A DNA stretch of 64,000 nt, taken from NCBI RefSeq assembly GCF_029266855.1, contig NZ_JAQSWB010000002.1:372001-436000 (forward strand), read 5' to 3'. The DNA comes from Fluviicola sp. (GTDB lineage: Bacteria; Bacteroidota; Bacteroidia; Flavobacteriales_D; Crocinitomicaceae). Numbering within the stretch: the first letter of the stretch is position 1; each line of letters starts with the position of its first letter. The translations under genes and the position numbers were made by a program. This document shows positions 1-64,000 of this stretch, in pieces. The notes beneath the pieces are model-generated. The model was given only the letters and a program-made list of their open reading frames with translations, was not told where the DNA came from and ran no database searches.

Positions 1-91
1 AAGTTACGGGAGCATCGCCAACATTAAAACTGTTTGCTGTTAAAGTGTGATAAAGGATGTTAAAGCTATCCGGAAGCGAAGGATGAGTGGA

Positions 92-2164
92 CTAAAAATT
101 CAGACGGAACTGCACCGTAATATCTGATTTTCGGGATCCCTTTATTTCTTCCGGACCGGAACTCAAAACTGTTCTGTTTGAATATAAGAAAGTTCCGTAA
201 CGGATCCACAGATCGCAATGTCTCAGGAAGGAAAAACGAATCATGGCATAAGCTCTCGAGCCTTGGTAATAATAGGCAGGAATAGAGAATACATAAAGCG
301 CATTGTTCTCAAAAGTATAGATTCGGGTGTCATAACTATCCGTATCAAATAGGGCGTAACGCAGGGTCAGATCGAACGGCAGATTCTTAGGTTTGAACAA
401 AAAGTCCTGGGTAAAGATCCAGCCGTCTTCCGCTGCATTGCTTTTCCTATTTATGGTTACGTATTCCAATCTGCTTTTGAGTGTAAAACTTTCAAGCACT
501 TTATATGACATGTTCAAACGGTAATTGTTCTGAACTACATTCTCTATTTCAGTGATGCTACCATCTGTATTCCTCGAATTCTTTTGCCGTGTCTGCTGTC
601 TGAAACGAGCATAGATTTCGAAAACTTTATTGGGTTTGTAGGTCGGTTGAACTAAAAATTCGTGTCCTTTCGAAGGAGCATCAACCTGATATTTTAACCA
701 TGGGAAACGAAAGAAGTCGACGTAAGAACTGACTGACCAGGCAGGGGCAAGCTTCACTTTGATCCCGGAAAAGATTCCCGTCTCATTTTGAGTATTGCTC
801 CCCTCCGAAAAACCGTTGTTGTAGAACGAATAGTATCCCTTCGAATAATTTCTGTAAATAACGGAAATGGAAACATTGGGATCCAGGATAGCCATCAACC
901 CGTGAAGCTGGGCAAATGATTTGGAATGTGTACTGTAGGAAACCTCTCCGAAGAAGTTGAAATTCCGGAGCACGAAGTTGTAATCTCCACTGATAGCTGT
1001 CGTGTTTTTGCCTCTGAAAGCGTACAAGTTGTAGGGAACAGTGTCTTTTTGAAGTTCCTGGCTGTATTGTTGGTTCACTACTGCAAGACCGGCATTGAAG
1101 CGGGTAGAGTTGTAGCTTAAATAATTGCCGATCACTTGTTCGCTAAGTTTATTTTTTCGTGCAATCTCACTATTGGTGCGATGCAGTCCGGAAAGGTCGA
1201 TGGTAGTTACAAATTCCAGGTCATCTGTTAAGGTGTCGCTTATTCCGGAGCCGTCGATTTTCTTGTTACTGTAAAACGTCAGCAGGTTCCACTTTTTGTA
1301 ACCGATTATTGCTGCGCCTCCTCTGAAAAAACGGTTCTCATCTACAGAAGTATAGGGTCTCAACAGATTAGCTGCTTTTTTGGACGAAAAAATATCTGCA
1401 CTTTTCCCAAAGGCATAACCGCTCCACGTGTTCAAGCCCTGCCCGATTTGAATTTGGTAATCTCCGGCAGCAACTGCGCGGTTGTATTTTCCTCCTTTAT
1501 AAAAAGCGTGGAAGGAGTAATAGTCAAAACCATTCTTCTGCGATCCTTTAAAAAATTCTTCGCCGGCATCTTTTTCTGCCGTAACACCTAAACTGATGTT
1601 TGTTCTGTAGGTGTATCTGAACCGGGTGTAATATTTATCCGGATTCCCGCGGTAAAAGCTGTTTGAGTTGTTTAAAACTGAATCTGAGACAGGAGTATAT
1701 CCTTTTTTTTGTTCGGGAGTTCGTTGATAGCGTGTATACCATTCGATCTTCCCGTTTTTAATGGCGTCCTTGAATGTTATGTGCATGTTTTCAAGGCGAT
1801 CATCTACTTTTACGAATGGGAGTACGAGAGAGATCGTATTTAAATCCCAGTATTTTAAGGATTGAAGTTCGTAAATACTGATAAATTTCCCGAATTGTTC
1901 CACATGCAAAAGTGCATCTGTGATTTGAACTTCTGTAAGCAAACCTAAAGCACGCAATTCATCGGGGTTGGTATTGTTCAGGTTGATCGGATTGTCGAAG
2001 AAGTAATTCAATTGATCAAAAATATTGGTGAGATCCAGTTCTTCTGATTCGGACTGCTCGGCAATGAATTCTACGCGTTGCTGGATAATCTCATTTCTTT
2101 CCTGGCTAAAAAGACCGGAACTGATGCTGATAAAAAAAATAAATAAGAGCCTATTTTTCCGCAT
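92..2164 (-). CDS. Helix-hairpin-helix protein with C-terminal outer-membrane beta-barrel
   Basis: A 690-residue exported protein. The N-terminus is a signal peptide (about residues 1-20, ending LFSQ). Residues about 45-120 form tandem helix-hairpin-helix-like units: NLNNTNPDELRALGLL is followed by a second helical pair around FGKFISIYELQSLKYW, as in ComEA-type proteins. The remaining 550 residues alternate aromatic and polar residues in strand-like blocks and end in FRLNF, the aromatic C-terminus usual for outer-membrane barrels. Bacteroidota commonly carry such HhH plus barrel proteins; their role is not established. The start ATG overlaps the end of the upstream barrel gene by 14 bp, so the two are probably co-transcribed and translationally coupled. 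Confidence 0.75.
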   Translation of the reverse strand: MRKNRLLFIFFISISSGLFSQERNEIIQQRVEFIAEQSESEELDLTNIFDQLNYFFDNPINLNNTNPDELRALGLLTEVQITDALLHVEQFGKFISIYELQSLKYWDLNTISLVLPFVKVDDRLENMHITFKDAIKNGKIEWYTRYQRTPEQKKGYTPVSDSVLNNSNSFYRGNPDKYYTRFRYTYRTNISLGVTAEKDAGEEFFKGSQKNGFDYYSFHAFYKGGKYNRAVAAGDYQIQIGQGLNTWSGYAFGKSADIFSSKKAANLLRPYTSVDENRFFRGGAAIIGYKKWNLLTFYSNKKIDGSGISDTLTDDLEFVTTIDLSGLHRTNSEIARKNKLSEQVIGNYLSYNSTRFNAGLAVVNQQYSQELQKDTVPYNLYAFRGKNTTAISGDYNFVLRNFNFFGEVSYSTHSKSFAQLHGLMAILDPNVSISVIYRNYSKGYYSFYNNGFSEGSNTQNETGIFSGIKVKLAPAWSVSSYVDFFRFPWLKYQVDAPSKGHEFLVQPTYKPNKVFEIYARFRQQTRQKNSRNTDGSITEIENVVQNNYRLNMSYKVLESFTLKSRLEYVTINRKSNAAEDGWIFTQDFLFKPKNLPFDLTLRYALFDTDSYDTRIYTFENNALYVFSIPAYYYQGSRAYAMIRFSFLRHCDLWIRYGTFLYSNRTVLSSGPEEIKGSRKSDITVQFRLNF

Positions 2165-2975
2165 CTTCTTTGAATTGGTAGTTTAAGCCGAAGTTAGGAG
2201 ACCAGCCAAGAGTTTGGTGGTATTTTGAACCCAGATCAATTGAGAATCCCGCTACCTTATAACCGATTCCAAGAGCTAGTTCCATCGGTGCACTTTGAGC
2301 TCCGAAACGGATAAAGAGCGCTTGTACGGGCTGATATTCCACAGCACCTTTAAACGAGATTTTAGTGATAACTTGTTTTTCGACTTCTGCAAAAACAGAT
2401 ACTTTTTTAGAAGGCTTAAACTGGCATCCGCCACGAAGGACTGTGGCAAAGCGGTCGGTGACGGGATTGATCCGCTGTCTTCCGATATTCATAACTGAAA
2501 CACCGAGGCTCCATTTTTCTGAAATTTTTGCAAGGAGACCGGCTTCTATGGTACCGCTAACTGTCGATCCGTAGTTTCCCCCAAGACGAAGTGTTTGAAT
2601 GTTTCCCTGGACACCAAGCTGAAGAAAATCGGTGAATTTCATGCTGTATCCCAAACCGGCACGGGTATTTCGGTATTGTTGGTATCCAAAAAATTGTGCT
2701 CCGGCAGTAATCACTCCTACTTTCAAAGGAATGGCGATTGCCAATGCCTGCGTTTGAAGTTCTTTGGTAAGAAAGCGCGTTTCGTAATAAGCCCCGAAAG
2801 AGATGGTTTTAATAGAGGCGGCTGCACCCGGATTGTGGTGATAAGCCCAAACATCATCCAGGCAAACGCTGGTATTTGCTAGCGATACGGCCCGGGAACC
2901 AACAGGATTCCATCCTTGTCCAAATGAGAAGAGGAAGGAATATGTGAATAGTAGAAGTAGTATTGATCGTATCAT
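2151..2975 (-). CDS. PorV/PorQ-like outer-membrane beta-barrel protein
   Basis: A 274-residue protein with a signal peptide (1-19, ending FSFGQ) and a repeated amphipathic strand pattern through to the C-terminus. The opening GSRAVSLANTSVCLDDVWAYHHNPGAA (shown here in parts: GSRAVSLANTS, then HHNPGAA) matches the start of PorV/PorQ/UPF0164-type proteins, where a conserved Asn-Pro-Ala/Gly segment follows the signal. PorV-type proteins are outer-membrane components of or shuttles for type IX secretion; whether this one has that role is inferred only from family likeness. It overlaps the downstream HhH barrel gene by 14 bp and follows a putative lipoprotein gene by 3 bp, suggesting a three-gene transcript. 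Confidence 0.65.
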   Translation of the reverse strand: MIRSILLLLFTYSFLFSFGQGWNPVGSRAVSLANTSVCLDDVWAYHHNPGAAASIKTISFGAYYETRFLTKELQTQALAIAIPLKVGVITAGAQFFGYQQYRNTRAGLGYSMKFTDFLQLGVQGNIQTLRLGGNYGSTVSGTIEAGLLAKISEKWSLGVSVMNIGRQRINPVTDRFATVLRGGCQFKPSKKVSVFAEVEKQVITKISFKGAVEYQPVQALFIRFGAQSAPMELALGIGYKVAGFSIDLGSKYHQTLGWSPNFGLNYQFKEDAEK

Positions 2976-2978
2976 GTG

Positions 2979-3479
2979 TTATTTTGAGAACAGTCGCTTT
3001 TTGAGGGGTATTTTCTTGAGAAAGTAATCTTCTTCCGTGAGAAAGAACCAGTTATTCCCGCCGTCTGATGAAATGGCATACAATTCATATGAGTTGTCAG
3101 ATTCTTTATCTGATTCTTTGCGAATAGTATATTTGCGCTCTATCCATTTCCCCTCGCTTTTCATTTCTCTGAATAGGGGATTGTCCAAATTACTTGCTTG
3201 CTGATTTGGATTACTGAAATGCTGAATGAATTGAGAGTCTCCAAGTGAAGTATAATACCGCACAACCGCCGGATGGGTTAAACCCGCATATTCGAGCGTA
3301 TTATTGGTATTGTAAGATTTGATGTATTTGGACAGTTGCTTGTTTAGCCTGTTTTCCTGCTCGGCAGAAAGTGTACAGGCTGCCGCCAGTAGAATTACAA
3401 TCAGGAAACTTAAATACTTCAGCACGGATAATTGGTTTTTGTCTCTGACTAAAGTAATTTTTTTTTGGATAAAATTCAC
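2979..3479 (-). CDS. Putative lipoprotein of unknown function
   Basis: The longest frame gives 166 residues from a GTG start at 3479. A second GTG at 3425 gives a more typical lipoprotein signal, with a short basic start, a hydrophobic run and the lipobox LAAAC (Cys35 of the long form, Cys17 of the short form). The mature part is polar, about 130 residues, with a strand-rich second half around YELYAISSDGGNNWFFL. I do not recognise a family. It ends 3 bp before the PorV-like gene and probably shares its transcript. A TACTTTAG sequence lying between the two possible starts resembles a -7 promoter box with one mismatch and favours the shorter form. Confidence 0.55.
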   Translation of the reverse strand: MNFIQKKITLVRDKNQLSVLKYLSFLIVILLAAACTLSAEQENRLNKQLSKYIKSYNTNNTLEYAGLTHPAVVRYYTSLGDSQFIQHFSNPNQQASNLDNPLFREMKSEGKWIERKYTIRKESDKESDNSYELYAISSDGGNNWFFLTEEDYFLKKIPLKKRLFSK

Positions 3480-3499
3480 CTGTAGGAGATGAATAATTT

Positions 3500-3727
3500 T
3501 TACTGGAAATACGCTGCTATTTCTTCTGAACTCATTGGAACATAATTAAATGAGCACGAGATCATGTCCTGGATCCGCAGTTTCTCGGGAAATTGAACAG
3601 CCTGGATTGTCTGATGCTTCATTTTTCCCTGTTGAATGGTGACCTCGGTAAACGAATCGGCACTTTCTATTTTATAGAAACGGTCAAAACCGTCAAGTTT
3701 TCGGAATATCGGGAAGGAATTTTCCAT
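3500..3727 (-). CDS. Small hypothetical protein, 75 residues
   Basis: An ATG-started frame of 75 residues without a signal peptide or membrane segment. The composition is ordinary for a folded cytoplasmic protein: a strand-rich half around GFDRFYKIESADSFTEVTI, then a C-terminal helix ending MSSEEIAAYFQ. No family recognised. It lies 20 bp upstream of the lipoprotein gene on the same strand and just after the terminator-like palindrome that follows the OmpA-family gene, so it may be the first gene of the 3727-to-92 transcript. The coding call rests on its frame length and position. Confidence 0.45.
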   Translation of the reverse strand: MENSFPIFRKLDGFDRFYKIESADSFTEVTIQQGKMKHQTIQAVQFPEKLRIQDMISCSFNYVPMSSEEIAAYFQ

Positions 3728-3752
3728 AAATCATGAAAATGTGATAAAAAAA

Positions 3753-3780
3753 GTAGGGGCGAAAAATTTTTCGCCCCTAC
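3753..3780 (-). terminator. 28-bp perfect palindrome, terminator of the OmpA-family gene
   Basis: Two 14-base arms (left arm GTAGGGGCGAAAAA) with no loop bases between them, flanked by T-runs on both strands. It lies 18 bp after the stop of the OmpA-family gene on the minus strand. It also belongs to a family of perfect intergenic palindromes seen at 13788 and 21759-21821. Confidence 0.7.
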
Positions 3781-3798
3781 TTTTTATTTAAAGATTGT

Positions 3799-4974
3799 TT
3801 AATTCACTTTGAAAATAACGCGTCTGTTTTTCGCCAGTTTCAAATCTTCATCATCTGTTTCTTTCACTTCAGGACTCGGAGTTTCACTTCCTTTGCTCTC
3901 TGATTTCAACCTGGAAGCATTAACTCCTTTTGAGATCAGGTATTCCTTAACCACTTGGTTACGCTTGGTATCCATGTCAGCATAGAAATCTTTTTTCTCA
4001 GCGAGTTTATCCTCTTCTTCATTGTTATGTCCTATAACTGTGATTGTCATAGCCGGGTTTTCATTCAGTACTTTTGCTACAATATCAAGAGCAGCCTTTG
4101 CTTGAGGAGTAAGGTATGTTTTGCCAAAACCGAAATAAACTTCTTGTTTTTCGATACGATCTTTTGTAGACATTTTATCGTTATCGGCAACTTGTTTCAT
4201 GTAAACAGTTGTTGACAGTTCATTTTTGTCCTTATCAGCGTCATAACACTTACAGTCTTCATCTTTATCCAGCATTGTTACAACAACATCGTCGATGTAG
4301 TAATAAGCTGCAACAATTTGAGAGATCTTTGAATCTTTCGGTTTTTTGTTTGTTTCGTATTTTGTGTCCTGGTCAGAAGTGAAGTTTCCGATTGTAAGGA
4401 ATTTCTCACCACCTTCAGCTTTATATGAAGCACAAACCTTTTCCCAGTTATAAGAAGCATTGAAAACTTTATTGTCCGGGTGTTGGATTTGTGTTTGATC
4501 GATCAGATGAACTTTTTGGTCTGTTCCGAATTCTTTCTTCGAAATATTTGCACCGATTTGGTTACAAGCATACTTCGACGATTCAGACATGGAAACGTAG
4601 AAAGAAATACAATATGTAACATCTTTTTTCAAAGGTGTTTTTAATTTAGTCATAATGTAGGTTCTTGGAAGCTTGTTTCCATAAGAAAAAGCATAGATCC
4701 CGGCGTAGTTTTCACCTTCTTTGGCACCTTCTTTTCCAAAAGAATTCTCAGGTACACCAACATCCGGTACTTTTGAATCGCTTAAAAAATAGTCTGCCCG
4801 AGCCCCGGTTGGAGATTTCCATCCGGTTGCCAAATCGATTTGACCTAATTTTTTTGGTTTCCCTGCATTGGATTCGAATCCACCATTATCTACAAGGTTG
4901 TCCCCATTTTGTGCAGATGCAATAAGTGGCAGTCCAATTAAAGCACCGAATGCAACAAGTTGTTTTAGTTTCAT
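3799..4974 (-). CDS. OmpA-family protein with N-terminal jelly-roll-like domain
   Basis: A 391-residue exported protein. Start taken at the ATG one base after the hemE stop (TAGTATG); an upstream ATG at 4989 would overlap hemE by 14 bp. Signal peptide about 1-22 ending IASAQ. Residues about 25-230 (NLVDNGGFES, GWKSPTGARADYF, YINDV-type ending YYIDDVVVTM) resemble the secreted carbohydrate-binding-like domains common in Bacteroidota. A Cys-containing segment (DKDEDCKCYD) follows. The C-terminal about 110 residues are an OmpA domain (YFGFGKTYLTPQAKAALDIV, ITVIGHNNEEED, RNQVVKEYLISKGV, NRRVIFKV), which normally binds peptidoglycan. A longer than usual acidic insertion follows the GHNN motif. Likely links the outer membrane to the cell wall. 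Probably co-transcribed with hemE. Confidence 0.85.
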   Translation of the reverse strand: MKLKQLVAFGALIGLPLIASAQNGDNLVDNGGFESNAGKPKKLGQIDLATGWKSPTGARADYFLSDSKVPDVGVPENSFGKEGAKEGENYAGIYAFSYGNKLPRTYIMTKLKTPLKKDVTYCISFYVSMSESSKYACNQIGANISKKEFGTDQKVHLIDQTQIQHPDNKVFNASYNWEKVCASYKAEGGEKFLTIGNFTSDQDTKYETNKKPKDSKISQIVAAYYYIDDVVVTMLDKDEDCKCYDADKDKNELSTTVYMKQVADNDKMSTKDRIEKQEVYFGFGKTYLTPQAKAALDIVAKVLNENPAMTITVIGHNNEEEDKLAEKKDFYADMDTKRNQVVKEYLISKGVNASRLKSESKGSETPSPEVKETDDEDLKLAKNRRVIFKVN

Positions 4975-4975
4975 A

Positions 4976-6013
4976 CTATTTGGTTTCATAAGATTTTACA
5001 GTTTTAATGAATGTTTTAACCTTTTCTGGGTCGACATCCGGATAAACACCGTGGCCTAAGTTAACAATATGTCTTTTATTATTACCGAACGAATTTAACA
5101 TTTTTATCGTTTCAGTTTCAATACTTTGGTGAGAACCGTATAATGCACAAGGATCTAAATTCCCTTGAAGCGTTTTTGAATTACCAACCAAAGATCTCAT
5201 TGCAGGAATATCCATATTCCAATCGAGCCCAATCGTATTACAATCCAGTTTCGCCAGGGCAGGGATAGAAGTGATAGCTCCTTTTGAAAATAAGGTAACA
5301 GGAACATCCTCAATAGCTGACGCTATTTGTGAGAGGTAAGGAAGTGAAAAAGTTGCGTACTGTTCCGTTCCTAAAATTCCAGCCCATGAATCAAAAACTT
5401 GTATCATACTTGCTCCGGCTTTAACTTGTGCTTTTAAATAAGCAATTGTAATATCTGTGACGTGCTGTAGCAATCTATGTGCCAAAGTCGGATTGGTGTA
5501 CAGTAATTTTCTTGCTTCACTGAAAGTTTTTGAGCCGTGACCTTCTACCATGTAACAAAGAATTGTCCAGGGCGCACCCGCAAAACCAATTACCGGAACT
5601 CGGCCATTTAGTTGTTTTACAGTTAGGCGGATTGCTTCCAGTACATATCCCAAACGGTCTTCGACATCAAAATCAAACTCCAGGCGTTTCGCTTGCTCTT
5701 CAGATCTGATTGTATGTTCAAACCAGGGACCGCGCTTTTCGATCATTTGGTACGGAATATTCATTGCTTCGGGAACGACCAGGATATCTGAAAAGATAAT
5801 TGCAGCATCAACGCCCAGGATATCTACAGGTTGAATGGTTACTTCAGCAGCTAATGCCGGATTTTCAACCAATTCCTTAAAACCGCTCACGCTTTCGCGA
5901 ACTGCGCGGTATTCGGGTAAAATTCTTCCCGCCTGACGCATTAGCCAAACCGGGTATCGTTCAATATCTTCGCCTTTCGCAGCACGTAAGATCAAATCAT
6001 TTTGCAAATTCAT
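4976..6013 (-). CDS. hemE: Uroporphyrinogen decarboxylase
   Basis: A 345-residue cytoplasmic enzyme, full length for the family. It removes the four acetate carboxyl groups of uroporphyrinogen III to give coproporphyrinogen III in heme synthesis. Diagnostic segments are the N-terminal [19 protein letters not shown] substrate-binding loop, [11 protein letters not shown] with the catalytic Asp, [15 protein letters not shown], and the C-terminal [15 protein letters not shown]. The start ATG lies 5 bases after a perfect -7 box (TACTTTTG), suggesting an mRNA with little or no leader. The OmpA-family gene follows after one base. The gene directly upstream is the RAYT-like frame, 54 bp away. Confidence 0.97.
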
Positions 6014-6018
6014 CGTTG

Positions 6019-6026
6019 CAAAAGTA
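6019..6026 (-). promoter_or_regulatory. -7 promoter box of hemE
   Basis: TACTTTTG on the minus strand matches the Bacteroidota -7 consensus TAnnTTTG. Only 5 bases separate it from the hemE ATG, so transcription would start at or near the start codon. No clear TTTG -33 box was found. Confidence 0.55.
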
Positions 6027-6067
6027 AGGTTTTATGGAAAAGAGTCGGAACGAAATATCAGGAAAGT

Positions 6068-6460
6068 TTATTCGGAGTCAAACTTTTCCAACACTTCTTC
6101 CAGGTGTTCATTATCGACTATTTCGGAACGTTTGAAGTTTTTTTGAAAAAGAGCTCCTTTTCGATGATGCTTTTTATTGTAAGATTGAGCATAACTATTG
6201 AATAAATCGGATAATCTTCGGCTTAGGAATTTATTTGATTGGAATGGTTGTTTAGCTGATGCTTTTAAAATTTGAAGCTGATTGAATTCAATCACAAGGT
6301 GAAACTCTGTCGGGGAAAGTTTTAAAGCGTGTAATAGACCAATTGGTTCCAGGTACTTTTCAATTTTCGTTTGAAACAGCTTGTAATCATCAGCTTGTCT
6401 GAATAGTAATTCCGGTTGGACGGAAGAGTTGTGAATGTAGTATGTAAATGTGGCTTCCAT
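6068..6460 (-). CDS. Degenerate REP-associated tyrosine transposase (Y1/RAYT-like)
   Basis: A 130-residue protein. The region FNSYAQSYNKKHHRKGALFQKNFKR (quoted in parts: SYAQSYNKKHHRKG, ALFQKNFKR) is the characteristic N-K-x-x-x-R-x-G-x-LFQ segment of IS200/RAYT-type Y1 transposases. The preceding LKLSPTEFHLVIEF aligns with the family's MPNHFHLLV strand, but the first His of the HUH metal motif is replaced by Glu (EFH). The protein stops soon after LEEVLEKF, before the helix that normally carries the catalytic tyrosine (Y-I-H-x-N-P). At 130 residues it is shorter than usual RAYTs of roughly 150-200. It is therefore a decayed or domesticated member, probably not a nicking enzyme. A 10-bp hairpin lies just upstream (6541-6563), as expected for a RAYT neighbourhood. 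Confidence 0.7.
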   Translation of the reverse strand: MEATFTYYIHNSSVQPELLFRQADDYKLFQTKIEKYLEPIGLLHALKLSPTEFHLVIEFNQLQILKASAKQPFQSNKFLSRRLSDLFNSYAQSYNKKHHRKGALFQKNFKRSEIVDNEHLEEVLEKFDSE

Positions 6461-6540
6461 GAATGTGATTTTAGAATGAAATTAAAATGGAATATTGATA
6501 AATCCAACTAAAATTCACGGATTTTAAAAGCTAAAAATCG

Positions 6541-6563
6541 TTCTAGGGTTTATAACCCTAGAA
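6541..6563. repeat. Hairpin with 10-bp perfect stem beside the RAYT-like gene
   Basis: Arms TTCTAGGGTT and AACCCTAGAA with a 3-base loop. It lies between ung and the RAYT-like gene. There is no strong T-run directly after it, so a REP-like element is as likely as a terminator for ung. Confidence 0.5.
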
Positions 6564-6622
6564 GGGTGGTCAACTTTTTTTGATGTAATTTAATATATGC
6601 GCGACCCCACCCAATTCCATTT

Positions 6623-7297
6623 TCACGCCCATTTAATCTCCGCTTTTCCCCTCTGAACCAAAATCTCATTAATCCTCGAAAAGGGCTTGCTTCCGAAAAA
6701 ACCTCTGTAGGCTGACAAAGGAGAAGGATGCGGCGCTTTGAGAATGAAATGTTTGTTCGGATCTACCCGTGAAGCTTTTGCCTGTGCCGGTGATCCCCAC
6801 AATACAAAGATCACTCCTTCCAATTGATCATTAATGGTTTGGATCACATCGTCCGTGAATTTCTCCCAGCCTTGATTTGCATGTGAAAGTGGTTGGCCTT
6901 CCCGAACGGTCAGAATGGAGTTTAACAGTAAAACCCCTTGCTTTGCCCAGTGATTCAAATCTCCGTTCGGAGGCGCTGGAATTCCCAGATCGTCTTCCAA
7001 TTCTTTGAAAATGTTTTGTAAACTTTTAGGCAATGGACGTACATGCGAATCGCAGCTAAAACACAATCCGTGCGCATGACCCCTTGTAGGGTAAGGATCC
7101 TGGCCCAAAACGACTACTTTGATCTGATCAAAGGGACAACTGTCAAAAGCCCTGAAAATATACTTTCCTTCAGGGAAAATCTGGTTGGGAAAGCGTTGAT
7201 ATTCTTCTTTTACGAAATGTGCCAGTTTTTCAAAATAGGGTGCTTCAAACGACTGATGAAGTGCTTTTTCCCACGAAGGATGTATCGAAACTTTCAT
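6623..7297 (-). CDS. ung: Uracil-DNA glycosylase, family 1
   Basis: A 224-residue cytoplasmic DNA-repair enzyme that excises uracil from DNA. The catalytic water-activating loop VVVLGQDPYPTRGHAHGLCF is intact with Asp in GQDPY (the usual His after GQDPY is Pro here, as in many homologues). LLLNSILTVREGQPLSH is the uracil-recognition strand and APHPSPLSAYRGFFG is the minor-groove leucine loop. Length is normal. A TATCTTCG -7-like box ends 4 bases before the ATG, so the message may be nearly leaderless. It is divergent from the PorP/SprF gene with 53 bp between the two starts. Confidence 0.97.
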   Translation of the reverse strand: MKVSIHPSWEKALHQSFEAPYFEKLAHFVKEEYQRFPNQIFPEGKYIFRAFDSCPFDQIKVVVLGQDPYPTRGHAHGLCFSCDSHVRPLPKSLQNIFKELEDDLGIPAPPNGDLNHWAKQGVLLLNSILTVREGQPLSHANQGWEKFTDDVIQTINDQLEGVIFVLWGSPAQAKASRVDPNKHFILKAPHPSPLSAYRGFFGSKPFSRINEILVQRGKAEIKWA

Positions 7298-7350
7298 TCG
7301 GCGAAGATAATTAATCTGTTTTTACTATGTTCGCAATCTAAATTGAATAA

Positions 7351-8232
7351 ATGAACTTAACAAAAACCTTGATCATGCTCTTAACCGGAGTGATTATTTC
7401 CACCGATTGTTTTTCACAGCAAGATCCAAGAGCTTCCTTCTTCTGGAACCAATATATGCATACCAATCCTGCAATGACAGGTGCGATTTACAAGCATCAC
7501 GCAAATGCACAATGGCGGAATCAATGGACGAAAGTCAACGGAGCTCCAACAACCTTGTGGCTCAATTATGCTATGAAGCTGGATTCGATCAATAGTGGGG
7601 TTGGGGTGAGTTATGAATACGACGTGATCGGATTGAATAAGCAACATACGGCATTGGTTTCATATGCTTATCATATTCCCATTAAAAAAATGTTCTTGTC
7701 ACTAGGTGTTTCAGTCGGTACATTGACTATGTTGTTTGATAAAACCGGAATAATTTTTAATGACCCGAATGATCCGGGAATACCCAAAAGCAGCCAAACT
7801 TATTTTCGTGGAGATTTGGGAATCGCTTTACACGGAGAGAAATGGAATGCCGGACTGAGTTGTACCAAATTGAACGGGTATTTCACAAGAAATTCCGGTA
7901 CATACGATATCGCTCCTCATTATTGGTTTTTCGGAGATTATACTTTTCAGTTAGGACAAAATTGGAAATTGACTCCGCGTGCTCAAGTAAGCACTGATAT
8001 GTTGAAAGTACATTCTATTGTGGCTTTAGTTGCATCCTGGAAAAATCTATGGTTTGGGTCCACAGCTGCATTTCCTGGGAATGGATTTGAACTTGGACCG
8101 ATGATCGGTTACGATATAGCTGGAAAATTTCGTTTGGGTTATTGTTATGAATTTGGAGTCAACACCCATTTTAGCAATGCAATTAATAACAACAGAACCC
8201 ACGAAATCATCCTTTCTTATCAGTTGAAATAA
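7351..8232 (+). CDS. PorP/SprF family type IX secretion membrane protein
   Basis: A 293-residue outer-membrane protein with a signal peptide (1-22, ending DCFSQ). The opening QQDPRASFFWNQYMHTNPAMTGA is the signature of PorP/SprF proteins (Q-D-P-x-F-x-Q-Y, N-P-A-x-x-G). The rest is barrel-like, ending ILSYQLK. Such proteins are usually encoded beside large T9SS type B adhesins and are thought to retain or assemble them at the surface. Here no adhesin is adjacent; the nearest type B cargo genes are 20 kb away at 28.4-34.0 kb. Probably monocistronic, divergent from ung. Confidence 0.88.
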   Translation: MNLTKTLIMLLTGVIISTDCFSQQDPRASFFWNQYMHTNPAMTGAIYKHHANAQWRNQWTKVNGAPTTLWLNYAMKLDSINSGVGVSYEYDVIGLNKQHTALVSYAYHIPIKKMFLSLGVSVGTLTMLFDKTGIIFNDPNDPGIPKSSQTYFRGDLGIALHGEKWNAGLSCTKLNGYFTRNSGTYDIAPHYWFFGDYTFQLGQNWKLTPRAQVSTDMLKVHSIVALVASWKNLWFGSTAAFPGNGFELGPMIGYDIAGKFRLGYCYEFGVNTHFSNAINNNRTHEIILSYQLK

Positions 8233-8244
8233 TTCCTTTTACGG

Positions 8245-8273
8245 AAGGTCATTGAGCGTAGTCAAACTGCCTT
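8245..8273. repeat. Palindromic intergenic repeat with TGAGCG(G/T)AGTC core
   Basis: AAGG and CCTT arms around ATTGAGCGTAGTCAAACT. The core matches the copies at 15787-15815 and 55808-55847. It lies between the PorP/SprF gene and prfC. Confidence 0.55.
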
Positions 8274-8308
8274 CTCGCCTTTACCTTTTCACTTTGCTTT
8301 TTTTGAAC

Positions 8309-8316
8309 TACTTTTG
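8309..8316 (+). promoter_or_regulatory. -7 promoter box of prfC
   Basis: TACTTTTG, a perfect TAnnTTTG match, 19 bases before the prfC ATG. A TTTG at 8293 is only 12 bases upstream, shorter than the usual 17-19, so the -33 element is uncertain. Confidence 0.5.
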
Positions 8317-8335
8317 CACCCAATAAACAGCAATC

Positions 8336-9937
8336 ATGAGCAACGACGTAGAAATTGAAAAGCGTAGAACCTTTGGGATTATCTCGCATCCCGATGCAGG
8401 TAAAACAACCCTGACTGAAAAGTTATTGCTTTTTGGTGGTGCAATTCAATCTGCTGGAGCTGTGAAGAACAATAAAATCAAGAAGACAGCGACATCCGAT
8501 TTCATGGAAATTGAAAAACAGCGTGGGATCTCCGTTGCTACTTCCGTGATGGCTTTTGAATATTCCGGAAAGCAGATCAATATTCTCGATACTCCCGGTC
8601 ACAAGGACTTTGCCGAAGACACCTATAGAACGCTAACTGCGGTCGATAGTGTGATTTTGGTGATCGACTGTGCGAACGGGGTAGAGGAACAAACAAAACG
8701 ATTGATGGAGGTTTGCCGTATGCGTAAAACGCCGGTAATCATCTTTATCAATAAAATGGACCGTGAAGGAAAGGATCCCTTCGAGTTGCTGGATGAATTG
8801 GAATCTTCTTTGGATATCAAGGTTCGTCCATTGGCCTGGCCGATTGGAATGGGTGATCGCTTCAAAGGAGTTTACAACATTTACGACAAGAATATCAACT
8901 TATTCGCTGCAAATAAAACAAAGATCTCTACCGATATCGTTTCCCTTTCGGACATTGATTCGGCTGAGCTGGATGAATTGGTAGGAGATAAACCTGCGGC
9001 GGAATTGAGGGAAGAACTGGAAATGATTGAAGGTGTTTACGATGCATTTAATCGTGAAACGTACCTTTCGGGAGATGTTGCACCTGTGTTCTTTGGTTCT
9101 GCAGTAAACAATTTCGGAGTAAAAGAATTGCTGGATACATTTGTTCGTATTTCTCCTTCACCGAGAGGAAGAGATGCAGATACAAAACGGGTGGAGCCGT
9201 CCGATAAGAAATTCTCGGGCTTTGTATTTAAAATTCATGCGAATCTGGATCCGAAACACCGAGATCGGATTGCTTTCTTGCGAATCGTATCCGGGAAATT
9301 CGAACGAAATACCTTCTACAACCACGTGCGGTTGGATAAGAAATTCAAGTTTCCCAATCCGACCTCATTTATGGCACAGGATAAAAGTGTTATTGATGAA
9401 GCCTATCCGGGTGATGTGATCGGTTTATACGATACGGGAAATTTTAAGATTGGTGATACGCTGAATGAAGGAGAAAACTTTATGTTTAAAGGAATCCCAA
9501 GCTTTTCACCCGAGCTTTTCCAGGAATTGGAGAATTTGGATCCGATGAAATCCAAGCAATTGGAAAAAGGAGTTTCCCAGTTAATGGACGAAGGAGTAGC
9601 ACAGTTATTTATCCAGCAACCCGGGAACAGAAAGATCATTGGTACCGTCGGACAGCTGCAGTTTGAAGTAATAGCTTACCGCTTAGACCATGAATACGGT
9701 GCAAAATGTCGCTTCGTTCCTAAAAATTACCACAAAGCCTGTTGGGTCACTACCGATAACGAAGACCAGTTGAAAGACTTCATGCGTGCGAAATCACAAT
9801 ACCTGGCAAAAGATAAAGATGGTAATTTGGTATTCCTCGCTGAAACTTCATTCTTGCTTCAAATGGCAGAAAAAGACTACCCGGATTTGACATTCCACAC
9901 AACCAGCGAATTCAAGCTGGAAGCGAAATACATGTAA
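8336..9937 (+). CDS. prfC: Peptide chain release factor 3
   Basis: A 533-residue translational GTPase, full length, that removes RF1/RF2 from ribosomes after termination. G motifs are all present: G1 [10 protein letters not shown] (residues about 17-26), switch region [12 protein letters not shown]3 DTPGHKDF, G4 NKMDRE. The C-terminal RF3-specific segments [17 protein letters not shown] and [14 protein letters not shown] separate it from EF-G. Starts with ATG at 8336. No operon partner; followed by 370 bp without a gene. Confidence 0.97.
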
Positions 9938-10308
9938 TTGATTCAAAGGTTTAAATTTTTGGTGAAATTTAATCTGCGAAAATCCATTAACTTCTCAAAA
10001 GTGTAAACAGCTATGAATGAGAAAACACGCATCTTCTCTGCTTTAAAAACAGTGAAGTATGGATAGAGTGTGGATAGAGCGTAGGTAGAGCGACTTTAAA
10101 GCGACTATAGAGCGACTTTTGTTAAATATTTAACTCGCAATTTTACTGCATTTTCGCGTTAATCTACCATCTGTTTGAAGAAAATCCAGTCTTAAAATCC
10201 CAAAGTCTAGTATCTAATTGTTTTTCTCAAAAATGTAAAGTGTTTCCCCTACACGAATATCAGAGTCTTTTGTTTTCGGTCTTAAGTCTCTTCTTAAAAT
10301 CCTAATGT
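9938..10308. other. 371-bp gene-free stretch with degenerate short tandem repeat
   Basis: Between prfC and the HsdR_N-like gene, which converge. No gene is supported. At 10061-10120 a 10-11-bp unit recurs about six times with drift (GGATAGAGTGT, GGATAGAGCGT, AGGTAGAGCG, ACTTTAAAGCG, ACTATAGAGCG, ACTTTT). No strong terminator hairpin was found. Confidence 0.5.
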
Positions 10309-10746
10309 CTACAAATCCGGTAATTCCTCCAAAAACACATCCGGATTCATACATTCCACGATCACGTGGTTCAATCCATTGGTCATCCAGAAATAAGCAG
10401 CCTTACTTTCCTGGATATAATTACTCGTCTGCAAAAACACCTTCTCATCCAGTGAAATTTCCGGTGCCTTGCATTCAATGATCAGTTTCGCTTTACCATA
10501 ACTGTCAACTATAACCACGTCACAGCGCCTGTTTTGCCCGTTGATCTTAAGCAAATGCTCGCTGTTAATGCGCTCAATCGGAGTGTTCTTGTGGTAGATG
10601 AGGTAATGGATTACATGCTGGCGAACCCATTCTTCAGGTGTCAAAAGCAATTTCTTTCTGCGGATAACGCACCAAACGAAAAATTCGTCCTTCTCTTTGG
10701 AAAGCTTTAAGGAAGCAGAGGGTAAATTCAACGAAGGGTAAGACAT
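10309..10746 (-). CDS. Stand-alone HsdR N-terminal-like nuclease domain protein
   Basis: A 145-residue cytoplasmic protein. WVRQHVIHYLI followed by RRCDVVIVDSYGKAKLIIECKAP shows the PD-(D/E)xK pattern (Asp in RCD, Glu-Cys-Lys) of the type I restriction subunit R N-terminal domain (HSDR_N_2 type). The helicase and translocase parts of HsdR are absent and the protein ends naturally after about 145 residues. Bacteroidota genomes often carry this short protein beside holA, so it is more likely a housekeeping DNA-processing protein than a restriction remnant; its substrate is unknown. Divergent from holA with a 236-bp spacer that holds an inverted-repeat element. Confidence 0.8.
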   Translation of the reverse strand: MSYPSLNLPSASLKLSKEKDEFFVWCVIRRKKLLLTPEEWVRQHVIHYLIYHKNTPIERINSEHLLKINGQNRRCDVVIVDSYGKAKLIIECKAPEISLDEKVFLQTSNYIQESKAAYFWMTNGLNHVIVECMNPDVFLEELPDL

Positions 10747-10754
10747 AGATGCAA

Positions 10755-10964
10755 AATTACGAATTCCGTTCAGTGAATTACGAATACCGAATGCCTAATT
10801 CCGAATTCATTCGATTCTGCTAAGTAGGAAATTTACTCCTGGTTAAGGTGATTTATCTTTAAAAGGAGACTGAGCGTTGAAAACCTTGACCGAAGCGTCA
10901 ATGGGAGTCGAAGTTGCCTTTGTAATAAAATCAATCCATAATTCGTGATTCGTAATTCGTAATT
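10755..10964. repeat. Inverted-repeat-bounded intergenic element
   Basis: The left end carries AATTACGAATT (10755-10765) and GAATTACGAAT (10775-10785). The right end carries their perfect reverse complements ATTCGTAATTC (10948-10958) and AATTCGTAATT (10954-10964). The interior holds a degenerate TGAGCG...GGAGTCGAA core. It lies between the divergent HsdR_N-like gene and holA. No ORF inside is credible. Confidence 0.45.
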
Positions 10965-10982
10965 GATTTGTAATTTTGGTAA

Positions 10983-11981
10983 ATGGATCACAAAGCGCTT
11001 CTGAAAGACATCAAGAACGGCCAGTTCAAGCCCATATATGTGCTGCATGGTGAAGAACCGTATTTCATAGATTTGCTCTCCGATGCCTTGATCGAACATG
11101 CTGTGGATGAATCCGAAAAGGATTTTAACCTTGCTGTTTATTACGGAAGAGACCTGGATGTTCTGACTTTAATGAGCGAAGCCCGCAGCTTTCCCTTCAT
11201 GGGGACAAGAAAGGTCGTTGTCGTTCGCGAAGCACAGGATTTAAAAGATATTTATGAACTGGAAAAATTGCTTCCGAATTTGGTCGAAAGTAATATCCTT
11301 GTTCTCTGCCATAAATACAAAGCTCTTGATGGAAAACGGAAGTTCACCAAAGAGATCGCGAATGTTGGAGTAAACTTCAAATCAGAGAAAGTAAAAGATT
11401 ATAACCTGACGGAATGGATCGCAACCTATGTCCGTTCGGAAGGATATGAAATCACTTCCAAAGCAGCCGCCTTATTGGGTGAGTTTTTGGGAAATGACTT
11501 GTCCCGGATTGTGAACGAATTGGACAAACTGGCAATAGTTCTCGAAAAAGGCACGAAGATCTCTGATGTACATATTGAAGAAAATATCGGAATTTCAAAA
11601 GATTACAATGTTTTCGAGCTGGTAAATGCCATCGCAATCCGCGATACCTTAAAGGCGTTTCAAATAGCTGATTATTTTGAGAAAAACCCCAAGGAACATT
11701 CCATTATCGTAGTCATTCCGTCTGTTTTTAAATTGTTTACCAACATGATGCGCGTTCATTTCGCTCCCAATAAAACACCTGAAGCTATTGCCTCTTCGGT
11801 TGGATTGCATCCTTTTGTAGCGAAAGAATTGATCCGTAATTGCCCGAACTATCCGCCAAAGATTTTAGCCCGGAACGTAGAGATCCTGCATAATTACGAT
11901 TTGAAAGCAAAAGGAGTAGGGAATAGCTCTACCTCTGACGGTCAGTTATTAAAAGAAATGTTGGTTCAAATACTCAATTGA
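10983..11981 (+). CDS. holA: DNA polymerase III subunit delta
   Basis: A 332-residue clamp-loader subunit that opens the beta clamp. The N-terminus KPIYVLHGEEPYFIDLLSDAL is the delta-specific non-functional ATP-site region, followed by RSFPFMGTRKVVVVREAQ. The central LGNDLSRIVNELDKLAI and the C-terminal collar domain (LKAKGVGNSSTSDGQLLKEMLVQIL) are typical. Length is normal. The stop overlaps the rsmE start by one base (TGATG), so the two genes are translationally coupled and probably form an operon with the DUF4159 gene. Confidence 0.93.
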   Translation: MDHKALLKDIKNGQFKPIYVLHGEEPYFIDLLSDALIEHAVDESEKDFNLAVYYGRDLDVLTLMSEARSFPFMGTRKVVVVREAQDLKDIYELEKLLPNLVESNILVLCHKYKALDGKRKFTKEIANVGVNFKSEKVKDYNLTEWIATYVRSEGYEITSKAAALLGEFLGNDLSRIVNELDKLAIVLEKGTKISDVHIEENIGISKDYNVFELVNAIAIRDTLKAFQIADYFEKNPKEHSIIVVIPSVFKLFTNMMRVHFAPNKTPEAIASSVGLHPFVAKELIRNCPNYPPKILARNVEILHNYDLKAKGVGNSSTSDGQLLKEMLVQILN

Positions 11982-12661
11982 TGAGACGCTTTTTTCTCCT
12001 TGAAATCCCGGACTCGGAAACCTTCACGCTGCCTGAAGAAGAATCGAAACACATCATTCGCGTATTGCGGTACGAAAATGGAGATCAATTCCTGCTTCTG
12101 GATGGTTTAGGATTAATTGTAACAGCAGAAGTGATAGAAGCGCATCCGAAGAAATGCCAGGTGAAAGTGGTTTCCAAGGAACAAAAGACGCGAAAAGAAC
12201 CCGGGTTTCATTTAGCCATCGCCCCGACAAAAAACCTGGATCGCATGGAATGGATGGTCGAGAAAATAGTCGAAATAGGAGCAACAAAACTGACTTTTCT
12301 GAATTGTGAACGCTCGGAACGGGTTCAGCTGAAACCGGAACGTTTGCAGCGCGTGGCTATTTCTGCTATGAAACAGGCACAGCATGACTTTTTATTGGAG
12401 ATCGAAGAACTTCAGAGTTTTAAGGATTTCGTAACAAATAACCCGAATGGCGGATTGGCTCATTGTATGGAAGGAGACAAAAAACCGGTCAGTGAGTTGA
12501 AGCACCCTTATCGAATCCTGATCGGCCCGGAAGGCGACTTCAGTGAAGCTGAATTGAAACTTGCTTTGAAACACGGTTATGAAGCTGTACATTTGGGCGA
12601 GGCGCGGTTAAGAACGGAAACAGCAGGAATGGTTGCTTGTGTTTTAGCCATTAACAGTTAA
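11981..12661 (+). CDS. rsmE: 16S rRNA (uracil-1498-N3)-methyltransferase
   Basis: A 226-residue SPOUT-class methyltransferase using S-adenosylmethionine to methylate U1498 in the decoding region of 16S rRNA. An N-terminal PUA-like part (LPEEESKHIIRVLRYENGDQ) is followed by the trefoil-knot domain with KNLDRMEWMVEKIVEIGATKL, the SAM-binding LIGPEGDFSEAEL and the C-terminal HLGEARLRTETAGMVA. The ATG at 11981 overlaps the holA stop by one base; a TTG three bases upstream is less likely. Confidence 0.95.
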   Translation: MRRFFLLEIPDSETFTLPEEESKHIIRVLRYENGDQFLLLDGLGLIVTAEVIEAHPKKCQVKVVSKEQKTRKEPGFHLAIAPTKNLDRMEWMVEKIVEIGATKLTFLNCERSERVQLKPERLQRVAISAMKQAQHDFLLEIEELQSFKDFVTNNPNGGLAHCMEGDKKPVSELKHPYRILIGPEGDFSEAELKLALKHGYEAVHLGEARLRTETAGMVACVLAINS

Positions 12662-12665
12662 CTAG

Positions 12666-13322
12666 ATGAAAGCATTAATTATAATTGTCACGTTTTTTCT
12701 TAGCACACTATCCCTGGCTCAGGGAAGTTATCAGATTGCATTCCTGAAATATAGCGGCGGTGGAGATTATTATGCCAATCCGACTGCTCTGCCAAACTTG
12801 GCTCAATTTTGTAATACAAATCTCGGAACTACGATCTCAAAAGAAGCTCCTTATGTAGATGTTGGTAGTCCTGAATTGAGTTTGTATCCCTTTATCCACA
12901 TGACAGGTCATGGAAATGTGGTCTTTTCATTGACTGAAGCTGAAAACCTGAGAAATTACCTGTTGGGCGGCGGATTTTTGCATATTGACGACAATTATGG
13001 AATGGACAAGTTTATCCGCGAAGAACTGAAAAAAGTCTTTCCGAATAATTCATTGGTGGAACTTCCTTTTTCTCATCCCATCTTCCATCAGAAATACGAT
13101 TTTAACGGTCTGCCGAAGATCCACGAGCATGATGGTAAAAGACCACAAGCTTTCGGAATTATTATTGAAGGAAGACTTGTTTGCTTGTATACCTATGAAA
13201 CGGATTTAAGTGATGGCTGGGAAGATCAGGCGGTTCACAACGATTCGGAAGAGAAGAGGAAGCAGGCACTTCAAATGGGTGCAAACATCTTAATGTATGC
13301 CTTTTTGGGCAATTCCAAATAA
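12666..13322 (+). CDS. Secreted DUF4159-family protein
   Basis: A 218-residue exported protein with a signal peptide (1-19, ending SLAQ). IAFLKYSGGGDYYANPTALPNLAQF, GGGFLHIDDNYGMD (quoted in parts) and SHPIFHQKYDFNGLPKIHEHD are the conserved blocks of DUF4159, a class-I glutamine amidotransferase-like fold without a known activity. In many Bacteroidota it sits next to rsmE as here, 4 bp downstream. Function unknown. Confidence 0.85.
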   Translation: MKALIIIVTFFLSTLSLAQGSYQIAFLKYSGGGDYYANPTALPNLAQFCNTNLGTTISKEAPYVDVGSPELSLYPFIHMTGHGNVVFSLTEAENLRNYLLGGGFLHIDDNYGMDKFIREELKKVFPNNSLVELPFSHPIFHQKYDFNGLPKIHEHDGKRPQAFGIIIEGRLVCLYTYETDLSDGWEDQAVHNDSEEKRKQALQMGANILMYAFLGNSK

Positions 13323-13425
13323 ATAATTTTCTACTGTTAACATAAGCTAAAAGGTTTAAAACTTCTTTTATTGCTCGTTCATTTTAGCTAAATTACCCGT
13401 AAGTTCACATCTAAAATATAGATAT

Positions 13426-13677
13426 ATGAGTTGGTTATGGGCATTAGTAATTGGAGGCGTTGCCGGCTGGCTGGCTGGTGCGATTATGGACAGTTCCAGA
13501 GGTGGGATTTTATTCAATATCATCTTGGGGATTTTAGGAGGTGTTGTCGGTACCTGGTTATTCGGCTTATTGAATATTTTTACCGCTGATAATATTTGGG
13601 GAGTTTTATTGACTGCTACGGTCGGCGCGGTAGTTATCATTGTTATAGCCCGCTTGATTACAGGCGGCAAAGTTTAA
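13426..13677 (+). CDS. GlsB/YeaQ/YmgE-family membrane protein
   Basis: An 83-residue inner-membrane protein with three hydrophobic helices (about 1-21, 27-49, 55-79). The glycine-rich WALVIGGVAGWLAGAIM and GGILFNIILGILGGVVGTWLF segments are the hallmark of the transglycosylase-associated/stress-response family. The molecular role is not established. Convergent with argS, with a strong bidirectional terminator between them. Confidence 0.88.
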   Translation: MSWLWALVIGGVAGWLAGAIMDSSRGGILFNIILGILGGVVGTWLFGLLNIFTADNIWGVLLTATVGAVVIIVIARLITGGKV

Positions 13678-13688
13678 TATACACATTA

Positions 13689-13730
13689 CACATTAGCAAA
13701 AACTAATGTGCAATTGACATCAGTCAATTG
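13689..13730. other. Two adjacent 8-bp-stem hairpins
   Basis: CACATTAG/CTAATGTG (13689-13710) and CAATTGAC/GTCAATTG (13711-13730) lie back to back between the GlsB-like gene and the terminator. Possible transcript 3'-end structures; no T-run follows. Confidence 0.4.
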
Positions 13731-13748
13731 ACTGGTTGTTAGAGTTAA

Positions 13749-13780
13749 AAAAGGGGTTCTGCACTAGCGGAACCCCTTTT
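13749..13780. terminator. Bidirectional terminator between the GlsB-like gene and argS
   Basis: 11-bp perfect stem AAAAGGGGTTC/GAACCCCTTTT with a 10-base loop. A and T tracts on both sides serve the two converging genes. Confidence 0.8.
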
Positions 13781-13787
13781 CATTGTA

Positions 13788-13807
13788 GGACGCGATGCAT
13801 CGCGTCC
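13788..13807. repeat. 20-bp perfect palindrome GGACGCGATGCATCGCGTCC
   Basis: Perfect palindrome within a TGTAGGA...TCCCCA context shared with the 18-bp palindrome at 21759-21776, so a dispersed repeat rather than a unique site. Confidence 0.6.
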
Positions 13808-13820
13808 CCAAAAAGGTTAT

Positions 13821-15716
13821 TTACATTTTATTTGGTACAGTAATTCCCAATAGGTTCATGGAACTTTTAATCACCTTGGCAACGTTTTTACTGACAGTTA
13901 AACGCAGTGCCTTTTGCTTTTCATCCGTTTCACTTAAGATCATTACGTTCTGATAGAAATGATTGAATAATTTCACCAGTTCATACGTATAATTCGCAAC
14001 GGTCGAAGGAGTATAGGTTTTTGCAGCTTCCTCAATGATGGAAGGATACAGAGCCAGTTGCTTGATGATTTCCTTTTCGGCAGCCCCGATTTCAGTGTTT
14101 GTGTCTAATTTGAAATCGCTCGCCTTTCCAAGAAGGGATTGGATCCGTGCATGAGCATATTGAATGAAAGGACCTGTGTGGCCGTTCAGTTCAATGGATT
14201 CGGCAGGATTGAATAGCATGCGTTTCTTCGGATCGACTTTTAGTAAATAATACTTCAATCCACCCATTCCAATCGTTTTGTATAAGGTTTCACGCTCTGC
14301 ATCGTTCATTCCGTCCAAATGACCGCGTTCTGAAGTCATTTCTTTTGCACTTTCGATCACTTCGTCCATCAGGTCATCTGCATCAACAACAGTTCCCTCC
14401 CGCGACTTCATTTTCCCTGAAGGCAGATCCACCATCCCGTAAGACAGGTGAAAACAGGATTTTGCCCAGGAATAACCAAGTTTATCTAAGATCAGGAAAA
14501 GCACTTTGAAGTGATAATCCTGCTCGTTACCTACGGTATAAATAATTCCGCTTAGTCCGGGATAGTCATTGAAACGGTCTACTGCAGTTCCCAAATCCTG
14601 TGTCATGTAAACGGATGTTCCGTCCGAACGCAGTAAAAGCTTGTGATCCAGTCCTTCGCTGGTCAGATCTATCCAGACCGAACCATCTTCTTTTTTGTAG
14701 AAAACGCCTTTGCTCAATCCTTCGTTAACGATGTCTTTTCCCAGAATAAACGTGTCGGATTCGTAATACAAACGGTCGAAATCAACCCCCATTTTCTCAT
14801 AGGTTTGTTTAAATCCGTCGTAAACCCAGCCATTCATAGTTGTCCAGAGTAAATAGACTTCCGGATCACGCCCTTCCCAGCGAACCAACAAATCTTTCGC
14901 CTCGCGTAAAATAGATGTTTCGTTTTTAGCAAGCTCTTTGATCTTGTCATCTAAACCGGCAATTGCTTTCTCATCTTTACCCGCTTTTGCTTCGGTGAAT
15001 TCGTGATATTTAGCAACAGCTGCTTCGGAGTAACCTTCGAAATTCCCGGCATTCCACTCAGCAATAATTTCTTTTGCTTCGGCATTGAACTGTTTGTCGA
15101 ATTCAACATAGTATTTCCCAACCAGTTTATCTCCTTTGAGTCCCGTATTGTTTGGGTTCTCGCGTTCTCCCTTTTCATTCAGCGGGGAAAACTTTTGCCA
15201 GGCAAGCATGCTCTTACAAATGTGAATTCCGCGGTCGTTAATGATCTGGGTTTTGATCACCCGGTGGCCATAAGCGTCCAGGATTTGTGCAACGGAATAA
15301 CCCAAAAAGTTATTGCGTAAATGACCTAAGTGCAATGGTTTGTTGGTATTCGGAGACGAATACTCTACCATGATCTCGGATTTTGAGTTTTTTTCAGCCG
15401 ATCCGAAATGAATGTTCGAATCAATTTCACTCAATTGCTGTGTCCAATAATCGTTCGGGAAACTTAAGTTTAAGAATCCGCCAATAACCGAATAATCGCT
15501 CACACAGCGAATATCGTCCCTTAAAAAATCACCAAGCACGTTTCCAATTTCCTGCGGGGATTTTCCTGCAAGTTTGATCAAAGGAAATAATACCAAAGTG
15601 GTATCTCCTTCAAATTCTTTCTTTGTTTTTTGAAACTGAATCAGCGAGTCAGAACATTCAAAACCAAATAACTGATTTGATTTTTCAATGATTGCCGACT
15701 TGATTAAATCTTCCAT
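13821..15716 (-). CDS. argS: Arginyl-tRNA synthetase
   Basis: A 631-residue class I aminoacyl-tRNA synthetase, somewhat longer than the 550-590 typical of many bacteria but usual in this phylum. SSPNTNKPLHLGHLRNNFLG holds the HIGH-type motif, and GKMKSREGTVVD is the KMSKS-equivalent. The N-terminal tRNA-binding domain and C-terminal anticodon-binding helices (GPFIQYAHARIQSLL, TYELVKLFNHFYQNV) are complete. Monocistronic as far as seen; terminates against the hairpin at 13749-13780. Confidence 0.97.
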   Translation of the reverse strand: MEDLIKSAIIEKSNQLFGFECSDSLIQFQKTKKEFEGDTTLVLFPLIKLAGKSPQEIGNVLGDFLRDDIRCVSDYSVIGGFLNLSFPNDYWTQQLSEIDSNIHFGSAEKNSKSEIMVEYSSPNTNKPLHLGHLRNNFLGYSVAQILDAYGHRVIKTQIINDRGIHICKSMLAWQKFSPLNEKGERENPNNTGLKGDKLVGKYYVEFDKQFNAEAKEIIAEWNAGNFEGYSEAAVAKYHEFTEAKAGKDEKAIAGLDDKIKELAKNETSILREAKDLLVRWEGRDPEVYLLWTTMNGWVYDGFKQTYEKMGVDFDRLYYESDTFILGKDIVNEGLSKGVFYKKEDGSVWIDLTSEGLDHKLLLRSDGTSVYMTQDLGTAVDRFNDYPGLSGIIYTVGNEQDYHFKVLFLILDKLGYSWAKSCFHLSYGMVDLPSGKMKSREGTVVDADDLMDEVIESAKEMTSERGHLDGMNDAERETLYKTIGMGGLKYYLLKVDPKKRMLFNPAESIELNGHTGPFIQYAHARIQSLLGKASDFKLDTNTEIGAAEKEIIKQLALYPSIIEEAAKTYTPSTVANYTYELVKLFNHFYQNVMILSETDEKQKALRLTVSKNVAKVIKSSMNLLGITVPNKM

Positions 15717-15786
15717 TGGGACTGTTTATGTTATTATTTGTTTTATTCAGACTTTTCTCCGTGGTGAACTCAGTCTTTTTTCAAGA

Positions 15787-15815
15787 ATGCTAAGCGCTGA
15801 GCGGAGTCGAAGCAT
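15787..15815. repeat. Palindromic repeat with TGAGCGGAGTCGAA core
   Basis: ATGCT/AGCAT arms around CTGAGCGGAGTCGA. Same core as at 8245 and 55808. Its last base touches the stop codon of the arginase-family gene. Confidence 0.6.
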
Positions 15816-16768
15816 CAATTATTCAACACAGCTGCCACCGAATCCAGTAATGAAAATGCGGTTTCTGCCATGGTGTTTGCTTTATTGTCCAGGCACGGAT
15901 TTACCTCTACGAATTCGATACATACCGTTTTTGGGTTTTGTGCCAGCAAAGTTAATATTTCTTCAGCTTCCTCGGGAAAAATACCGTTTCCAACCGGAGT
16001 TCCGGTTCCGAAAGAAGTGATTTGCGGGTCCATTGAGTCTACATCAAATGATACATAGATCAACTCACAGCCTCCCAGTTGCTCCAAAACCCGTTGAACG
16101 ATAATTTGGGCACCTTCTTTTCTAACCGCTTCAACAGTGTGATTTGTGATATTGTTCTCGGCGATCAGTTGATTTTCTTCGAATTCAGTATCTCTTACCC
16201 CGATGAATACCAGGTCTGAAGCCTTCACTTTCGCTGCATTGGTGTACTTTGTTTTAAGTTCTTCCCAAATGCTCACTGTTTCTTCCGAAGGCGAATTGCG
16301 TTTGTATTTTAAATTGTCGTTTCCAAGTGAAAGGCTCAAAGGCATTCCGTGAATGTTCCCGGATGGAGTCGTATATGGAGAATGTAAATCCCCATGTGCA
16401 TCAATCCATACAACACCTAAACGTTTTTCGGGAAATGCAGCTTTTATTCCGGCAATAGTCCCGGCGGCTGAACCATGGTCTCCCGCTAAAATAATAGGGA
16501 AGGAGCCTTTGTTCAGCAAGTCTTTTGTGGCTTCTGCAACTGATTCGAATACCAATTTATAGCCAATCAGGTTTTTGGCATGTTCTGTTTCGTTCTTTTG
16601 ATCTAAAAATCGATTGTAATCAGGTAAAGGATGAAGCGGGTATAATCCGAAAAATGGATTGTTTGCTTTTCTTGCTGCTGTCATAATAGCCCCGGGGCCA
16701 AGAGATGAACCTCTGGTGCCGGCTGCCAATTCCGAGTTGTTTACAATGATTTCAATTTTCCGATGCAT
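15815..16768 (-). CDS. Arginase/agmatinase-family ureohydrolase
   Basis: A 317-residue binuclear manganese hydrolase. Metal ligands are visible in order: LAGDHGSAAGT, VVWIDAHGDLHSPYTTPSG (DAHxD), VSFDVDSMDP (DxDxxDP) and the late CIEFVEVNP. The N-terminal GSSLGPGAIMTAA is typical of arginases rather than agmatinases, so hydrolysis of arginine to ornithine and urea is the best guess. A -7 box (TATTTTTG) lies 18 bases upstream of the ATG. The gene is in tandem with argS but separated by 98 bp and a repeat. Confidence 0.88.
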   Translation of the reverse strand: MHRKIEIIVNNSELAAGTRGSSLGPGAIMTAARKANNPFFGLYPLHPLPDYNRFLDQKNETEHAKNLIGYKLVFESVAEATKDLLNKGSFPIILAGDHGSAAGTIAGIKAAFPEKRLGVVWIDAHGDLHSPYTTPSGNIHGMPLSLSLGNDNLKYKRNSPSEETVSIWEELKTKYTNAAKVKASDLVFIGVRDTEFEENQLIAENNITNHTVEAVRKEGAQIIVQRVLEQLGGCELIYVSFDVDSMDPQITSFGTGTPVGNGIFPEEAEEILTLLAQNPKTVCIEFVEVNPCLDNKANTMAETAFSLLDSVAAVLNN

Positions 16769-16786
16769 AACATAGTGTTAATAGCG

Positions 16787-16794
16787 CAAAAATA
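16787..16794 (-). promoter_or_regulatory. -7 promoter box of the arginase-family gene
   Basis: TATTTTTG on the minus strand, a perfect TAnnTTTG match 18 bases before the start ATG. No convincing -33 TTTG was seen. Confidence 0.55.
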
Positions 16795-16886
16795 CATATT
16801 TGCTTTAGTCTGACTATTTTAAGTTATGCATGGTCTCGAAACCTTTTCAACAATTTGGCGTATTAACTTATTATTAAAGAGTTTAT

Positions 16887-17579
16887 ATGTTGGTAAAGCA
16901 TTCATCCATACTGATTGGAATTTGCATCGTTCTCCTGTGTTCATGCTCTTCGAAAGAAGAAGTGATCAATGAAGGGACGATCATTTATTCGGCGGATTAC
17001 CCAAATCACAAAAAGAATATCTTCTTGTATAATATTCTTCCCAAAGAAATTGAGATCAGCTTCAAAAACGGAATCGTGCGAAACGATATCAGTAGGGGAA
17101 ACTTTCAGAATATTTTACTTTTTGATTGTAACCAAAAGCAAATGGACATTTATTTCCAGTATGGTGAAGAGGCATTTAAAACAAAACTCACTCCGAAGGA
17201 AATTCAACGTATGCTAAATGAACAAACGCAGTATGATATTCAATTCACGGAAGTAACGGATACTCTGGCCGGGTTTAATGTCAAGAAAGCACTCGCTGTA
17301 AACAAAAAAGATAAGAAGGATGTTATCACGCTTTGGTATACGGAGGAAATTGAATTGAAGAACCCGAATTGGTACAATACCTTTAAGGAAGTTCCCGGTG
17401 TTTTACTGGCATATTCTGTTGACCGATTTGGAATCCGAATGGATTACAAAGCCACCAGGTTTATTCCGAAAGTAGATGAGTCAAAAAAACGCTTGTTTAC
17501 TTTGCCGGCAAAAGGTACATCCATCAGCTATGATGAGTACAATCAAAAAATGAACAGTTTATTCGCAACATTCGAATGA
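16887..17579 (+). CDS. Putative lipoprotein, DUF4412/GLPGLI-like
   Basis: A 230-residue protein with a lipoprotein signal ending in lipobox LLCSC (Cys at about 19). The mature part begins EGTIIYSADYP and includes AGFNVKKALAV, VITLWYTEEI and EVPGVLLAYSV. These are the spaced strands found in DUF4412 and GLPGLI-type secreted proteins of Bacteroidota, which have no defined biochemical role. The gene that follows at 17693 has the same layout and is probably a distant paralogue. Confidence 0.6.
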   Translation: MLVKHSSILIGICIVLLCSCSSKEEVINEGTIIYSADYPNHKKNIFLYNILPKEIEISFKNGIVRNDISRGNFQNILLFDCNQKQMDIYFQYGEEAFKTKLTPKEIQRMLNEQTQYDIQFTEVTDTLAGFNVKKALAVNKKDKKDVITLWYTEEIELKNPNWYNTFKEVPGVLLAYSVDRFGIRMDYKATRFIPKVDESKKRLFTLPAKGTSISYDEYNQKMNSLFATFE

Positions 17580-17692
17580 GAGATCGACCACAGCGGATTA
17601 GCGTGATTTTACGGTTTAATAATGAGTGTTTACCTTATCATTGAATAAGCGTCGCTGGAAATTTAAAACTACCTTCACACAAAAAAAGAGAA

Positions 17693-18331
17693 ATGAAATT
17701 AATCTGTATTATCAGTACGGTTTTATTGACCGCATTTTTAGGATTTTCCCAAAAATCGTTTTCAGGCATCCTGAAATACAAAGCAACCGTAATGGCTCCC
17801 GATACGAATGCAGTTTGGAAATCCTGGGGCGTTACATTGTATACAAATGATACACTTGTTCGCGTGGAAACAGAAACAGAACAGTTTGGAGTTCAGGTGT
17901 ATATTCGGAATATGTCTTTGAATAAAGCATACCTCTTGTTGGAACTGGATGGGAATAAATATGCTATTCAAACGGACTTGTCAAAGAAAAATGATTCTGT
18001 TCCCACTAGTTATACAGTCAAAAAGAAAGGGGGATCTAAAAGAATTGCCGGGCTAAAAGCCAAAAAGTATTTGGTAAAAGATGAAAACACGGATGGTTTC
18101 TACTGCTATTTCTCTACCAAACTGAGCAACAAATACCTGCAGGTTTACCCTGAAGTAAAGGGCTTGGCACTGGATTATTATATCCCTTCTCAGGACGGTT
18201 TGATCCATTATGAATTAGTGGAGAAAAAGGATCAGCAAATTAATCGGGATTTGTTTGGAATTCCGTCAGATTATAAGCGGATCAGCTTCGAAGAATTTAT
18301 GCGGGCATTCTATTCGAATAATGAACAGTAG
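17693..18331 (+). CDS. Secreted DUF4412-like protein
   Basis: A 212-residue protein with a signal peptide (1-19, ending FLGFSQ). FSGILKYKATV, IAGLKAKKYLVKDENTDGFYCYF and GLALDYYIP parallel the blocks in the lipoprotein gene just upstream, suggesting duplication. It lacks a lipobox and is likely periplasmic. Function unknown. A short gap (113 bp) without a terminator separates the two, so co-transcription is possible. Confidence 0.6.
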   Translation: MKLICIISTVLLTAFLGFSQKSFSGILKYKATVMAPDTNAVWKSWGVTLYTNDTLVRVETETEQFGVQVYIRNMSLNKAYLLLELDGNKYAIQTDLSKKNDSVPTSYTVKKKGGSKRIAGLKAKKYLVKDENTDGFYCYFSTKLSNKYLQVYPEVKGLALDYYIPSQDGLIHYELVEKKDQQINRDLFGIPSDYKRISFEEFMRAFYSNNEQ

Positions 18332-18381
18332 TTTGTTTATAGTTAAATGAATTCCTGTTAACCAAAGCTGCTTTCTATCCT

Positions 18382-18389
18382 TATCTTCG
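18382..18389 (+). promoter_or_regulatory. -7-like promoter box of ftsK
   Basis: TATCTTCG, one mismatch from TAnnTTTG, 18 bases before the ftsK ATG. The same variant lies before ung. Confidence 0.4.
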
Positions 18390-18407
18390 TAAGATACTTC
18401 GTGAAGA

Positions 18408-20939
18408 ATGACATTGGAAAACGAATACAGGCAGAAAAGCGAGCAAGCAGCAGAAGATAAAGCGAAAAAAGAGACGAAGGGAAAGCCTGCGAAAGAACGC
18501 AAGCCTTCCGATAACGCTTTGATGGACCGCTTGTCTAATCGCTTCGATAAAAAGCGGGTCAAAACGATCTTGGGAATTGCAATGGTTTTGTTCTCCTTCT
18601 TCACCTTTCTTTCGTGTTTTTCCTATTTTTTCACCTGGACTTCAGATCAGGACCGTGTGCTGGATGTTTCTCTCTTTGGTTTTCTGTTTGACAATAATCC
18701 GGAACCGGTAGAGAACTGGCTCGGTAAATTCGGCGCATGGATGTCTCACTTGTTTATGTACCGCTGGTTCGGAGTTTCATCTTTTGCAATCTCGTTCATT
18801 ATTTTCCTGATCGGGTTTAAATGGATGCTGAATATTTTATTGCTCCCGATTAGAAGGTCGATTGCAGTCGCAGTTCTATTCATGGTTTGGAGTTCTGTAT
18901 TCTTAGGATATTTTGTTGAACACATTGATTATTTGGGTGGGACTTTTGGTTTCGTGATTAACCAATGGTTGAAACTGACAATCGGAAGTTTCGGAAGTTT
19001 TATAGCAATCGTAGCTCTTTTATGGATTGTTTTGGTAATTCTGTTCAATGCCGATATCATGTCCTGGTGGAATCGTGCAAAGGGAGCAAAAGAATCGTTT
19101 TTTGAGGATGATCAGCCGCTTGCAGCCAACATGACGGATATTCATGTGGTCAATACGATTCGTGAAGATCAAATTCGTGCTGAACAGGAAGCCGCAGAAG
19201 TGCGTTTCGATGAGGAGGATGAGGAAGATGAATCGTATGGTGATGGCGAAGAAAGCTTTATCGTGATTCAGCCCGGGGCCGAAAAAGAACCGGAATTAGA
19301 ACCCGAAGCACCGCAAATAATTGATGAAGAAGAGGAGGAAGATGAAGAAAGTGACTTCAAAGTAAGCATTGCCAAAACAGAAGCAACACTTTCGGATGAT
19401 GAGTTTAATTCGATCCGACAAGAATATGGCGATTATGATCCTACCTTGGATTTATCGGGTTATATGCTTCCTCCGATTGATTTGTTGAAGGATTACGGAA
19501 ACGGACAAGTTTCAATCAATAAACAGGAATTAGAGGATAATAAAAACAAGATTGTCGAGACGCTCTCTCATTATAAGATTGATATTGCCAAAATCAAAGC
19601 AACGGTCGGACCAACAGTTACTTTGTATGAAATCGTACCTGCTCCCGGCGTTCGTATCTCGAAAATCAAGAATCTGGAGGACGATATCGCTTTGAGTTTA
19701 TCGGCTCTGGGAATTCGTATCATTGCACCGATCCCGGGCAAGGGAACTATCGGTATTGAAGTTCCGAACAGCAGTCCGGATATGGTTTCCATGAAATCGT
19801 TGATCGCTTCGGAGAAATTCCAGAATTCTGATTTCGAATTGCCGATCGTAATGGGTAAAACGATCACGAATGAAACCTATACCTTTGACTTAACGAAAGC
19901 ACCTCACTTACTGGTTGCAGGAGCAACAGGTCAGGGTAAGTCGGTTGGACTGAATGCTATTTTGGTTTCCATTCTCTACAAGAAACATCCGGCCCAGGTT
20001 AAATTTGTACTGGTCGATCCGAAAAAAGTGGAGCTGACGCTGTATAATCGCATTGAACGCCATTTCCTGGCAAAACTGCCGGGAGAGGAGGATGCAATTA
20101 TTACCGATACCTCGAAAGTTGTTGCTACGCTGAATTCTTTATGTATCGAGATGGATAACCGCTACGAATTGCTGAAAGAAGCGCAGGTTCGTACGATCAA
20201 GGAATACAATGCCAAATTCATTGCGCGCAAACTGAACCCGGAAAAAGGACATCATTATTTGCCATATATCGTTGTTCTGATCGATGAGTTCGCAGATTTG
20301 ATCATGACAGCAGGAAAAGAAGTGGAACATCCGATAGCACGTTTGGCGCAATTGGCCCGCGCAATCGGAATTCACCTGATCGTTGCAACACAACGGCCTT
20401 CGGTTAATGTAATTACCGGTATGATCAAGGCAAATTTCCCGGCCCGTATTGCATTCCGTGTACTTTCCAAAATTGATTCACGCACCATCCTGGATTCTTC
20501 CGGAGCCGATCAGCTGATTGGTCGCGGAGACATGCTGATCTCTCTCGGACAGGACCTGATTCGCGTTCAATGTGGTTTTGCGGATACACCTGAAGTGGAA
20601 GATATTTGTAAATTCATCGGAGAACAAAGAGCGTATCCGGAAGCATTGATCCTTCCTGAGTACGTGGGTGAAAATGGTGGAGAGGACCGGGATATCGACC
20701 TGGATGAGGTAGATTCCATGTTTGCCGATGCAGCCCGAATTGTTGTTATTAATAACCAGGGTTCGGCCTCTTTGCTGCAGCGCAAACTGAAATTGGGTTA
20801 TAACAGGGCGGGCAGAATTGTTGACCAACTGGAGGGATATGGAATCATAGGACCTTTCCAGGGAAGTAAAGCGCGTGAAGTACTTTTCAGTGATTTGGAA
20901 AGTTTGGAAGAATTTCTGCGCGCGAAAGGGATCAGCTAA
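18408..20939 (+). CDS. ftsK: DNA translocase FtsK/SpoIIIE
   Basis: An 843-residue septal DNA pump for chromosome segregation. A basic Lys-rich N-terminus (1-50) is followed by four transmembrane helices (about 55-215). Next is an acidic linker with Asp/Glu runs (about 260-320), shorter than in E. coli FtsK. The motor has Walker A GATGQGKSVG (about 508) and Walker B VVLIDEFADLIM, with ATQRPSVNVITG and RVLSKIDSRTILDSSGADQLIGRGDML (quoted in parts). The C-terminal gamma winged-helix (ASLLQRKLKLGYNRAGRIVDQLE) reads the KOPS-like DNA motifs. Followed by lolA, a common arrangement in this phylum. Confidence 0.96.
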   Translation: MTLENEYRQKSEQAAEDKAKKETKGKPAKERKPSDNALMDRLSNRFDKKRVKTILGIAMVLFSFFTFLSCFSYFFTWTSDQDRVLDVSLFGFLFDNNPEPVENWLGKFGAWMSHLFMYRWFGVSSFAISFIIFLIGFKWMLNILLLPIRRSIAVAVLFMVWSSVFLGYFVEHIDYLGGTFGFVINQWLKLTIGSFGSFIAIVALLWIVLVILFNADIMSWWNRAKGAKESFFEDDQPLAANMTDIHVVNTIREDQIRAEQEAAEVRFDEEDEEDESYGDGEESFIVIQPGAEKEPELEPEAPQIIDEEEEEDEESDFKVSIAKTEATLSDDEFNSIRQEYGDYDPTLDLSGYMLPPIDLLKDYGNGQVSINKQELEDNKNKIVETLSHYKIDIAKIKATVGPTVTLYEIVPAPGVRISKIKNLEDDIALSLSALGIRIIAPIPGKGTIGIEVPNSSPDMVSMKSLIASEKFQNSDFELPIVMGKTITNETYTFDLTKAPHLLVAGATGQGKSVGLNAILVSILYKKHPAQVKFVLVDPKKVELTLYNRIERHFLAKLPGEEDAIITDTSKVVATLNSLCIEMDNRYELLKEAQVRTIKEYNAKFIARKLNPEKGHHYLPYIVVLIDEFADLIMTAGKEVEHPIARLAQLARAIGIHLIVATQRPSVNVITGMIKANFPARIAFRVLSKIDSRTILDSSGADQLIGRGDMLISLGQDLIRVQCGFADTPEVEDICKFIGEQRAYPEALILPEYVGENGGEDRDIDLDEVDSMFADAARIVVINNQGSASLLQRKLKLGYNRAGRIVDQLEGYGIIGPFQGSKAREVLFSDLESLEEFLRAKGIS

Positions 20940-21111
20940 ATCAATTAAAAATTGAGAAGGGGAAATACTGTCCTTGTGAAAGGAAAAACGCCCATCAGAG
21001 TTGTTTTCATTATTAAACTTTTCAATTCGCCATTTTAAATTATTAATTGTGTCAATTATGTAACATGATTCTTGGCACAATTTCTGATATTTGCAGAGAA
21101 AATTGTAAAAC

Positions 21112-21750
21112 ATGAAATACTTATTTATTTGCTTAACCTTATTGGGAAGTACTTTATCTTATAGCCAGGATGCAAAAGCAGACGGAATTCTTGATAAGGT
21201 TTCAGCGAAAATAAAAGGGCTGAAGACATTTTACGTTGAATTTAGCGCAACAATCAAGAATAGCTCAAACGGAACAAATTCAAATATGTCCGGGAAAGGA
21301 TGGGTAAAGGGTGATAAATTCAGTGCAACTTACGGTGAAACAACTCTTATCTCTAATGGAATTAAGACCTGGAGTATTGTAAAGGAAGAAAAGACTGTTT
21401 ACGAAACAGATGCATCAGGTGCGGATGAAGAATCGATCAATCCGAAAAAATTGATGACCATTTGGGAAACCGGTTTCAAAAGCAAATATGAGAAAGAGGA
21501 AACGTTGAACGGAGAAAAAGTGCACGTAATTTACCTGTATCCAAAGACCCCGAAGAAAGCAAATTACCATACAATCATTATTTACATTTCGAAGGAAGAT
21601 AGCGAATTGAAAAAAGCGATCCTGAAAGCAAATGACGGAACTGTTTCAACATTCACGATGACAAAATTCACGTCAAACCCGGCTATAGAAGACAGCAAGT
21701 TTGTATTTGACAAATCAAAATATCCTGGTTATACAGTAGTGAAAGATTAA
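21112..21750 (+). CDS. lolA: LolA-family outer-membrane lipoprotein carrier
   Basis: A 212-residue periplasmic protein with a signal peptide (1-18, ending LSYSQ). ILDKVSAKIKGLKTFYVEFSATI, GWVKGDKFSATYGETTLISNG and VKEEKTVYETD follow the LolA half-barrel pattern, which carries lipoproteins from LolCDE to the outer membrane. Its position after ftsK is conserved in Bacteroidota. A near-consensus -7 box GATATTTG lies about 25 bases upstream. Convergent with the E1 gene; palindromes lie in the gap. Confidence 0.85.
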   Translation: MKYLFICLTLLGSTLSYSQDAKADGILDKVSAKIKGLKTFYVEFSATIKNSSNGTNSNMSGKGWVKGDKFSATYGETTLISNGIKTWSIVKEEKTVYETDASGADEESINPKKLMTIWETGFKSKYEKEETLNGEKVHVIYLYPKTPKKANYHTIIIYISKEDSELKKAILKANDGTVSTFTMTKFTSNPAIEDSKFVFDKSKYPGYTVVKD

Positions 21751-21758
21751 TATGTAGG

Positions 21759-21776
21759 ATGCGATTAATCGCATCC
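21759..21776. repeat. 18-bp perfect palindrome GATGCGATTAATCGCATC
   Basis: Sits in the same TGTAGGA...TCCCCA frame as the palindrome at 13788-13807. Confidence 0.55.
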
Positions 21777-21781
21777 CCATA

Positions 21782-21821
21782 AAAACAGTAAGGGCGGAAA
21801 ATTTTCCGCCCTTACTGTTTT
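21782..21821. terminator. 40-bp perfect palindrome, bidirectional terminator
   Basis: Two 20-base arms with no loop bases, centred at 21801/21802, with GGGCGGAAAA core as in the 3753 palindrome. It lies between convergent lolA and the E1 gene and ends in T-runs on both strands. Confidence 0.7.
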
Positions 21822-21835
21822 ATATCGTTATTGAA

Positions 21836-23842
21836 TTAGAATTCATATAGTTCAATCAATGCCTGTTTGAATCGGTCCAAAGGCAGGAATTGTTTTTCCA
21901 ATGCTACTGCAAACGGAACAGGTGTATCCAGTGAAGCTACACGTTTAACGGGAGCATCCAGTGCATCAAAACAGTTTTCGTTGATCAGAGCGACTAATTC
22001 CCCGCCAATTCCGCCGGTCATGCAATCTTCATGAAGAACGAGTACTTTCCCTGTCTGGCGAACAGCATCGTAAATGGTTTCCGTATCCAATGGAAGCAAT
22101 GTTTTTAAGTCGATCAAGTTTGCGGAAATCTCAGGATGTGCATCCAAAACTTCCAGTGCCCAATGAACTCCCAATCCGTAAGTGATAATCGTCAGATCAT
22201 CTCCCTTGCGGACATAACCGGCTTTTCCAATCTCGGCAGTATAATAATCATCAGGAATATCCTCACGTATGCTTCGGTACAGGAATTTATGTTCAAAGAA
22301 CAGAACGGGGTTCGGATCTTCAATAGCTGCATTCAATAATCCTTTCGCATCTCCCGGGAAAGCAGGATAAACCACTTTTAACCCTGGTGTGTGGAAGAAC
22401 CATGCTTCGTTGCTTTGGCTGTGGAATGGTCCGGCAGCAGTATTTGCCCCGGTTGGCATACGAACTACTACATCCGCATTTTGCCCCCATCTCCAGTGTA
22501 TTTTGGCTAAATTGTTTATAATCTGGTTGAAACCGCAAGTCACGAAGTCTGCAAATTGCATTTCGACAATAGCTTTCATTCCTGCAATGGATAAACCTAA
22601 TCCTGCTCCAACAATAGCAGATTCACAGATCGGTGTATTGCGAACGCGTCCTTTTCCAAATTCCTCTACGAAACCTTCGGTGACCTTGAACGCACCGCCA
22701 TATTCAGCAATATCCTGTCCCATGATAACCAATTCCGGATAGCGGATCATACTTTGTCTCAATGAATCGGAGATCGCATCAATGAAACGTTTTTCAGTTT
22801 TTGTTTCACTTGCCGGATGAATGACCGTTTGAGTGAAAGGAGCGTAAATATCGTCGAGTTCTCTCTGAAGATCTGCTTCGATCGGACTTTCGGCAAATGC
22901 AATGTCCAGCCCGTTTTGAATTTCTTCTTTAATTTCCTGTTGAATCTCTGCAATCAATTCGTTCGTTAAAACACCTTGCTCCAATAAATAAGCTTCATAA
23001 TTTGAAACCGGGTCTTTTTTCGCCCATTCATCCTGAAGTCCTTCAGGATAATATTTGGTCCCTGAAGCTTCCTCATGGCCACGCATTCTGAACGTCATAC
23101 ATTCCAGTAAGAATGGTCTTGGTTTCTGACGGATAGAATCTGCGATTTTACGCACGGTACGAATTACGTCCAATATATTGTTTCCATCAACCTGGAAAGC
23201 GTCCATTCCGTAACCGATCCCTTTATCGATAAATTGTTTGCAGCGAAACTGCTCGTTACTTGGAGTAGATAATCCCCAGCAATTATTTTCGATTGCAAAA
23301 ATTACCGGGAGATCCCAAACTGCTGCAACGTTCAGTGATTCATGAAAGTCGCCTTCCGACGCACCACCATCTCCTGTAAATACAATTGTTGCGTTATTGT
23401 TTCCTTTTAATTTATTTGCCAGTGCAATTCCATCTGCAATTCCAAGTTGCGGACCAAGATGAGAGATCATCCCCACAATATTGTAGTCTTTTGTTCCGAA
23501 ATGGAAAGAGCGGTCACGGCCTTTTGTGAAGCCCGACATTTTTCCCTGGAATTGAGCAAAAAGACGATTCAAAGGAATTCCACGTGTAGTGAATACACCC
23601 AGATTACGGTGCATCGGAAGAATAAATTCTTCTTCCTTCATCGCATATGCAGATCCCACGGAGATACCTTCTTGTCCCCAACCGGAAAACCACTTGGTAA
23701 TCTTCCCCTGGCGAAGAAGAATAAGCATCTTTTCCTCGATCAGGCGCGGTTTTGCAAGCGCTTTATAAATAGTAACAAGCTCTTCGTTTTCGAAGCCTGC
23801 TCGATCAAAATCAATCAATCTTTTAGTCTTTTCTTTCTCCAT
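21836..23842 (-). CDS. Fused 2-oxoacid dehydrogenase E1 (alpha and beta subunits)
   Basis: A 668-residue thiamine-diphosphate enzyme with both E1 halves in one chain. The alpha half has FTGDGGASEGDFHESLNVAA and AIENNCWGLS (GDG...NN ThDP motif) and HFGTKDYNIVG. The beta half starts near SDSLRQSMIRYPELVIMGQDIAEYGGAFKVT and has PICESAIVGAGLG and LHEDCMTGGIGGE. Fused E1s of this size in Bacteroidota are usually annotated as branched-chain (2-oxoisovalerate) dehydrogenase; substrate is not decided by sequence. The start is taken at the ATG at 23842 (MEKEKTKR); the longer frame to 23893 would run over a perfect -7 promoter box. Confidence 0.92.
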   Translation of the reverse strand: MEKEKTKRLIDFDRAGFENEELVTIYKALAKPRLIEEKMLILLRQGKITKWFSGWGQEGISVGSAYAMKEEEFILPMHRNLGVFTTRGIPLNRLFAQFQGKMSGFTKGRDRSFHFGTKDYNIVGMISHLGPQLGIADGIALANKLKGNNNATIVFTGDGGASEGDFHESLNVAAVWDLPVIFAIENNCWGLSTPSNEQFRCKQFIDKGIGYGMDAFQVDGNNILDVIRTVRKIADSIRQKPRPFLLECMTFRMRGHEEASGTKYYPEGLQDEWAKKDPVSNYEAYLLEQGVLTNELIAEIQQEIKEEIQNGLDIAFAESPIEADLQRELDDIYAPFTQTVIHPASETKTEKRFIDAISDSLRQSMIRYPELVIMGQDIAEYGGAFKVTEGFVEEFGKGRVRNTPICESAIVGAGLGLSIAGMKAIVEMQFADFVTCGFNQIINNLAKIHWRWGQNADVVVRMPTGANTAAGPFHSQSNEAWFFHTPGLKVVYPAFPGDAKGLLNAAIEDPNPVLFFEHKFLYRSIREDIPDDYYTAEIGKAGYVRKGDDLTIITYGLGVHWALEVLDAHPEISANLIDLKTLLPLDTETIYDAVRQTGKVLVLHEDCMTGGIGGELVALINENCFDALDAPVKRVASLDTPVPFAVALEKQFLPLDRFKQALIELYEF

Positions 23843-23857
23843 ACTGAATATCGCACA

Positions 23858-23865
23858 CAAATGTA
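23858..23865 (-). promoter_or_regulatory. -7 promoter box of the fused E1 gene
   Basis: TACATTTG on the minus strand, 15 bases before the chosen ATG. A TTTC lies 19 bases further upstream as a one-mismatch -33 element. The box decides the start codon. Confidence 0.55.
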
Positions 23866-24053
23866 TTTTTAATAAACAGAACATGAAAGTCAAATCCTAA
23901 AAAGTTGACAACAATTCCTAGTTATTTTTGACAGTTCCTAAAAATGAGTTCTTGTTAACAATCAAAGCATTTTATTCAAGAGAGTTAAAATACTCATTTC
24001 CAATTTGCTGATTCGATCACTTTTATTAGATTTAATCACTAACTCAAAACACC

Positions 24054-26333
24054 ATGAAGAGAATGCACTTGCTTACGACACTTTGTTTTTCATTGATTTC
24101 ATATACCATGACATTTGCTCAGGATGTAGAATTTTCTTGGGCTAAAGCTATGGGAAGCAGTATGCAGGATGCTGCATATGAAATGGTAGTTGATGATTTT
24201 GGGAACGTATATACTACGGGTATTTTTTCGCAAACTGCTGATTTTGATCCCGGGCCGTCTGTGCAGAATATGGTTTCCAATGGGTCTTACGACATGTTCA
24301 TTACAAAATTGGATGCTGCGGGTAATTTAATCTGGACAAAGCAAATAGGGGGAACACTTCAGGATGAATCCAGAGCAATTGCAATAGACCCATTGGGTAA
24401 TTTATATATTACCGGGCTCTTTCAAGATACGATAGATTTTGATCCCGGCCCCGGTAATTATGAACTGATCGCTGCTGAGGCAGATGTATTTATTTGTAAA
24501 CTGGACTCTGACGGGAATTTCATTTGGGCAAAACAATTCAAAGCAACTGAATTTGGATCTAATTATGGTTTATCAATTAAAGTGGATGAAATCGGAAGCA
24601 TATTTACAGCAGGTCAATTTGGGGGAGAACTGGACTTTGATCCGGGAGCAGGAGTAACAAATCTGGTTTCTGAAGGAGCTTCAGATGGGTTCATTTCCAA
24701 ATTGGATTCCAACGGCGATTTTCTATGGGTAAAGCAAATTGCAGGTCCCGGTTTTAATCCAATCATGTCTCTTAACCTGGATGATTCCGGAAACATTCTC
24801 ACAACTGGTTTTTTCCAGGAAACCACGGATTTTGATCCTGGAACGAGTGTTTTTAATTTGTCTTCAGCAGGAAGTAACGATATTTTCATTTGTAAGCTGG
24901 ACCCTGACGGAAACTTCGTTTGGGCAAAACAATTTGGAGGCGTTGGTCAGGATGATGGGAACTCATTGATTACGGATTCTTCGGGGAATGTTTATACTGT
25001 AGGGCTTTTTAATGGAACAGTAGATTTCGATCCAGGACCAGGTATTCAAGATCTTTCTTCAATGGGTAGTTATGATGCGTTTGTTTCTAAACTGGATTCA
25101 GCAGGAAGTTTTCTTTGGGTTAAACAAATTGGAGGAGCGCATACTCAGACAGCATCTTCAATCGCTATGGATACTTTAGGTGATTTATATGTGACCGGAT
25201 ATTTCTCCGGTACTACAGATTTTGATCCTGGTTCGGGTGTTTATAATTTGTCTGCATCGGGTGGGGGAACAGTAACGGTTGACGCATACATTTCCAAGTT
25301 GACAGAAAACGGGGACTATTTATGGGCAAAGAATTTTGGGCAGTTTGGAAATGAACGCCCAACTTCTATCGTAGTGGATGAGTCAAGGAATATATATACT
25401 TCCGGGTATTTTAGCGGTCTGTCTGACTTTGATCCAGATGCTGGAACATATATAATTCCGGGTGTAGGAAGTGTAGATGTCTTTGTTTCAAAACTTGAAT
25501 TTGTATGCAATTTAAACGCTTCGGCAGTTTCTTCGCATCCTGTTTGTTATGGTGATTCGAGTGGCAGTGCAGCTATTAGTACCGTTGGAGGAACAGGAGC
25601 AATCTCGTATTCCTGGCCTTTAATCGGAGGGAACGGAAATACAGTCGGTGATTTACCTTCTGGCTCTTATTCATGCGTGGTATCCGACCTGAGTTCCTGC
25701 AATGATACTGTTACGTTCGAAATTATTGATCCAGATGAAATATGGAATACGCAATCCATTACGCTTTGTTATGGGGAATTTCTTGCGGTTGGAAATAATA
25801 ATTATTCAACAGATGGAGTCTACGTTGATACCTTGCTCACGTCAAATGGCTGTGACAGTATTTTAACAACTACCCTTTCGGTAGAAAACCCGATAGATGT
25901 TTCAACGACCAGCTTGGGGCAAAGTATGTTTGCAAATTTTGTGGCATCCGCTTATCAATGGATTGATTGCGCCAATAATCAGCCTATTGCAGGTGAAATC
26001 AATCAATCTTTCCTGGCGTCACTTGATGGGGATTACGCGGTGATAGTTTACGATGGTAGTTGTTCAGATACTTCAGCTTGTATTTCTGTCACTACTGCAG
26101 GAATAGAGGAGAGTAATCGGAGTGTTCTTGAAATTTATCCGAATCCGGTAAGTTCAATGCTGTATGTTTTCTTGAAGGGGCCTTCAGAAGTTTCTATTAT
26201 TGATTTGACAGGGAAGCTGATTCTACAGGAAACACTAAGCGGAGCGGAGAATGCGATTGATGTGGAAAGACTGGTTGCAGGAGTCTACTTACTGCAAGCA
26301 GGTAATCAGGTGAGACGCTTTATTAAAAAATAA
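24054..26333 (+). CDS. T9SS cargo with SBBP beta-propeller repeats
   Basis: A 759-residue secreted protein with a signal peptide (1-22, ending TFAQ). Seven units of about 60 residues follow, each with (V/I)D..GN(V/I)Y..G.F...DFDPG and a (F/L)(I/V)(S/C)KLD motif, the SBBP propeller repeat. A SprB-like unit (CYGDSSGSAAIST, SYSWPLIGG, SGSYSCVVSD) and a GCDSI-type unit precede the end. The C-terminus EIYPNPVSSMLYV...GVYLLQAGNQVRRFIKK (parts) is a T9SS type A sorting domain, so the protein crosses the outer membrane by type IX secretion. Ligand or role unknown. Confidence 0.9.
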   Translation: MKRMHLLTTLCFSLISYTMTFAQDVEFSWAKAMGSSMQDAAYEMVVDDFGNVYTTGIFSQTADFDPGPSVQNMVSNGSYDMFITKLDAAGNLIWTKQIGGTLQDESRAIAIDPLGNLYITGLFQDTIDFDPGPGNYELIAAEADVFICKLDSDGNFIWAKQFKATEFGSNYGLSIKVDEIGSIFTAGQFGGELDFDPGAGVTNLVSEGASDGFISKLDSNGDFLWVKQIAGPGFNPIMSLNLDDSGNILTTGFFQETTDFDPGTSVFNLSSAGSNDIFICKLDPDGNFVWAKQFGGVGQDDGNSLITDSSGNVYTVGLFNGTVDFDPGPGIQDLSSMGSYDAFVSKLDSAGSFLWVKQIGGAHTQTASSIAMDTLGDLYVTGYFSGTTDFDPGSGVYNLSASGGGTVTVDAYISKLTENGDYLWAKNFGQFGNERPTSIVVDESRNIYTSGYFSGLSDFDPDAGTYIIPGVGSVDVFVSKLEFVCNLNASAVSSHPVCYGDSSGSAAISTVGGTGAISYSWPLIGGNGNTVGDLPSGSYSCVVSDLSSCNDTVTFEIIDPDEIWNTQSITLCYGEFLAVGNNNYSTDGVYVDTLLTSNGCDSILTTTLSVENPIDVSTTSLGQSMFANFVASAYQWIDCANNQPIAGEINQSFLASLDGDYAVIVYDGSCSDTSACISVTTAGIEESNRSVLEIYPNPVSSMLYVFLKGPSEVSIIDLTGKLILQETLSGAENAIDVERLVAGVYLLQAGNQVRRFIKK

Positions 26334-26416
26334 ATTTTACAGACTAAAGGTGCCTTTGTTTAGTCACACTTTCCTGTTCCGAACAGATTAGTGGTTGATT
26401 TGCTTATGAGCCAAAA

Positions 26417-26446
26417 AAAACCGCCCTGATTGTTCAGGACGGTTTT
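26417..26446. terminator. Bidirectional terminator between the SBBP gene and gdhA
   Basis: Stem AAAACCGCCCTGA / TCAGGACGGTTTT with one mismatch and a 4-base loop, between converging genes. Confidence 0.75.
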
Positions 26447-26466
26447 CAGGATATTTATTTTTTCGA

Positions 26467-27822
26467 TTATACCAAACCTTGGTCAATCATAGAATCAGCA
26501 ACTTTTACGAAACCTGCAATGTTTGCACCTTTCACATAGTCAACATTTCCTTTGGCATCTTTACCGTATTTAACACATGCTTCGTGGATAGAAATCATGA
26601 TATTGTGCAATTTAGCATCTACTTCTTCAGCAGTCCAGCTTAGACGTAAAGAGTTTTGAGACATTTCCAAACCTGAAGTTGCAACACCACCTGCGTTAGA
26701 TGCTTTCCCCGGAGCGAATAACACGTTAGCAGCCTGGAATGCACCAATTGCTTCAGGAGTAGAAGGCATGTTAGCACCTTCAGCAACACAGATTACACCA
26801 TTTGCGATCAATGCTTTTGCTTCGTCACCATTTAATTCGTTTTGAGTAGCACAAGGCAACGCGATGTCAGCTTTCACTTCCCAAGGACGTTTTCCTGGAA
26901 CAAATTTTGCAGATGGGAATTGTTTAACGTATTCTTCAATTCGACCACGTTTTACATTTTTCAATTCCATTACGAAAGCCAGTTTCGCAGCGTCGATACC
27001 TTCTGCATCATGAATGTAACCTGATGAATCGGAAAGTGTAACTACTTTACCACCCAATTGAGTAGCTTTTTCACAAGCGTATTGTGCAACGTTTCCTGAA
27101 CCTGAAACAACAACTGTTTTACCTAAGAAAGAATCTTCTTTTGTCGCCAGCATTTCTTTTGCGAAATATACAGTACCGTATCCTGTAGCTTCCGGACGAA
27201 TCAAAGATCCTCCCCAGTTGCGTGCTTTTCCTGTTAATACTCCTGTAAATTCGTTACGGATACGTTTGTATTGACCAAACATGTAACCGATCTCACGACC
27301 ACCAACACCGATATCTCCGGCAGGTACATCCGTATCAGCACCAATATGACGAGAAAGCTCAGTCATAAAAGATTGACAGAATTTCATTACCTCGTTATCT
27401 GATTTTCCTTTAGGATCAAAATCAGAACCACCTTTACCACCTCCCATAGGAAGAGTCGTTAATGAGTTTTTGAAGATTTGTTCAAATCCTAAGAATTTCA
27501 AGATAGAAAGGTTAACAGAAGGGTGGAAACGAAGTCCTCCTTTGTATGGCCCGATCGCAGAGTTAAATTCTACGCGGTAACCACGATTTACCTGAATTTC
27601 ACCTTTATCATCCAACCACGGAACTCGGAACATAATCGTTCTTTCCGGCTCAACGATTCGATCCAAAATTTTTGCAGTCTTGTATTTTGGATTTTCTTCC
27701 ATAAAAGGAATAACTGCTTCAGCAACTTCATGAACAGCTTGCAAAAATTCTGCTTCATGACCGTTGGTTGCTCTTACTTTGTCCATAAAAGCGTCAATCT
27801 GTGCTTGGTATTTACTTGACAT
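26467..27822 (-). CDS. gdhA: NADP-type glutamate dehydrogenase
   Basis: A 451-residue enzyme joining 2-oxoglutarate and ammonia to form glutamate. The substrate region [50 protein letters not shown] (parts) holds the catalytic lysine, [20 protein letters not shown] the family signature, and [16 protein letters not shown] the Rossmann loop. The length and GGS(D/N)F-type motif fit the hexameric small NADP form. Start set at the ATG at 27822 (MSSKYQAQ); the longer frame to 27897 would cross a perfect -7 box. Confidence 0.95.
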
Positions 27823-27851
27823 ATTATTAAATGCTTTTGTTTTACGTGGGG

Positions 27852-27859
27852 CAAATGTA
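27852..27859 (-). promoter_or_regulatory. -7 promoter box of gdhA
   Basis: TACATTTG on the minus strand, 29 bases before the chosen ATG at 27822. It lies inside the longer frame and argues against that start. Confidence 0.5.
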
Positions 27860-28033
27860 ACTAATTTTAAAAATGAAGCCGAAATTTTATAGAACATTAT
27901 AAGTAATCGAAATATAATCGGTGTGAGACCCGTTTTGTTTCTTCAAAAGAGGGTATTGATAATATTTAAAAAAGGAAGAGACAACCTATCCTTAATAATT
28001 TCGTCTTTTGCATGTGTTATCAATAATTTATAG

Positions 28034-28417
28034 ATGAAGAAAATTGTTCTACTAATCACTTTTAGCCTTGCTTTATGCAGCTTTCAGTCCTTCGGGCAGG
28101 TGTATGAAAAAATTTACGAATTATCCGGTTCCGCAGTTCAAAATAAGATGAATCAAAATAAGATAGACGGTGTTGATATCTTATCTGGTGTGAAAGCACA
28201 TCATGTTATCGGACTTAGCGGAATAAGCGTTTCTCAAAAAGGAGCCCTTGAAACTTTATTAACTAATGATGCCCGAATTACTTCCTTTGTTTTAAGTGAT
28301 GACGTGACTTCTATTATTATAGAATCACAAGCTGTTTTTACAAAAGAAGAGTTTGCAGCATTGATTCAAACCATGAATGGTGTAATTACCGGCTATGCAG
28401 CCGAATATTCGATCTAA
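28034..28417 (+). CDS. Small secreted protein of unknown function
   Basis: A 127-residue protein with a signal peptide (1-21, ending QSFGQ). The mature part is about 105 residues. The segment SQKGALETLLTNDARITSFVLSDDV and TKEEFAALIQTMN suggest a two-layer alpha/beta fold, but I recognise no family. It ends 25 bp before the start of the large adhesin gene on the same strand and may be co-transcribed with it. Confidence 0.6.
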   Translation: MKKIVLLITFSLALCSFQSFGQVYEKIYELSGSAVQNKMNQNKIDGVDILSGVKAHHVIGLSGISVSQKGALETLLTNDARITSFVLSDDVTSIIIESQAVFTKEEFAALIQTMNGVITGYAAEYSI

Positions 28418-28442
28418 CCCAATTACTAAGAGATTTAATACT

Positions 28443-30983
28443 ATGAGAACGATTAAAAATACGTTGCTTTCATTAGGACTACTACTGAACCTGAATGTAC
28501 TTGCACAACTTGCTCCCGGAGCAAATTGTAATCAGGCAGGATGTTCAACAGCAGGTTCCTATGCGAGTAATACAGGTGTTCCAAGCATGGGGAGTTACCA
28601 GTGCTTAGGCTCAACGCCCAATGCAAACTGGCTGGCATTTTCCATTGGAACCAGCGGAAGTATTCACTTGACTTTGACGCAAACAACTGCCGGTGGAGGT
28701 GGAATTGACGTGGATTTTGCCTTATACGGACCTTATACCAGTGTTGCTGCCGGTTGCCCGATCGGGCCGAACACACCGACTGTAGACTGTTCTTATTCCG
28801 CGTCTTCTACGGAATTTGTAGATATTGCAGGTGCAGTTGCCGGACAAGTCTATATTCTATTGGTAACGAACTTTAATGGTTCCCCAGGAACAATCAGTTT
28901 GCAACCGAATACCTCAAACCCATCAACAGGTGGTGTTAGCTGTAATGGTATTAGCTTCAGCGCTACTGCTACTTCAACTCCTGCAACTTGTAATCAGGCT
29001 ACAGGCTCGGTATCAGTAACTGTGAACGGAGGATTTGCTCCATATACTTATATTTGGAATATCCCTGGAAACCCAACAACTCAAAGCGTCAGCAACGTTG
29101 CGCCGGGAACATATACTGTTCAGGTGTCTTCAAGTCCGAACCCGGCTAATGGGGTTGCTGTGCCTCCAACAACAGCAACTGTAACGGTAGCAAATATCAA
29201 TACAACATATAGTGGAACTACCACCAATGCTTCTTGTCCGATGGGACATAACGGTACTGCTACGGCAAATTATAACATTCCTGGTAACCCAACAAGTGCT
29301 GGTGTTACAGCTACTTACCAATGGAATGATCCGGCGGCGCAAACTACAAAAACGGCTTCTGGACTTTTACCTGGAACTTATAGCTGTACTATTACTTTAT
29401 CGAACGGATGTACCGGAACAACTACTGTAACAGTTGGTGCTAACCCGGTTGCATATTCTGCTACTTCTACTTTGGTTTCATGCCCTGGAGGTTCGGATGG
29501 TACTGCAACTGCAAACATGGCTCCTGTAGTTGGAACTTTATCTTATGCATGGAATGATCCTTCCGCTCAGAGTACACAAACTGCAACAGGTTTATCTGCT
29601 GGCTCTTACTCTTGTGTCATCACATCAACTATCGGATGTACAGGAACTGTGAATGTAACGGTAAATGAGATTCCGGGAATGACAGCAAGCTTTACTACTA
29701 TTAGTGATGTAACCTGTAATTCAGCTAATGATGGAATTTTAACCGTAGCTGTTGCTCAGGGAACTCCTCCTTACAGTTATGCTTGGGATCATTCGGCTTC
29801 AACTTCTGCTACGGCAAATGATTTGTATGTTGGAATGAGTACAGTAACCGTTACGGATGCACTGGGATGTATTATTACCAGAACCGAAACCTTAGCTCAA
29901 CCACCGGCTTTACAAATTACTTACGTAACTCCTGATCAAATTATCTGCCCGGAATCTTCAACAACGATCAGCGTGAACGGAACTGGCGGAAATGGCCCCG
30001 CAAATTCAAATTACACATTTACCTGGAAAGAAAACGGAGTGGTAATCGGAACAGGAACATCAATTGTGGTAGATCCAATAGACACAGGGACACAATATTG
30101 TGTGGAACTAACGGAAGCATGTGGTTCTCCAAGTACCGATACTTGTATGATGATCACTTTCCCGACATCGCTTGCGCCTGTTTATCTGGCAAATAAACCA
30201 TATTCTTGTCTGCCTGGAGATTTGATCTTCTATTTGGATCCGGCTTCTATAGACAATGATGATCCGATTGATTCAGTATTGGTTCAATTGGGTAATGGTG
30301 ATGAGAGTGTTGTTTATGGGAATGACAGTATTCATTATATCTACACAGCGGCAGGAATTTATACGATTGATGTCACTGTTATTTCAGAATTGGGATGTGT
30401 AACAACAGCCTCATACCCTGGAATTGCAAATGTTATTGCAAACCCGGTGGCTGACTTTACAATGTCTGCAAATCCTACTACGTTTTTTGAAACAGTAGTG
30501 AAAATGCAGGATAAATCTAGTCCGACTGTCGTTCAATGGACGTGGTCTTCGCCTGGTTCGGATCCGAACAACAGTACATACCAGAATCCGACATTCCATT
30601 TCCCGGAAGGAATTGTAGCAACTTATACGATTCAATTGGCGGTTGAAACTCCGGAAGGATGTGTGGATACGGTTGAACGAATTTTGACAGTGAACAGCGA
30701 CATCATTTTCTATGCTCCAAATGCGTTCACACCAGACGGTGATGAGTTCAACCAAAGCTGGAAGTTCTATGTTTCGGGAATTGATGAGTATGATTTCGAA
30801 TTAATGATCTTCAACCGTTGGGGAGAAGTCATTTGGGAAACTCATGACGTAAATTCAGCATGGGATGGAACATATAATGGCACTCCTGTTAAGGAAGGAG
30901 CTTATACCTGGGTTGCCAGGGTGAAAGATCTGTATTGGGACGATGCGAAAGTATTCAACGGAGCCATTAACCTTATTAAATAA
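28443..30983 (+). CDS. T9SS type B adhesin with SprB-like repeats (copy 1)
   Basis: An 846-residue surface protein. Start taken at the ATG at 28443, giving a clean signal peptide (MRTIKNTLLSLG...LAQ); the longer frame begins inside the preceding gene. Residues about 25-160 form a Cys-containing domain around NWLAFSIGTSGSIHLTLTQ, like pre-peptidase/lectin-type domains. Three or four SprB-like repeats follow (CNQATGSVSVTVNGGFAPYTYIWN; CPGGSDGTATA; CNSANDGILTVAVAQGTPPYSYAWD, in parts). A PKD-like domain and a CHU_C type B C-terminal domain (FYAPNAFTPDGDEFNQSW, FNRWGEVIWET, GAYTWVARVKD) close the protein. Exported by T9SS and probably surface bound. Close paralogue at 31327. Confidence 0.9.
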   Translation: MRTIKNTLLSLGLLLNLNVLAQLAPGANCNQAGCSTAGSYASNTGVPSMGSYQCLGSTPNANWLAFSIGTSGSIHLTLTQTTAGGGGIDVDFALYGPYTSVAAGCPIGPNTPTVDCSYSASSTEFVDIAGAVAGQVYILLVTNFNGSPGTISLQPNTSNPSTGGVSCNGISFSATATSTPATCNQATGSVSVTVNGGFAPYTYIWNIPGNPTTQSVSNVAPGTYTVQVSSSPNPANGVAVPPTTATVTVANINTTYSGTTTNASCPMGHNGTATANYNIPGNPTSAGVTATYQWNDPAAQTTKTASGLLPGTYSCTITLSNGCTGTTTVTVGANPVAYSATSTLVSCPGGSDGTATANMAPVVGTLSYAWNDPSAQSTQTATGLSAGSYSCVITSTIGCTGTVNVTVNEIPGMTASFTTISDVTCNSANDGILTVAVAQGTPPYSYAWDHSASTSATANDLYVGMSTVTVTDALGCIITRTETLAQPPALQITYVTPDQIICPESSTTISVNGTGGNGPANSNYTFTWKENGVVIGTGTSIVVDPIDTGTQYCVELTEACGSPSTDTCMMITFPTSLAPVYLANKPYSCLPGDLIFYLDPASIDNDDPIDSVLVQLGNGDESVVYGNDSIHYIYTAAGIYTIDVTVISELGCVTTASYPGIANVIANPVADFTMSANPTTFFETVVKMQDKSSPTVVQWTWSSPGSDPNNSTYQNPTFHFPEGIVATYTIQLAVETPEGCVDTVERILTVNSDIIFYAPNAFTPDGDEFNQSWKFYVSGIDEYDFELMIFNRWGEVIWETHDVNSAWDGTYNGTPVKEGAYTWVARVKDLYWDDAKVFNGAINLIK

Positions 30984-31326
30984 AACACCAGACTACTTTT
31001 AATATAGATCAGGGAATCCCGGTCCGCTTCGGTGGACCGGGATTTTTTTTGTAATTATTTAACATTGAATGATTTACAGTTAGATATGGTGTTTTACCAT
31101 GGTGTTTCGAAAATAAAAAGTTAATATATTGAAAATGAAAGGAATATGTAATGACTATTCATCATTTATTTATGTGGTTTTGTTAAATAAATGACTTCTG
31201 AATTATTTGTTAAGCGTTGTTTTTCAGTTGTTTATACCGTTTACCTGTTGTTTTTCTTTATTTATATTCATAATAAGCAACTATGAATTAAAAAAATCGT
31301 TTTAAAAGCAACACAATAAGGTAATT
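30984..31326. other. 343-bp AT-rich spacer between the two adhesin genes
   Basis: Contains the terminator of copy 1 (31015-31050), then about 270 bp of AT-rich DNA with a short direct repeat (ATGGTGTTTT, ATGGTGTTTC) at about 31088-31111. No gene and no clear TAnnTTTG box seen; presumably promoter DNA of copy 2. Confidence 0.5.
31015..31050 (+). terminator. Terminator after adhesin copy 1
   Basis: Stem AATCCCGGTCC/GGACCGGGATT with an 8-base GCTTCGGT loop, followed by eight T residues. Confidence 0.85.
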
Positions 31327-34047
31327 ATGAAGAAGATAATTTTAATATGTGCGTTGTTGTTTGTTTCAAACAGTGTATTAAATGCCCAGGTAGCACTTTG
31401 TCTGGGTCAGGATGCGACAGTTTGTGCCGGTCAAACGGTTCAAATAACAAATTGTTCGGGGGGAGGGCCAATATTAGGGTCGGGAATTACTTTAAATAAT
31501 GCGACAACTCTTCCTCAGCTTTCGGATGATTCTTATTCAGGATTGATTCCAATCGGATTTACATTTAATTTTTATGGAGCTAATTACACCAATTGTGTAA
31601 TCGGATCAAATGGTCTGATCAGTTTTAATGCTGCAAATGCAAACACCGGCTGTCCCTGGAGTTTAGTAGGGATGGGTACCTTGCCACAAACGGCAAACCT
31701 CACCACAACGCGAAATTCAGCGATGCTATTCTATTCGGATATCAATCCTTCTCAAGCACCCATCGGACCTATCAAATATCAGACGATTGGAACTGCTCCG
31801 AACAGGAAGTTTGTGGTCTTGTTTGAAAGTGTGAATGCCTTTCAATGTCAGAACACTTGTTATTATGGTGCTATCGTATTTTATGAGACAAGTAACATCA
31901 TTGATATGATGATCGGGCAGAAACCGAATTGTGCAACCTGGAATGGCGGTTTGGCAATTCAGGGGGTTCATAATTCAGCGGGTACAGTCGCAACAATTAC
32001 ACCGGGAAGAAATAACACGGTTTGGAACGCGAATCAGGACGGTAAACGATTTACACCGATTGCGCCAAATAATACTTCTAATTATTCTGTAGCAACCGTT
32101 CAGTATTATACCGTTACATCAACATCGAATAACAGTATTCAGTGGGCCAGTACAAATGGGGGACTATTCCCATATGGCGGTGGGGTATTAAATATAACAA
32201 CCGTTCCTCCGGGGACCACGGGTTATTATTTAACAGCTACTGCATGTAATGCGGCGGTCGGAGGAGTAAGTGATACCACTTTTATTACGAGACAAGTCGT
32301 TTCGGGCACGGCAACGGCAACCACAGATTATTGCTTTGGAGGCGTTGGTACCGCAACCGTGAATCCGACACAAGGGGCGGCACCCTTCACTTTTACCTGG
32401 TCTCCAGGAGGTCAGACAACTCAAACTGCAACAAATTTAGTCTCGGGACCTTATACTGTTCAAATAACAGATACATTGGGCTGTAGTGCAAATGTAAATG
32501 TGAATGTACCGAATACCAACGCCACATTCAGCGGTTCTTCCACATTGGTAAGTTGTCCTGGAGGCAGCGACGGAACTGCTACGGCAACGATGACTCCTCC
32601 ACTTGGTGTTGTTTCGTATAACTGGTATGATGCAGGCGGACAAACGACACAGACTGCCACAGGTCTAAGTGCGGGTACTTATCATTGTATTGTTTCTACA
32701 TCTCAATCAACCGGCTGTACGGATACTGTTGAGGTAATTGTTTCAGAAATTCCAGGTATGGTATCGACCATTATTAACCAATCAGATGTTACGTGTAATA
32801 GTGCAAATGACGGAATAGTGGAAATCAGTGTAGTGGATGGAACGGCTCCCTATACTTATTCATGGGATAATTCTGCTTCAACAGGTCCTTTAGCGAATGA
32901 TTTGTATGCGGGAACTCATACGGTAACAATAACAGATTCAAATAACTGTGTAATCACAACAACCACAACAATTGGTGAGCCGGCCCCTTTAAAAATAACG
33001 AGCCTTACTCCGGATACGATTATATGCCCTGAAGCTTCTATAGTGTTGAATGTACAGGGAACAGGCGGTAACGGCAGTTCATATTATACTTTTACGTGGA
33101 GGGAGAACGGAACTGTGATCGGCACGGGAACTTCTATTACGGTAGATCCGGCTGCTACGGGAACTCAATATTGTGTTGAATTAACGGAGCAATGCGGGTC
33201 GCCAAGTACGGACTCATGTATGATGATCAATTTCCCTACTGCAATTGTTCCGAATTATGTTTCAAATCTTCCGTATTCCTGTTTACCTGGTGAATTTGTT
33301 TTCATTAATCAATCGAACAATAGTGCGGAAATTGATTCGGTTGTAGTCGATTTTGGAAATGGGGATATGGGTGTGTTTTATGGTGATTCGAACTTAACAT
33401 ATACTTATACAACAGCCGGAATTTATACCATAAGTGTTGTAACAACTTCTATTCAGGGGTGTGTTACTACCAATACATTCCCGGGGATCGCGAATGTAAT
33501 TGCAAATCCTGTGGCAGATTTTTCCATGTCGGCAAATCCAACAACTATTTTTGAAACGGTTGTTAAAATGCAGGATAAATCGAGCCCTAACGTTGTGAAC
33601 TGGGAATGGACTTCAATTGGATCAAATCCAAACAGTAGCACTTATCAGAATCCAACGTTCCATTACCCGGAAGGAGTTGTCGCAACATATACCATTCAGT
33701 TGATCGTTGAAACTCCTGAAGGATGCAGAGATACTTTAGAACGGATCTTGTCGGTGAATAGTGATATTATTTTCTACGCTCCAAATGCGTTTACGCCTGA
33801 TGGTGATGAATTCAATCAAACATGGAAATTCTATGTTTCGGGAATTGATGAGTATAATTTTGAACTAATGATCTTTGACCGTTGGGGGGAGGTTATTTGG
33901 GAAACACACGATCCTAATACTGCTTGGGACGGCACCTACAATGGTAAGGTTGTTCAGGCCGGAGCTTATTCGTGGATCGCTAGTGTGAAGGATTTGTATA
34001 CGGATTCCAGGAGAACATTCAAGGGAGCAATTAATATTCTTAAATAG
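31327..34047 (+). CDS. T9SS type B adhesin with SprB-like repeats (copy 2)
   Basis: A 906-residue paralogue of the preceding gene. Signal peptide 1-20 (ending LNAQ). The N-terminal domain differs: LSDDSYSGLIPIGFTFNFYGANYTNCVIGSNGLISFN (parts) looks like the nidogen-like/NIDO-type domain of secreted proteins. From about residue 330 it tracks copy 1: SprB-like repeats (CPGGSDGTATATM, CNSANDGIVEISVVDGTAPYTYSWD), a PKD-like domain (NPVADFSMSANPTTIFETVVKMQDKSSP, parts) and a nearly identical CHU_C domain (FYAPNAFTPDGDEFNQTW, FDRWGEVIWET). The pair arose by duplication with exchange of the N-terminal module. Likely T9SS-exported surface protein. Confidence 0.9.
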   Translation: MKKIILICALLFVSNSVLNAQVALCLGQDATVCAGQTVQITNCSGGGPILGSGITLNNATTLPQLSDDSYSGLIPIGFTFNFYGANYTNCVIGSNGLISFNAANANTGCPWSLVGMGTLPQTANLTTTRNSAMLFYSDINPSQAPIGPIKYQTIGTAPNRKFVVLFESVNAFQCQNTCYYGAIVFYETSNIIDMMIGQKPNCATWNGGLAIQGVHNSAGTVATITPGRNNTVWNANQDGKRFTPIAPNNTSNYSVATVQYYTVTSTSNNSIQWASTNGGLFPYGGGVLNITTVPPGTTGYYLTATACNAAVGGVSDTTFITRQVVSGTATATTDYCFGGVGTATVNPTQGAAPFTFTWSPGGQTTQTATNLVSGPYTVQITDTLGCSANVNVNVPNTNATFSGSSTLVSCPGGSDGTATATMTPPLGVVSYNWYDAGGQTTQTATGLSAGTYHCIVSTSQSTGCTDTVEVIVSEIPGMVSTIINQSDVTCNSANDGIVEISVVDGTAPYTYSWDNSASTGPLANDLYAGTHTVTITDSNNCVITTTTTIGEPAPLKITSLTPDTIICPEASIVLNVQGTGGNGSSYYTFTWRENGTVIGTGTSITVDPAATGTQYCVELTEQCGSPSTDSCMMINFPTAIVPNYVSNLPYSCLPGEFVFINQSNNSAEIDSVVVDFGNGDMGVFYGDSNLTYTYTTAGIYTISVVTTSIQGCVTTNTFPGIANVIANPVADFSMSANPTTIFETVVKMQDKSSPNVVNWEWTSIGSNPNSSTYQNPTFHYPEGVVATYTIQLIVETPEGCRDTLERILSVNSDIIFYAPNAFTPDGDEFNQTWKFYVSGIDEYNFELMIFDRWGEVIWETHDPNTAWDGTYNGKVVQAGAYSWIASVKDLYTDSRRTFKGAINILK

Positions 34048-34078
34048 ATTACCGACTACTTTTAATATATAAAGGAAG

Positions 34079-34106
34079 GCCCGGACGATAAATGTCCGGG
34101 CTTTTT
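34079..34106 (+). terminator. Terminator after adhesin copy 2
   Basis: Stem GCCCGGAC/GTCCGGGC with a 7-base loop followed by TTTTT. Confidence 0.85.
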
Positions 34107-34200
34107 GCTTTGAAAGCATTTATTCCATGCTTATTTTTGCACGCTTTAATGCAACCATTTATCCCTGGATAATTGATTGGGGAATCTAAAGCAGGAAATT

Positions 34201-35529
34201 ATGAGAAACTTAATTGTTGGATTGACCTTGTTCGTGTTGGCATACACAGTAAATGCTCAAACTGCAAAAGATTCAAGCAGGATAATTATTCCTGAACTCA
34301 AGCTAAATATTAATAAATCAGGGACAAACTACATTAAAGGTACTTTTTTGGCCCAAACCTGGGCCAGGTATTCTGATTTCAATCCGGGAACTACTATTGA
34401 CGGAACACCGAAAGCAAGTTATGGCGATATTGGCATCAGGAGATGGCGTATCCAGGCTTTTGGACAGCTGACAAACAGGGTTTATTTCTACACCCAATTC
34501 GGTCAAAACAATTTCAGTTTTTTGCAACCAAGACACACCGGTGCTTTTTTACACGATGCAGTTACGGAATTCAGGGTGCTTAATCAAATACAGATCGGAG
34601 GAGGATTAACAGCTTGGGGCGGTGTTTCACGCTTTTCGTCACCCGCTGTGGCAAATATTATGGGATTGGATGCTCCGATTTACCAGCAGGCAACAAATGG
34701 AATCAATGACCAGTTTGCCCGTAAATTATCACTTTATTTAAAAGGTGAAGTTTCTAAATTGAATTATCGTATAGCCCTGAGCAGACCAATGTCCGTGAAG
34801 AATAGTACCGTACCTGTTCCACCGATTAGTTCAAGCTCGAACTTTAATACGGAAGCTCCCCGGGCTCAGACTTCAGGATATTTGTTTTGGCAGTTTTTCG
34901 AGAAGGAGGTGACACCAAATCCATATATGAGCGGGACTTATCTCGGTAAAAAGAAACTATTGAACCTTGGAGCAGGCTGGGTTCAGCAAAACCAAGCAAT
35001 GTGGCATACAGATCCTGTGGGAGATACAATTCGTACAAGCTTGCTGCTGCTTGGAGTGGATGTATTCCTGGATCTTCCGATCGGAAAGAAAGGAGCAGCA
35101 TTGAGCGCTTATGTAGCTTACAATAATTTCAACTACGGGAAAAATTATATCAGGATGCTGAATGGGATGAACCCCGCAAACGGAGTAAATGCGGAAGGAA
35201 CATTAAACGGACCCGGTGTAAACTATCCGATGATCGGTACCGGGAACATCGTCTTTGCACAATTTGGATACAAATTCAAAGATGATCTCTTAAAAGATAA
35301 CGGAACTCTGATGCCTTATTTGGAAGTCCAATACTCGCAATTCCAGGCATTGAAAGACCCGGCTGTAATGTTGGAAGGTGGAATTAACTGGCTGATTCAC
35401 GGGACTCATGGTGCTAAATTATCTTTGGGTTGGCAGAACAGGCCTGTTTTTGAAAATAATGCTTTGGGAGAGGCTGTTCAAACGAGACGTAAAAATATGT
35501 TGGTGCTACAATATCAAATTGCATTTTAA
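34201..35529 (+). CDS. Porin-like outer-membrane beta-barrel protein
   Basis: A 442-residue protein. Start taken at the ATG at 34201 (MRNLIVGLTLF), which gives a clear signal peptide ending VNAQ; an in-frame ATG at 34177 would only lengthen it. The mature chain is a continuous run of amphipathic strands (GIRRWRIQAFGQLTNRVYFYTQFGQNNFSF, in parts; KLSLYLKGEVSKLNYRIALS; LSLGWQNRP) ending LQYQIAF, as in phosphate-selective-porin-like barrels of Bacteroidota. Substrate unknown. It lies 153 bp behind the adhesin copy 2 terminator region, so is probably transcribed separately. Confidence 0.75.
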   Translation: MRNLIVGLTLFVLAYTVNAQTAKDSSRIIIPELKLNINKSGTNYIKGTFLAQTWARYSDFNPGTTIDGTPKASYGDIGIRRWRIQAFGQLTNRVYFYTQFGQNNFSFLQPRHTGAFLHDAVTEFRVLNQIQIGGGLTAWGGVSRFSSPAVANIMGLDAPIYQQATNGINDQFARKLSLYLKGEVSKLNYRIALSRPMSVKNSTVPVPPISSSSNFNTEAPRAQTSGYLFWQFFEKEVTPNPYMSGTYLGKKKLLNLGAGWVQQNQAMWHTDPVGDTIRTSLLLLGVDVFLDLPIGKKGAALSAYVAYNNFNYGKNYIRMLNGMNPANGVNAEGTLNGPGVNYPMIGTGNIVFAQFGYKFKDDLLKDNGTLMPYLEVQYSQFQALKDPAVMLEGGINWLIHGTHGAKLSLGWQNRPVFENNALGEAVQTRRKNMLVLQYQIAF

Positions 35530-35571
35530 CTTTTCTATATTTATACATTATACTATCAACATCACAAACAC

Positions 35572-36060
35572 ATGAAGTATTTAGGCATGCTCGTATTTGC
35601 TCTGGTGCTTTCTTTCCATGGCAAGACACAAAAGATCCAACGTTGTGATTCCATTCCCACGTTGAATTCAGAGATTTTGAAAGTTTTAAAACCTTATATG
35701 GGACAGAAGATCCTGAGGGGGGAATGCTGGGACATTCTTAGTTTGGCATTGAATGAAACCCATGCCAAGTGGAATGGGTATGATGTTTTTGGAACGCCTT
35801 ATGATTACAAAAAAGAATGCGTTGCTCCGGGTGATATCATTGCATTTAAAGGGGTGAAATTCGGTGGAATGCAGAATGGGATCAAGTATTTCGAAGAAAT
35901 GGAAAAACATTTTGCCGTTGTGAAGGAAGTAAGAGAAAATGGAGAATTGCTGTTACTTCATCAAAACACAGGTAAATTTGGAAAAAAGTTAGGTGAATCG
36001 AGTATCTTCATCGGAGATCTGAAGAAAGGGAAACTGGATTTTTTTCGCCCGACGTATTAG
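35572..36060 (+). CDS. Secreted NlpC/P60- or CHAP-like protein
   Basis: A 162-residue protein with an N-terminal signal (1-19, ending GKTQ). GECWDILSLALNET places Cys52 at the start of a helix, VAPGDIIAFKG is the strand before the second motif, and KHFAVVKEV places His113, followed by LLLLHQNTG. This order (Cys helix, PGD, His strand, later polar residue) is that of papain-like NlpC/P60 or CHAP hydrolases, so a peptidoglycan or peptide hydrolase is possible. Not certain, because the usual third residue is unclear. The stop overlaps the convergent methyltransferase gene by 4 bp. Confidence 0.55.
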   Translation: MKYLGMLVFALVLSFHGKTQKIQRCDSIPTLNSEILKVLKPYMGQKILRGECWDILSLALNETHAKWNGYDVFGTPYDYKKECVAPGDIIAFKGVKFGGMQNGIKYFEEMEKHFAVVKEVRENGELLLLHQNTGKFGKKLGESSIFIGDLKKGKLDFFRPTY

Positions 36061-37394
36061 TCAATCCGCATTCTGATCCGCCATTCTTTCGGGAAAAGAT
36101 TATTGAATCTGTTCCCCAGATGTTTGATCCAGCCGAGTCTTGTCCCTTCGAAGGAGACCGTATTAAATCCGTGCTTTCCATCGAGGCTGAATGTTTCACC
36201 TTTCAGGTAATGCAATGCCTGTTCGCGCGTCAAAGGAATATCGGTGACGTGCTCTGAAAGAAGCTTTGAGTCAAGAGCGAGTGCTTCATTCGGAATTAAT
36301 CCTTTCCTGGAAATTTCCCCGAGTTCTGTCCCCAGTTTGATGATCCGAAGATTGGAATGCAGTGTCTCTGCCAATTCTGATAAGCCAGCCGGAATAGCAA
36401 ATACGTAATTGTTCCATTGAATAAATTCGGATGTTGAATCGCCAACCCATTCGTTGAACCAGGCCTCCGGTTTTAATCGCGTCAGTGAGCTTTTTTTCTT
36501 TGATTTGATCTTGTGTGTACGCTCTTCTCCTTGTTTTTGAATGACAACGACATAGAAACCTTCTGTTTTCAGTTCCGAAGGAAGTGCATAATATCCGATC
36601 CCATCACGTCCTTTTTTAGCAAAGGGAATCTCCATGGAATGAATTTTGGAATCCGTCTGGTCTAAGATCCAACGTACGTTTTCTTCGTTCTCATCGGTGT
36701 TGAAAGTACAGGTTGAGTAGATCAGATATCCATTTGGTTTCAGAGAATCCCAAACATCCATCACGATTCTTTTCTGCCGTGCCGCACACAATTTTACAGA
36801 TTCGACGGACCACTCGTTGCGTGCTTCCTGATCTTTTCTGAACATCCCTTCACCTGAGCAGGGAGCGTCAATCAGGATGCAGTCAAACAAACTTTTCAGA
36901 CCTTCGAAATCTGACGGATCATTGTTGCTTACCAAAGTGTTTTTAGCACCCCATTTGGTCAGGTTTTCCTTTAAAATCTTCGATCTGTTCTGGATCACTT
37001 CATTTGCAAGTAACAAGCCTTTTCCATTCAAAAAATCCGCAATAAGCGTGCTTTTTCCTCCCGGTGCAGCGCATAAGTCTAGTAAAACAGGCTCGTCAGG
37101 AAAATCCAATTGTCTTAAAATCCAATCGATAAATTGTGAACCGGCTTCCTGCGGATAGTACCGGCCCCCATGAAAATGCGGATCCAGGGTGAAAACGGGT
37201 CTTTCCTGGAGATAAAATCCGGTTTTCGACCACGGAATTTCTTCCAGATCTTTAAAAACAGAAGGGCCTTTAGATGAATTGATCCGGATTGCAATCGGCT
37301 GTTCTTCATTCAAAGCCCGGAGCAGTGAATCTCCCAGGAATGGATCATGGCTTACTCGTTCAACGAATGCTTCGGGGAGTTCAACTTTTTTCAT
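36057..37394 (-). CDS. rRNA (cytosine-C5)-methyltransferase, NOL1/NOP2/Sun family
   Basis: A 445-residue RNA m5C methyltransferase. SAM-binding LLDLCAAPGGKSTLIADF, motif IV DAPCSGEGMFRKDQEARNEW with its Cys, and catalytic YSTCTFNTDENEENV are intact. The C-terminal about 130 residues form the RsmF-type extension with a PUA-like end (LKGETFSLDGKHG, LGWIKHLGNRFNNLFPKEWRIR). The layout fits RsmF-like enzymes but the target base is not decided. Start ATG overlaps the tsaD stop by 4 bp, so it is coupled to tsaD. Confidence 0.92.
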   Translation of the reverse strand: MKKVELPEAFVERVSHDPFLGDSLLRALNEEQPIAIRINSSKGPSVFKDLEEIPWSKTGFYLQERPVFTLDPHFHGGRYYPQEAGSQFIDWILRQLDFPDEPVLLDLCAAPGGKSTLIADFLNGKGLLLANEVIQNRSKILKENLTKWGAKNTLVSNNDPSDFEGLKSLFDCILIDAPCSGEGMFRKDQEARNEWSVESVKLCAARQKRIVMDVWDSLKPNGYLIYSTCTFNTDENEENVRWILDQTDSKIHSMEIPFAKKGRDGIGYYALPSELKTEGFYVVVIQKQGEERTHKIKSKKKSSLTRLKPEAWFNEWVGDSTSEFIQWNNYVFAIPAGLSELAETLHSNLRIIKLGTELGEISRKGLIPNEALALDSKLLSEHVTDIPLTREQALHYLKGETFSLDGKHGFNTVSFEGTRLGWIKHLGNRFNNLFPKEWRIRMRID

Positions 37395-38419
37395 GGCTTC
37401 ACAAATGGTAATCGTGCGTTTGCACTAACAGTCTGATCTGCAAATTGATTGTTTTCTGCCAGGAACTTTCCGGCAATTGCGATCATTGCAGCATTGTCTG
37501 TACAATATTCAAATTTTGGAATAAATACATTCCATCCGAGTTTTTTTCCTTCTTCCTCCAATTTCTTTCTCAAGCCTGAATTTGCAGAAACCCCACCGGC
37601 AATTGCGATGTCTTTGATTCCCGTGTCAGCTGATACTTTCCGGAGTTGTTTGAAAAGAATCTCCAAAATGGTAGCCTGTATAGACGCACACAAATCAGCC
37701 TTATTTTCCGCTATGAACTGCGGGTTTTTGGCTACTTCTTTCTGGATGAAATAAAGTACGGAGGTCTTTAAACCACTAAAACTGAAATTGTAACCCTCAA
37801 CCTGAGGCTTTGCAAAAGAAAAGGCAGCGGGATTTCCTTCTTTCGCGTATTGATCAATTAAGGGACCGCCCGGATAAGGGAAGCCTAATATTTTTGCTGT
37901 TTTATCGAAAGCCTCTCCGGCTGCATCGTCGATAGTTGTCCCAAGCACGATCATTTCTGTCGGAGAATCAACCCGGACCAATTGCGTGTGTCCACCTGAA
38001 ACGGTCATGCAAACAAATGGAAAGTGTGGTACGGGAACTCCTTCATTGATGAAATGAGCCAGAATATGGGCATGCATATGATGAACAGCAACCATTGGTT
38101 TGTTCAGTGCAAGACCCAGTGATTTTGCAAATGCAGTACCTACAACCAATGAGCCCATCAGTCCGGGACCTTGTGTAAATGCAATTAAATCAATATCTTT
38201 AAGTGAAACAGCGGCTTTTTTTAAGGCTGCGTCAACTACGGGAATGATGTTCTGTTGATGTGCACGTGAAGCTAATTCAGGGACTACGCCACCATATTGT
38301 TCATGAATTGCCTGGCTGGCCGTAACGTTAGATAAAATGGTATCATCTTTGAGTATGGCAGCTGAAGTATCATCACAAGATGACTCAATTCCTAAAATTA
38401 CTAATGATTGTTGGCTCAA
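37391..38419 (-). CDS. tsaD: tRNA N6-threonylcarbamoyladenosine synthase TsaD
   Basis: A 342-residue enzyme of universal tRNA t6A37 synthesis. ILGIESSCDDTSAAIL, the metal-binding VHHMHAHILAHF, VSGGHTQLV, and the late IAGGVSANSGLRKKL and YCTDNAAMIAI are all present. The first codon is TTG at 38419: no in-frame ATG lies just upstream or early in the protein. The divergent tamB start is only 24 bp away, so the two promoters overlap. Overlaps the downstream RNA methyltransferase gene by 4 bp. Confidence 0.96.
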   Translation of the reverse strand: MSQQSLVILGIESSCDDTSAAILKDDTILSNVTASQAIHEQYGGVVPELASRAHQQNIIPVVDAALKKAAVSLKDIDLIAFTQGPGLMGSLVVGTAFAKSLGLALNKPMVAVHHMHAHILAHFINEGVPVPHFPFVCMTVSGGHTQLVRVDSPTEMIVLGTTIDDAAGEAFDKTAKILGFPYPGGPLIDQYAKEGNPAAFSFAKPQVEGYNFSFSGLKTSVLYFIQKEVAKNPQFIAENKADLCASIQATILEILFKQLRKVSADTGIKDIAIAGGVSANSGLRKKLEEEGKKLGWNVFIPKFEYCTDNAAMIAIAGKFLAENNQFADQTVSANARLPFVKP

Positions 38420-38425
38420 CTTTGT

Positions 38426-38433
38426 TAAATTTG
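38426..38433 (+). promoter_or_regulatory. -7 promoter box of tamB
   Basis: TAAATTTG, a perfect TAnnTTTG match 10 bases before the tamB ATG. It lies in the 24-bp gap between the divergent tsaD and tamB starts. Confidence 0.5.
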
Positions 38434-38443
38434 TATATAATAC

Positions 38444-41400
38444 ATGACAAAAGTACTCAAAATACTAGGTAGAATAGTAGGGATTTCTTTTGAATGGGTG
38501 CTTTTGGTGCTCATACTCTTGGCATTTGCCATTCGTACAAGCCAATTTCAAACTTATTTGGGATCGCTCGCGACTAATTTTTTATCTAAGGAACTAAATA
38601 CGGAATTGCGCATTGGCAAGATCGATATTGTTTTTTTTGATAAGATTTATTTGAAGGACGTTTTTGTGCGGGACCTTCAAGGGGATACTCTGGCCTCGCT
38701 GAATCAGATCATGGTTCGCGTCAAGAGCTTTGACCCGGGAGGTGAATTCATCAACCTGAGAAGCGTTGGGCTTCTGAAAGGAAGAGTAGGAATTACACGG
38801 GATTCGATCAATGGAGATTACAATTACGAGTTTATTGCTGATTATTTCTCAGGCAAAAAATCCAAGAAACCCAAGTCGGATCCGCCTAAAGTTACGATTG
38901 ATAATGTGAATATCGAATGGGTGACTATTTCCTATGACGATAACCGGAAGGGCCGGAATACCTACGGAATGGATTATGACCATTTGAGGTTTAATGATGT
39001 AATCCTTCACATAGTTGATTTCGAGGAGGAAAAAGGAGTTCTGTCATTTCAGTTAAAGCATTTGCAAACCCAGGAAAAATCAGGTTTTTGGTTAAAGCGC
39101 TTATTCGCGAACGCGGTTATCGATCCGCATAAGGGAATTCTGTTGAGTAATGTGGAAATCAATACTTCGCGTTCCACGATCTATGCTTCCAAATTAAACA
39201 TGTTGATGAATTCCCTGAAAGGAATTAATGATTTCGTGGATAGTGTGTCATTTGATGCGGTAATAGATTCTTCGCGGGTTAGCTTTTGGGATGTCTCCCA
39301 ATTTGGGACAGCTTTGGAAGGGATGAACGAAATGGTTTCATTGAGTGCCGTTGTAACTAAAAAAGTAAAGAATTTAAAAATAGACAACCTGGATTTGCGT
39401 TTTGGCTCCCGAAGTGTTGTACGCGGGAATTATTCCCTGCCGGATTTCAGGGATCTTTCAGCTTCGGGTTTTAATGAACAAATTGATTATGCATTCATTG
39501 ATTTTTCGGATGTAGAAGAAATCAAACTTCCCAAAGATGCAGGAAGGAATAATATGAACTTTGCTGAAATGATAGACAGGCTTGAGTATGCCGAACTTCA
39601 AAATACCAGTGTGAAGGGTTCTGTAGACAAGTTTGCCCTGAAAAGTGATAAATTGAGATCAGAACTGGGTTCTGTTCAAGTAGATAACGAGATCATTTTT
39701 AAGAAACTCAAAGAAGGAGGCTATTCATTTGACCGGACAAGCGATAAACAATACGACATTGTAGTTGATAGCTTTAACCTGGCGAAATTCCTCGATAACT
39801 CCCAGTTTGGAAATGTAGCCGGCCAGGTTTATTTAAGTGGTGTGGTTGGCCAAAAAGATATGATCCGATTGGAAACACTCGAAGGGGATATCACGAAATT
39901 CAGGTTCAATGAGTATACTTATTCCAACATTAAAGTAAGCAACGGTTCATTCATTGAAAATGTCCTGGATGCGGACCTAAACGTTGATGATCCTAATTTA
40001 AAGCTGGCATTTAACGGAGCTATTGATGTCTCTAAAGTCCAGCATTTCGATTTCAAAGTTCAGATTGAAAAAGCGAACCTGGGACATTTAAACTTTGTGA
40101 AAGACCCGGAATCCTCATTTACCGGAAACCTGGACCTGGATCTCAGAGGAAGTTCTCTGGAAACGTATGAAGGTTTAATTAATGCCAACAGCATTGAGTT
40201 CATTGAGAAAGGTAAAAAAATGACTTTGCCGGAATTAAGTCTTTACATCGAACGGAATCCTGAAAGTGACCGCTTTGAGCTGCGAAGTGATATTGTGGAT
40301 GCCGATATAAATGGAAAGATCAATTTCAAAACGATTCCTATCGCTGTTAATAACGGACTTTCCGATGCATTCCCTTCTTACTTTTCTCCTAAGCCTTTTC
40401 CAAAGGGAATGGAATCGAAAGATCATTTTGACATGACTGCTACGATTAAAAATTCACAGGACTTCTTAAATATTTTCGCCCCGAAATTAGAGATCGCTTA
40501 CGGGACTGTTGTGAAAGTTGAACTTGATTCACGGGCACATCACCAGATGCTGGATATACAATCGTCCAAAATAAGCTATGAAAAGCTGATGAACGAGAAG
40601 AGTGATGCTTACATGACCAATGTGGTTTTACATCAGGAATTTACACACGGAACCGGAACGCTAACATTGAATGCCGGCAAGACCCAATTAAGGGATTCCC
40701 TGGATGTGGAGAATATCCAGCTCACAATGGACGGGACTAAAAACATTTATAAGACAGATTTAAGCTGGAATATTGGGGTGCCGAATACTTCCGAATTTGA
40801 TTTTGTTGTAGACGTTCGTGAAGAAGGGGAGTTTGATATCCAGGTAAAACCTTCCTATTTCTCAGTTAAAAACCACAAGTGGGAAATTATGAACACCGGT
40901 CAGCTGATCTACAAGAAAAAACACCTGGAGATTAAACACCTGATGCTGGAAAGAGAGAATCAGTTCTTATCGGTTAATGGTATTTTATCCGAAAACCCGG
41001 AAGATTATCTGACAATCAATGCGAATGAATTGCATGTGGAAGAATTCTCATCACTTTTGGGATCGGAAATCAAAATGCAGGGAAGTTTGGATGGAACTGC
41101 CCGCCTGGCAACACCGTTTACAGATATTAAAGTTGACGGAGATTTTGTTTTGAGAGATCTTTTCCTGGAGGGACAGGAAGTCGGGGATGTTCACTTGAAC
41201 GGTATCTGGGTCGACCTGGAAAAAAAGATCATTCTGAACGGCGATTTAAAATACCGCGATCTGCAAACATTTGATTTCAACGGCTACATTTTGCCGATGA
41301 AGAAGGATGATAACATCAACTTCGACCTTGAGTTTAAGGACATGAATTTATCTTTTGCAAATGCTTTCATGGATCCGAAAGTCATTTCAGATATTTCGGG

Positions 41401-43102
41401 AACCATCAAGGGAGTTATTCAAGCAAAAGGAAGCTTGGAAGAACCGGAAATTACCGGAAATCTGCAATTGAAAAACGGAGGTCTGAAAGTTGGGGTTCTG
41501 GGAACGCACTACAGCCTGAGCGGTCCGCTTAAATTTGACGGAAAGAACGATGGTATTTATGGAGCGTTCCCGGTACTGGACGATGATGGAAATACTGCTT
41601 ATGCACTTGCAACTATATTCCACAACAATTTCAAAGATTTCTCACTAAGTTTTGATGTGGCTTTTGATGAATCCGTGGGTGGGTTCAGGGATCCTGTCAG
41701 TAAACGGCCTTTGCGTCCTACAGATAAATTCATGGTATTGAATACCGGGTACAAGGAAGGAACAGTGTACTATGGAAAAGCATATGCAACAGGTACGGCG
41801 AGTATTCTGATCGAGAAGGGAAATACTGAAATTGATGTCAGGGCAAAAACTAAGAAAGGAACTGAAGTCATTTTGCCAATGTATGGCGCAAAAGAGATCG
41901 GTGAATTTGATTTCATCGACTTTAGTACGGATAGCATTGAAGCAGAGAGGAAGCTGGATTTAACGGGAGTTAACTTGAACCTGGATATTACCGCAACACC
42001 TGAAGCAAATATACGCTTGATACTGAATGACCAGACACAGGAAGAAATACGTGCAACAGGCCGGGGTAATATTCTTTTATCAGTCGATAACCTGAACCAG
42101 ATCCGAATGACTGGTCAGTACATTATCAACAGCGGACAATACGATTTCGTTTTGAACCCGATCAGGAAAACCTTTGAAATAGACCAGGGAAGTAACATTA
42201 CCTGGACAGGAAGTCCGTACGATGCAAATCTGGATATTAAGGCGTACTACAGGGTAAATGCAAGTTTGGACGAATTGAACCGCGACCAGATCGGTGGATC
42301 CTCGGAAACGAAATCGGAGGTGCGTTGTGTTCTGAATATTGGTCAGACGCTTTCGAATCCTTCCATTACACTGGATATTGAGGTTCCGAACGTCAGTGAA
42401 TCCGGGAAAGCTGTACTTAGTAAGATCCGGTCAGATAAAGACGAATTACAAAAACAATTCTTCACCCTTCTGGTGTTTAACAGGTTCCAGGGAGTGGGAG
42501 GAAGCTCAAACGGCAGTTACGGTGGAGTTGCAGAAGTAATTACACGCCAAATCAATGCGGCTTTGGATCAGTTGTCCAAAGATGTGAAAATGAACGTTGG
42601 TTACAATGATAACTCAGTAACGGGCGATAAGAATTTCCAGTTCGGGTTGCAGCGCGCATACGGGGCAAAACAAAACATTGTGTTAAAAACCTCTTTGGGG
42701 GTTTCGAACAATACTTCTACCGGTGCTACTCAGAATTCCCTGATCGGTAGTTTTAACCTGGAATACCTGATCAACGAGGATGGAACTTTCCGGGTTTCGA
42801 TCTTCAATGAATCAAATGACAAGGGAATTCTGAGTAATAAGGATAAAGGGGAATTCACCCAGGGTGTTGGTTTACATTACGAAGAATCTTTTAACAACAT
42901 CAGCGAATCGCGGATCATTGAGTTTTTTGCAAACTTGTTCAGAAAGAAAAATAAGGTAAATAACTCCAAACGGAAAAACCGCGTTCCCGTAGATTATATT
43001 CCGGGTCAGTCGCCTGCTATTCCGGAGAAAAAAGAGGATGACGTTCCTATTGTACCTGAAGAACCAAAAACAGAACCTGAAGAAACAACTCCCAATCCTT
43101 AA
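38444..43102 (+). CDS. tamB: TamB-like translocation/assembly module protein
   Basis: A 1552-residue envelope protein. A single N-terminal transmembrane helix (about 14-35) precedes a long run of repeating beta strands (GSLDGTARLATPF, GNLQLKNGGLKVG, INGILSENPEDYLTI type). The DUF490/TamB C-terminal domain lies at about 1100-1480 with SGTIKGVIQAKGSLEEPEITG, GRGNILLSVDNLNQIRMTGQYII and the ending VGYNDNSVTGDKNFQFGL. TamB-family proteins bridge the inner and outer membrane and move lipids or barrel proteins. A Pro/Glu-rich tail (VPEEPKTEPEETTPNP) follows, an addition beyond the usual end. Single gene, divergent from tsaD. Confidence 0.9.
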   Translation: MTKVLKILGRIVGISFEWVLLVLILLAFAIRTSQFQTYLGSLATNFLSKELNTELRIGKIDIVFFDKIYLKDVFVRDLQGDTLASLNQIMVRVKSFDPGGEFINLRSVGLLKGRVGITRDSINGDYNYEFIADYFSGKKSKKPKSDPPKVTIDNVNIEWVTISYDDNRKGRNTYGMDYDHLRFNDVILHIVDFEEEKGVLSFQLKHLQTQEKSGFWLKRLFANAVIDPHKGILLSNVEINTSRSTIYASKLNMLMNSLKGINDFVDSVSFDAVIDSSRVSFWDVSQFGTALEGMNEMVSLSAVVTKKVKNLKIDNLDLRFGSRSVVRGNYSLPDFRDLSASGFNEQIDYAFIDFSDVEEIKLPKDAGRNNMNFAEMIDRLEYAELQNTSVKGSVDKFALKSDKLRSELGSVQVDNEIIFKKLKEGGYSFDRTSDKQYDIVVDSFNLAKFLDNSQFGNVAGQVYLSGVVGQKDMIRLETLEGDITKFRFNEYTYSNIKVSNGSFIENVLDADLNVDDPNLKLAFNGAIDVSKVQHFDFKVQIEKANLGHLNFVKDPESSFTGNLDLDLRGSSLETYEGLINANSIEFIEKGKKMTLPELSLYIERNPESDRFELRSDIVDADINGKINFKTIPIAVNNGLSDAFPSYFSPKPFPKGMESKDHFDMTATIKNSQDFLNIFAPKLEIAYGTVVKVELDSRAHHQMLDIQSSKISYEKLMNEKSDAYMTNVVLHQEFTHGTGTLTLNAGKTQLRDSLDVENIQLTMDGTKNIYKTDLSWNIGVPNTSEFDFVVDVREEGEFDIQVKPSYFSVKNHKWEIMNTGQLIYKKKHLEIKHLMLERENQFLSVNGILSENPEDYLTINANELHVEEFSSLLGSEIKMQGSLDGTARLATPFTDIKVDGDFVLRDLFLEGQEVGDVHLNGIWVDLEKKIILNGDLKYRDLQTFDFNGYILPMKKDDNINFDLEFKDMNLSFANAFMDPKVISDISGTIKGVIQAKGSLEEPEITGNLQLKNGGLKVGVLGTHYSLSGPLKFDGKNDGIYGAFPVLDDDGNTAYALATIFHNNFKDFSLSFDVAFDESVGGFRDPVSKRPLRPTDKFMVLNTGYKEGTVYYGKAYATGTASILIEKGNTEIDVRAKTKKGTEVILPMYGAKEIGEFDFIDFSTDSIEAERKLDLTGVNLNLDITATPEANIRLILNDQTQEEIRATGRGNILLSVDNLNQIRMTGQYIINSGQYDFVLNPIRKTFEIDQGSNITWTGSPYDANLDIKAYYRVNASLDELNRDQIGGSSETKSEVRCVLNIGQTLSNPSITLDIEVPNVSESGKAVLSKIRSDKDELQKQFFTLLVFNRFQGVGGSSNGSYGGVAEVITRQINAALDQLSKDVKMNVGYNDNSVTGDKNFQFGLQRAYGAKQNIVLKTSLGVSNNTSTGATQNSLIGSFNLEYLINEDGTFRVSIFNESNDKGILSNKDKGEFTQGVGLHYEESFNNISESRIIEFFANLFRKKNKVNNSKRKNRVPVDYIPGQSPAIPEKKEDDVPIVPEEPKTEPEETTPNP

Positions 43103-43186
43103 TTTCTTCCATTTTATAATTAAAGTATCCCGATCTTATAGGTCATTAATTGCACTTTAATTACTTTTACTCCATTGAAATTGTCT

Positions 43187-44671
43187 ATGAAAAAAGTTTT
43201 AATTGCAAATAGAGGAGAAATAGCTCGAAGAGTAATCCGCTCGTTAAAGAAAATGAATATCGCTACCGTAGCGATCTATTCTGATGCCGATGCCTTGGCT
43301 CCGCACGTTCAGGAAGCGGATGAAGCAGTGTATGTCGGAAAATCCCCTTCGTCGGAATCTTATTTGCAACAGGACCTGATCTTAAAATATTGCAAGGAAT
43401 TAGGGGTTGAAGGAATTCACCCGGGATATGGTTTCTTGTCGGAAAATGCAGGTTTTGCGCGAAAAGTAAAGGAAGCAGGTATTAAATTTATCGGACCTTC
43501 CCCCGAAGCAATGGAATTGATGGGAGATAAGCTTTCCGCAAAACAGGCAGTGAAAAGTTATAACGTTCCTTTGGTTCCCGGAGTTGACGAAGCGATCACC
43601 GATGTTGAAGCTGCTAAAAAAATTGCTGCAGAAGTCGGTTTCCCGATCCTGATCAAAGCATCCGCCGGTGGTGGTGGAAAAGGAATGCGCCTGGTAAACA
43701 ACAATGAGGAGTTTGAAGAGCAAATGAAAATGGCTCAAAGTGAAGCGCGTTCTTCTTTTGGTGATGATGCGGTTTTTATTGAAAAATTTGTAACAAAACC
43801 TCGTCATATTGAAATCCAGGTTTTTGCCGACCAGTTGGGGAATACAGTGTACTTGTTCGAACGTGAATGCTCTATCCAGCGCCGTCACCAAAAAGTTATC
43901 GAAGAAGCACCTTCTGCCATTTTATCACCTGAACTCCGCCGTCAAATGGGAGAGGCTGCAGTGGCTGTTTGTAAAGCATGCAATTACGAAGGTGCAGGAA
44001 CAGTGGAATTCCTTTTGGATGCAGAATTGAATTTCTACTTCCTGGAAATGAACACGCGCTTGCAGGTAGAGCATCCCGTGACGGAAGAAATTACCGGGAC
44101 CGATTTGGTTGAATGGCAGGTACGCGTTGCAAGAGGAGAGCGTTTACCCAAATTACAGGACGAATTAAATATTCACGGTCACTCCATTGAAGTACGTGTT
44201 TATGCAGAAGATACACTGAACGGATTCATCCCGGATATCGGAACATTAAACAGGTACCGCAGACCGAGAAAAGATATGGCGCGCGTAGACGATGCGTTTG
44301 AAGAAGGAATGGAGGTTCCGATCTACTACGATCCGATGATTGCCAAGTTGGTTGTTTGGGGTGAAACACGTGAGGAAGCTATTGAAAAAATGATCACTGC
44401 GATAAACAATTACCAAATTTCAGGATTGAAAACTACTTTGGACTTTGGTAAATTTGTGATGATGCATCCGGCATTCCGCTCAGGCGATTTCGATACTAAT
44501 TTCGTGAAACATTATTTTGAAGACCCGACAGTAATGTGGGATATGTTTAAAGATGAGAAAGCGGCCCTGGAGGCAGGGATCGGTCAGATCTGGAATGACC
44601 TGACTGAGAAAGCAAATAAAAATGCTGCTTCAAGAAACATTACTTCCACCTGGAAATTACATGCACATTAA
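43187..44671 (+). CDS. accC: Biotin carboxylase (AccC-type)
   Basis: A 494-residue ATP-grasp enzyme that carboxylates biotin on a carrier protein. LIANRGEIARRVIRS starts the biotin-carboxylase N-domain, followed by KASAGGGGKGMRLV (ATP-grasp glycine loop), EKFVTKPRHIEIQVF, ECSIQRRHQKVIEEAPS, MNTRLQVEHPVTEEITG and the C-domain EDTLNGFIPDIG. It exceeds the 445-450 residues of classical AccC by a C-terminal tail, as in subunits serving propionyl-CoA or other carboxylases. No carrier (accB) gene is adjacent, so the partner cannot be named. Start set at ATG 43187, not the upstream TTG at 43175. Confidence 0.9.
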   Translation: MKKVLIANRGEIARRVIRSLKKMNIATVAIYSDADALAPHVQEADEAVYVGKSPSSESYLQQDLILKYCKELGVEGIHPGYGFLSENAGFARKVKEAGIKFIGPSPEAMELMGDKLSAKQAVKSYNVPLVPGVDEAITDVEAAKKIAAEVGFPILIKASAGGGGKGMRLVNNNEEFEEQMKMAQSEARSSFGDDAVFIEKFVTKPRHIEIQVFADQLGNTVYLFERECSIQRRHQKVIEEAPSAILSPELRRQMGEAAVAVCKACNYEGAGTVEFLLDAELNFYFLEMNTRLQVEHPVTEEITGTDLVEWQVRVARGERLPKLQDELNIHGHSIEVRVYAEDTLNGFIPDIGTLNRYRRPRKDMARVDDAFEEGMEVPIYYDPMIAKLVVWGETREEAIEKMITAINNYQISGLKTTLDFGKFVMMHPAFRSGDFDTNFVKHYFEDPTVMWDMFKDEKAALEAGIGQIWNDLTEKANKNAASRNITSTWKLHAH

Positions 44672-44688
44672 CGAATTTGATGAAATAT

Positions 44689-44719
44689 AAAAAGGCTACT
44701 GATTCACAGTAGCCTTTTT
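44689..44719. terminator. Bidirectional terminator between accC and the barrel gene
   Basis: 13-bp perfect stem AAAAAGGCTACTG/CAGTAGCCTTTTT with a 5-base loop, between converging genes. Confidence 0.85.
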
Positions 44720-44723
44720 TTGT

Positions 44724-46061
44724 TTAGTATAACCTGATTTTCAGAACCAGTTGCAGCCTGCTGTTTCTGTCAAAGGTCTTGTTGAACGAATTGTTTTTGG
44801 TAATATCGGTGAAGCCGAAATGATAAAGAGCATGTGCCGACATGTATCTGCTGAATTGAAATGAATACCCAAGCGAAGCAGAGAAGTTGAAACGATTAAA
44901 AGTGCTGTAGTACAGTTTACTGTTTACTCTGCTGTTTTCCTCAGAAGTATAATTCTGAATTTCATAACGTTCCCCCGGATCTTTAAGCAGGTATTCAACT
45001 CCCAAGCCTGCTGTCAACCTGTGTTTCGCTGCCAGCTGAAAACTCATTTGTGGAGCAAAACTGATGTAATTCAGGGTAGTTTTATTCAGAATGGTAGTTG
45101 TATTATCCGAATCTGTGGTGTCACCGACCTTCCGTTTGTAGGAGATCCTGGAGATGGAATGGTATTCCAACCCTGCTCCGATAGTAAATCTCGGGTTGAT
45201 CTGATAACTGTAAGAAACTCCGATACTTTCTCTGAATGTTGCCCGGTTTTGCAATTCTTTCATTCCAAACAAAGTATTCACTCCCAGGTTGATATACACA
45301 GAATGTTTCCTGAAATCAGTATCCGCTTGATGCGGAGGATTCGGTATAGTGATTAAATACTGAGTTGAGTCCCCCGGAAAAGCTAAATATGCCGGTCTTG
45401 TCGGTAAAACTGTGAGATCGGATTGTAACAAGGAATCACGGATTGTTTTTCCGGTTAATTTATCCTGAGAGTCATCGGAATCCGGACTTGTGTTCCGTGT
45501 ATCTTTTTGTTTCACTGTATTATGCTCGGATTCATCCGGATTAACTTGGTCCGAAGCAGCAGGAATGAAAGTTGATCTTTTGTGTTTTTTCGTTTTGTTT
45601 TTGGTGAATTTACTTCTCGTTTTATCTTTTTGATTTGTTACACTAATGTTTGAAGCAGCTCTGGTTTTGCTTTCAGTATTATTTTTTACAGATTTTTTAT
45701 CGTCTGCAAAAGGTTTTTTCACCCCCTTTGTTTCCGCAGATTGTTCCTTGTTCCCCTTAGCCTTTGTTGAAATTGTCGAACCGGTTTGAGTATCCGGTTT
45801 TATGCTGCCTGAAACCTTGTTTTCGGCCAATGGATGTCTCGTATCCGTATTTGAAGGAGCTACTCCATTTGTGAAGAAATAAATCCCGATCAACAATAAA
45901 GCAGCAAAACCTGTCGACGAAATGATCCACCAAATCAACAGACGGCGTCTGCGCTTTTGTTTTTCCGCGTCGTACAATGCAAAGGCATCCTGCATGTAGC
46001 TTTCGTTGAATTCCAATCCTTCCGGAATAGGATAGTCTTCTGTGTTGTTAAAATCTTTCAT
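44724..46061 (-). CDS. Membrane-anchored protein with C-terminal outer-membrane barrel, sigma-factor partner
   Basis: A 445-residue protein with an unusual layout. Residues 1-41 are cytoplasmic, polar and end in a basic stop-transfer (KQKRRRR). A single transmembrane helix follows (about 42-64, LLIWWIISSTGFAALLLIGI). Residues about 65-250 are a low-complexity Lys/Ser/Thr/Asp linker without a clear fold. The last about 195 residues are barrel strands (SVYINLGVNTLFG, FTIGAGLEYHSISRI, LTAGLGVEYLL, ending LQLVLKIRLY). Lacking a cleavable signal, it could span both membranes. ATG at 46061 has AGGTGAAG before it; it starts 7 bases after the sigma-factor stop. Suggested partner or anti-sigma of that factor (inference). 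Confidence 0.7.
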   Translation of the reverse strand: MKDFNNTEDYPIPEGLEFNESYMQDAFALYDAEKQKRRRRLLIWWIISSTGFAALLLIGIYFFTNGVAPSNTDTRHPLAENKVSGSIKPDTQTGSTISTKAKGNKEQSAETKGVKKPFADDKKSVKNNTESKTRAASNISVTNQKDKTRSKFTKNKTKKHKRSTFIPAASDQVNPDESEHNTVKQKDTRNTSPDSDDSQDKLTGKTIRDSLLQSDLTVLPTRPAYLAFPGDSTQYLITIPNPPHQADTDFRKHSVYINLGVNTLFGMKELQNRATFRESIGVSYSYQINPRFTIGAGLEYHSISRISYKRKVGDTTDSDNTTTILNKTTLNYISFAPQMSFQLAAKHRLTAGLGVEYLLKDPGERYEIQNYTSEENSRVNSKLYYSTFNRFNFSASLGYSFQFSRYMSAHALYHFGFTDITKNNSFNKTFDRNSRLQLVLKIRLY

Positions 46062-46068
46062 CTTCACC

Positions 46069-46605
46069 TTAATTGAGGTCTAACATTTTTCGCAATTTCT
46101 TCTTCGCATCGGAATAGTGCCACATGCTGGTATTTTCATTGATGTCCAGCAAACTGGCAATTTCATGATGTTTGTAGCCGTCAATCGCATATAGATTGAA
46201 TACACTTTTGGTCATAGGAGGCAACAGGTTTGCTTTCTCCCTGATCAGTTCAATTCGTTCCTGCAGCAATTCATCCACTTCCGTATCCCATGATGTTTGG
46301 GAATATTGAGTAATATCTTCAATGGGCAGAACGCGTTCTCTTTCGCGTTTTTCCTTTTTCAGTTCGTTCAAAATGGTATTGATCAGTACGCGCTTTGCCC
46401 AATAATCAAATGGATTCTCAGGATGGTATTGCTTTAGGTTAAGCAAAATGTTTACAAAACCCAAATTGAAATAATGAACTGCCTGCTCTTTTCCATTCGC
46501 ATAGCGATAAGCTGTACCGATAAATTTGGCATAACATTGCTTATAGAAGAGTTCCTGCGACCTTCTGTCTTCTTCAATACAACGCTTAATCAATTCGCTT
46601 TCCAA
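46069..46605 (-). CDS. ECF RNA polymerase sigma factor
   Basis: A 178-residue sigma-70-family extracytoplasmic-function factor. Region 2 lies around QELFYKQCYAKFIGTAYRYANGKEQA and FDYWAKRVLINTILNELKKEK. Region 4 lies at about 125-178 with LLPPMTKSVFNLYAIDGYKHHEIASLLDINENTSMWHYSDAKKKL (parts), a helix-turn-helix. The only suitable start is TTG at 46605. It lies 20 bp behind a barrel gene and 7 bp ahead of the membrane-anchored barrel protein, all on the minus strand, so the three are probably one transcript. No FecR-type anti-sigma factor is present. Confidence 0.9.
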   Translation of the reverse strand: MESELIKRCIEEDRRSQELFYKQCYAKFIGTAYRYANGKEQAVHYFNLGFVNILLNLKQYHPENPFDYWAKRVLINTILNELKKEKRERERVLPIEDITQYSQTSWDTEVDELLQERIELIREKANLLPPMTKSVFNLYAIDGYKHHEIASLLDINENTSMWHYSDAKKKLRKMLDLN

Positions 46606-46625
46606 GGGATACGTTTTTAGTTGTA

Positions 46626-47324
46626 TTAAAATTTAGCTGTTAAACCGATCGATAATAATGGTCCGCCAAGTCCTACTTCAGTGAGCAAACTCATGTTTTT
46701 ACTGAAGTTGTAGCGTAATCCATAGCATAACCTGCTTGCAATCGGGAAACCGCGTGAAAGATCAAAACTTGAATCGCCCGGGACTCCTTCCTGGTCATCT
46801 TCTCTGAACTTGCTGAACTTCAGGTTAACTCCCAGTGCAGTGTAGAAATAAGTATTCACTTTCGGACGGTCAACAAAAAAATGACGGGTATATACTACCT
46901 GGAAACGCAAACGGTTCATGCTGTAAAATATCCCTTTGCTGGAAATGTCATAAGATGAAGAAGTGCTGTTCCAGATAGAATCGGTTCGCGTACCTGAAGC
47001 CCGGTATCCATTGTAGGTTGCCATGAAACCAATGCTGTTTTTTTTGTCCCATTTGTAATCAAATCGCAGGAAAAGTGGTTTGATTTTCACATCCGTAACA
47101 ACGATGTCTGTCTGAGAAGACCGGATATTGTTAATGGAATCACTGACATAATACATCGTTACTTCCTGGTTAGGACTGTGGAAATAGCTTACTAATCCAT
47201 ATCCCAGGGAAAGGTTGAATTTTTTATAGGTGCTGTCAGCTACTTGCGTGCGACCAACTACCGGTATTAATATCCCGATTAAAAGCACGAGTTTCCAAAT
47301 GGAATGTTGAGGTGTTCTTTTCAT
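46626..47324 (-). CDS. Outer-membrane beta-barrel protein
   Basis: A 232-residue protein with a signal peptide (1-27, ending GRTQ). Strand pattern includes LGYGLVSYFHSP, LFLRFDYKWDKKNSIGFMATY, FVDRPKVNTYFYTALGVNLKFS and the final YNFSKNMSLLTEVGLGGPLLSIGLTAKF (parts), a PorT/OmpX-like small barrel. The ending closely resembles that of the gene at 47468 (LGIGGPILNVGFHYRF), so these are paralogues. It lies 20 bp ahead of the ECF sigma gene. Confidence 0.75.
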   Translation of the reverse strand: MKRTPQHSIWKLVLLIGILIPVVGRTQVADSTYKKFNLSLGYGLVSYFHSPNQEVTMYYVSDSINNIRSSQTDIVVTDVKIKPLFLRFDYKWDKKNSIGFMATYNGYRASGTRTDSIWNSTSSSYDISSKGIFYSMNRLRFQVVYTRHFFVDRPKVNTYFYTALGVNLKFSKFREDDQEGVPGDSSFDLSRGFPIASRLCYGLRYNFSKNMSLLTEVGLGGPLLSIGLTAKF

Positions 47325-47407
47325 ATGCTACTCAAAAGATGAGGTTCCGGTGAATAAACAATTGTCAAATCAAAAACCTTTGGTCAAATGTTGTTTTTTT
47401 TTGAAAA

Positions 47408-47439
47408 AAAATTCCGCTGTAAATTTACAGCGGAATTTT
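47408..47439 (-). terminator. 32-bp perfect palindrome, terminator of the barrel gene at 47468
   Basis: Two 16-base arms (left AAAATTCCGCTGTAAA) with no loop bases, 28 bp after the stop of the barrel gene. A/T tracts at the ends would stop transcription on either strand. Confidence 0.75.
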
Positions 47440-47467
47440 GATAATAAAATTAGCAAATGGAAGTGGT

Positions 47468-48097
47468 TTAGAATCGATAGTGAAAACCGACATTTAATAT
47501 AGGTCCGCCGATTCCCAGTTCCGCATTTGCACCAAAATGTTTCGAAAAGGAATAACGCAATCCGGCATAAGTTCTCAATGAAATCGGGAAGTAAAAATTA
47601 TATGGATATTCTCTGCTGGAGGTCAATTCTCCATTGATCAGCAATCTCCTAGTTTGATTGTTGATACCAATACCTCCTCCCAGGTACACATCTAAATTCG
47701 GATTTGAAATAGGGAAGTGATATGCCAGGCGTATTTGTGTTTTGAAACGGTTGATAATGTATTCGGCATCATTTTGTATCCCGCTGCTGTCTGTCATTGT
47801 TCCGGTAGATCTTCGTTGCAGGTAATAAAAGTCAATTCCCAAACTGAACCCAGGATTCAATAAATGATCATAACGAAGACCAAAAGTTCCCAGGTTATTA
47901 AAATGATTGAATTCAAACTGATCCTGGTCGCTGTTTATGGCCGATAAAGCCTGGAGATTTAAATTAGTTTGCGGACCATAAGAAACTTCCAGGTAGTTCT
48001 TCATTTTTGAAACGGGTTCTTCCTGCGCTGATGCAAATGTTCCGCTTAATAAAATAATTGTTGCAAGGGTGCCTGCTTTTTCGATTATTCTTTTCAT
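47468..48097 (-). CDS. Outer-membrane beta-barrel protein, paralogue of 46626
   Basis: A 209-residue protein with a signal peptide (1-24, ending TFASAQ). Strands NYLEVSYGPQTNLNLQ, LGTFGLRYDHLLNPGFSLGIDFYYLQRR, NPNLDVYLGGGIGINNQ and FSKHFGANAELGIGGPILNVGFHYRF (parts) give a small eight-strand-type barrel. The GIGGPILNVG ending parallels the neighbour at 46626. Separated from that gene by its own terminator, so transcribed on its own. Function unknown. Confidence 0.75.
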   Translation of the reverse strand: MKRIIEKAGTLATIILLSGTFASAQEEPVSKMKNYLEVSYGPQTNLNLQALSAINSDQDQFEFNHFNNLGTFGLRYDHLLNPGFSLGIDFYYLQRRSTGTMTDSSGIQNDAEYIINRFKTQIRLAYHFPISNPNLDVYLGGGIGINNQTRRLLINGELTSSREYPYNFYFPISLRTYAGLRYSFSKHFGANAELGIGGPILNVGFHYRF

Positions 48098-48187
48098 GAT
48101 ATTTAATTTTAGTTGTTCTGTCTATAAGACAATTTTCACTTCAAAATCCTTGGGTTGAAATGAAGAAAAAAACGTTTTTCTATCAAA

Positions 48188-48211
48188 AAAGGTCCGCATT
48201 TGCGGACCTTT
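48188..48211 (-). terminator. Terminator after the T9SS cargo gene at 48244
   Basis: Stem AAAGGTCCGC/GCGGACCTTT with a 4-base loop and flanking T tract on the minus strand, 33 bp after the stop. Confidence 0.8.
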
Positions 48212-48243
48212 GTACCTCGAAGTAGGGGTGACTGACAGGGTAC

Positions 48244-49125
48244 TTATTGCTTGATGAATTTTTGTTGTTGGGAGCTGCCGTTTTCAAAGAATAATGTACA
48301 ATAATATATTCCGTTGGTGAAGTCAGCTGTTTCCACCTGGTAATTGAATTGGTCTGCATCCGTTTCAAAAACAGTTCTGCCATTTAAATCGGTAATGCGG
48401 ATGTTTTGCATCGGCAGATCGCTTTGAATTCGGAGTGCCGATGTAACAGGATTGGGAGCTAGTATGAAAGCGGAGGTTTCCTCTTCTAATCCGGCAGGAG
48501 TGTTGTAAACGAAGCTTAAGTCATCTATGAATAGTTGGTTGCCGACACCGGATCCATTATAGGTATTGCTCATAATAATCTGGATTGAATCCGGATTGCC
48601 ATTTTCCGTATAAGTAATCGGAATACTGAAACGAACATAGCTTGAACTGGCGTTTCCCAGATAACTGGCAATACTAATTGTTTCTGTACTTTGTGTTCCG
48701 ACATCCCATTTCGTTGAACTGAACTGCAGTTGAAAGGGTACATTGGTCGGGGAAATTAATTTGTACCAGCCTGTCAATGAATCCGGGCGCTGAGTGAAAG
48801 CAGCTCCTGCGGTTCCTGTCCCGCTCATCATATCAACATTTCCCAGCATGATAATTCCCGGTACTGTGTCCATTTCGCCATCACCTCCAATATCGCTCAC
48901 ACTCGTAACAAGCTTTAGTGCGTAATTGCCGGAATGTGCATCTGTTGATTTGACTGCTGTCGGATCAGCTCCGAGCATGGTCATAACGTTCATACCCGAC
49001 CAGTTTTGCGGATCTTCATAAAAAGTATAATCTACCCATGTTTCAAATCCACCGTTTGGAATTGACTGCGCATTTAAGAAAGATGTTGCGCCTAATAGTG
49101 CAAGTAATAAGAAATGTTTTTTCAT
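48244..49125 (-). CDS. T9SS type A cargo with jelly-roll-like domain
   Basis: A 293-residue secreted protein with a signal peptide (1-19, ending FLNAQ). IPNGGFETWVDYTFYEDPQNW and later YVRFSIPITYTENGNPDSIQIIM, QLFIDDLSFVYN (parts) are the strands of a PCMD/carbohydrate-binding-like jelly roll. The C-terminal 75 residues (LAPNPVTSALRIQSD, ITDLNGRTVFETD, NGIYYCTLFF, KFIKQ) are a T9SS type A sorting domain. Presumably secreted or surface bound; ligand unknown. Confidence 0.85.
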   Translation of the reverse strand: MKKHFLLLALLGATSFLNAQSIPNGGFETWVDYTFYEDPQNWSGMNVMTMLGADPTAVKSTDAHSGNYALKLVTSVSDIGGDGEMDTVPGIIMLGNVDMMSGTGTAGAAFTQRPDSLTGWYKLISPTNVPFQLQFSSTKWDVGTQSTETISIASYLGNASSSYVRFSIPITYTENGNPDSIQIIMSNTYNGSGVGNQLFIDDLSFVYNTPAGLEEETSAFILAPNPVTSALRIQSDLPMQNIRITDLNGRTVFETDADQFNYQVETADFTNGIYYCTLFFENGSSQQQKFIKQ

Positions 49126-49207
49126 CGTTTTTTCTTTTGATTTACACTACAGACAATTTCCTGCGAAAAAACCTTTGGTCCGAATGAAATTTTTTTCACC
49201 CTGCCAA

Positions 49208-49471
49208 TTATTGGTCCGTTTTCCTGGTTTTCCAATTCTCATACAATTCACTGATCTTTTCTACCAAACGGTGATCGCGTTTAGTGATTTTCTGCTGATC
49301 GTGTGAGTAAACCGAGATACTCAGTTCACTGCAATGCCTGATTGTTAAATCCGGATGATGATCCATTTGATCTGCTAATTGTGCCACTTCGACCAGGAAG
49401 AAAGCAAGTTCTGTTTGGTTTGCGAATTCTACGACGGTTCTAAATCGATTCGCTATGATGCTCCAGTTCAT
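49208..49471 (-). CDS. phhB: Pterin-4a-carbinolamine dehydratase
   Basis: An 87-residue enzyme that dehydrates 4a-hydroxytetrahydrobiopterin, recycling the pterin cofactor used by phenylalanine hydroxylase. The motif QMDHHPDLTIRHCSELSISVYSH (in parts: MDHHPDL, ISVYSH) holds the conserved His-His-Pro and the downstream His. Length is slightly under the usual 95-110 residues, with a short N-terminus. The start overlaps the end of phhA by 32 bp, so the two are tightly coupled, consistent with the paired function. Confidence 0.92.
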   Translation of the reverse strand: MNWSIIANRFRTVVEFANQTELAFFLVEVAQLADQMDHHPDLTIRHCSELSISVYSHDQQKITKRDHRLVEKISELYENWKTRKTDQ

Positions 49472-50183
49472 GAGAGTATAATTTAGTAAGTGTTTCTATT
49501 GCTTTTTTTAATTGTGAAATATCTTCAATCACGAAGTATTTCTGTTGGATCTCGCTCGTGCAAAAATCCGTTTGAAGAATGGTTTCCACCTTGAATTCGG
49601 AATGGGTCGTTCCCTTTGTAGAAATACTTGAGATGGATTCGTGAAAAGAGGAAATGATTCCCGCTCCGAAAATACGTAGTTTGTTTTCTTCCGAAATCAG
49701 TCCGAATTCAATGGTAAACCAATACAGGCGCTGTAATTCCACTAAGATACGTGAATCATGGCTAAACCGCTTGCCCAGCATTCCGAACTCATGAACAAAT
49801 TCCGAATACCCCGGATTGCAAAGCAAGGGAATATGCCCGAAAATATCGTGAAACATGTCCGGCTCTTCCAGGTAATCAAGTTTCTCTTTTGAACGCAGCC
49901 AGGTAGACGAAGGAAATTTCTTTTCCGACAAAAGGTCGAAAAATTCCTCCACTCCGATCAATCCAGGTACACAATAAATTTCCCAGCCTGTACTCATTTT
50001 AAACCACTCATTGATGCGCTCGAAATTGGGTAATTCCATTGGGTTCAGCACCTTTCTCATCTTTTCCAGTGATTCCAGGTAATCGGAACATGCCTTTTCC
50101 TGCAGGTTATTCACTTGCCGCTCGAACAGCAGCGACCATACGGCCAAATCCTCACTGGTGTACTTTTCAAATTCTTGTTCCAT
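49440..50183 (-). CDS. phhA: Phenylalanine 4-monooxygenase (aromatic amino acid hydroxylase)
   Basis: A 247-residue non-heme iron enzyme of bacterial length (catalytic domain only, no ACT regulatory domain). It makes tyrosine from phenylalanine with tetrahydropterin and oxygen. GWEIYCVPGLIGVEEFFDLL and FPSSTWLRSKEKLDYLEEPDMFHDIFGHIPLL (parts) hold iron ligands His112 and His117; YWFTIEFGL supplies Glu159. Its start ATG lies 18 bases past the T-run of a terminator hairpin, which in turn follows a Tyr-rich leader ORF (see 50259-50321), so expression is predicted to be controlled by attenuation. Confidence 0.93.
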   Translation of the reverse strand: MEQEFEKYTSEDLAVWSLLFERQVNNLQEKACSDYLESLEKMRKVLNPMELPNFERINEWFKMSTGWEIYCVPGLIGVEEFFDLLSEKKFPSSTWLRSKEKLDYLEEPDMFHDIFGHIPLLCNPGYSEFVHEFGMLGKRFSHDSRILVELQRLYWFTIEFGLISEENKLRIFGAGIISSFHESISSISTKGTTHSEFKVETILQTDFCTSEIQQKYFVIEDISQLKKAIETLTKLYSHELEHHSESI

Positions 50184-50203
50184 TTCAAAAAAAATTAAAT
50201 AAA

Positions 50204-50233
50204 AAAAGCCCGATTCATAAGAACCGGGCTTTT
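50204..50233 (-). terminator. Attenuator terminator hairpin of phhA
   Basis: On the minus strand a 13-pair stem (AAAAGCCCG plus GTTC against GAAT plus CGGGCTTTT, one G-U) with a TTAT loop, followed by a run of T. It ends 20 bp before the phhA ATG. Its 5' arm includes CGGTTCTT, which can instead pair with GGGAACCG in the leader ORF. Confidence 0.8.
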
Positions 50234-50258
50234 CAGCTATAAAAGTTTACATAACGAC

Positions 50259-50321
50259 TTATTCGGTTCCCTGGATTAGAAACTGATAATAATAAGTATT
50301 GCTATGCATGTGTTTGTTCAT
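50259..50321 (-). CDS. Leader peptide of phhA, Tyr-rich
   Basis: A 20-codon ORF, MNKHMHSNTYYYQFLIQGTE, ending TAA. Three consecutive TAT (Tyr) codons, then Gln and TTT (Phe), sit at codons 10-14, directly upstream of tyrosine-making phhA. The ATG is 4 bases after a perfect -7 box, so the transcript would be nearly leaderless. GGGAACCG (50264-50271), spanning codons for Gln-Gly-Thr-Glu, can pair with the 5' arm of the downstream terminator. A ribosome held at the Tyr codons would leave it free (antitermination); a ribosome at the stop codon would cover it (termination). Confidence 0.7.
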   Translation of the reverse strand: MNKHMHSNTYYYQFLIQGTE

Positions 50322-50325
50322 GAGG

Positions 50326-50333
50326 CAAATGTA
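50326..50333 (-). promoter_or_regulatory. -7 promoter box of the phhA leader
   Basis: TACATTTG on the minus strand, a perfect TAnnTTTG match, 4 bases before the leader ATG. Confidence 0.6.
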
Positions 50334-50524
50334 AGAAAATGTTTTATAAATAACGATTAAGGAAAAGATTTGTGAATATGTGTTTAGCTATGTTTGATGA
50401 TTTCAGTAGGATTCTTTTTGGAAATTAATTCAATAAAAAGATATGGATAATTCCCACATTTCAAATGACGCGCGAAAGGATTTAATGTTTACCTTTAGCG
50501 CACCAAAAAATTTAAAAAGTTGTC

Positions 50525-51736
50525 ATGAACTTACACGAATATCAAGGAAAAACAATTTTACAAAAATACGGCGTGGCAATCCAACGCGGAGTTGTTGTAG
50601 AAAAAGTAGAAGATGCAGTTGCTGCAGCTAAGAAATTGACAGAAGAAACCGGAACTGGTTGGTATGTGGTTAAAGCACAGATCCATGCTGGGGGCCGCGG
50701 AAAAGGTGTCGTTGAAGAAACTGGTTCTCATGGTGTAGTTCTTGCAAAAGGAATTGATCAGGTTGAAGAAAAAGTAAAAGGAATCCTTGGTGGTCATCTT
50801 GAAACAGCTCAAACAAATGGTGTAGGGAAATTGGTTAGCAAAGTATTGCTTGCTGAAGACGTTTATTACCCTGGAGAAGCTGAAGTAGAAGAGTTTTACA
50901 TGTCTGTTTTATTGGATCGCGAAAGAGGTCGTAATACGATTATGTATTCTACTGAAGGAGGAATGGATATTGAAACAGTTGCTCACGATACACCACATTT
51001 GATTTTCAAAGAAGAAATCGATCCTCGTGTTGGAATTCAAGGATTCCAGGCGCGTAAAATCGCTTTCAATCTTGGTTTGTCCGGAGAAGCATTCAAGCAA
51101 ATGACAAAATTCGTTGTGAACTTGTATAGTGCTTATGAAGGATGTGATGCGGCAATGTTCGAGATCAACCCGGTATTGAAAACTTCAGATAATAAAATTA
51201 TTGCAGTTGATGCGAAAGTTACTTTGGATGGAAACGGATTGTTCCGTCATCCGGATTACGTAGCAATGAGAGATACATTGGAAGAAGATCCATTGGACGT
51301 TGAAGCTGATGCAGCTGGATTGAACTTCGTGAAATTGGACGGAAACGTTGCTTGTATGGTAAACGGAGCTGGTCTTGCAATGGCAACTATGGATATTATT
51401 AAATATTCCGGAGGTAGCCCGGCAAACTTCCTGGATGTTGGTGGAACAGCAAATGCTGAACGTGTTGAGAAAGCATTCCACATCATCTTGAAAGATCCGA
51501 ACGTGAAAGCAATTTTGATCAATATCTTCGGTGGTATCGTTCGTTGTGACCGTGTTGCTCAGGGAGTTGTTGATGCATACAAGAGCATTGGAAATATTCC
51601 TGTTCCGATCATTGTACGTTTGCAAGGAACAAATGCTGTTGAAGCGAAGAAGATCATTGATGATTCAGGATTGAATGTGCATTCAGCTGTATTGTTGCAG
51701 GAAGCAGCAGATAAAGTGAAAGAAGTATTGGCGTAA
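50525..51736 (+). CDS. sucC: Succinate-CoA ligase (ADP-forming) subunit beta
   Basis: A 403-residue ATP-grasp subunit of succinyl-CoA synthetase in the TCA cycle. [19 protein letters not shown] is the family start, with [16 protein letters not shown] (ATP-grasp), [43 protein letters not shown] (parts) and [16 protein letters not shown]. The alpha subunit gene sucD is not adjacent; the next gene is convergent. Separated sucC and sucD are common in this phylum. A terminator follows. Confidence 0.96.
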
Positions 51737-51759
51737 GTCAAAACAGAATAAAATAGAAG

Positions 51760-51796
51760 AAGCCTTTTTCCGCCATGGTGGAGAGGGCTTTTTTTA
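51760..51796 (+). terminator. Terminator after sucC
   Basis: Imperfect stem with AAGCC and GGCTT ends and an inner CCGCCATGGTGG palindrome, followed by seven T residues. Confidence 0.7.
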
Positions 51797-51842
51797 TTTC
51801 CTGTTAGACATCACAGATTGAAAAAATGTCACAAGAATAAAC

Positions 51843-52086
51843 CCTGCTGAAAACGTTCTGCAATTTGTCCTGAAAGCCTTGCTATCACTGGCCAGTACCT
51901 AATATCGCGAACATGCAACCGGTTTAGTGAGAATCCTGCTGAAAGTGTTCTGCAATTTGTCCTGAAAGCCTTGCTATCACTGACCAGTACCTGATATCGC
52001 GAATATGCAACCGATTTAATGAGAGTCCTGCTGAAAATATTCTGTAATTTATCCTGAAATCCTTGCTATCAACCTAATATCGAAAT
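51843..52086. repeat. 92-bp tandem repeat, two full copies and one partial
   Basis: Units start CCTGCTGAAA at 51843, 51935 and 52027. The first two copies are nearly identical over 92 bp (CAATTTGTCCTGAAAGCCTT, AATATCGCGAA, GCAACCG). The third has diverged and lost about 12 bases around the ACCAGTAC segment. A single related copy lies at 54214-54263. No ORF runs through the array. It fills the 425-bp gap between sucC and the prenyltransferase gene. Confidence 0.75.
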
Positions 52087-52161
52087 CCCGATAAACTTCG
52101 CGTGAGTTCAGTGGAAACCTTATCAGATGCAACTTAAAGTCTGTGCATCTACCGTTTCAAC

Positions 52162-53052
52162 CTACACAAACGTAAAATAAGTTGCCAGCAAGAACATAAC
52201 AATCATAATCGCCCACAAAAATCGTCCTGCCCGGATATAATCGATACGCTCTTTGCAACGGAATAACCAAATACAATAGATGATCAGCAAAAGAGTTCCC
52301 ACACCGAATGTAATTCGTTGATTCGGATAGAAATATTGGATGAATAATCCGCTGATCACAAATGTAAAGAGTAGAAATACGACTACCCATTTGCTTTTTT
52401 GCTCGCCGATCTTAGCAGGAAGCGTGTAACATCCATCACTGAGGTCACCCTGTAAATCAGAAATGTCTAAACTCAGTTCGCGGGGTACAATGATTGCGAA
52501 CGAAATAAGTGCAAACAAATCAAAGAGTAGTTTTAGTTTTTCGCTGTTCAAAGCATGAAGATCTGCTGCCAGGTATTGTTTAATAACCAATGCGATACAA
52601 GCTGTCATCGCAGCCATGAGCAGGTTTCCGAAAAGAGGAGTACGTTTGAGCCACAGGTTGTAAACAAAAGAGAAAAACACGATGCTGATTGATATCCACC
52701 ACCAGTCGGGAAAATAGAAATAGGTCAAAGTAATACTCGAAACTAAAACAAGGATCATGAGCAAAACAAAAAGTAAGTAACTTTCTTTCAGACTGTAAAT
52801 GCGTCCGATAATTCGTGTATTGGGTTTGTTCACTGCATCGATATCCCTGTCCCGGATGTCATTCAAAACACAACCCGCAGCAATCAGTAATTGAACGGTG
52901 AAACACAGTAATAGAATGCCCGACAACGGAGTTTGAATGTTAGATTCTCCGAAATAATAAGTACTCAGATACAATGCAATAAATGGAATCATAACAACCA
53001 GTTCATGAAACCAGCGCATTAAGGTAAATGCTGCTTTTACTTTACTAAACAT
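52162..53052 (-). CDS. UbiA-family prenyltransferase
   Basis: A 296-residue integral membrane enzyme with about nine hydrophobic helices. The two Asp-rich motifs that bind prenyl diphosphate through Mg are VLNDIRDRDIDAVNKP (NDxxDxxxD) and RELSLDISDLQGDLSDG (DxxDxxGD), here with the extra RE lead typical of geranylgeranylglyceryl-phosphate-synthase-like UbiA proteins of Bacteroidota. The aromatic or lipid acceptor cannot be told from sequence. Start set at ATG 53052, one base after the upstream stop; a frame to 53091 would overlap that gene by 38 bp. Last gene of a three-gene operon. Confidence 0.85.
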   Translation of the reverse strand: MFSKVKAAFTLMRWFHELVVMIPFIALYLSTYYFGESNIQTPLSGILLLCFTVQLLIAAGCVLNDIRDRDIDAVNKPNTRIIGRIYSLKESYLLFVLLMILVLVSSITLTYFYFPDWWWISISIVFFSFVYNLWLKRTPLFGNLLMAAMTACIALVIKQYLAADLHALNSEKLKLLFDLFALISFAIIVPRELSLDISDLQGDLSDGCYTLPAKIGEQKSKWVVVFLLFTFVISGLFIQYFYPNQRITFGVGTLLLIIYCIWLFRCKERIDYIRAGRFLWAIMIVMFLLATYFTFV

Positions 53053-53053
53053 C

Positions 53054-53746
53054 TTATGAAAACAGTTTAAATGAGACATATTGTTTGGCACTTTGAGCTA
53101 AGCCTTGTGTACGACTCTTTGCCGGAAGGATCACGATCCAATGATCCGCTTGATGGTGTTTTTGTTTTCCAACGACATGAAAACCCAATCGTAAGTATTT
53201 CGTCAACAAACGTTCATCCAGACTTGAACGGGCCATTAAAATAATATGATGTTTGGGATAAGAGTTTAAAACACGCAGGTAGTAATTCATGAATATCCTT
53301 TGTCTCATGTTGGTAAAAAGCGGATGGGCAGAATTTCCCGACAAGCGATCCAGGAAAACGTAGGGTTCATCCGGAACGAGTGAAAGTGTAAGGTAATCTG
53401 TTGTTTCATGCGGTTGAAGTTGTTTACTGATGAGCCTCTGATCCGTATAAGATCTGCTTGAAAGTAAGGGAGTTTTGGTTTTCCGGTCTCGTACAACAAT
53501 GAAATCGAAAGCAGCTCCCATGTCTTCATCGGTATAAAAAGCTTCCGTGCGAATCATTTGAACTTCAGCATAAGCCGTTTTTCTTAAGTGCCGTTCTGCC
53601 TGAACCAATGGATCATTTGATTTTGTTTGGAGCACATTAATGGATTCGAAATGAATCCGATGAACGGAAATGTTCCGTTTCAGCCGCCATTTGATGAACA
53701 GATAACACAGCAGGAAAACTCCAATGATTATAAGAATGGCAAGCAT
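53054..53746 (-). CDS. Membrane-anchored protein of unknown function, possibly GNAT-like
   Basis: A 230-residue protein from ATG 53746, two bases after the panD stop (a TTG at 53752 would overlap it by 4 bp). Residues about 1-19 are a transmembrane helix (MLAILIIIGVFLLCYLFI), with the rest cytoplasmic by the positive-inside rule (KWRLKRN). The soluble part has NMRQRIFMNYYLRVLNSYPKHHIILMARSSLDERLLTKYLRLGFHVVG (parts), reminiscent of the last strands of N-acetyltransferases (L-x-x-x-G-F), but no acetyl-CoA loop (R/Q-x-x-G-x-G/A) is evident. Function not assigned. It sits between panD-like and prenyltransferase genes. Confidence 0.6.
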   Translation of the reverse strand: MLAILIIIGVFLLCYLFIKWRLKRNISVHRIHFESINVLQTKSNDPLVQAERHLRKTAYAEVQMIRTEAFYTDEDMGAAFDFIVVRDRKTKTPLLSSRSYTDQRLISKQLQPHETTDYLTLSLVPDEPYVFLDRLSGNSAHPLFTNMRQRIFMNYYLRVLNSYPKHHIILMARSSLDERLLTKYLRLGFHVVGKQKHHQADHWIVILPAKSRTQGLAQSAKQYVSFKLFS

Positions 53747-53748
53747 GA

Positions 53749-54111
53749 TCAAATAAAATAAGGAATCGTTTCTATGACTTCGTTAGAGGTATTTGCGCGA
53801 ACCAAAGTGGGTCTGAACTGTGATGCATCTTCTTCAGCGACTAATCGATAACTCAATACATGAATGTGATCTCCTTTTTTGAAGTGATGTGAAGCCGCTC
53901 CGTTTAAACTGACAAATCCGGGATGTTTACCGATCACAACATAGGTACTGATTCGTTCTCCGGTAGTTTTATTATTGACGAAAACTTGTTCGAATTCCTG
54001 AAGCTTTGCCGCTTGAACCAGTTCTAATGGAAGAGAAATACTTCCGGGATAGTCCACAGAGCTTTCATTGACAATGAGTTCTTGAATTTTGCTTTTCAGT
54101 AAGTTTATCAT
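53749..54111 (-). CDS. panD: Aspartate 1-decarboxylase (PanD-type)
   Basis: A 120-residue pyruvoyl enzyme precursor that makes beta-alanine for pantothenate and CoA. LLKSKIQELIVNESSVDYPGSISL has the active-site Lys and the Gly23-Ser24 self-cleavage site that yields the pyruvoyl group; TGERISTYVV supplies Arg and Tyr, and VSLNGAASHHFKKGDHIHVLSY is the conserved core (parts). Length and residues look functional. The family motif NGAA is followed by SHH instead of the common ARK/HL, a mild divergence. The gene heads a three-gene operon with a membrane protein and a prenyltransferase rather than other pan genes. A TATATTTG -7 box lies 20 bases upstream. Confidence 0.85.
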   Translation of the reverse strand: MINLLKSKIQELIVNESSVDYPGSISLPLELVQAAKLQEFEQVFVNNKTTGERISTYVVIGKHPGFVSLNGAASHHFKKGDHIHVLSYRLVAEEDASQFRPTLVRANTSNEVIETIPYFI

Positions 54112-54131
54112 GGCAGCTATAAGTTTGAGTC

Positions 54132-54139
54132 AAATATAT
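54132..54139 (-). promoter_or_regulatory. -7 promoter box of the panD operon
   Basis: TATATTTG on the minus strand, a perfect TAnnTTTG match 20 bases before the panD ATG. Confidence 0.55.
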
Positions 54140-54213
54140 TAGTCGTGTTTGTGTTATTAGTTGCGATTTTCCGTACTCGTTTTTTTGGGGTAATGAAAAA
54201 TGAAAAATATTCT

Positions 54214-54263
54214 CCTGAAAAGCTTGATGGTACTGGCCAGTTCGCAATATCGCGAATTTAGAT
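54214..54263. repeat. Dispersed single copy of the 92-bp repeat
   Basis: CCTGAAAAGCTTGATGGTACTGGCCAG followed by AATATCGCGAA (shown in parts) matches the middle of the 51843 array in order and spacing. Located 2.2 kb from it, across the panD operon. Confidence 0.55.
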
Positions 54264-54300
54264 CCGGAAGTAAAATTTTACCGGATTAAGACTTATTATC

Positions 54301-54385
54301 TCCCACTGAGGAACATGGAAGTACACGGATGAATGTTAATCATAAATGATTAAACCTCCGTGATCCTCTGTGCACGTCTGTGGGA
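54301..54385. repeat. Imperfect long hairpin
   Basis: Two arms of about 31 bases, each reading TCCCAC...CACGGA outward-in on opposite strands, with interrupted pairing and a loop of about 23 bases. Resembles a MITE-like or foldback element. It ends just before the WD40 remnant. Confidence 0.45.
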
Positions 54386-54400
54386 TTAGTTTCTAACCAA

Positions 54401-54619
54401 CTCCTCTTTTGCACAGGATTCCCTTCAAGTTTCTTTACTAATTCGAAATACATGGAATACTGCCCATTCTACGACGAAAAAACGCAGACTTTGTACTTCA
54501 CAAGTAAACGAAATCTTCTCCAATCCAAAGACTTCAAAAACGTTCAGGAATTCCAGGAATACGTGAACCAAAATGAGAATGGGTTGAGTAAGATTTATAA
54601 GGTAAAGATTAAATTGTAG
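54401..54619 (+). pseudogene. 3' remnant of a WD40-like (PD40) protein gene
   Basis: The frame closing at 54619 carries GFPSSFFTNSKYMEYCPFYDEK and TLYFTSKRNL, then NENGLSKIYKVKI. This is the last propeller blade of PD40/TolB-like proteins (CPF...YFTSxR...NG.S.IY). No upstream blades exist on any frame, and the region before it is a hairpin element and repeat, so the gene's 5' part has been lost. A short product could still be made from the ATG at 54452. Confidence 0.5.
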
Positions 54620-54677
54620 AAATTACTTATTAGTATATTTACCAGTCCTTTAATGAATGATGATTAAATAATACAAA

Positions 54678-55472
54678 ATGAAAATAGTCCACCTAGCATT
54701 AATACTTTTGGGTTTGGGATCATTTAGCTTTTTTATAAAAGGAGATATCCCTAAATTTTTCGCAATCGAAAAAGTAGATGATTCCACTAAAATTGTTGCT
54801 TATGGTGGTTTTCTGGATGAAAATGGCAAAGATTTTAATTTTATTATTGAGAAACCAGATGAAATCAAGGAGTTTATTTCCGGAATAGAATATGGAGAAA
54901 AGGTTTACAACGTGTTTTCTGAAGAGTCGATTGAGATACACGTGGTTCAAAATTATCAAGATATTACATCTTTGACAGTTATTCCTAAATATAAAAGGGT
55001 TTTCACAAATAACGGGTATTCATACCAATTCGATTTAAACCAATTAAACTCATGGCGAAAAAAATATCATTCGTTGAAATATACTTACAAGGGAATGGAT
55101 TTTAAAACCAGAGAAGAGTTCGAACAATTCTTAAGTATTCAAAAGCAAAATCCAGATTTTTTATATTCATCCAGACCAGCGTTTAGATACGAAGGGAGTT
55201 TTGAAATACAATTTCCTAAAAACGAAAAGTTTAAGAATCCTCAAGCGATTATGGATTATTTGAAACCTATTATCAATGAAGTCGAACCCGATGAGGAAAA
55301 ATACGGGATGTCTTACATTTTAGGCGATAAAAACTTTAATAATAGTGATCAATATACTATAACAATATCAGGATCAAAAAGAATTTTTAATGAACTCAAA
55401 GTAGATAATTATAAAAAATCAAATTGGGTTTTAACAGTCGAAAACGCAATTTTCTATTACAAAGAAAAATAA
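54678..55472 (+). CDS. Hypothetical exported protein, low G+C
   Basis: A 264-residue protein with a hydrophobic N-terminus (1-20, LALILLGLGSFSFFI) that may be a signal or anchor. The rest is polar with many Lys, Asn and Phe and a strand-rich pattern (KIVAYGGFLDENGKDFNFII; YTYKGMDFKTREEFEQFL). I recognise no family. It is visibly more A+T-rich than neighbouring housekeeping genes and lies in the repeat-rich stretch, which hints at recent acquisition. Transcribed alone as far as seen. Confidence 0.55.
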   Translation: MKIVHLALILLGLGSFSFFIKGDIPKFFAIEKVDDSTKIVAYGGFLDENGKDFNFIIEKPDEIKEFISGIEYGEKVYNVFSEESIEIHVVQNYQDITSLTVIPKYKRVFTNNGYSYQFDLNQLNSWRKKYHSLKYTYKGMDFKTREEFEQFLSIQKQNPDFLYSSRPAFRYEGSFEIQFPKNEKFKNPQAIMDYLKPIINEVEPDEEKYGMSYILGDKNFNNSDQYTITISGSKRIFNELKVDNYKKSNWVLTVENAIFYYKEK

Positions 55473-55582
55473 TTTCAGGATGAAATAAAAAGATTAGTCA
55501 TTTTCCTTATTACGTAGTAATAAGAAACCACTCTCAATTATTTTTTTTCCATTCGCACACAACCATGTCATTTTTTATGCGT

Positions 55583-55590
55583 TATCTTTG
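55583..55590 (+). promoter_or_regulatory. -7 promoter box of the orphan leader-like unit
   Basis: TATCTTTG, a perfect TAnnTTTG match. A 5-bp stem (TGTCG/CGACA at 55594 and 55611) would lie at the 5' end of the transcript. Confidence 0.55.
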
Positions 55591-55648
55591 CACTGTCGCT
55601 CAAGGGATGTCGACAAAAACAAGTAGTAACAATTTTAAAACCGAAGCA

Positions 55649-55726
55649 ATGTTCAAATTACATACAACATTAGGAGCTCCAACTGGTCTAGAGACTGGTG
55701 TGCTCGGGCTTTGGGTTTTTCAATAG
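55649..55726 (+). CDS. 25-codon leader-like ORF
   Basis: A short ORF starting MFKLHTTLGAPTGLE and ending GLWVFQ, between a perfect -7 box (55583) and a strong terminator (55747-55785). It has five Leu codons of four kinds, four Gly, one Trp and one His; there is no run of one amino acid that would name a regulated pathway. AGGAGCT inside it can pair with AGCTCTT in the terminator loop region. Either an attenuator leader that has lost its gene, a small peptide, or part of a small RNA. The next gene (rtcB) is 325 bp on. Confidence 0.4.
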   Translation: MFKLHTTLGAPTGLETGVLGLWVFQ

Positions 55727-55746
55727 CGATTATCAAAATCAATCAT

Positions 55747-55785
55747 ATGAAAATCCGAAGCTCTTAGAGGTTTCGGATTTTTTTT
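55747..55785 (+). terminator. Terminator of the leader-like unit
   Basis: Stem AAAATCCGAA/TTCGGATTTT with an inner CTC/GAG, followed by a long T run. Confidence 0.8.
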
Positions 55786-55807
55786 TGTTTCAAATGCTCC
55801 TTACCGA

Positions 55808-55847
55808 GAGATTCGGTGATTGAGCGGAGTCGAAATCCCGAAATCTC
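55808..55847. repeat. Palindromic repeat with TGAGCGGAGTCGAA core
   Basis: GAGATTCGG and CCGAAATCTC arms around TGATTGAGCGGAGTCGAAAT. Largest copy of the family seen at 8245 and 15787. Confidence 0.65.
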
Positions 55848-55859
55848 TTGAACTCACAT

Positions 55860-56050
55860 TGAGTTAATCAAAAATTTTTAAAATGATTGGATCGAACTAC
55901 TTGTTCGAATTCCACTTGGATTGAAAGAAAATTTCAAGGTCAAGGCTTTCTGAAATTTTTGTTGCGAGTTTACTGAGGTAAATCACCAACTGAAAATTTC
56001 GGAATGATGCAGAGATTGGAATTTTACTTCAATCCTTAGAACCAAATATC
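55860..56050 (+). other. Structured leader region before rtcB
   Basis: Three short hairpins in the 190 bp before rtcB: TCGAAC/GTTCGA (55892-55908), AAAATTTCA/TGAAATTTT (55928-55959, with TTTTG after it, terminator-like), and GATTG/CAATC (56024-56044) close to the start codon. No -7 box seen; no gene. Confidence 0.35.
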
Positions 56051-57439
56051 ATGGGAAATAAGATAAAGGGGAAAGACCTGCTAAAAATAGGCTTCCCCAA
56101 CGACAACTCTGTAAACATCGCCTTAGGGTTGATCAGCAGATATAAAAAGAAAGAAAGTAAAGACCGGGTTCTGAAAGAGCTGTCCGAATTGCTTTACGCT
56201 CCGGATGAATACATCGGAGATGGCGTTTGGGGCAAAGTTGCCGAAGGATTGGTCGCACCTGTCGAGGTGAAATTTCACGAACTGAAGATTGAGCGCGTTC
56301 CGTTTTTGATCTACGGGGAAAACGAGATTGATGACAAAACAAAACATCAGTTTTACCAGGCTTTGAAACTGCCGGTTTCCGTTCAGGGAGCATTGATGCC
56401 GGATGCACATTATGGCTACGGTTTACCGATCGGTGGTGTGCTTGCAACAGACAATGCCGTGATTCCTTACGGTGTGGGTGTGGATATCGGTTGCAGAATG
56501 TCGCTGAGTATTTTTGATGCGCCGGCGTCTTTTTTCAACGGAAGAACGCACCAATTAGAGAATTTACTTTCGGATCACACGAAGTTCGGAATGTACGAAA
56601 CTCATAAGATCAAGCACGATCACCCGGTTATGGAAAGTGCTTTGTTCCGCGAGATCCCGTTCCTGAGGAAATTAAAAGGAAAGGCTTACCAGCAATTGGG
56701 AACTTCCGGCGGAGGAAATCATTTCGTGGAATTCGGAACGGTAAGTATCACTGCTCCGGATGCCGGAGTTCCTCCAGGAGAATATTTCGCTTTGCTGAGT
56801 CATAGCGGATCACGGGGAATTGGTGCTGCCATTGCCAAACAATACACGCAATTGGCCATCAAGCAATGTCCCTTGCCAAGACAGGTTCAGCATTTGGCCT
56901 GGCTGAATCTCCATACGCACGACGGACAAGAGTACTGGAATGCGATGAACTTGGCCGGTGAATATGCAAAAGCTTGTCACGATGATATTCACGCACGATT
57001 GACCAAAAAGTTGGGGCTCCGCATGTTGATGACGATAGAGAACCACCACAATTTTGCATGGAAAGAAACCGTGAATGGCAAAGAATGTATTGTGCATCGG
57101 AAAGGTGCAACACCGGCAGGAAAAGGCGAATTGGGAATCATTCCCGGAAGTATGACAGCACCGGGCTTCATTGTCCGCGGTTTGGGAAATGCTTCCAGCC
57201 TGAACTCCGCATCACATGGGGCAGGACGTGTGTTTTCACGCTCTGAATGCAAGAGCAGGTTTACAAAAAGTGAGATGATGAAATCATTGAGCTCTGCAGA
57301 TGTAAGCCTGATCGGTGGAGCAGTGGATGAATGCCCGATGGCTTATAAAAACATCCACCAGGTGATGGGAAACCAGCAGGAATTGGTGGAAACAATCGGG
57401 ACATTTTCTCCGCGGATTGTGAGGATGGATAAGAGCTAA
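56051..57439 (+). CDS. rtcB: RNA ligase RtcB (PrfH-associated type)
   Basis: A 462-residue Mn/GTP-dependent RNA ligase that joins 2',3'-cyclic-phosphate or 3'-phosphate ends to 5'-OH ends. Metal ligands and nucleotide-binding residues are visible: MPDAHYGYGLPIGGVLAT (Asp118, His120), GVGVDIGCRMS (Cys148), TSGGGNHFVEFG (His224), SHSGSRG (His251), and the guanylylated His in VHRKGATPAGKG (His349). GCRM in place of the GCGM of classical RtcB and the neighbouring prfH place it with the RtcB2 type reported in ribosome repair. 73 bp before prfH, same strand. Preceded by a hairpin-rich leader. Confidence 0.95.
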   Translation: MGNKIKGKDLLKIGFPNDNSVNIALGLISRYKKKESKDRVLKELSELLYAPDEYIGDGVWGKVAEGLVAPVEVKFHELKIERVPFLIYGENEIDDKTKHQFYQALKLPVSVQGALMPDAHYGYGLPIGGVLATDNAVIPYGVGVDIGCRMSLSIFDAPASFFNGRTHQLENLLSDHTKFGMYETHKIKHDHPVMESALFREIPFLRKLKGKAYQQLGTSGGGNHFVEFGTVSITAPDAGVPPGEYFALLSHSGSRGIGAAIAKQYTQLAIKQCPLPRQVQHLAWLNLHTHDGQEYWNAMNLAGEYAKACHDDIHARLTKKLGLRMLMTIENHHNFAWKETVNGKECIVHRKGATPAGKGELGIIPGSMTAPGFIVRGLGNASSLNSASHGAGRVFSRSECKSRFTKSEMMKSLSSADVSLIGGAVDECPMAYKNIHQVMGNQQELVETIGTFSPRIVRMDKS

Positions 57440-57512
57440 GTAACAGCTTAGCGAAGACTGAGCAAAGCAATGACAAATTGCTTGATGCGAAGGACAGTTA
57501 AATACAATACAT

Positions 57513-58208
57513 ATGGAAACTAAATTAATACATATCACAACAGCGAAAGGTCCTTTGGAATGCCAGTTGGCGGCCGGGAAAATTTTGGGTGCTTTGCTAG
57601 CAGATCTGAGACAGAAGGGCTTGCAGGCCGAAACAATGGATCGCATTGCGGGAGCTGAAAATGGGACGATTTTATCAGCAACGGTAAGGGTTAGCGGACA
57701 GGATGTTCAGTCAGCCATTCAAACATGGTTAGGGACGGTTCAATGGATTCAGAAGAGTCCGTATCGTCCCAATCATGGGCGAAAGAATTGGTTTGTCGGG
57801 ATCTTTGAGGTAAATCAGGCGGAAGCCCTGTCGTGGAACGAGAATGACATTGTTTATCAATCCGTTCGGAGCAGTGGAGCAGGCGGACAGCATGTCAACA
57901 AAGTAAGCTCCGCAGTTCGTGCAACGCATACTCCCACAGGAACGACCGTTTTTGTCCAGGAAAGCCGCTCACAGCTTCAGAATAAGAAGATTGCACGTGA
58001 ACGTATTCGCGAAAAGCTGGAAAAAGTTCAAAACGGAAAGTTGGTGGAAATGGTGAACCAAACGTGGTCGCAGCATCACGAACTGGAACGGGGCAACCCG
58101 GTAAGAACCTTCACCGGAATGGACTTCAAACCGAAAAAGGAAACGAAGACATACAAGAAACAACGCAGTATGTTGAAAAACGAATTGCATAAAGAACTAA
58201 AATTATGA
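57513..58208 (+). CDS. prfH: Peptide chain release factor homologue PrfH
   Basis: A 231-residue class-I release-factor relative with the catalytic SSGAGGQHVNKVSSAVR, GGQ at residues 124-126, which triggers peptidyl-tRNA hydrolysis. It is shorter than RF1/RF2 (about 360): the stop-codon-reading domain is reduced, with no PxT or SPF motif. The C-terminal FTGMDFKPKKETKTYKKQ is a basic tail. PrfH-RtcB pairs have been reported to release and mend ribosomes whose 16S decoding-centre RNA was cut by ribotoxins. The stop overlaps the next gene by 4 bp (ATGA). Confidence 0.93.
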   Translation: METKLIHITTAKGPLECQLAAGKILGALLADLRQKGLQAETMDRIAGAENGTILSATVRVSGQDVQSAIQTWLGTVQWIQKSPYRPNHGRKNWFVGIFEVNQAEALSWNENDIVYQSVRSSGAGGQHVNKVSSAVRATHTPTGTTVFVQESRSQLQNKKIARERIREKLEKVQNGKLVEMVNQTWSQHHELERGNPVRTFTGMDFKPKKETKTYKKQRSMLKNELHKELKL

Positions 58209-58684
58209 CAACAAATAGTTACTTGGTTAAGGCATTGGATTATTATCCATATAACCTGGAAGAAGCTCTGGAATCATTGAATTATGCAATGGCCTACGAA
58301 GAAAATAATCCGATTGCACTTTGCCTGATGGGAAGGGTACATTTGGAAATATTCAAAAACTATACTGAAGCAAACAGTTATTTCAGGGAAGCACTTGCGG
58401 CAAGTGTAGATTACCTCGAAACGTATGCTTACTTTTTGGATTGCCTGTTAATTCAGGAAGATTTTGAAGAAATGACCAAACTGTTGGCCTTTGCCCGAAA
58501 ACGTAGAGGAATTGACAGAGGATTACTCTTCTATTATGAAGCCTTGCTTTTGGAAAAGCAAATGAAGTTCAAAAAAGCACAGAAGATGATCAAAGAGGCG
58601 ATGCTTTTGGCACAAACAGGTTCCTTCATGTCTGATTTGGAAGAAATGAAGAAACGGATCGAGAAGAAGATCGGGTTGAAGTAA
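58205..58684 (+). CDS. TPR-like helical protein coupled to prfH
   Basis: A 159-residue cytoplasmic protein made of helix pairs. NLEEALESLNYAMAYEENNPIALCLMGRVHLEIFKNYTEANSYFREAL (parts) shows the TPR spacing (A-x-x-L...G...A...F...A), repeated weakly around YAYFLDCLLIQEDFEEMTKLL and GLLFYYEALLLEKQMKFKKAQKMIKEAM. It has no enzyme motif and probably acts as a binding or scaffold protein. It overlaps prfH by 4 bp and is followed by a strong terminator, so it is the last gene of the rtcB-prfH operon. Role in that system is inferred from linkage only. Confidence 0.7.
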   Translation: MTTNSYLVKALDYYPYNLEEALESLNYAMAYEENNPIALCLMGRVHLEIFKNYTEANSYFREALAASVDYLETYAYFLDCLLIQEDFEEMTKLLAFARKRRGIDRGLLFYYEALLLEKQMKFKKAQKMIKEAMLLAQTGSFMSDLEEMKKRIEKKIGLK

Positions 58685-58690
58685 ATGTAA

Positions 58691-58730
58691 AAAAAACAAA
58701 GGCGCCCATTATCGAGCGCCTTTGTTTTTT
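58691..58730. terminator. Bidirectional terminator after the rtcB-prfH operon
   Basis: 15-bp perfect stem AAAAAACAAAGGCGC / GCGCCTTTGTTTTTT with a 10-base loop, between converging genes. Confidence 0.9.
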
Positions 58731-58732
58731 TG

Positions 58733-61700
58733 TTAGTTTTTGACAATCCGTATCATGGATTGATGTTTATTGTCTTCTACATAAAGCAGGTAAACACCAT
58801 TGGCATATTCACTAATTGATAAGCTCGTTTTTAGATAAAACTCATCACTTTCTAAAAGACGTCCATTGGAATCAAACAACTTAAACTTGGTGAGCGAGTT
58901 ATTGTCAGATTCAAGAGTTACCGATGAACTGCTTGGATTTGGATAACAACTAAAATGGGTGTTTTCAAGTGCAGTTAATTCTGCAAATTCAATATCTCCA
59001 TTGTTGAAGTAAATAGCTTGTGTTATGCCAAAATACTGATCCATTGATTTTTGGCTGCAGTATATTGTCAATTGAAGCAGATAAACTCCGTTACCATTGT
59101 TTAGTACATAATTTGCCGTGTCAAAATTGGACCCGTTCGAATCAATAATATTCCAAATAACGGTAACCTGGTTGCCATTGGCCCAGATCGAATCAATGTA
59201 GGCAGTGTCAATACCATTGTAATAGATGTCACAGTTGCTTAACGTATAACCCAACGAATCTGTAGCAAGAGAATCAATAAATCCATTGTTGTAAACAAAA
59301 TTACTATCTGCCGGAATGACCACTGTATAGTTCGAAGTATCTCCGCAGTTCTCAATTACAGACAATGTATGCAGACCAGGACAAAGGTTACTTACCAGAG
59401 TATATCCGGATGAAGAAATTGGAGTACCTCCATCTAGGATAATCGTTGTCGGCATTTGCCCGGTTAAGTCAACAGCAAGTTGCCCATTGCAATTTTGATC
59501 GTCTGAAGGAATGGAATACGTAATCACTCCAATAGGTACTGATGGGGTAATCGTGAGATTCAGTACTATTAAAGAGTCACAACCCTGTGCATTACTGTAA
59601 GTTGCGGTATAAAAACCACTTACAGTATATGTTTGATTGGTTTCTGTCCATGAGTAGGAATTTCCACAGTGATTAACCGCAATGGTATCAGAGCTATTTG
59701 GTAACAGGATCAAATGCAACACTACTACCGAATCACATCCCTGAGCATTCGTAAAGGTTGCAGGGAAATAGCCACTGGTGCTATAAGTCTGGTTAGTTGA
59801 TGGCCAAAAATAAGATGTATCACAGGTGGAAACTGCAATTGTATCACTTAAAGGAGTAATTGCAATAGTAAGATCTAAGTGAACAATTGAGTCACAACCA
59901 TACATCGAATAAACGGTGTCGGAATAAATTCCGCTTATAGTGTAAATTTGATTGTTGGCAGCCCACGTATAGGAATCGCAACTGGTCGCTGTTTCAGTTG
60001 TTTCATAAGAAGTTACAAAGTCTAGATTCAAAACAATGACCGAATCACAGTTGTTGGAATTTATGAAATTTGCTGTGTAGAACCCGGGACTGTAATAGAA
60101 ATTGTTGGTGACGCTCCAGTAATACGCTGTACATGCATTGGAAACAGTAACAGTATCATATGTGCTGTATGATTGTAAATCCAGGAATTTAATGACCTGG
60201 CATCCGGTGTTATTTACAATCGTATCACTGTAAAGCCCTGATGTGTAATAAATTTGATTGTTAAATGACCAATGGAATCCACAAGTATTGCTTACATGAA
60301 TCGTATCAGTAGGAAAACTCATGAGTGAAAGGTTGAGTGTTACGATGGAATCACATCCGTAAACACTTTGAACGGTATCGGTATAATTTCCTGATAGATT
60401 ATATGTTTGGTTGTTTAAAGGCCAGGTATAACTATTCCCGCATTCAGCTGTATTCTCGTAAGTATGTGAAATTGGCTGAATGATTAGGTCTAAGGTAATA
60501 ATCGAGTCACAACCGGAAGAATTGCTTAATTGTGCCGTATATTGCCCGGACGTTTGATATGTAATACCTGTTTCCGGCCAGAAATAATCTCCACAACTGT
60601 TTACAATTACCGTTTCGTTAAGCGTTCCGTTGAAGTTAAACACTAATTGATTCACAATGTCGTCCTCTCCGTTGGTTTCACTCGCAAAAATAACGGAGTC
60701 TGCATCTGTAGAATAAGTCAGACCATTGATCCATGTGTATGGTGTACAGGATTCAATACTGTCCGTTTGGATTGAGAATTCAGGCAAAGGCAAATTCGCC
60801 AGGTTTGGTGCGAAAAACTGGTTGACATTATCAAAATTACCTGCAAGGAATATGCGGTCTCCACTCACATGTAAATCCTTCATGTTGCTACAATTCGGAT
60901 ACCAATTAGAAACCATTTGACTGGAGATTAAAACTGCACCGAACTGGTTTCTTGCTGCAGACTGTATTTGAGTAAAAGAACCCACTCCAAACAAATAATC
61001 ATCAGACAAGGTGATTGTAAGTACTTCTCCGTTAAACTGCGGAGACCACTGCATGAGTTCAAAATTGGAAGCTTTAAAGCGGCCCACATAATTAGCAGCT
61101 CCATCGAGACAACCCAGGAAATTCCCGGCAAAATACACACTGGAGTCAGAAATTGCAATATCATTTACACGCCCGGTAAATCCTAAATTGAGACTGTTAA
61201 TGGTTCCTGCACCCAAATCAAAGGAAGCGAAGTTTTTCCTTGTTTGTCCTGAAACAGTTGTGAATTCACCTCCAACCAATAATTTCCCGTTGAGCTGTTC
61301 GATGATATTCACTTTTCCGTTAGCAAAAGGGTTCCAGGAAGTTAGTGAAAGTGTCGTTAAATCAATTGCAGCTAGTCTTCCACGAGATTGCCCGCCTACC
61401 AATGCGAAATCTCCGCCGGCATACAGAGTTTGTCCGCTTAATTCAAGTGTTCTAACTTGACTATTGAAGGCAATATTATTGCCCAATACGGCACCGGTAG
61501 AATAATTAACTGCAGCGAAGAAGCTTCTATTAATACCATTAATCTGGCTAAAATTTCCGGCAAGGAATAAAGTGTCTCCCTTCATGGCTAAATCATGAAC
61601 AAAGGTTGAATTAGTTAATGCGATCTTTAAATCACTTGCTTTACCGGTTGTTTTATCAATTTCAGCAAAACGGGTTCGGACTTTTCCTCCAAACGACTTA

Positions 61701-64000
61701 AATCCTCCTGCGAAAAAGCGATAAGAATCACTTGTTGCGAAGGCCATCAAATCATTGAACGCATCATACCAGTAATCCGGGATTGAAACAGGACTCAGTG
61801 CACTTCTGCTTACCTGGATATTGTTTGAAACAGCCTGTCCGGAGAAGGAGGTTAAACTTCCAAATAGGTAAATATTCGACTGGTCGGTATATACCTGTCT
61901 GATTTGTCCTACGGCATTAAAATTCACCGGTAACAACGTTCCATTCTTAAATGCTGCAATGGACTGACGAGGTTGTCCGCTTACGGTGGTGAAATTACCG
62001 TAAACCAGTAAGGTGTCTTCTCCCAGTGCTTTTAAATAATACCCCGATGAACTGCCCACATTTGGGTTTGGATTAAAGGAAGACAAGGAAAGATCCGAGC
62101 GGTTAAAAGCTTTAAATACAGAAGGACTTCCTGAATAGGTAAGAGCTAAGACATGAATAAGGTCACTGGTGATTGCTAAGGACAGGATTGATTGTCCGAT
62201 ACCTGTTTTACTGGTAATAATAGCTCCTGTTTGAATATTGTAAAAGCGAACTACATTTGTAGCTACTGCCACTAGGGTATCACCCATCAAATCGAGCATT
62301 TTTGCATTTTGAAGAGCATAGGAAGTAAGGATAGCTCCGGAAGTATGAGAAATCCTTACTGCGAACTGATTGATTTGTCCGCTGACGGTAAAACTTCCGC
62401 AAACAACAGGGTCATTGTCATATAATTTAATATCCCACACTCTTCCGTCTAGGTTAGGATTCCAGTTAGTGATCTGAAGATTTTCATCCAGGTGTACAAG
62501 GTAATTACGAATCGAATCGCCTACCCGTGTAAAATCGCCACCGATAAAAAATCCGTTTTGTCCGTCAGAAACAACCGTATTAATTGCTCCGTTGAATTTA
62601 GGTCTTGGAACGTTATTGTTAAAATCACTGTGATTGTAAACAGCGGCAAATCGCTGGTTCGGACCGATGTAATTGAAACTTCCGGTAACAAACAAGCTGT
62701 TAGGTGCCTGAGGTGTTTCAAATACTTTGGTCACCATTCCGTCAGTAACCCACGTAGAATCGCTATAATCTTCCGTATTGTTTGTGATCGTCAATGATAA
62801 TCCATTGTAAGTATCTTGTCCGTTGAAAATGGTCGTTTTCCAATAGTCACCACTTTCATAAATCCGAACCATTGGTGTATACGGATTGGGCTGCCAATCG
62901 TAAAACAAATCAGCAGTTACGGTATCGAGGAAAGTAACTTCATCAATTGTTGGAATAATATATAACGTAGAATCACATCCAAATACATTGGTGAAATGCT
63001 GCGTGATATTCTGATCTAATTTGGTGTAATTAATCCCATTAACAGTTACATAATATTGTCCGACAGGATAAATAGTGTCTGCTGAATTTTGTAAGCTTAG
63101 GTGTAAAATTGCTGTAGAATCACATCCGTTTTGACTGGTAAATTTTTGAATATGATCTCCTGCTACGTCGTACGTCACATTATTCCAGGTATAGCTGCAT
63201 GAAGTGCTTATTGAAAAATTGCTGGTATCGGCACATTGTATTTCCATAGCCTCAATGCGTTTTCCCGTAGAACAAATGAAATCTCCTACAACTTCCAATT
63301 TAGGATAAGGCTGGGGAGAAGCCATGCTTGGAGTAAAATGGTAGGACTCATAATTGGATGGATGCCTGGAAATTTCAATTCCGTCATCAAAATGCACAAA
63401 ATGATAGTCTTCCGTGCGGGTAATGTAGTAACCATCTTTAACCACAAGCCTGGAGTGGAAGACATTGGGAGCGTTATTATTCCCGAAATCAGTCAGGGAT
63501 TGCGTATTTAGATTGTACACCGCAATATACTCACGATTTAAACCATTCACCTGGTAGAAGGCGCCTTCGGCAGTCAATAAAGAATCAAATATGTTTACAC
63601 GCGTAATTGCGTCATTGAATTCGATGTTCAGGGGAGAAATTGTAAAGTTATCCAGGTTGAAAGCGGCAAAATTCATTCTTTCCGAACCCATAATGGAATC
63701 GAAATTTCCACCGATGTAAAGTAAATTGTCCTTCACAGCCATGTCTATGATTCCCTGGAAATAGAGGTTGTATGTATGCGGAGATTGATATTGTAACTGC
63801 TGCGTAGCTTTGCTGTAAACTGAAAATGCATAGATTGGATTTCCGGTTGTGGAATTTGTTCCGTTAATAATCAACTGATTTTCACTTTGAACCATCTTTT
63901 CAACAGAGATCAATCCCGGAATTTCAAAATCAAGTAATGCTCCTGTGTGAATGTTTAATGCAGCCACGCCATTACGTGGAACACCATTTATTTGGGTGAA
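58733..64000 (-). CDS. Giant T9SS type A cargo with propeller and GCDSI repeats (5' end outside window)
   Basis: More than 1744 residues; the frame stays open to the window edge and reads FTQINGVPRNGVAALNIHTG there, in phase with the repeats, so the 5' end lies beyond 64000. The visible N-terminal part has many delta-60/propeller-like units of about 45 residues (F..V.G..R...A.(F/I)(D/N)). These are followed by about nine units of roughly 50 residues, each with a (Y/F)-W-rich strand and GCDSI(V/I).L(N/D)L. The end (CYPNPSSSSVTLESD, KLFDSNGRLLES, YANGVYLLYVED, IRIVKN) is a T9SS type A sorting domain. A surface or secreted protein. Confidence 0.88.
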   Translation of the reverse strand, partial: FTQINGVPRNGVAALNIHTGALLDFEIPGLISVEKMVQSENQLIINGTNSTTGNPIYAFSVYSKATQQLQYQSPHTYNLYFQGIIDMAVKDNLLYIGGNFDSIMGSERMNFAAFNLDNFTISPLNIEFNDAITRVNIFDSLLTAEGAFYQVNGLNREYIAVYNLNTQSLTDFGNNNAPNVFHSRLVVKDGYYITRTEDYHFVHFDDGIEISRHPSNYESYHFTPSMASPQPYPKLEVVGDFICSTGKRIEAMEIQCADTSNFSISTSCSYTWNNVTYDVAGDHIQKFTSQNGCDSTAILHLSLQNSADTIYPVGQYYVTVNGINYTKLDQNITQHFTNVFGCDSTLYIIPTIDEVTFLDTVTADLFYDWQPNPYTPMVRIYESGDYWKTTIFNGQDTYNGLSLTITNNTEDYSDSTWVTDGMVTKVFETPQAPNSLFVTGSFNYIGPNQRFAAVYNHSDFNNNVPRPKFNGAINTVVSDGQNGFFIGGDFTRVGDSIRNYLVHLDENLQITNWNPNLDGRVWDIKLYDNDPVVCGSFTVSGQINQFAVRISHTSGAILTSYALQNAKMLDLMGDTLVAVATNVVRFYNIQTGAIITSKTGIGQSILSLAITSDLIHVLALTYSGSPSVFKAFNRSDLSLSSFNPNPNVGSSSGYYLKALGEDTLLVYGNFTTVSGQPRQSIAAFKNGTLLPVNFNAVGQIRQVYTDQSNIYLFGSLTSFSGQAVSNNIQVSRSALSPVSIPDYWYDAFNDLMAFATSDSYRFFAGGFKSFGGKVRTRFAEIDKTTGKASDLKIALTNSTFVHDLAMKGDTLFLAGNFSQINGINRSFFAAVNYSTGAVLGNNIAFNSQVRTLELSGQTLYAGGDFALVGGQSRGRLAAIDLTTLSLTSWNPFANGKVNIIEQLNGKLLVGGEFTTVSGQTRKNFASFDLGAGTINSLNLGFTGRVNDIAISDSSVYFAGNFLGCLDGAANYVGRFKASNFELMQWSPQFNGEVLTITLSDDYLFGVGSFTQIQSAARNQFGAVLISSQMVSNWYPNCSNMKDLHVSGDRIFLAGNFDNVNQFFAPNLANLPLPEFSIQTDSIESCTPYTWINGLTYSTDADSVIFASETNGEDDIVNQLVFNFNGTLNETVIVNSCGDYFWPETGITYQTSGQYTAQLSNSSGCDSIITLDLIIQPISHTYENTAECGNSYTWPLNNQTYNLSGNYTDTVQSVYGCDSIVTLNLSLMSFPTDTIHVSNTCGFHWSFNNQIYYTSGLYSDTIVNNTGCQVIKFLDLQSYSTYDTVTVSNACTAYYWSVTNNFYYSPGFYTANFINSNNCDSVIVLNLDFVTSYETTETATSCDSYTWAANNQIYTISGIYSDTVYSMYGCDSIVHLDLTIAITPLSDTIAVSTCDTSYFWPSTNQTYSTSGYFPATFTNAQGCDSVVVLHLILLPNSSDTIAVNHCGNSYSWTETNQTYTVSGFYTATYSNAQGCDSLIVLNLTITPSVPIGVITYSIPSDDQNCNGQLAVDLTGQMPTTIILDGGTPISSSGYTLVSNLCPGLHTLSVIENCGDTSNYTVVIPADSNFVYNNGFIDSLATDSLGYTLSNCDIYYNGIDTAYIDSIWANGNQVTVIWNIIDSNGSNFDTANYVLNNGNGVYLLQLTIYCSQKSMDQYFGITQAIYFNNGDIEFAELTALENTHFSCYPNPSSSSVTLESDNNSLTKFKLFDSNGRLLESDEFYLKTSLSISEYANGVYLLYVEDNKHQSMIRIVKN

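Follow-up and report, generated by a model that had tools for sequence, protein, structure and literature searches.

The phhA-phhB genes of this Fluviicola sp. are very probably (a probability of about 0.87) preceded by a ribosome-mediated transcription attenuator that would couple their expression to charged tRNA-Tyr. The leader lies on the minus strand of the window, that is, the whole 64,000-nucleotide stretch of DNA analyzed here. Its sequence suggests that phhA would be turned on when tyrosine is short, and that phenylalanine hydroxylase (PAH) would make tyrosine and not just break down phenylalanine. We consider attenuation the best explanation of what was observed, namely the parts of the leader, their conservation, covariation and spacing, and the gene content. 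The parts of the locus are as follows.

50326-50333, minus strand: promoter −7 box TACATTTG, of the Bacteroidota TAnnTTTG type
50259-50321, minus strand: leader peptide ORF of 20 codons, MNKHMHSNTYYYQFLIQGTE, plus stop; conserved in relatives
50291-50308, minus strand: 5′ strand of helix S1, reaching into the first Tyr codons (from folding and covariation)
50286-50294, minus strand: run of three TAT (Tyr) codons, at which tyrosine would be sensed; no other residue is as enriched as Tyr
50264-50271, minus strand: putative antiterminator 5′ strand GGGAACCG, within the last leader codons (from pairing and covariation)
50248-50263, minus strand: 3′ strand of helix S1, directly after the antiterminator strand (from folding and covariation)
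50219-50226, minus strand: putative antiterminator partner CGGTTCTT, in the terminator 5′ arm and loop, pairing with GGGAACCG
50203-50234, minus strand: intrinsic terminator hairpin of 14 bp with a 4-nt loop (predicted −20.7 kcal/mol), then a T run
49440-50183, minus strand: phhA, phenylalanine 4-monooxygenase (PF00351; NF008877 above cut-off)
49208-49471, minus strand: phhB, pterin-4a-carbinolamine dehydratase (PF01329), overlapping the end of phhA
from 50525, plus strand: divergent ORF of 403 aa, on the strand opposite to the phhA leader, which we take to resemble sucC

Most of these parts had been proposed in a sequence-only reading of the same DNA, and they were recovered at the same places. 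The −7 box is at 50333-50326 on the minus strand; the 20-codon ORF with Tyr-Tyr-Tyr runs from the ATG at 50321, 4 nt past the box, to a stop codon at 50261-50259, with its Tyr codons at 50294-50286; and the pairing between 50271-50264 and 50226-50219 indeed consists of six Watson-Crick and two G-U pairs. In the terminator hairpin, 14 pairs were counted instead of the earlier 13, and 19 nt separate it from the phhA start at 50183. The leader RNA folds more stably than its shuffles (z = −5.5), none of 200 of which folds as well. The PhhA protein matches PF00351 with 145.5 bits (cut-off 22.7) and NF008877 with 249.6 bits (cut-off 247), and stays under the cut-off of TIGR01267 (255.2 bits, cut-off 264.75). 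A known RNA family was ruled out for the leader: the Rfam cis-regulatory families, T-box included, have no match in the window at gathering score, and the 25 matches below threshold include Thr_leader, which scores 27.8 bits where 55 are needed.

The leader is not confined to the host. A PhhA protein search of 149 genomes, the host among them, gave 50 matches, 42 of which were taken as canonical phhA (set 1), the other eight (L046-L053) being distant or fragmentary. The upstream regions were scanned with a detector for a short ORF (GTG and TTG starts accepted) with at least two Tyr in five codons, followed by a terminator. Such a Tyr leader with terminator precedes 35 of the 42 canonical loci, the host counted, and 31 of the 42 when at least three Tyr in five codons are asked for. 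The detector found a Tyr leader at none of the eight loci L046-L053, which were excluded from later counts; five of these (L046-L050, in G009, G092, G020, G104 and G095) belong to a second type of aromatic amino acid hydroxylase, with longer frames (555-704 aa). A second set was drawn from a named-genome scan, in which the best 80 of 590 relatives gave 67 distinct upstream regions after exclusion of L126 and L156, whose upstream sequence is missing, and of 11 regions duplicating set 1. The combined set thus holds 109 distinct phhA upstream regions (42 + 67).

Among these 109 regions, 58 have at least three Tyr in five codons, compared with 1 of 327 dinucleotide shuffles and none of the 109 reverse complements. 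At the threshold of two Tyr, the numbers are 71 of 109, 17 of 327 and 4 of 109, respectively. Set 2 alone gives 27 of 67 regions at three or more Tyr and 36 of 67 at two or more. Hence, a Tyr leader followed by a terminator is found before phhA more often than expected by chance. Counting against the model, the leader is missing even at two Tyr from 7 of the 42 loci in set 1 (L009, L025, L031, L034, L040, L042 and L045) and from 31 of the 67 in set 2. Among the best 80 of the 590 relatives, it was found in Psychroflexus, Planktosalinus, Marivirga, Roseivirga, Echinicola, Solirubrum and others, and the detector did not find it in set 2 at the phhA loci of Confluentibacter, Emticicia, Spirosoma and several Algoriphagus. 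Within the Echinicola genus, 10 of 11 genomes carry it. An uncultured Fluviicola sp. record (L118) and the congener G008 both carry it. In two loci the distance to phhA is enlarged by a palindromic insert between terminator and phhA, with 19-bp exact inverted ends in L028 (1286-1451) and a similar one (13 bp) in L036, so that the terminator ends 279 nt and 240 nt before phhA, respectively. The phhA of L120, a record titled as an Actinomyces viscosus MAG, is 63% identical to the query, and this bin is probably mislabelled or contaminated.

Each part of the leader is simple when taken alone, and a chance short ORF ahead of an ordinary terminator might therefore be proposed. Runs of Leu (at least three in five codons) also exceed the shuffles (29 of 109 regions versus 18 of 327), a part of which excess arises because terminators are commoner in real regions (95 of 109) than in shuffles (125 of 327). 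The corresponding counts are 14 of 109 (shuffles 10 of 327) for Ser, 11 of 109 (10 of 327) for Ile and 5 of 109 (8 of 327) for Phe. It is evident that Tyr is far ahead and that no other residue comes close to it. The Tyr counts in real regions, shuffles and reverse complements, the conservation in relatives and the covariation in two sets described below refute such a coincidence, which we give a negligible probability.

The putative antiterminator was assessed by pairing the linker that joins the last Tyr codon to the terminator with the terminator 5′ arm of its own locus or of other loci. In set 1, own pairs reach a mean of −11.9 kcal/mol, compared with −9.0 (sd 0.54) for permuted pairs, and none of 20,000 permutations does as well; the units here were 18 groups from 17 genera, the genus of the host counting as two on account of its two types of phhA gene. 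In set 2, the 27 of the 67 loci with at least three Tyr in five codons, one of which (L193) was given a doubtful terminator, yield −12.6 versus −9.9 kcal/mol (sd 0.42; 0 of 20,000 permutations). Measured against shuffled linkers, 24 of the 35 set 1 leaders have an own pairing that ranks in the top 5%. Single loci are often ordinary, which counts against the model: measured against swapped partners, just 9 of the 35 rank that high. An alignment (A1, made with MAFFT) and a covariance model (R1) were built from 30 of the 35 leaders. The fixed-column count for the antiterminator in A1 is modest, with 68% of the cells paired and the value reached by 9 of 500 shuffles, and this also counts against the model; slid by one column, the antiterminator scores higher (76% of the cells paired). 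Because the registers slip between genera, a fixed-column count is a blunt measure on A1; for this reason, duplexes were computed locus by locus and compared with permuted partners.

The spacing is likewise narrow. In set 1, the antiterminator strand of 27 of 35 leaders begins 10-15 nt past the last Tyr codon, a gap that differs by one base in its counting between the covariation and the spacing analyses of that set, whereas shuffled linkers give 4.5 such cases (sd 1.9, maximum 10 in 300). In set 2, the same interval holds for 11 of 27 leaders (shuffled 3.0, sd 1.6, maximum 9 in 300), and 22 of 27 lie at 12-17 nt. Covariation is likewise seen in helix S1, which joins the Tyr-codon region to the stretch that directly follows the antiterminator strand, its value being reached in 2 of 20,000 permutations over 17 groups and in none of 20,000 over 26 loci, one of the 18 groups and one of the 27 loci having been dropped for a short segment. 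The comparison of phhA upstream regions that the sequence-only reading had proposed has thus come out in favor of its model, with the Tyr codons, the terminator and a covarying antiterminator conserved across genera and beyond the order. The present analysis extends that model by a second helix, also conserved, by the prediction that the leader mRNA is nearly leaderless, by a range that spans the phylum and by an apparent lack of phenylalanine synthesis in the host.

Two other readings of the RNA were weighed against these data. Helix S1 adjoins the antiterminator strand, covariation is seen in both, and the two helices could in principle coexist as a pseudoknot. An H-type pseudoknot antiterminator might then form without a ribosome, and the element would report leader translation overall, not just stalling at Tyr. 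However, stalling at Tyr accounts for the runs of Tyr codons and for the narrow distance from Tyr to antiterminator, and we regard the pseudoknot alternative as quite improbable. The strong terminator near the promoter box would also suit a free, terminated small RNA acting in trans, with read-through as an incidental product. Yet the covarying pairing is internal to the leader, and the sole R1 match in the host at E ≤ 0.1 is the phhA leader itself, which makes a small RNA very improbable.

How the attenuator may switch was explored by pseudoknot-free folding, under an assumed ribosome footprint that masks 15 nt upstream and 11 nt downstream of the A-site codon. With the mask on any of the three Tyr codons, the antiterminator is the best fold before the terminator 3′ arm emerges; it is absent when the mask sits at the stop codon or when the ribosome is left out. 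Counting against the model, the terminator is the best fold of the full-length RNA in all five states, the stalled ribosome included (−25.7 kcal/mol with the stalled ribosome, compared with −16.1 kcal/mol for the antiterminator state before the 3′ arm). Since the terminator wins on the full-length RNA, the modeled switch must be kinetic, and kinetic switching is usual for leader-peptide attenuators.

Sequence and folding together thus present tandem end-product codons in a leader ORF, a terminator, a covarying antiterminator, a control-codon helix and a spacing compatible with stalling, from which we infer leader translation, a start site, stalling, termination and a response to tyrosine. RNA polymerase would start at or beside the leader ATG, and a ribosome would begin the leader peptide from the near-leaderless 5′ end. 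With ample Tyr-tRNA, the ribosome would reach the stop codon and cover the antiterminator strand; after its release, helix S1 would enclose this strand, a protective role that is presumed for a helix involving the control codons. The terminator would then form and transcription would halt before phhA. With scarce Tyr-tRNA, the ribosome would stall at the Tyr codons and block S1, leaving GGGAACCG free to pair with CGGUUCUU before the terminator 3′ arm is made, so that phhA-phhB would be transcribed and PAH would convert phenylalanine to tyrosine.

The promoter box is shared by most of the leaders. Of 62 leaders, 49 have a TAnnTTTG in the 70 nt before them, compared with 4.4 expected from mononucleotide shuffles. 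The distance from the box to the leader start codon is most commonly 4 nt (14 of 62) or 5 nt (9 of 62), and it is 4-9 nt in 40 of 62. Because the start site is taken to lie a few nucleotides after the −7 box, the leader mRNA should be wholly or almost leaderless. The short distance from box to start codon suggests how bacteria that rely little on Shine-Dalgarno sequences could begin a leader peptide quickly enough for coupling to RNA polymerase. Such mRNAs appear to be rare in Bacteroidota, judging from the figures given for B. thetaiotaomicron, in which about 3.7% of 5′ UTRs are shorter than 10 nt (PMC7366714), and for F. psychrophilum, with 5.5% leaderless mRNAs (PMC9723704).

Leaders of the same build are also found before other amino-acid genes. 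R1 was scanned over the 149 genomes under strict filters, and 20 further sites were inspected, namely the 17 best full-length matches outside phhA and 3 sites picked upstream of prephenate dehydratase genes. Fifteen of the 20 sites are leaders of the same build, and 5 have no leader; the downstream proteins of the 15 were confirmed by Pfam in 10 cases and assigned by likeness in the remaining 5. Seven are His-rich leaders before hisG (L088, L089, L091, L096, L101, L103 and L104), and three, with Ile/Val runs read by eye, precede ilvE-like class IV aminotransferases (L090, L093 and L102). Four Phe-rich leaders precede pheA (L095, L105, L106 and L107), three of them at the picked sites, and one leader with Tyr-Trp-Trp precedes a DAHP synthase-chorismate mutase gene (L100). 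The leader codons match the product of the downstream gene, and phhA, with its Tyr codons, is therefore read as a putative tyrosine-making gene. As an observation of its own, the hisG, ilvE-like, pheA and DAHP synthase-chorismate mutase leaders suggest an order-wide set of leader-peptide attenuators.

The gene content of the host is consistent with such a role. Neither prephenate dehydrogenase (tyrA) nor prephenate dehydratase (pheA) has a match in the host genome (G000), nor does either have one in the congener G002, a single contig carrying the same leader. The lack of both matches in the host implies that its tyrosine is probably made from imported phenylalanine. Chorismate synthase and a DAHP synthase-chorismate mutase are present, so that prephenate may still be made, and cyclohexadienyl dehydratase (PheC) is an alternative to prephenate dehydratase; phenylalanine auxotrophy of the host is therefore apparent rather than certain. 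The contig with the DAHP synthase-chorismate mutase gene and its neighbor, which looks like aroA, opens with head-to-tail 11-bp repeats (L211:1-100, G000:C13).

The relation between the leader and tyrA was compared in 92 genomes, comprising all 42 of set 1 and those of 50 of the 67 set 2 loci (the 27 with at least three Tyr and 23 chosen, after near duplicates had been dropped, from the 31 without a candidate; nine loci with only two Tyr were left out). Of the 62 genomes with the leader, 8 have a strong tyrA match (E ≤ 1e-20, our choice), versus 13 of the 30 that lack the leader (P = 0.003, kinship ignored). Among the 149 genomes, canonical phhA is carried by 12 of the 19 that have a dehydratase but lack a strong tyrA, by 1 of the 7 having both, and by 29 of the 123 lacking a dehydratase (P = 0.07 and 0.0009 for phhA against these classes, Fisher's exact test, kinship ignored). 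In one relative, G102, phhA closes a trpC-trpF-trpB-trpA-DAHP synthase cluster and has no leader of its own (L108:8083-12963); its frame is short (205 aa), and trpB was assigned by a PALP match and its position. In G124, phhA likewise stands at the 3′ end of the same trp-DAHP synthase cluster, where both the DAHP synthase frame and that of phhA appear to be split (L109:152-5069).

A Tyr attenuator could be real and PAH nevertheless serve mainly for phenylalanine breakdown or phenylalanine/tyrosine balance, with Tyr sensing only stopping the enzyme when tyrosine is plentiful. HppD is present in 147 of the 149 genomes, which makes catabolic use of the product possible and counts against our model; the HppD gene of the host adjoins an HmgA-like gene that scores under its family cut-off; and the 8 leader-bearing genomes with a strong tyrA point the same way. 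However, a catabolic gene should sense phenylalanine, whereas the leader codons specify Tyr (in 58 of 109 regions, versus 5 of 109 for Phe); the Phe-rich leaders stand before pheA; host phhA and the HppD/HmgA-like pair are on different contigs; the phhA of one relative ends a trp cluster; and the host has no tyrA match. Control by phenylalanine as the main reading was rejected since the leader codons are Tyr, and we consider PAH mainly for breakdown unlikely. The biosynthetic reading of PAH, already put forward from the sequence, gains support from the missing tyrA, the product-matching leaders and the phhA that ends a trp cluster in one relative.

Bacterial PAH is usually annotated as a phenylalanine-breakdown enzyme. 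A conserved Tyr-codon attenuator indicates that the cell uses PAH for making tyrosine. On balance we lean toward the view that across much of Bacteroidota PAH is a regulated tyrosine-biosynthetic enzyme under a near-leaderless Tyr-codon attenuator, and that Fluviicola-like bacteria lacking prephenate dehydratase and dehydrogenase follow an animal-like economy, with phenylalanine uptake, tyrosine made on demand and the surplus burnt via HppD. The leader should help to predict tyrosine-prototrophic Bacteroidota and would make a simple reporter for tyrosine shortage, and an attenuated PAH explains how added tyrosine could be dispensable for species that lack tyrA.

The trp, his and pheA attenuators of enterobacteria consist of a short ORF with tandem end-product codons, a mutually exclusive antiterminator and terminator, and a control-codon helix. 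The phhA leader resembles them in all three respects. It differs from them in its target, PAH, which is usually called catabolic, and in its predicted near-leaderless mRNA, and the phhA leaders place the antiterminator strand in the last leader codons or just beyond the stop. The mechanism of attenuation is thus known, and for PAH as its target no report was found among open-licence PMC papers, though an older attenuator database or a supplement may contain such a prediction. Closest in phylum are the leaders of Flavobacterium psychrophilum, where leader-peptide attenuation was inferred upstream of amino-acid biosynthesis operons with TAnnTTTG promoters like those found here; the main text of that paper does not mention phenylalanine, tyrosine or phhA, and a phhA entry in its Table S7 is possible (PMC9723704). 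Putative attenuators of tyrA operons, including pheA>hisHb>aroA-aroQ>tyrA of Bacteroides thetaiotaomicron, share with the phhA leader the attenuation of tyrosine synthesis and differ in having tyrA as the target, and the same source describes control of Pseudomonas phhA by PhhR with a sigma-54 promoter (PMC1173090). That PAH may be run as a biosynthetic enzyme, as the sequence-only reading held, is supported here and is not new, since biosynthetic PAHs have been reported in Dyella japonica, Legionella pneumophila and Echinicola vietnamensis, the fitness data of the last showing PAH to be important in some defined media (PMC7311316). Those enzymes are, like the one studied here, a route to tyrosine, and differ in that the passages on them describe no regulation; at the genus level, the 10 of 11 Echinicola genomes bearing the leader agree with the E. 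vietnamensis PAH data, which supports the biosynthetic reading (PMC7311316).
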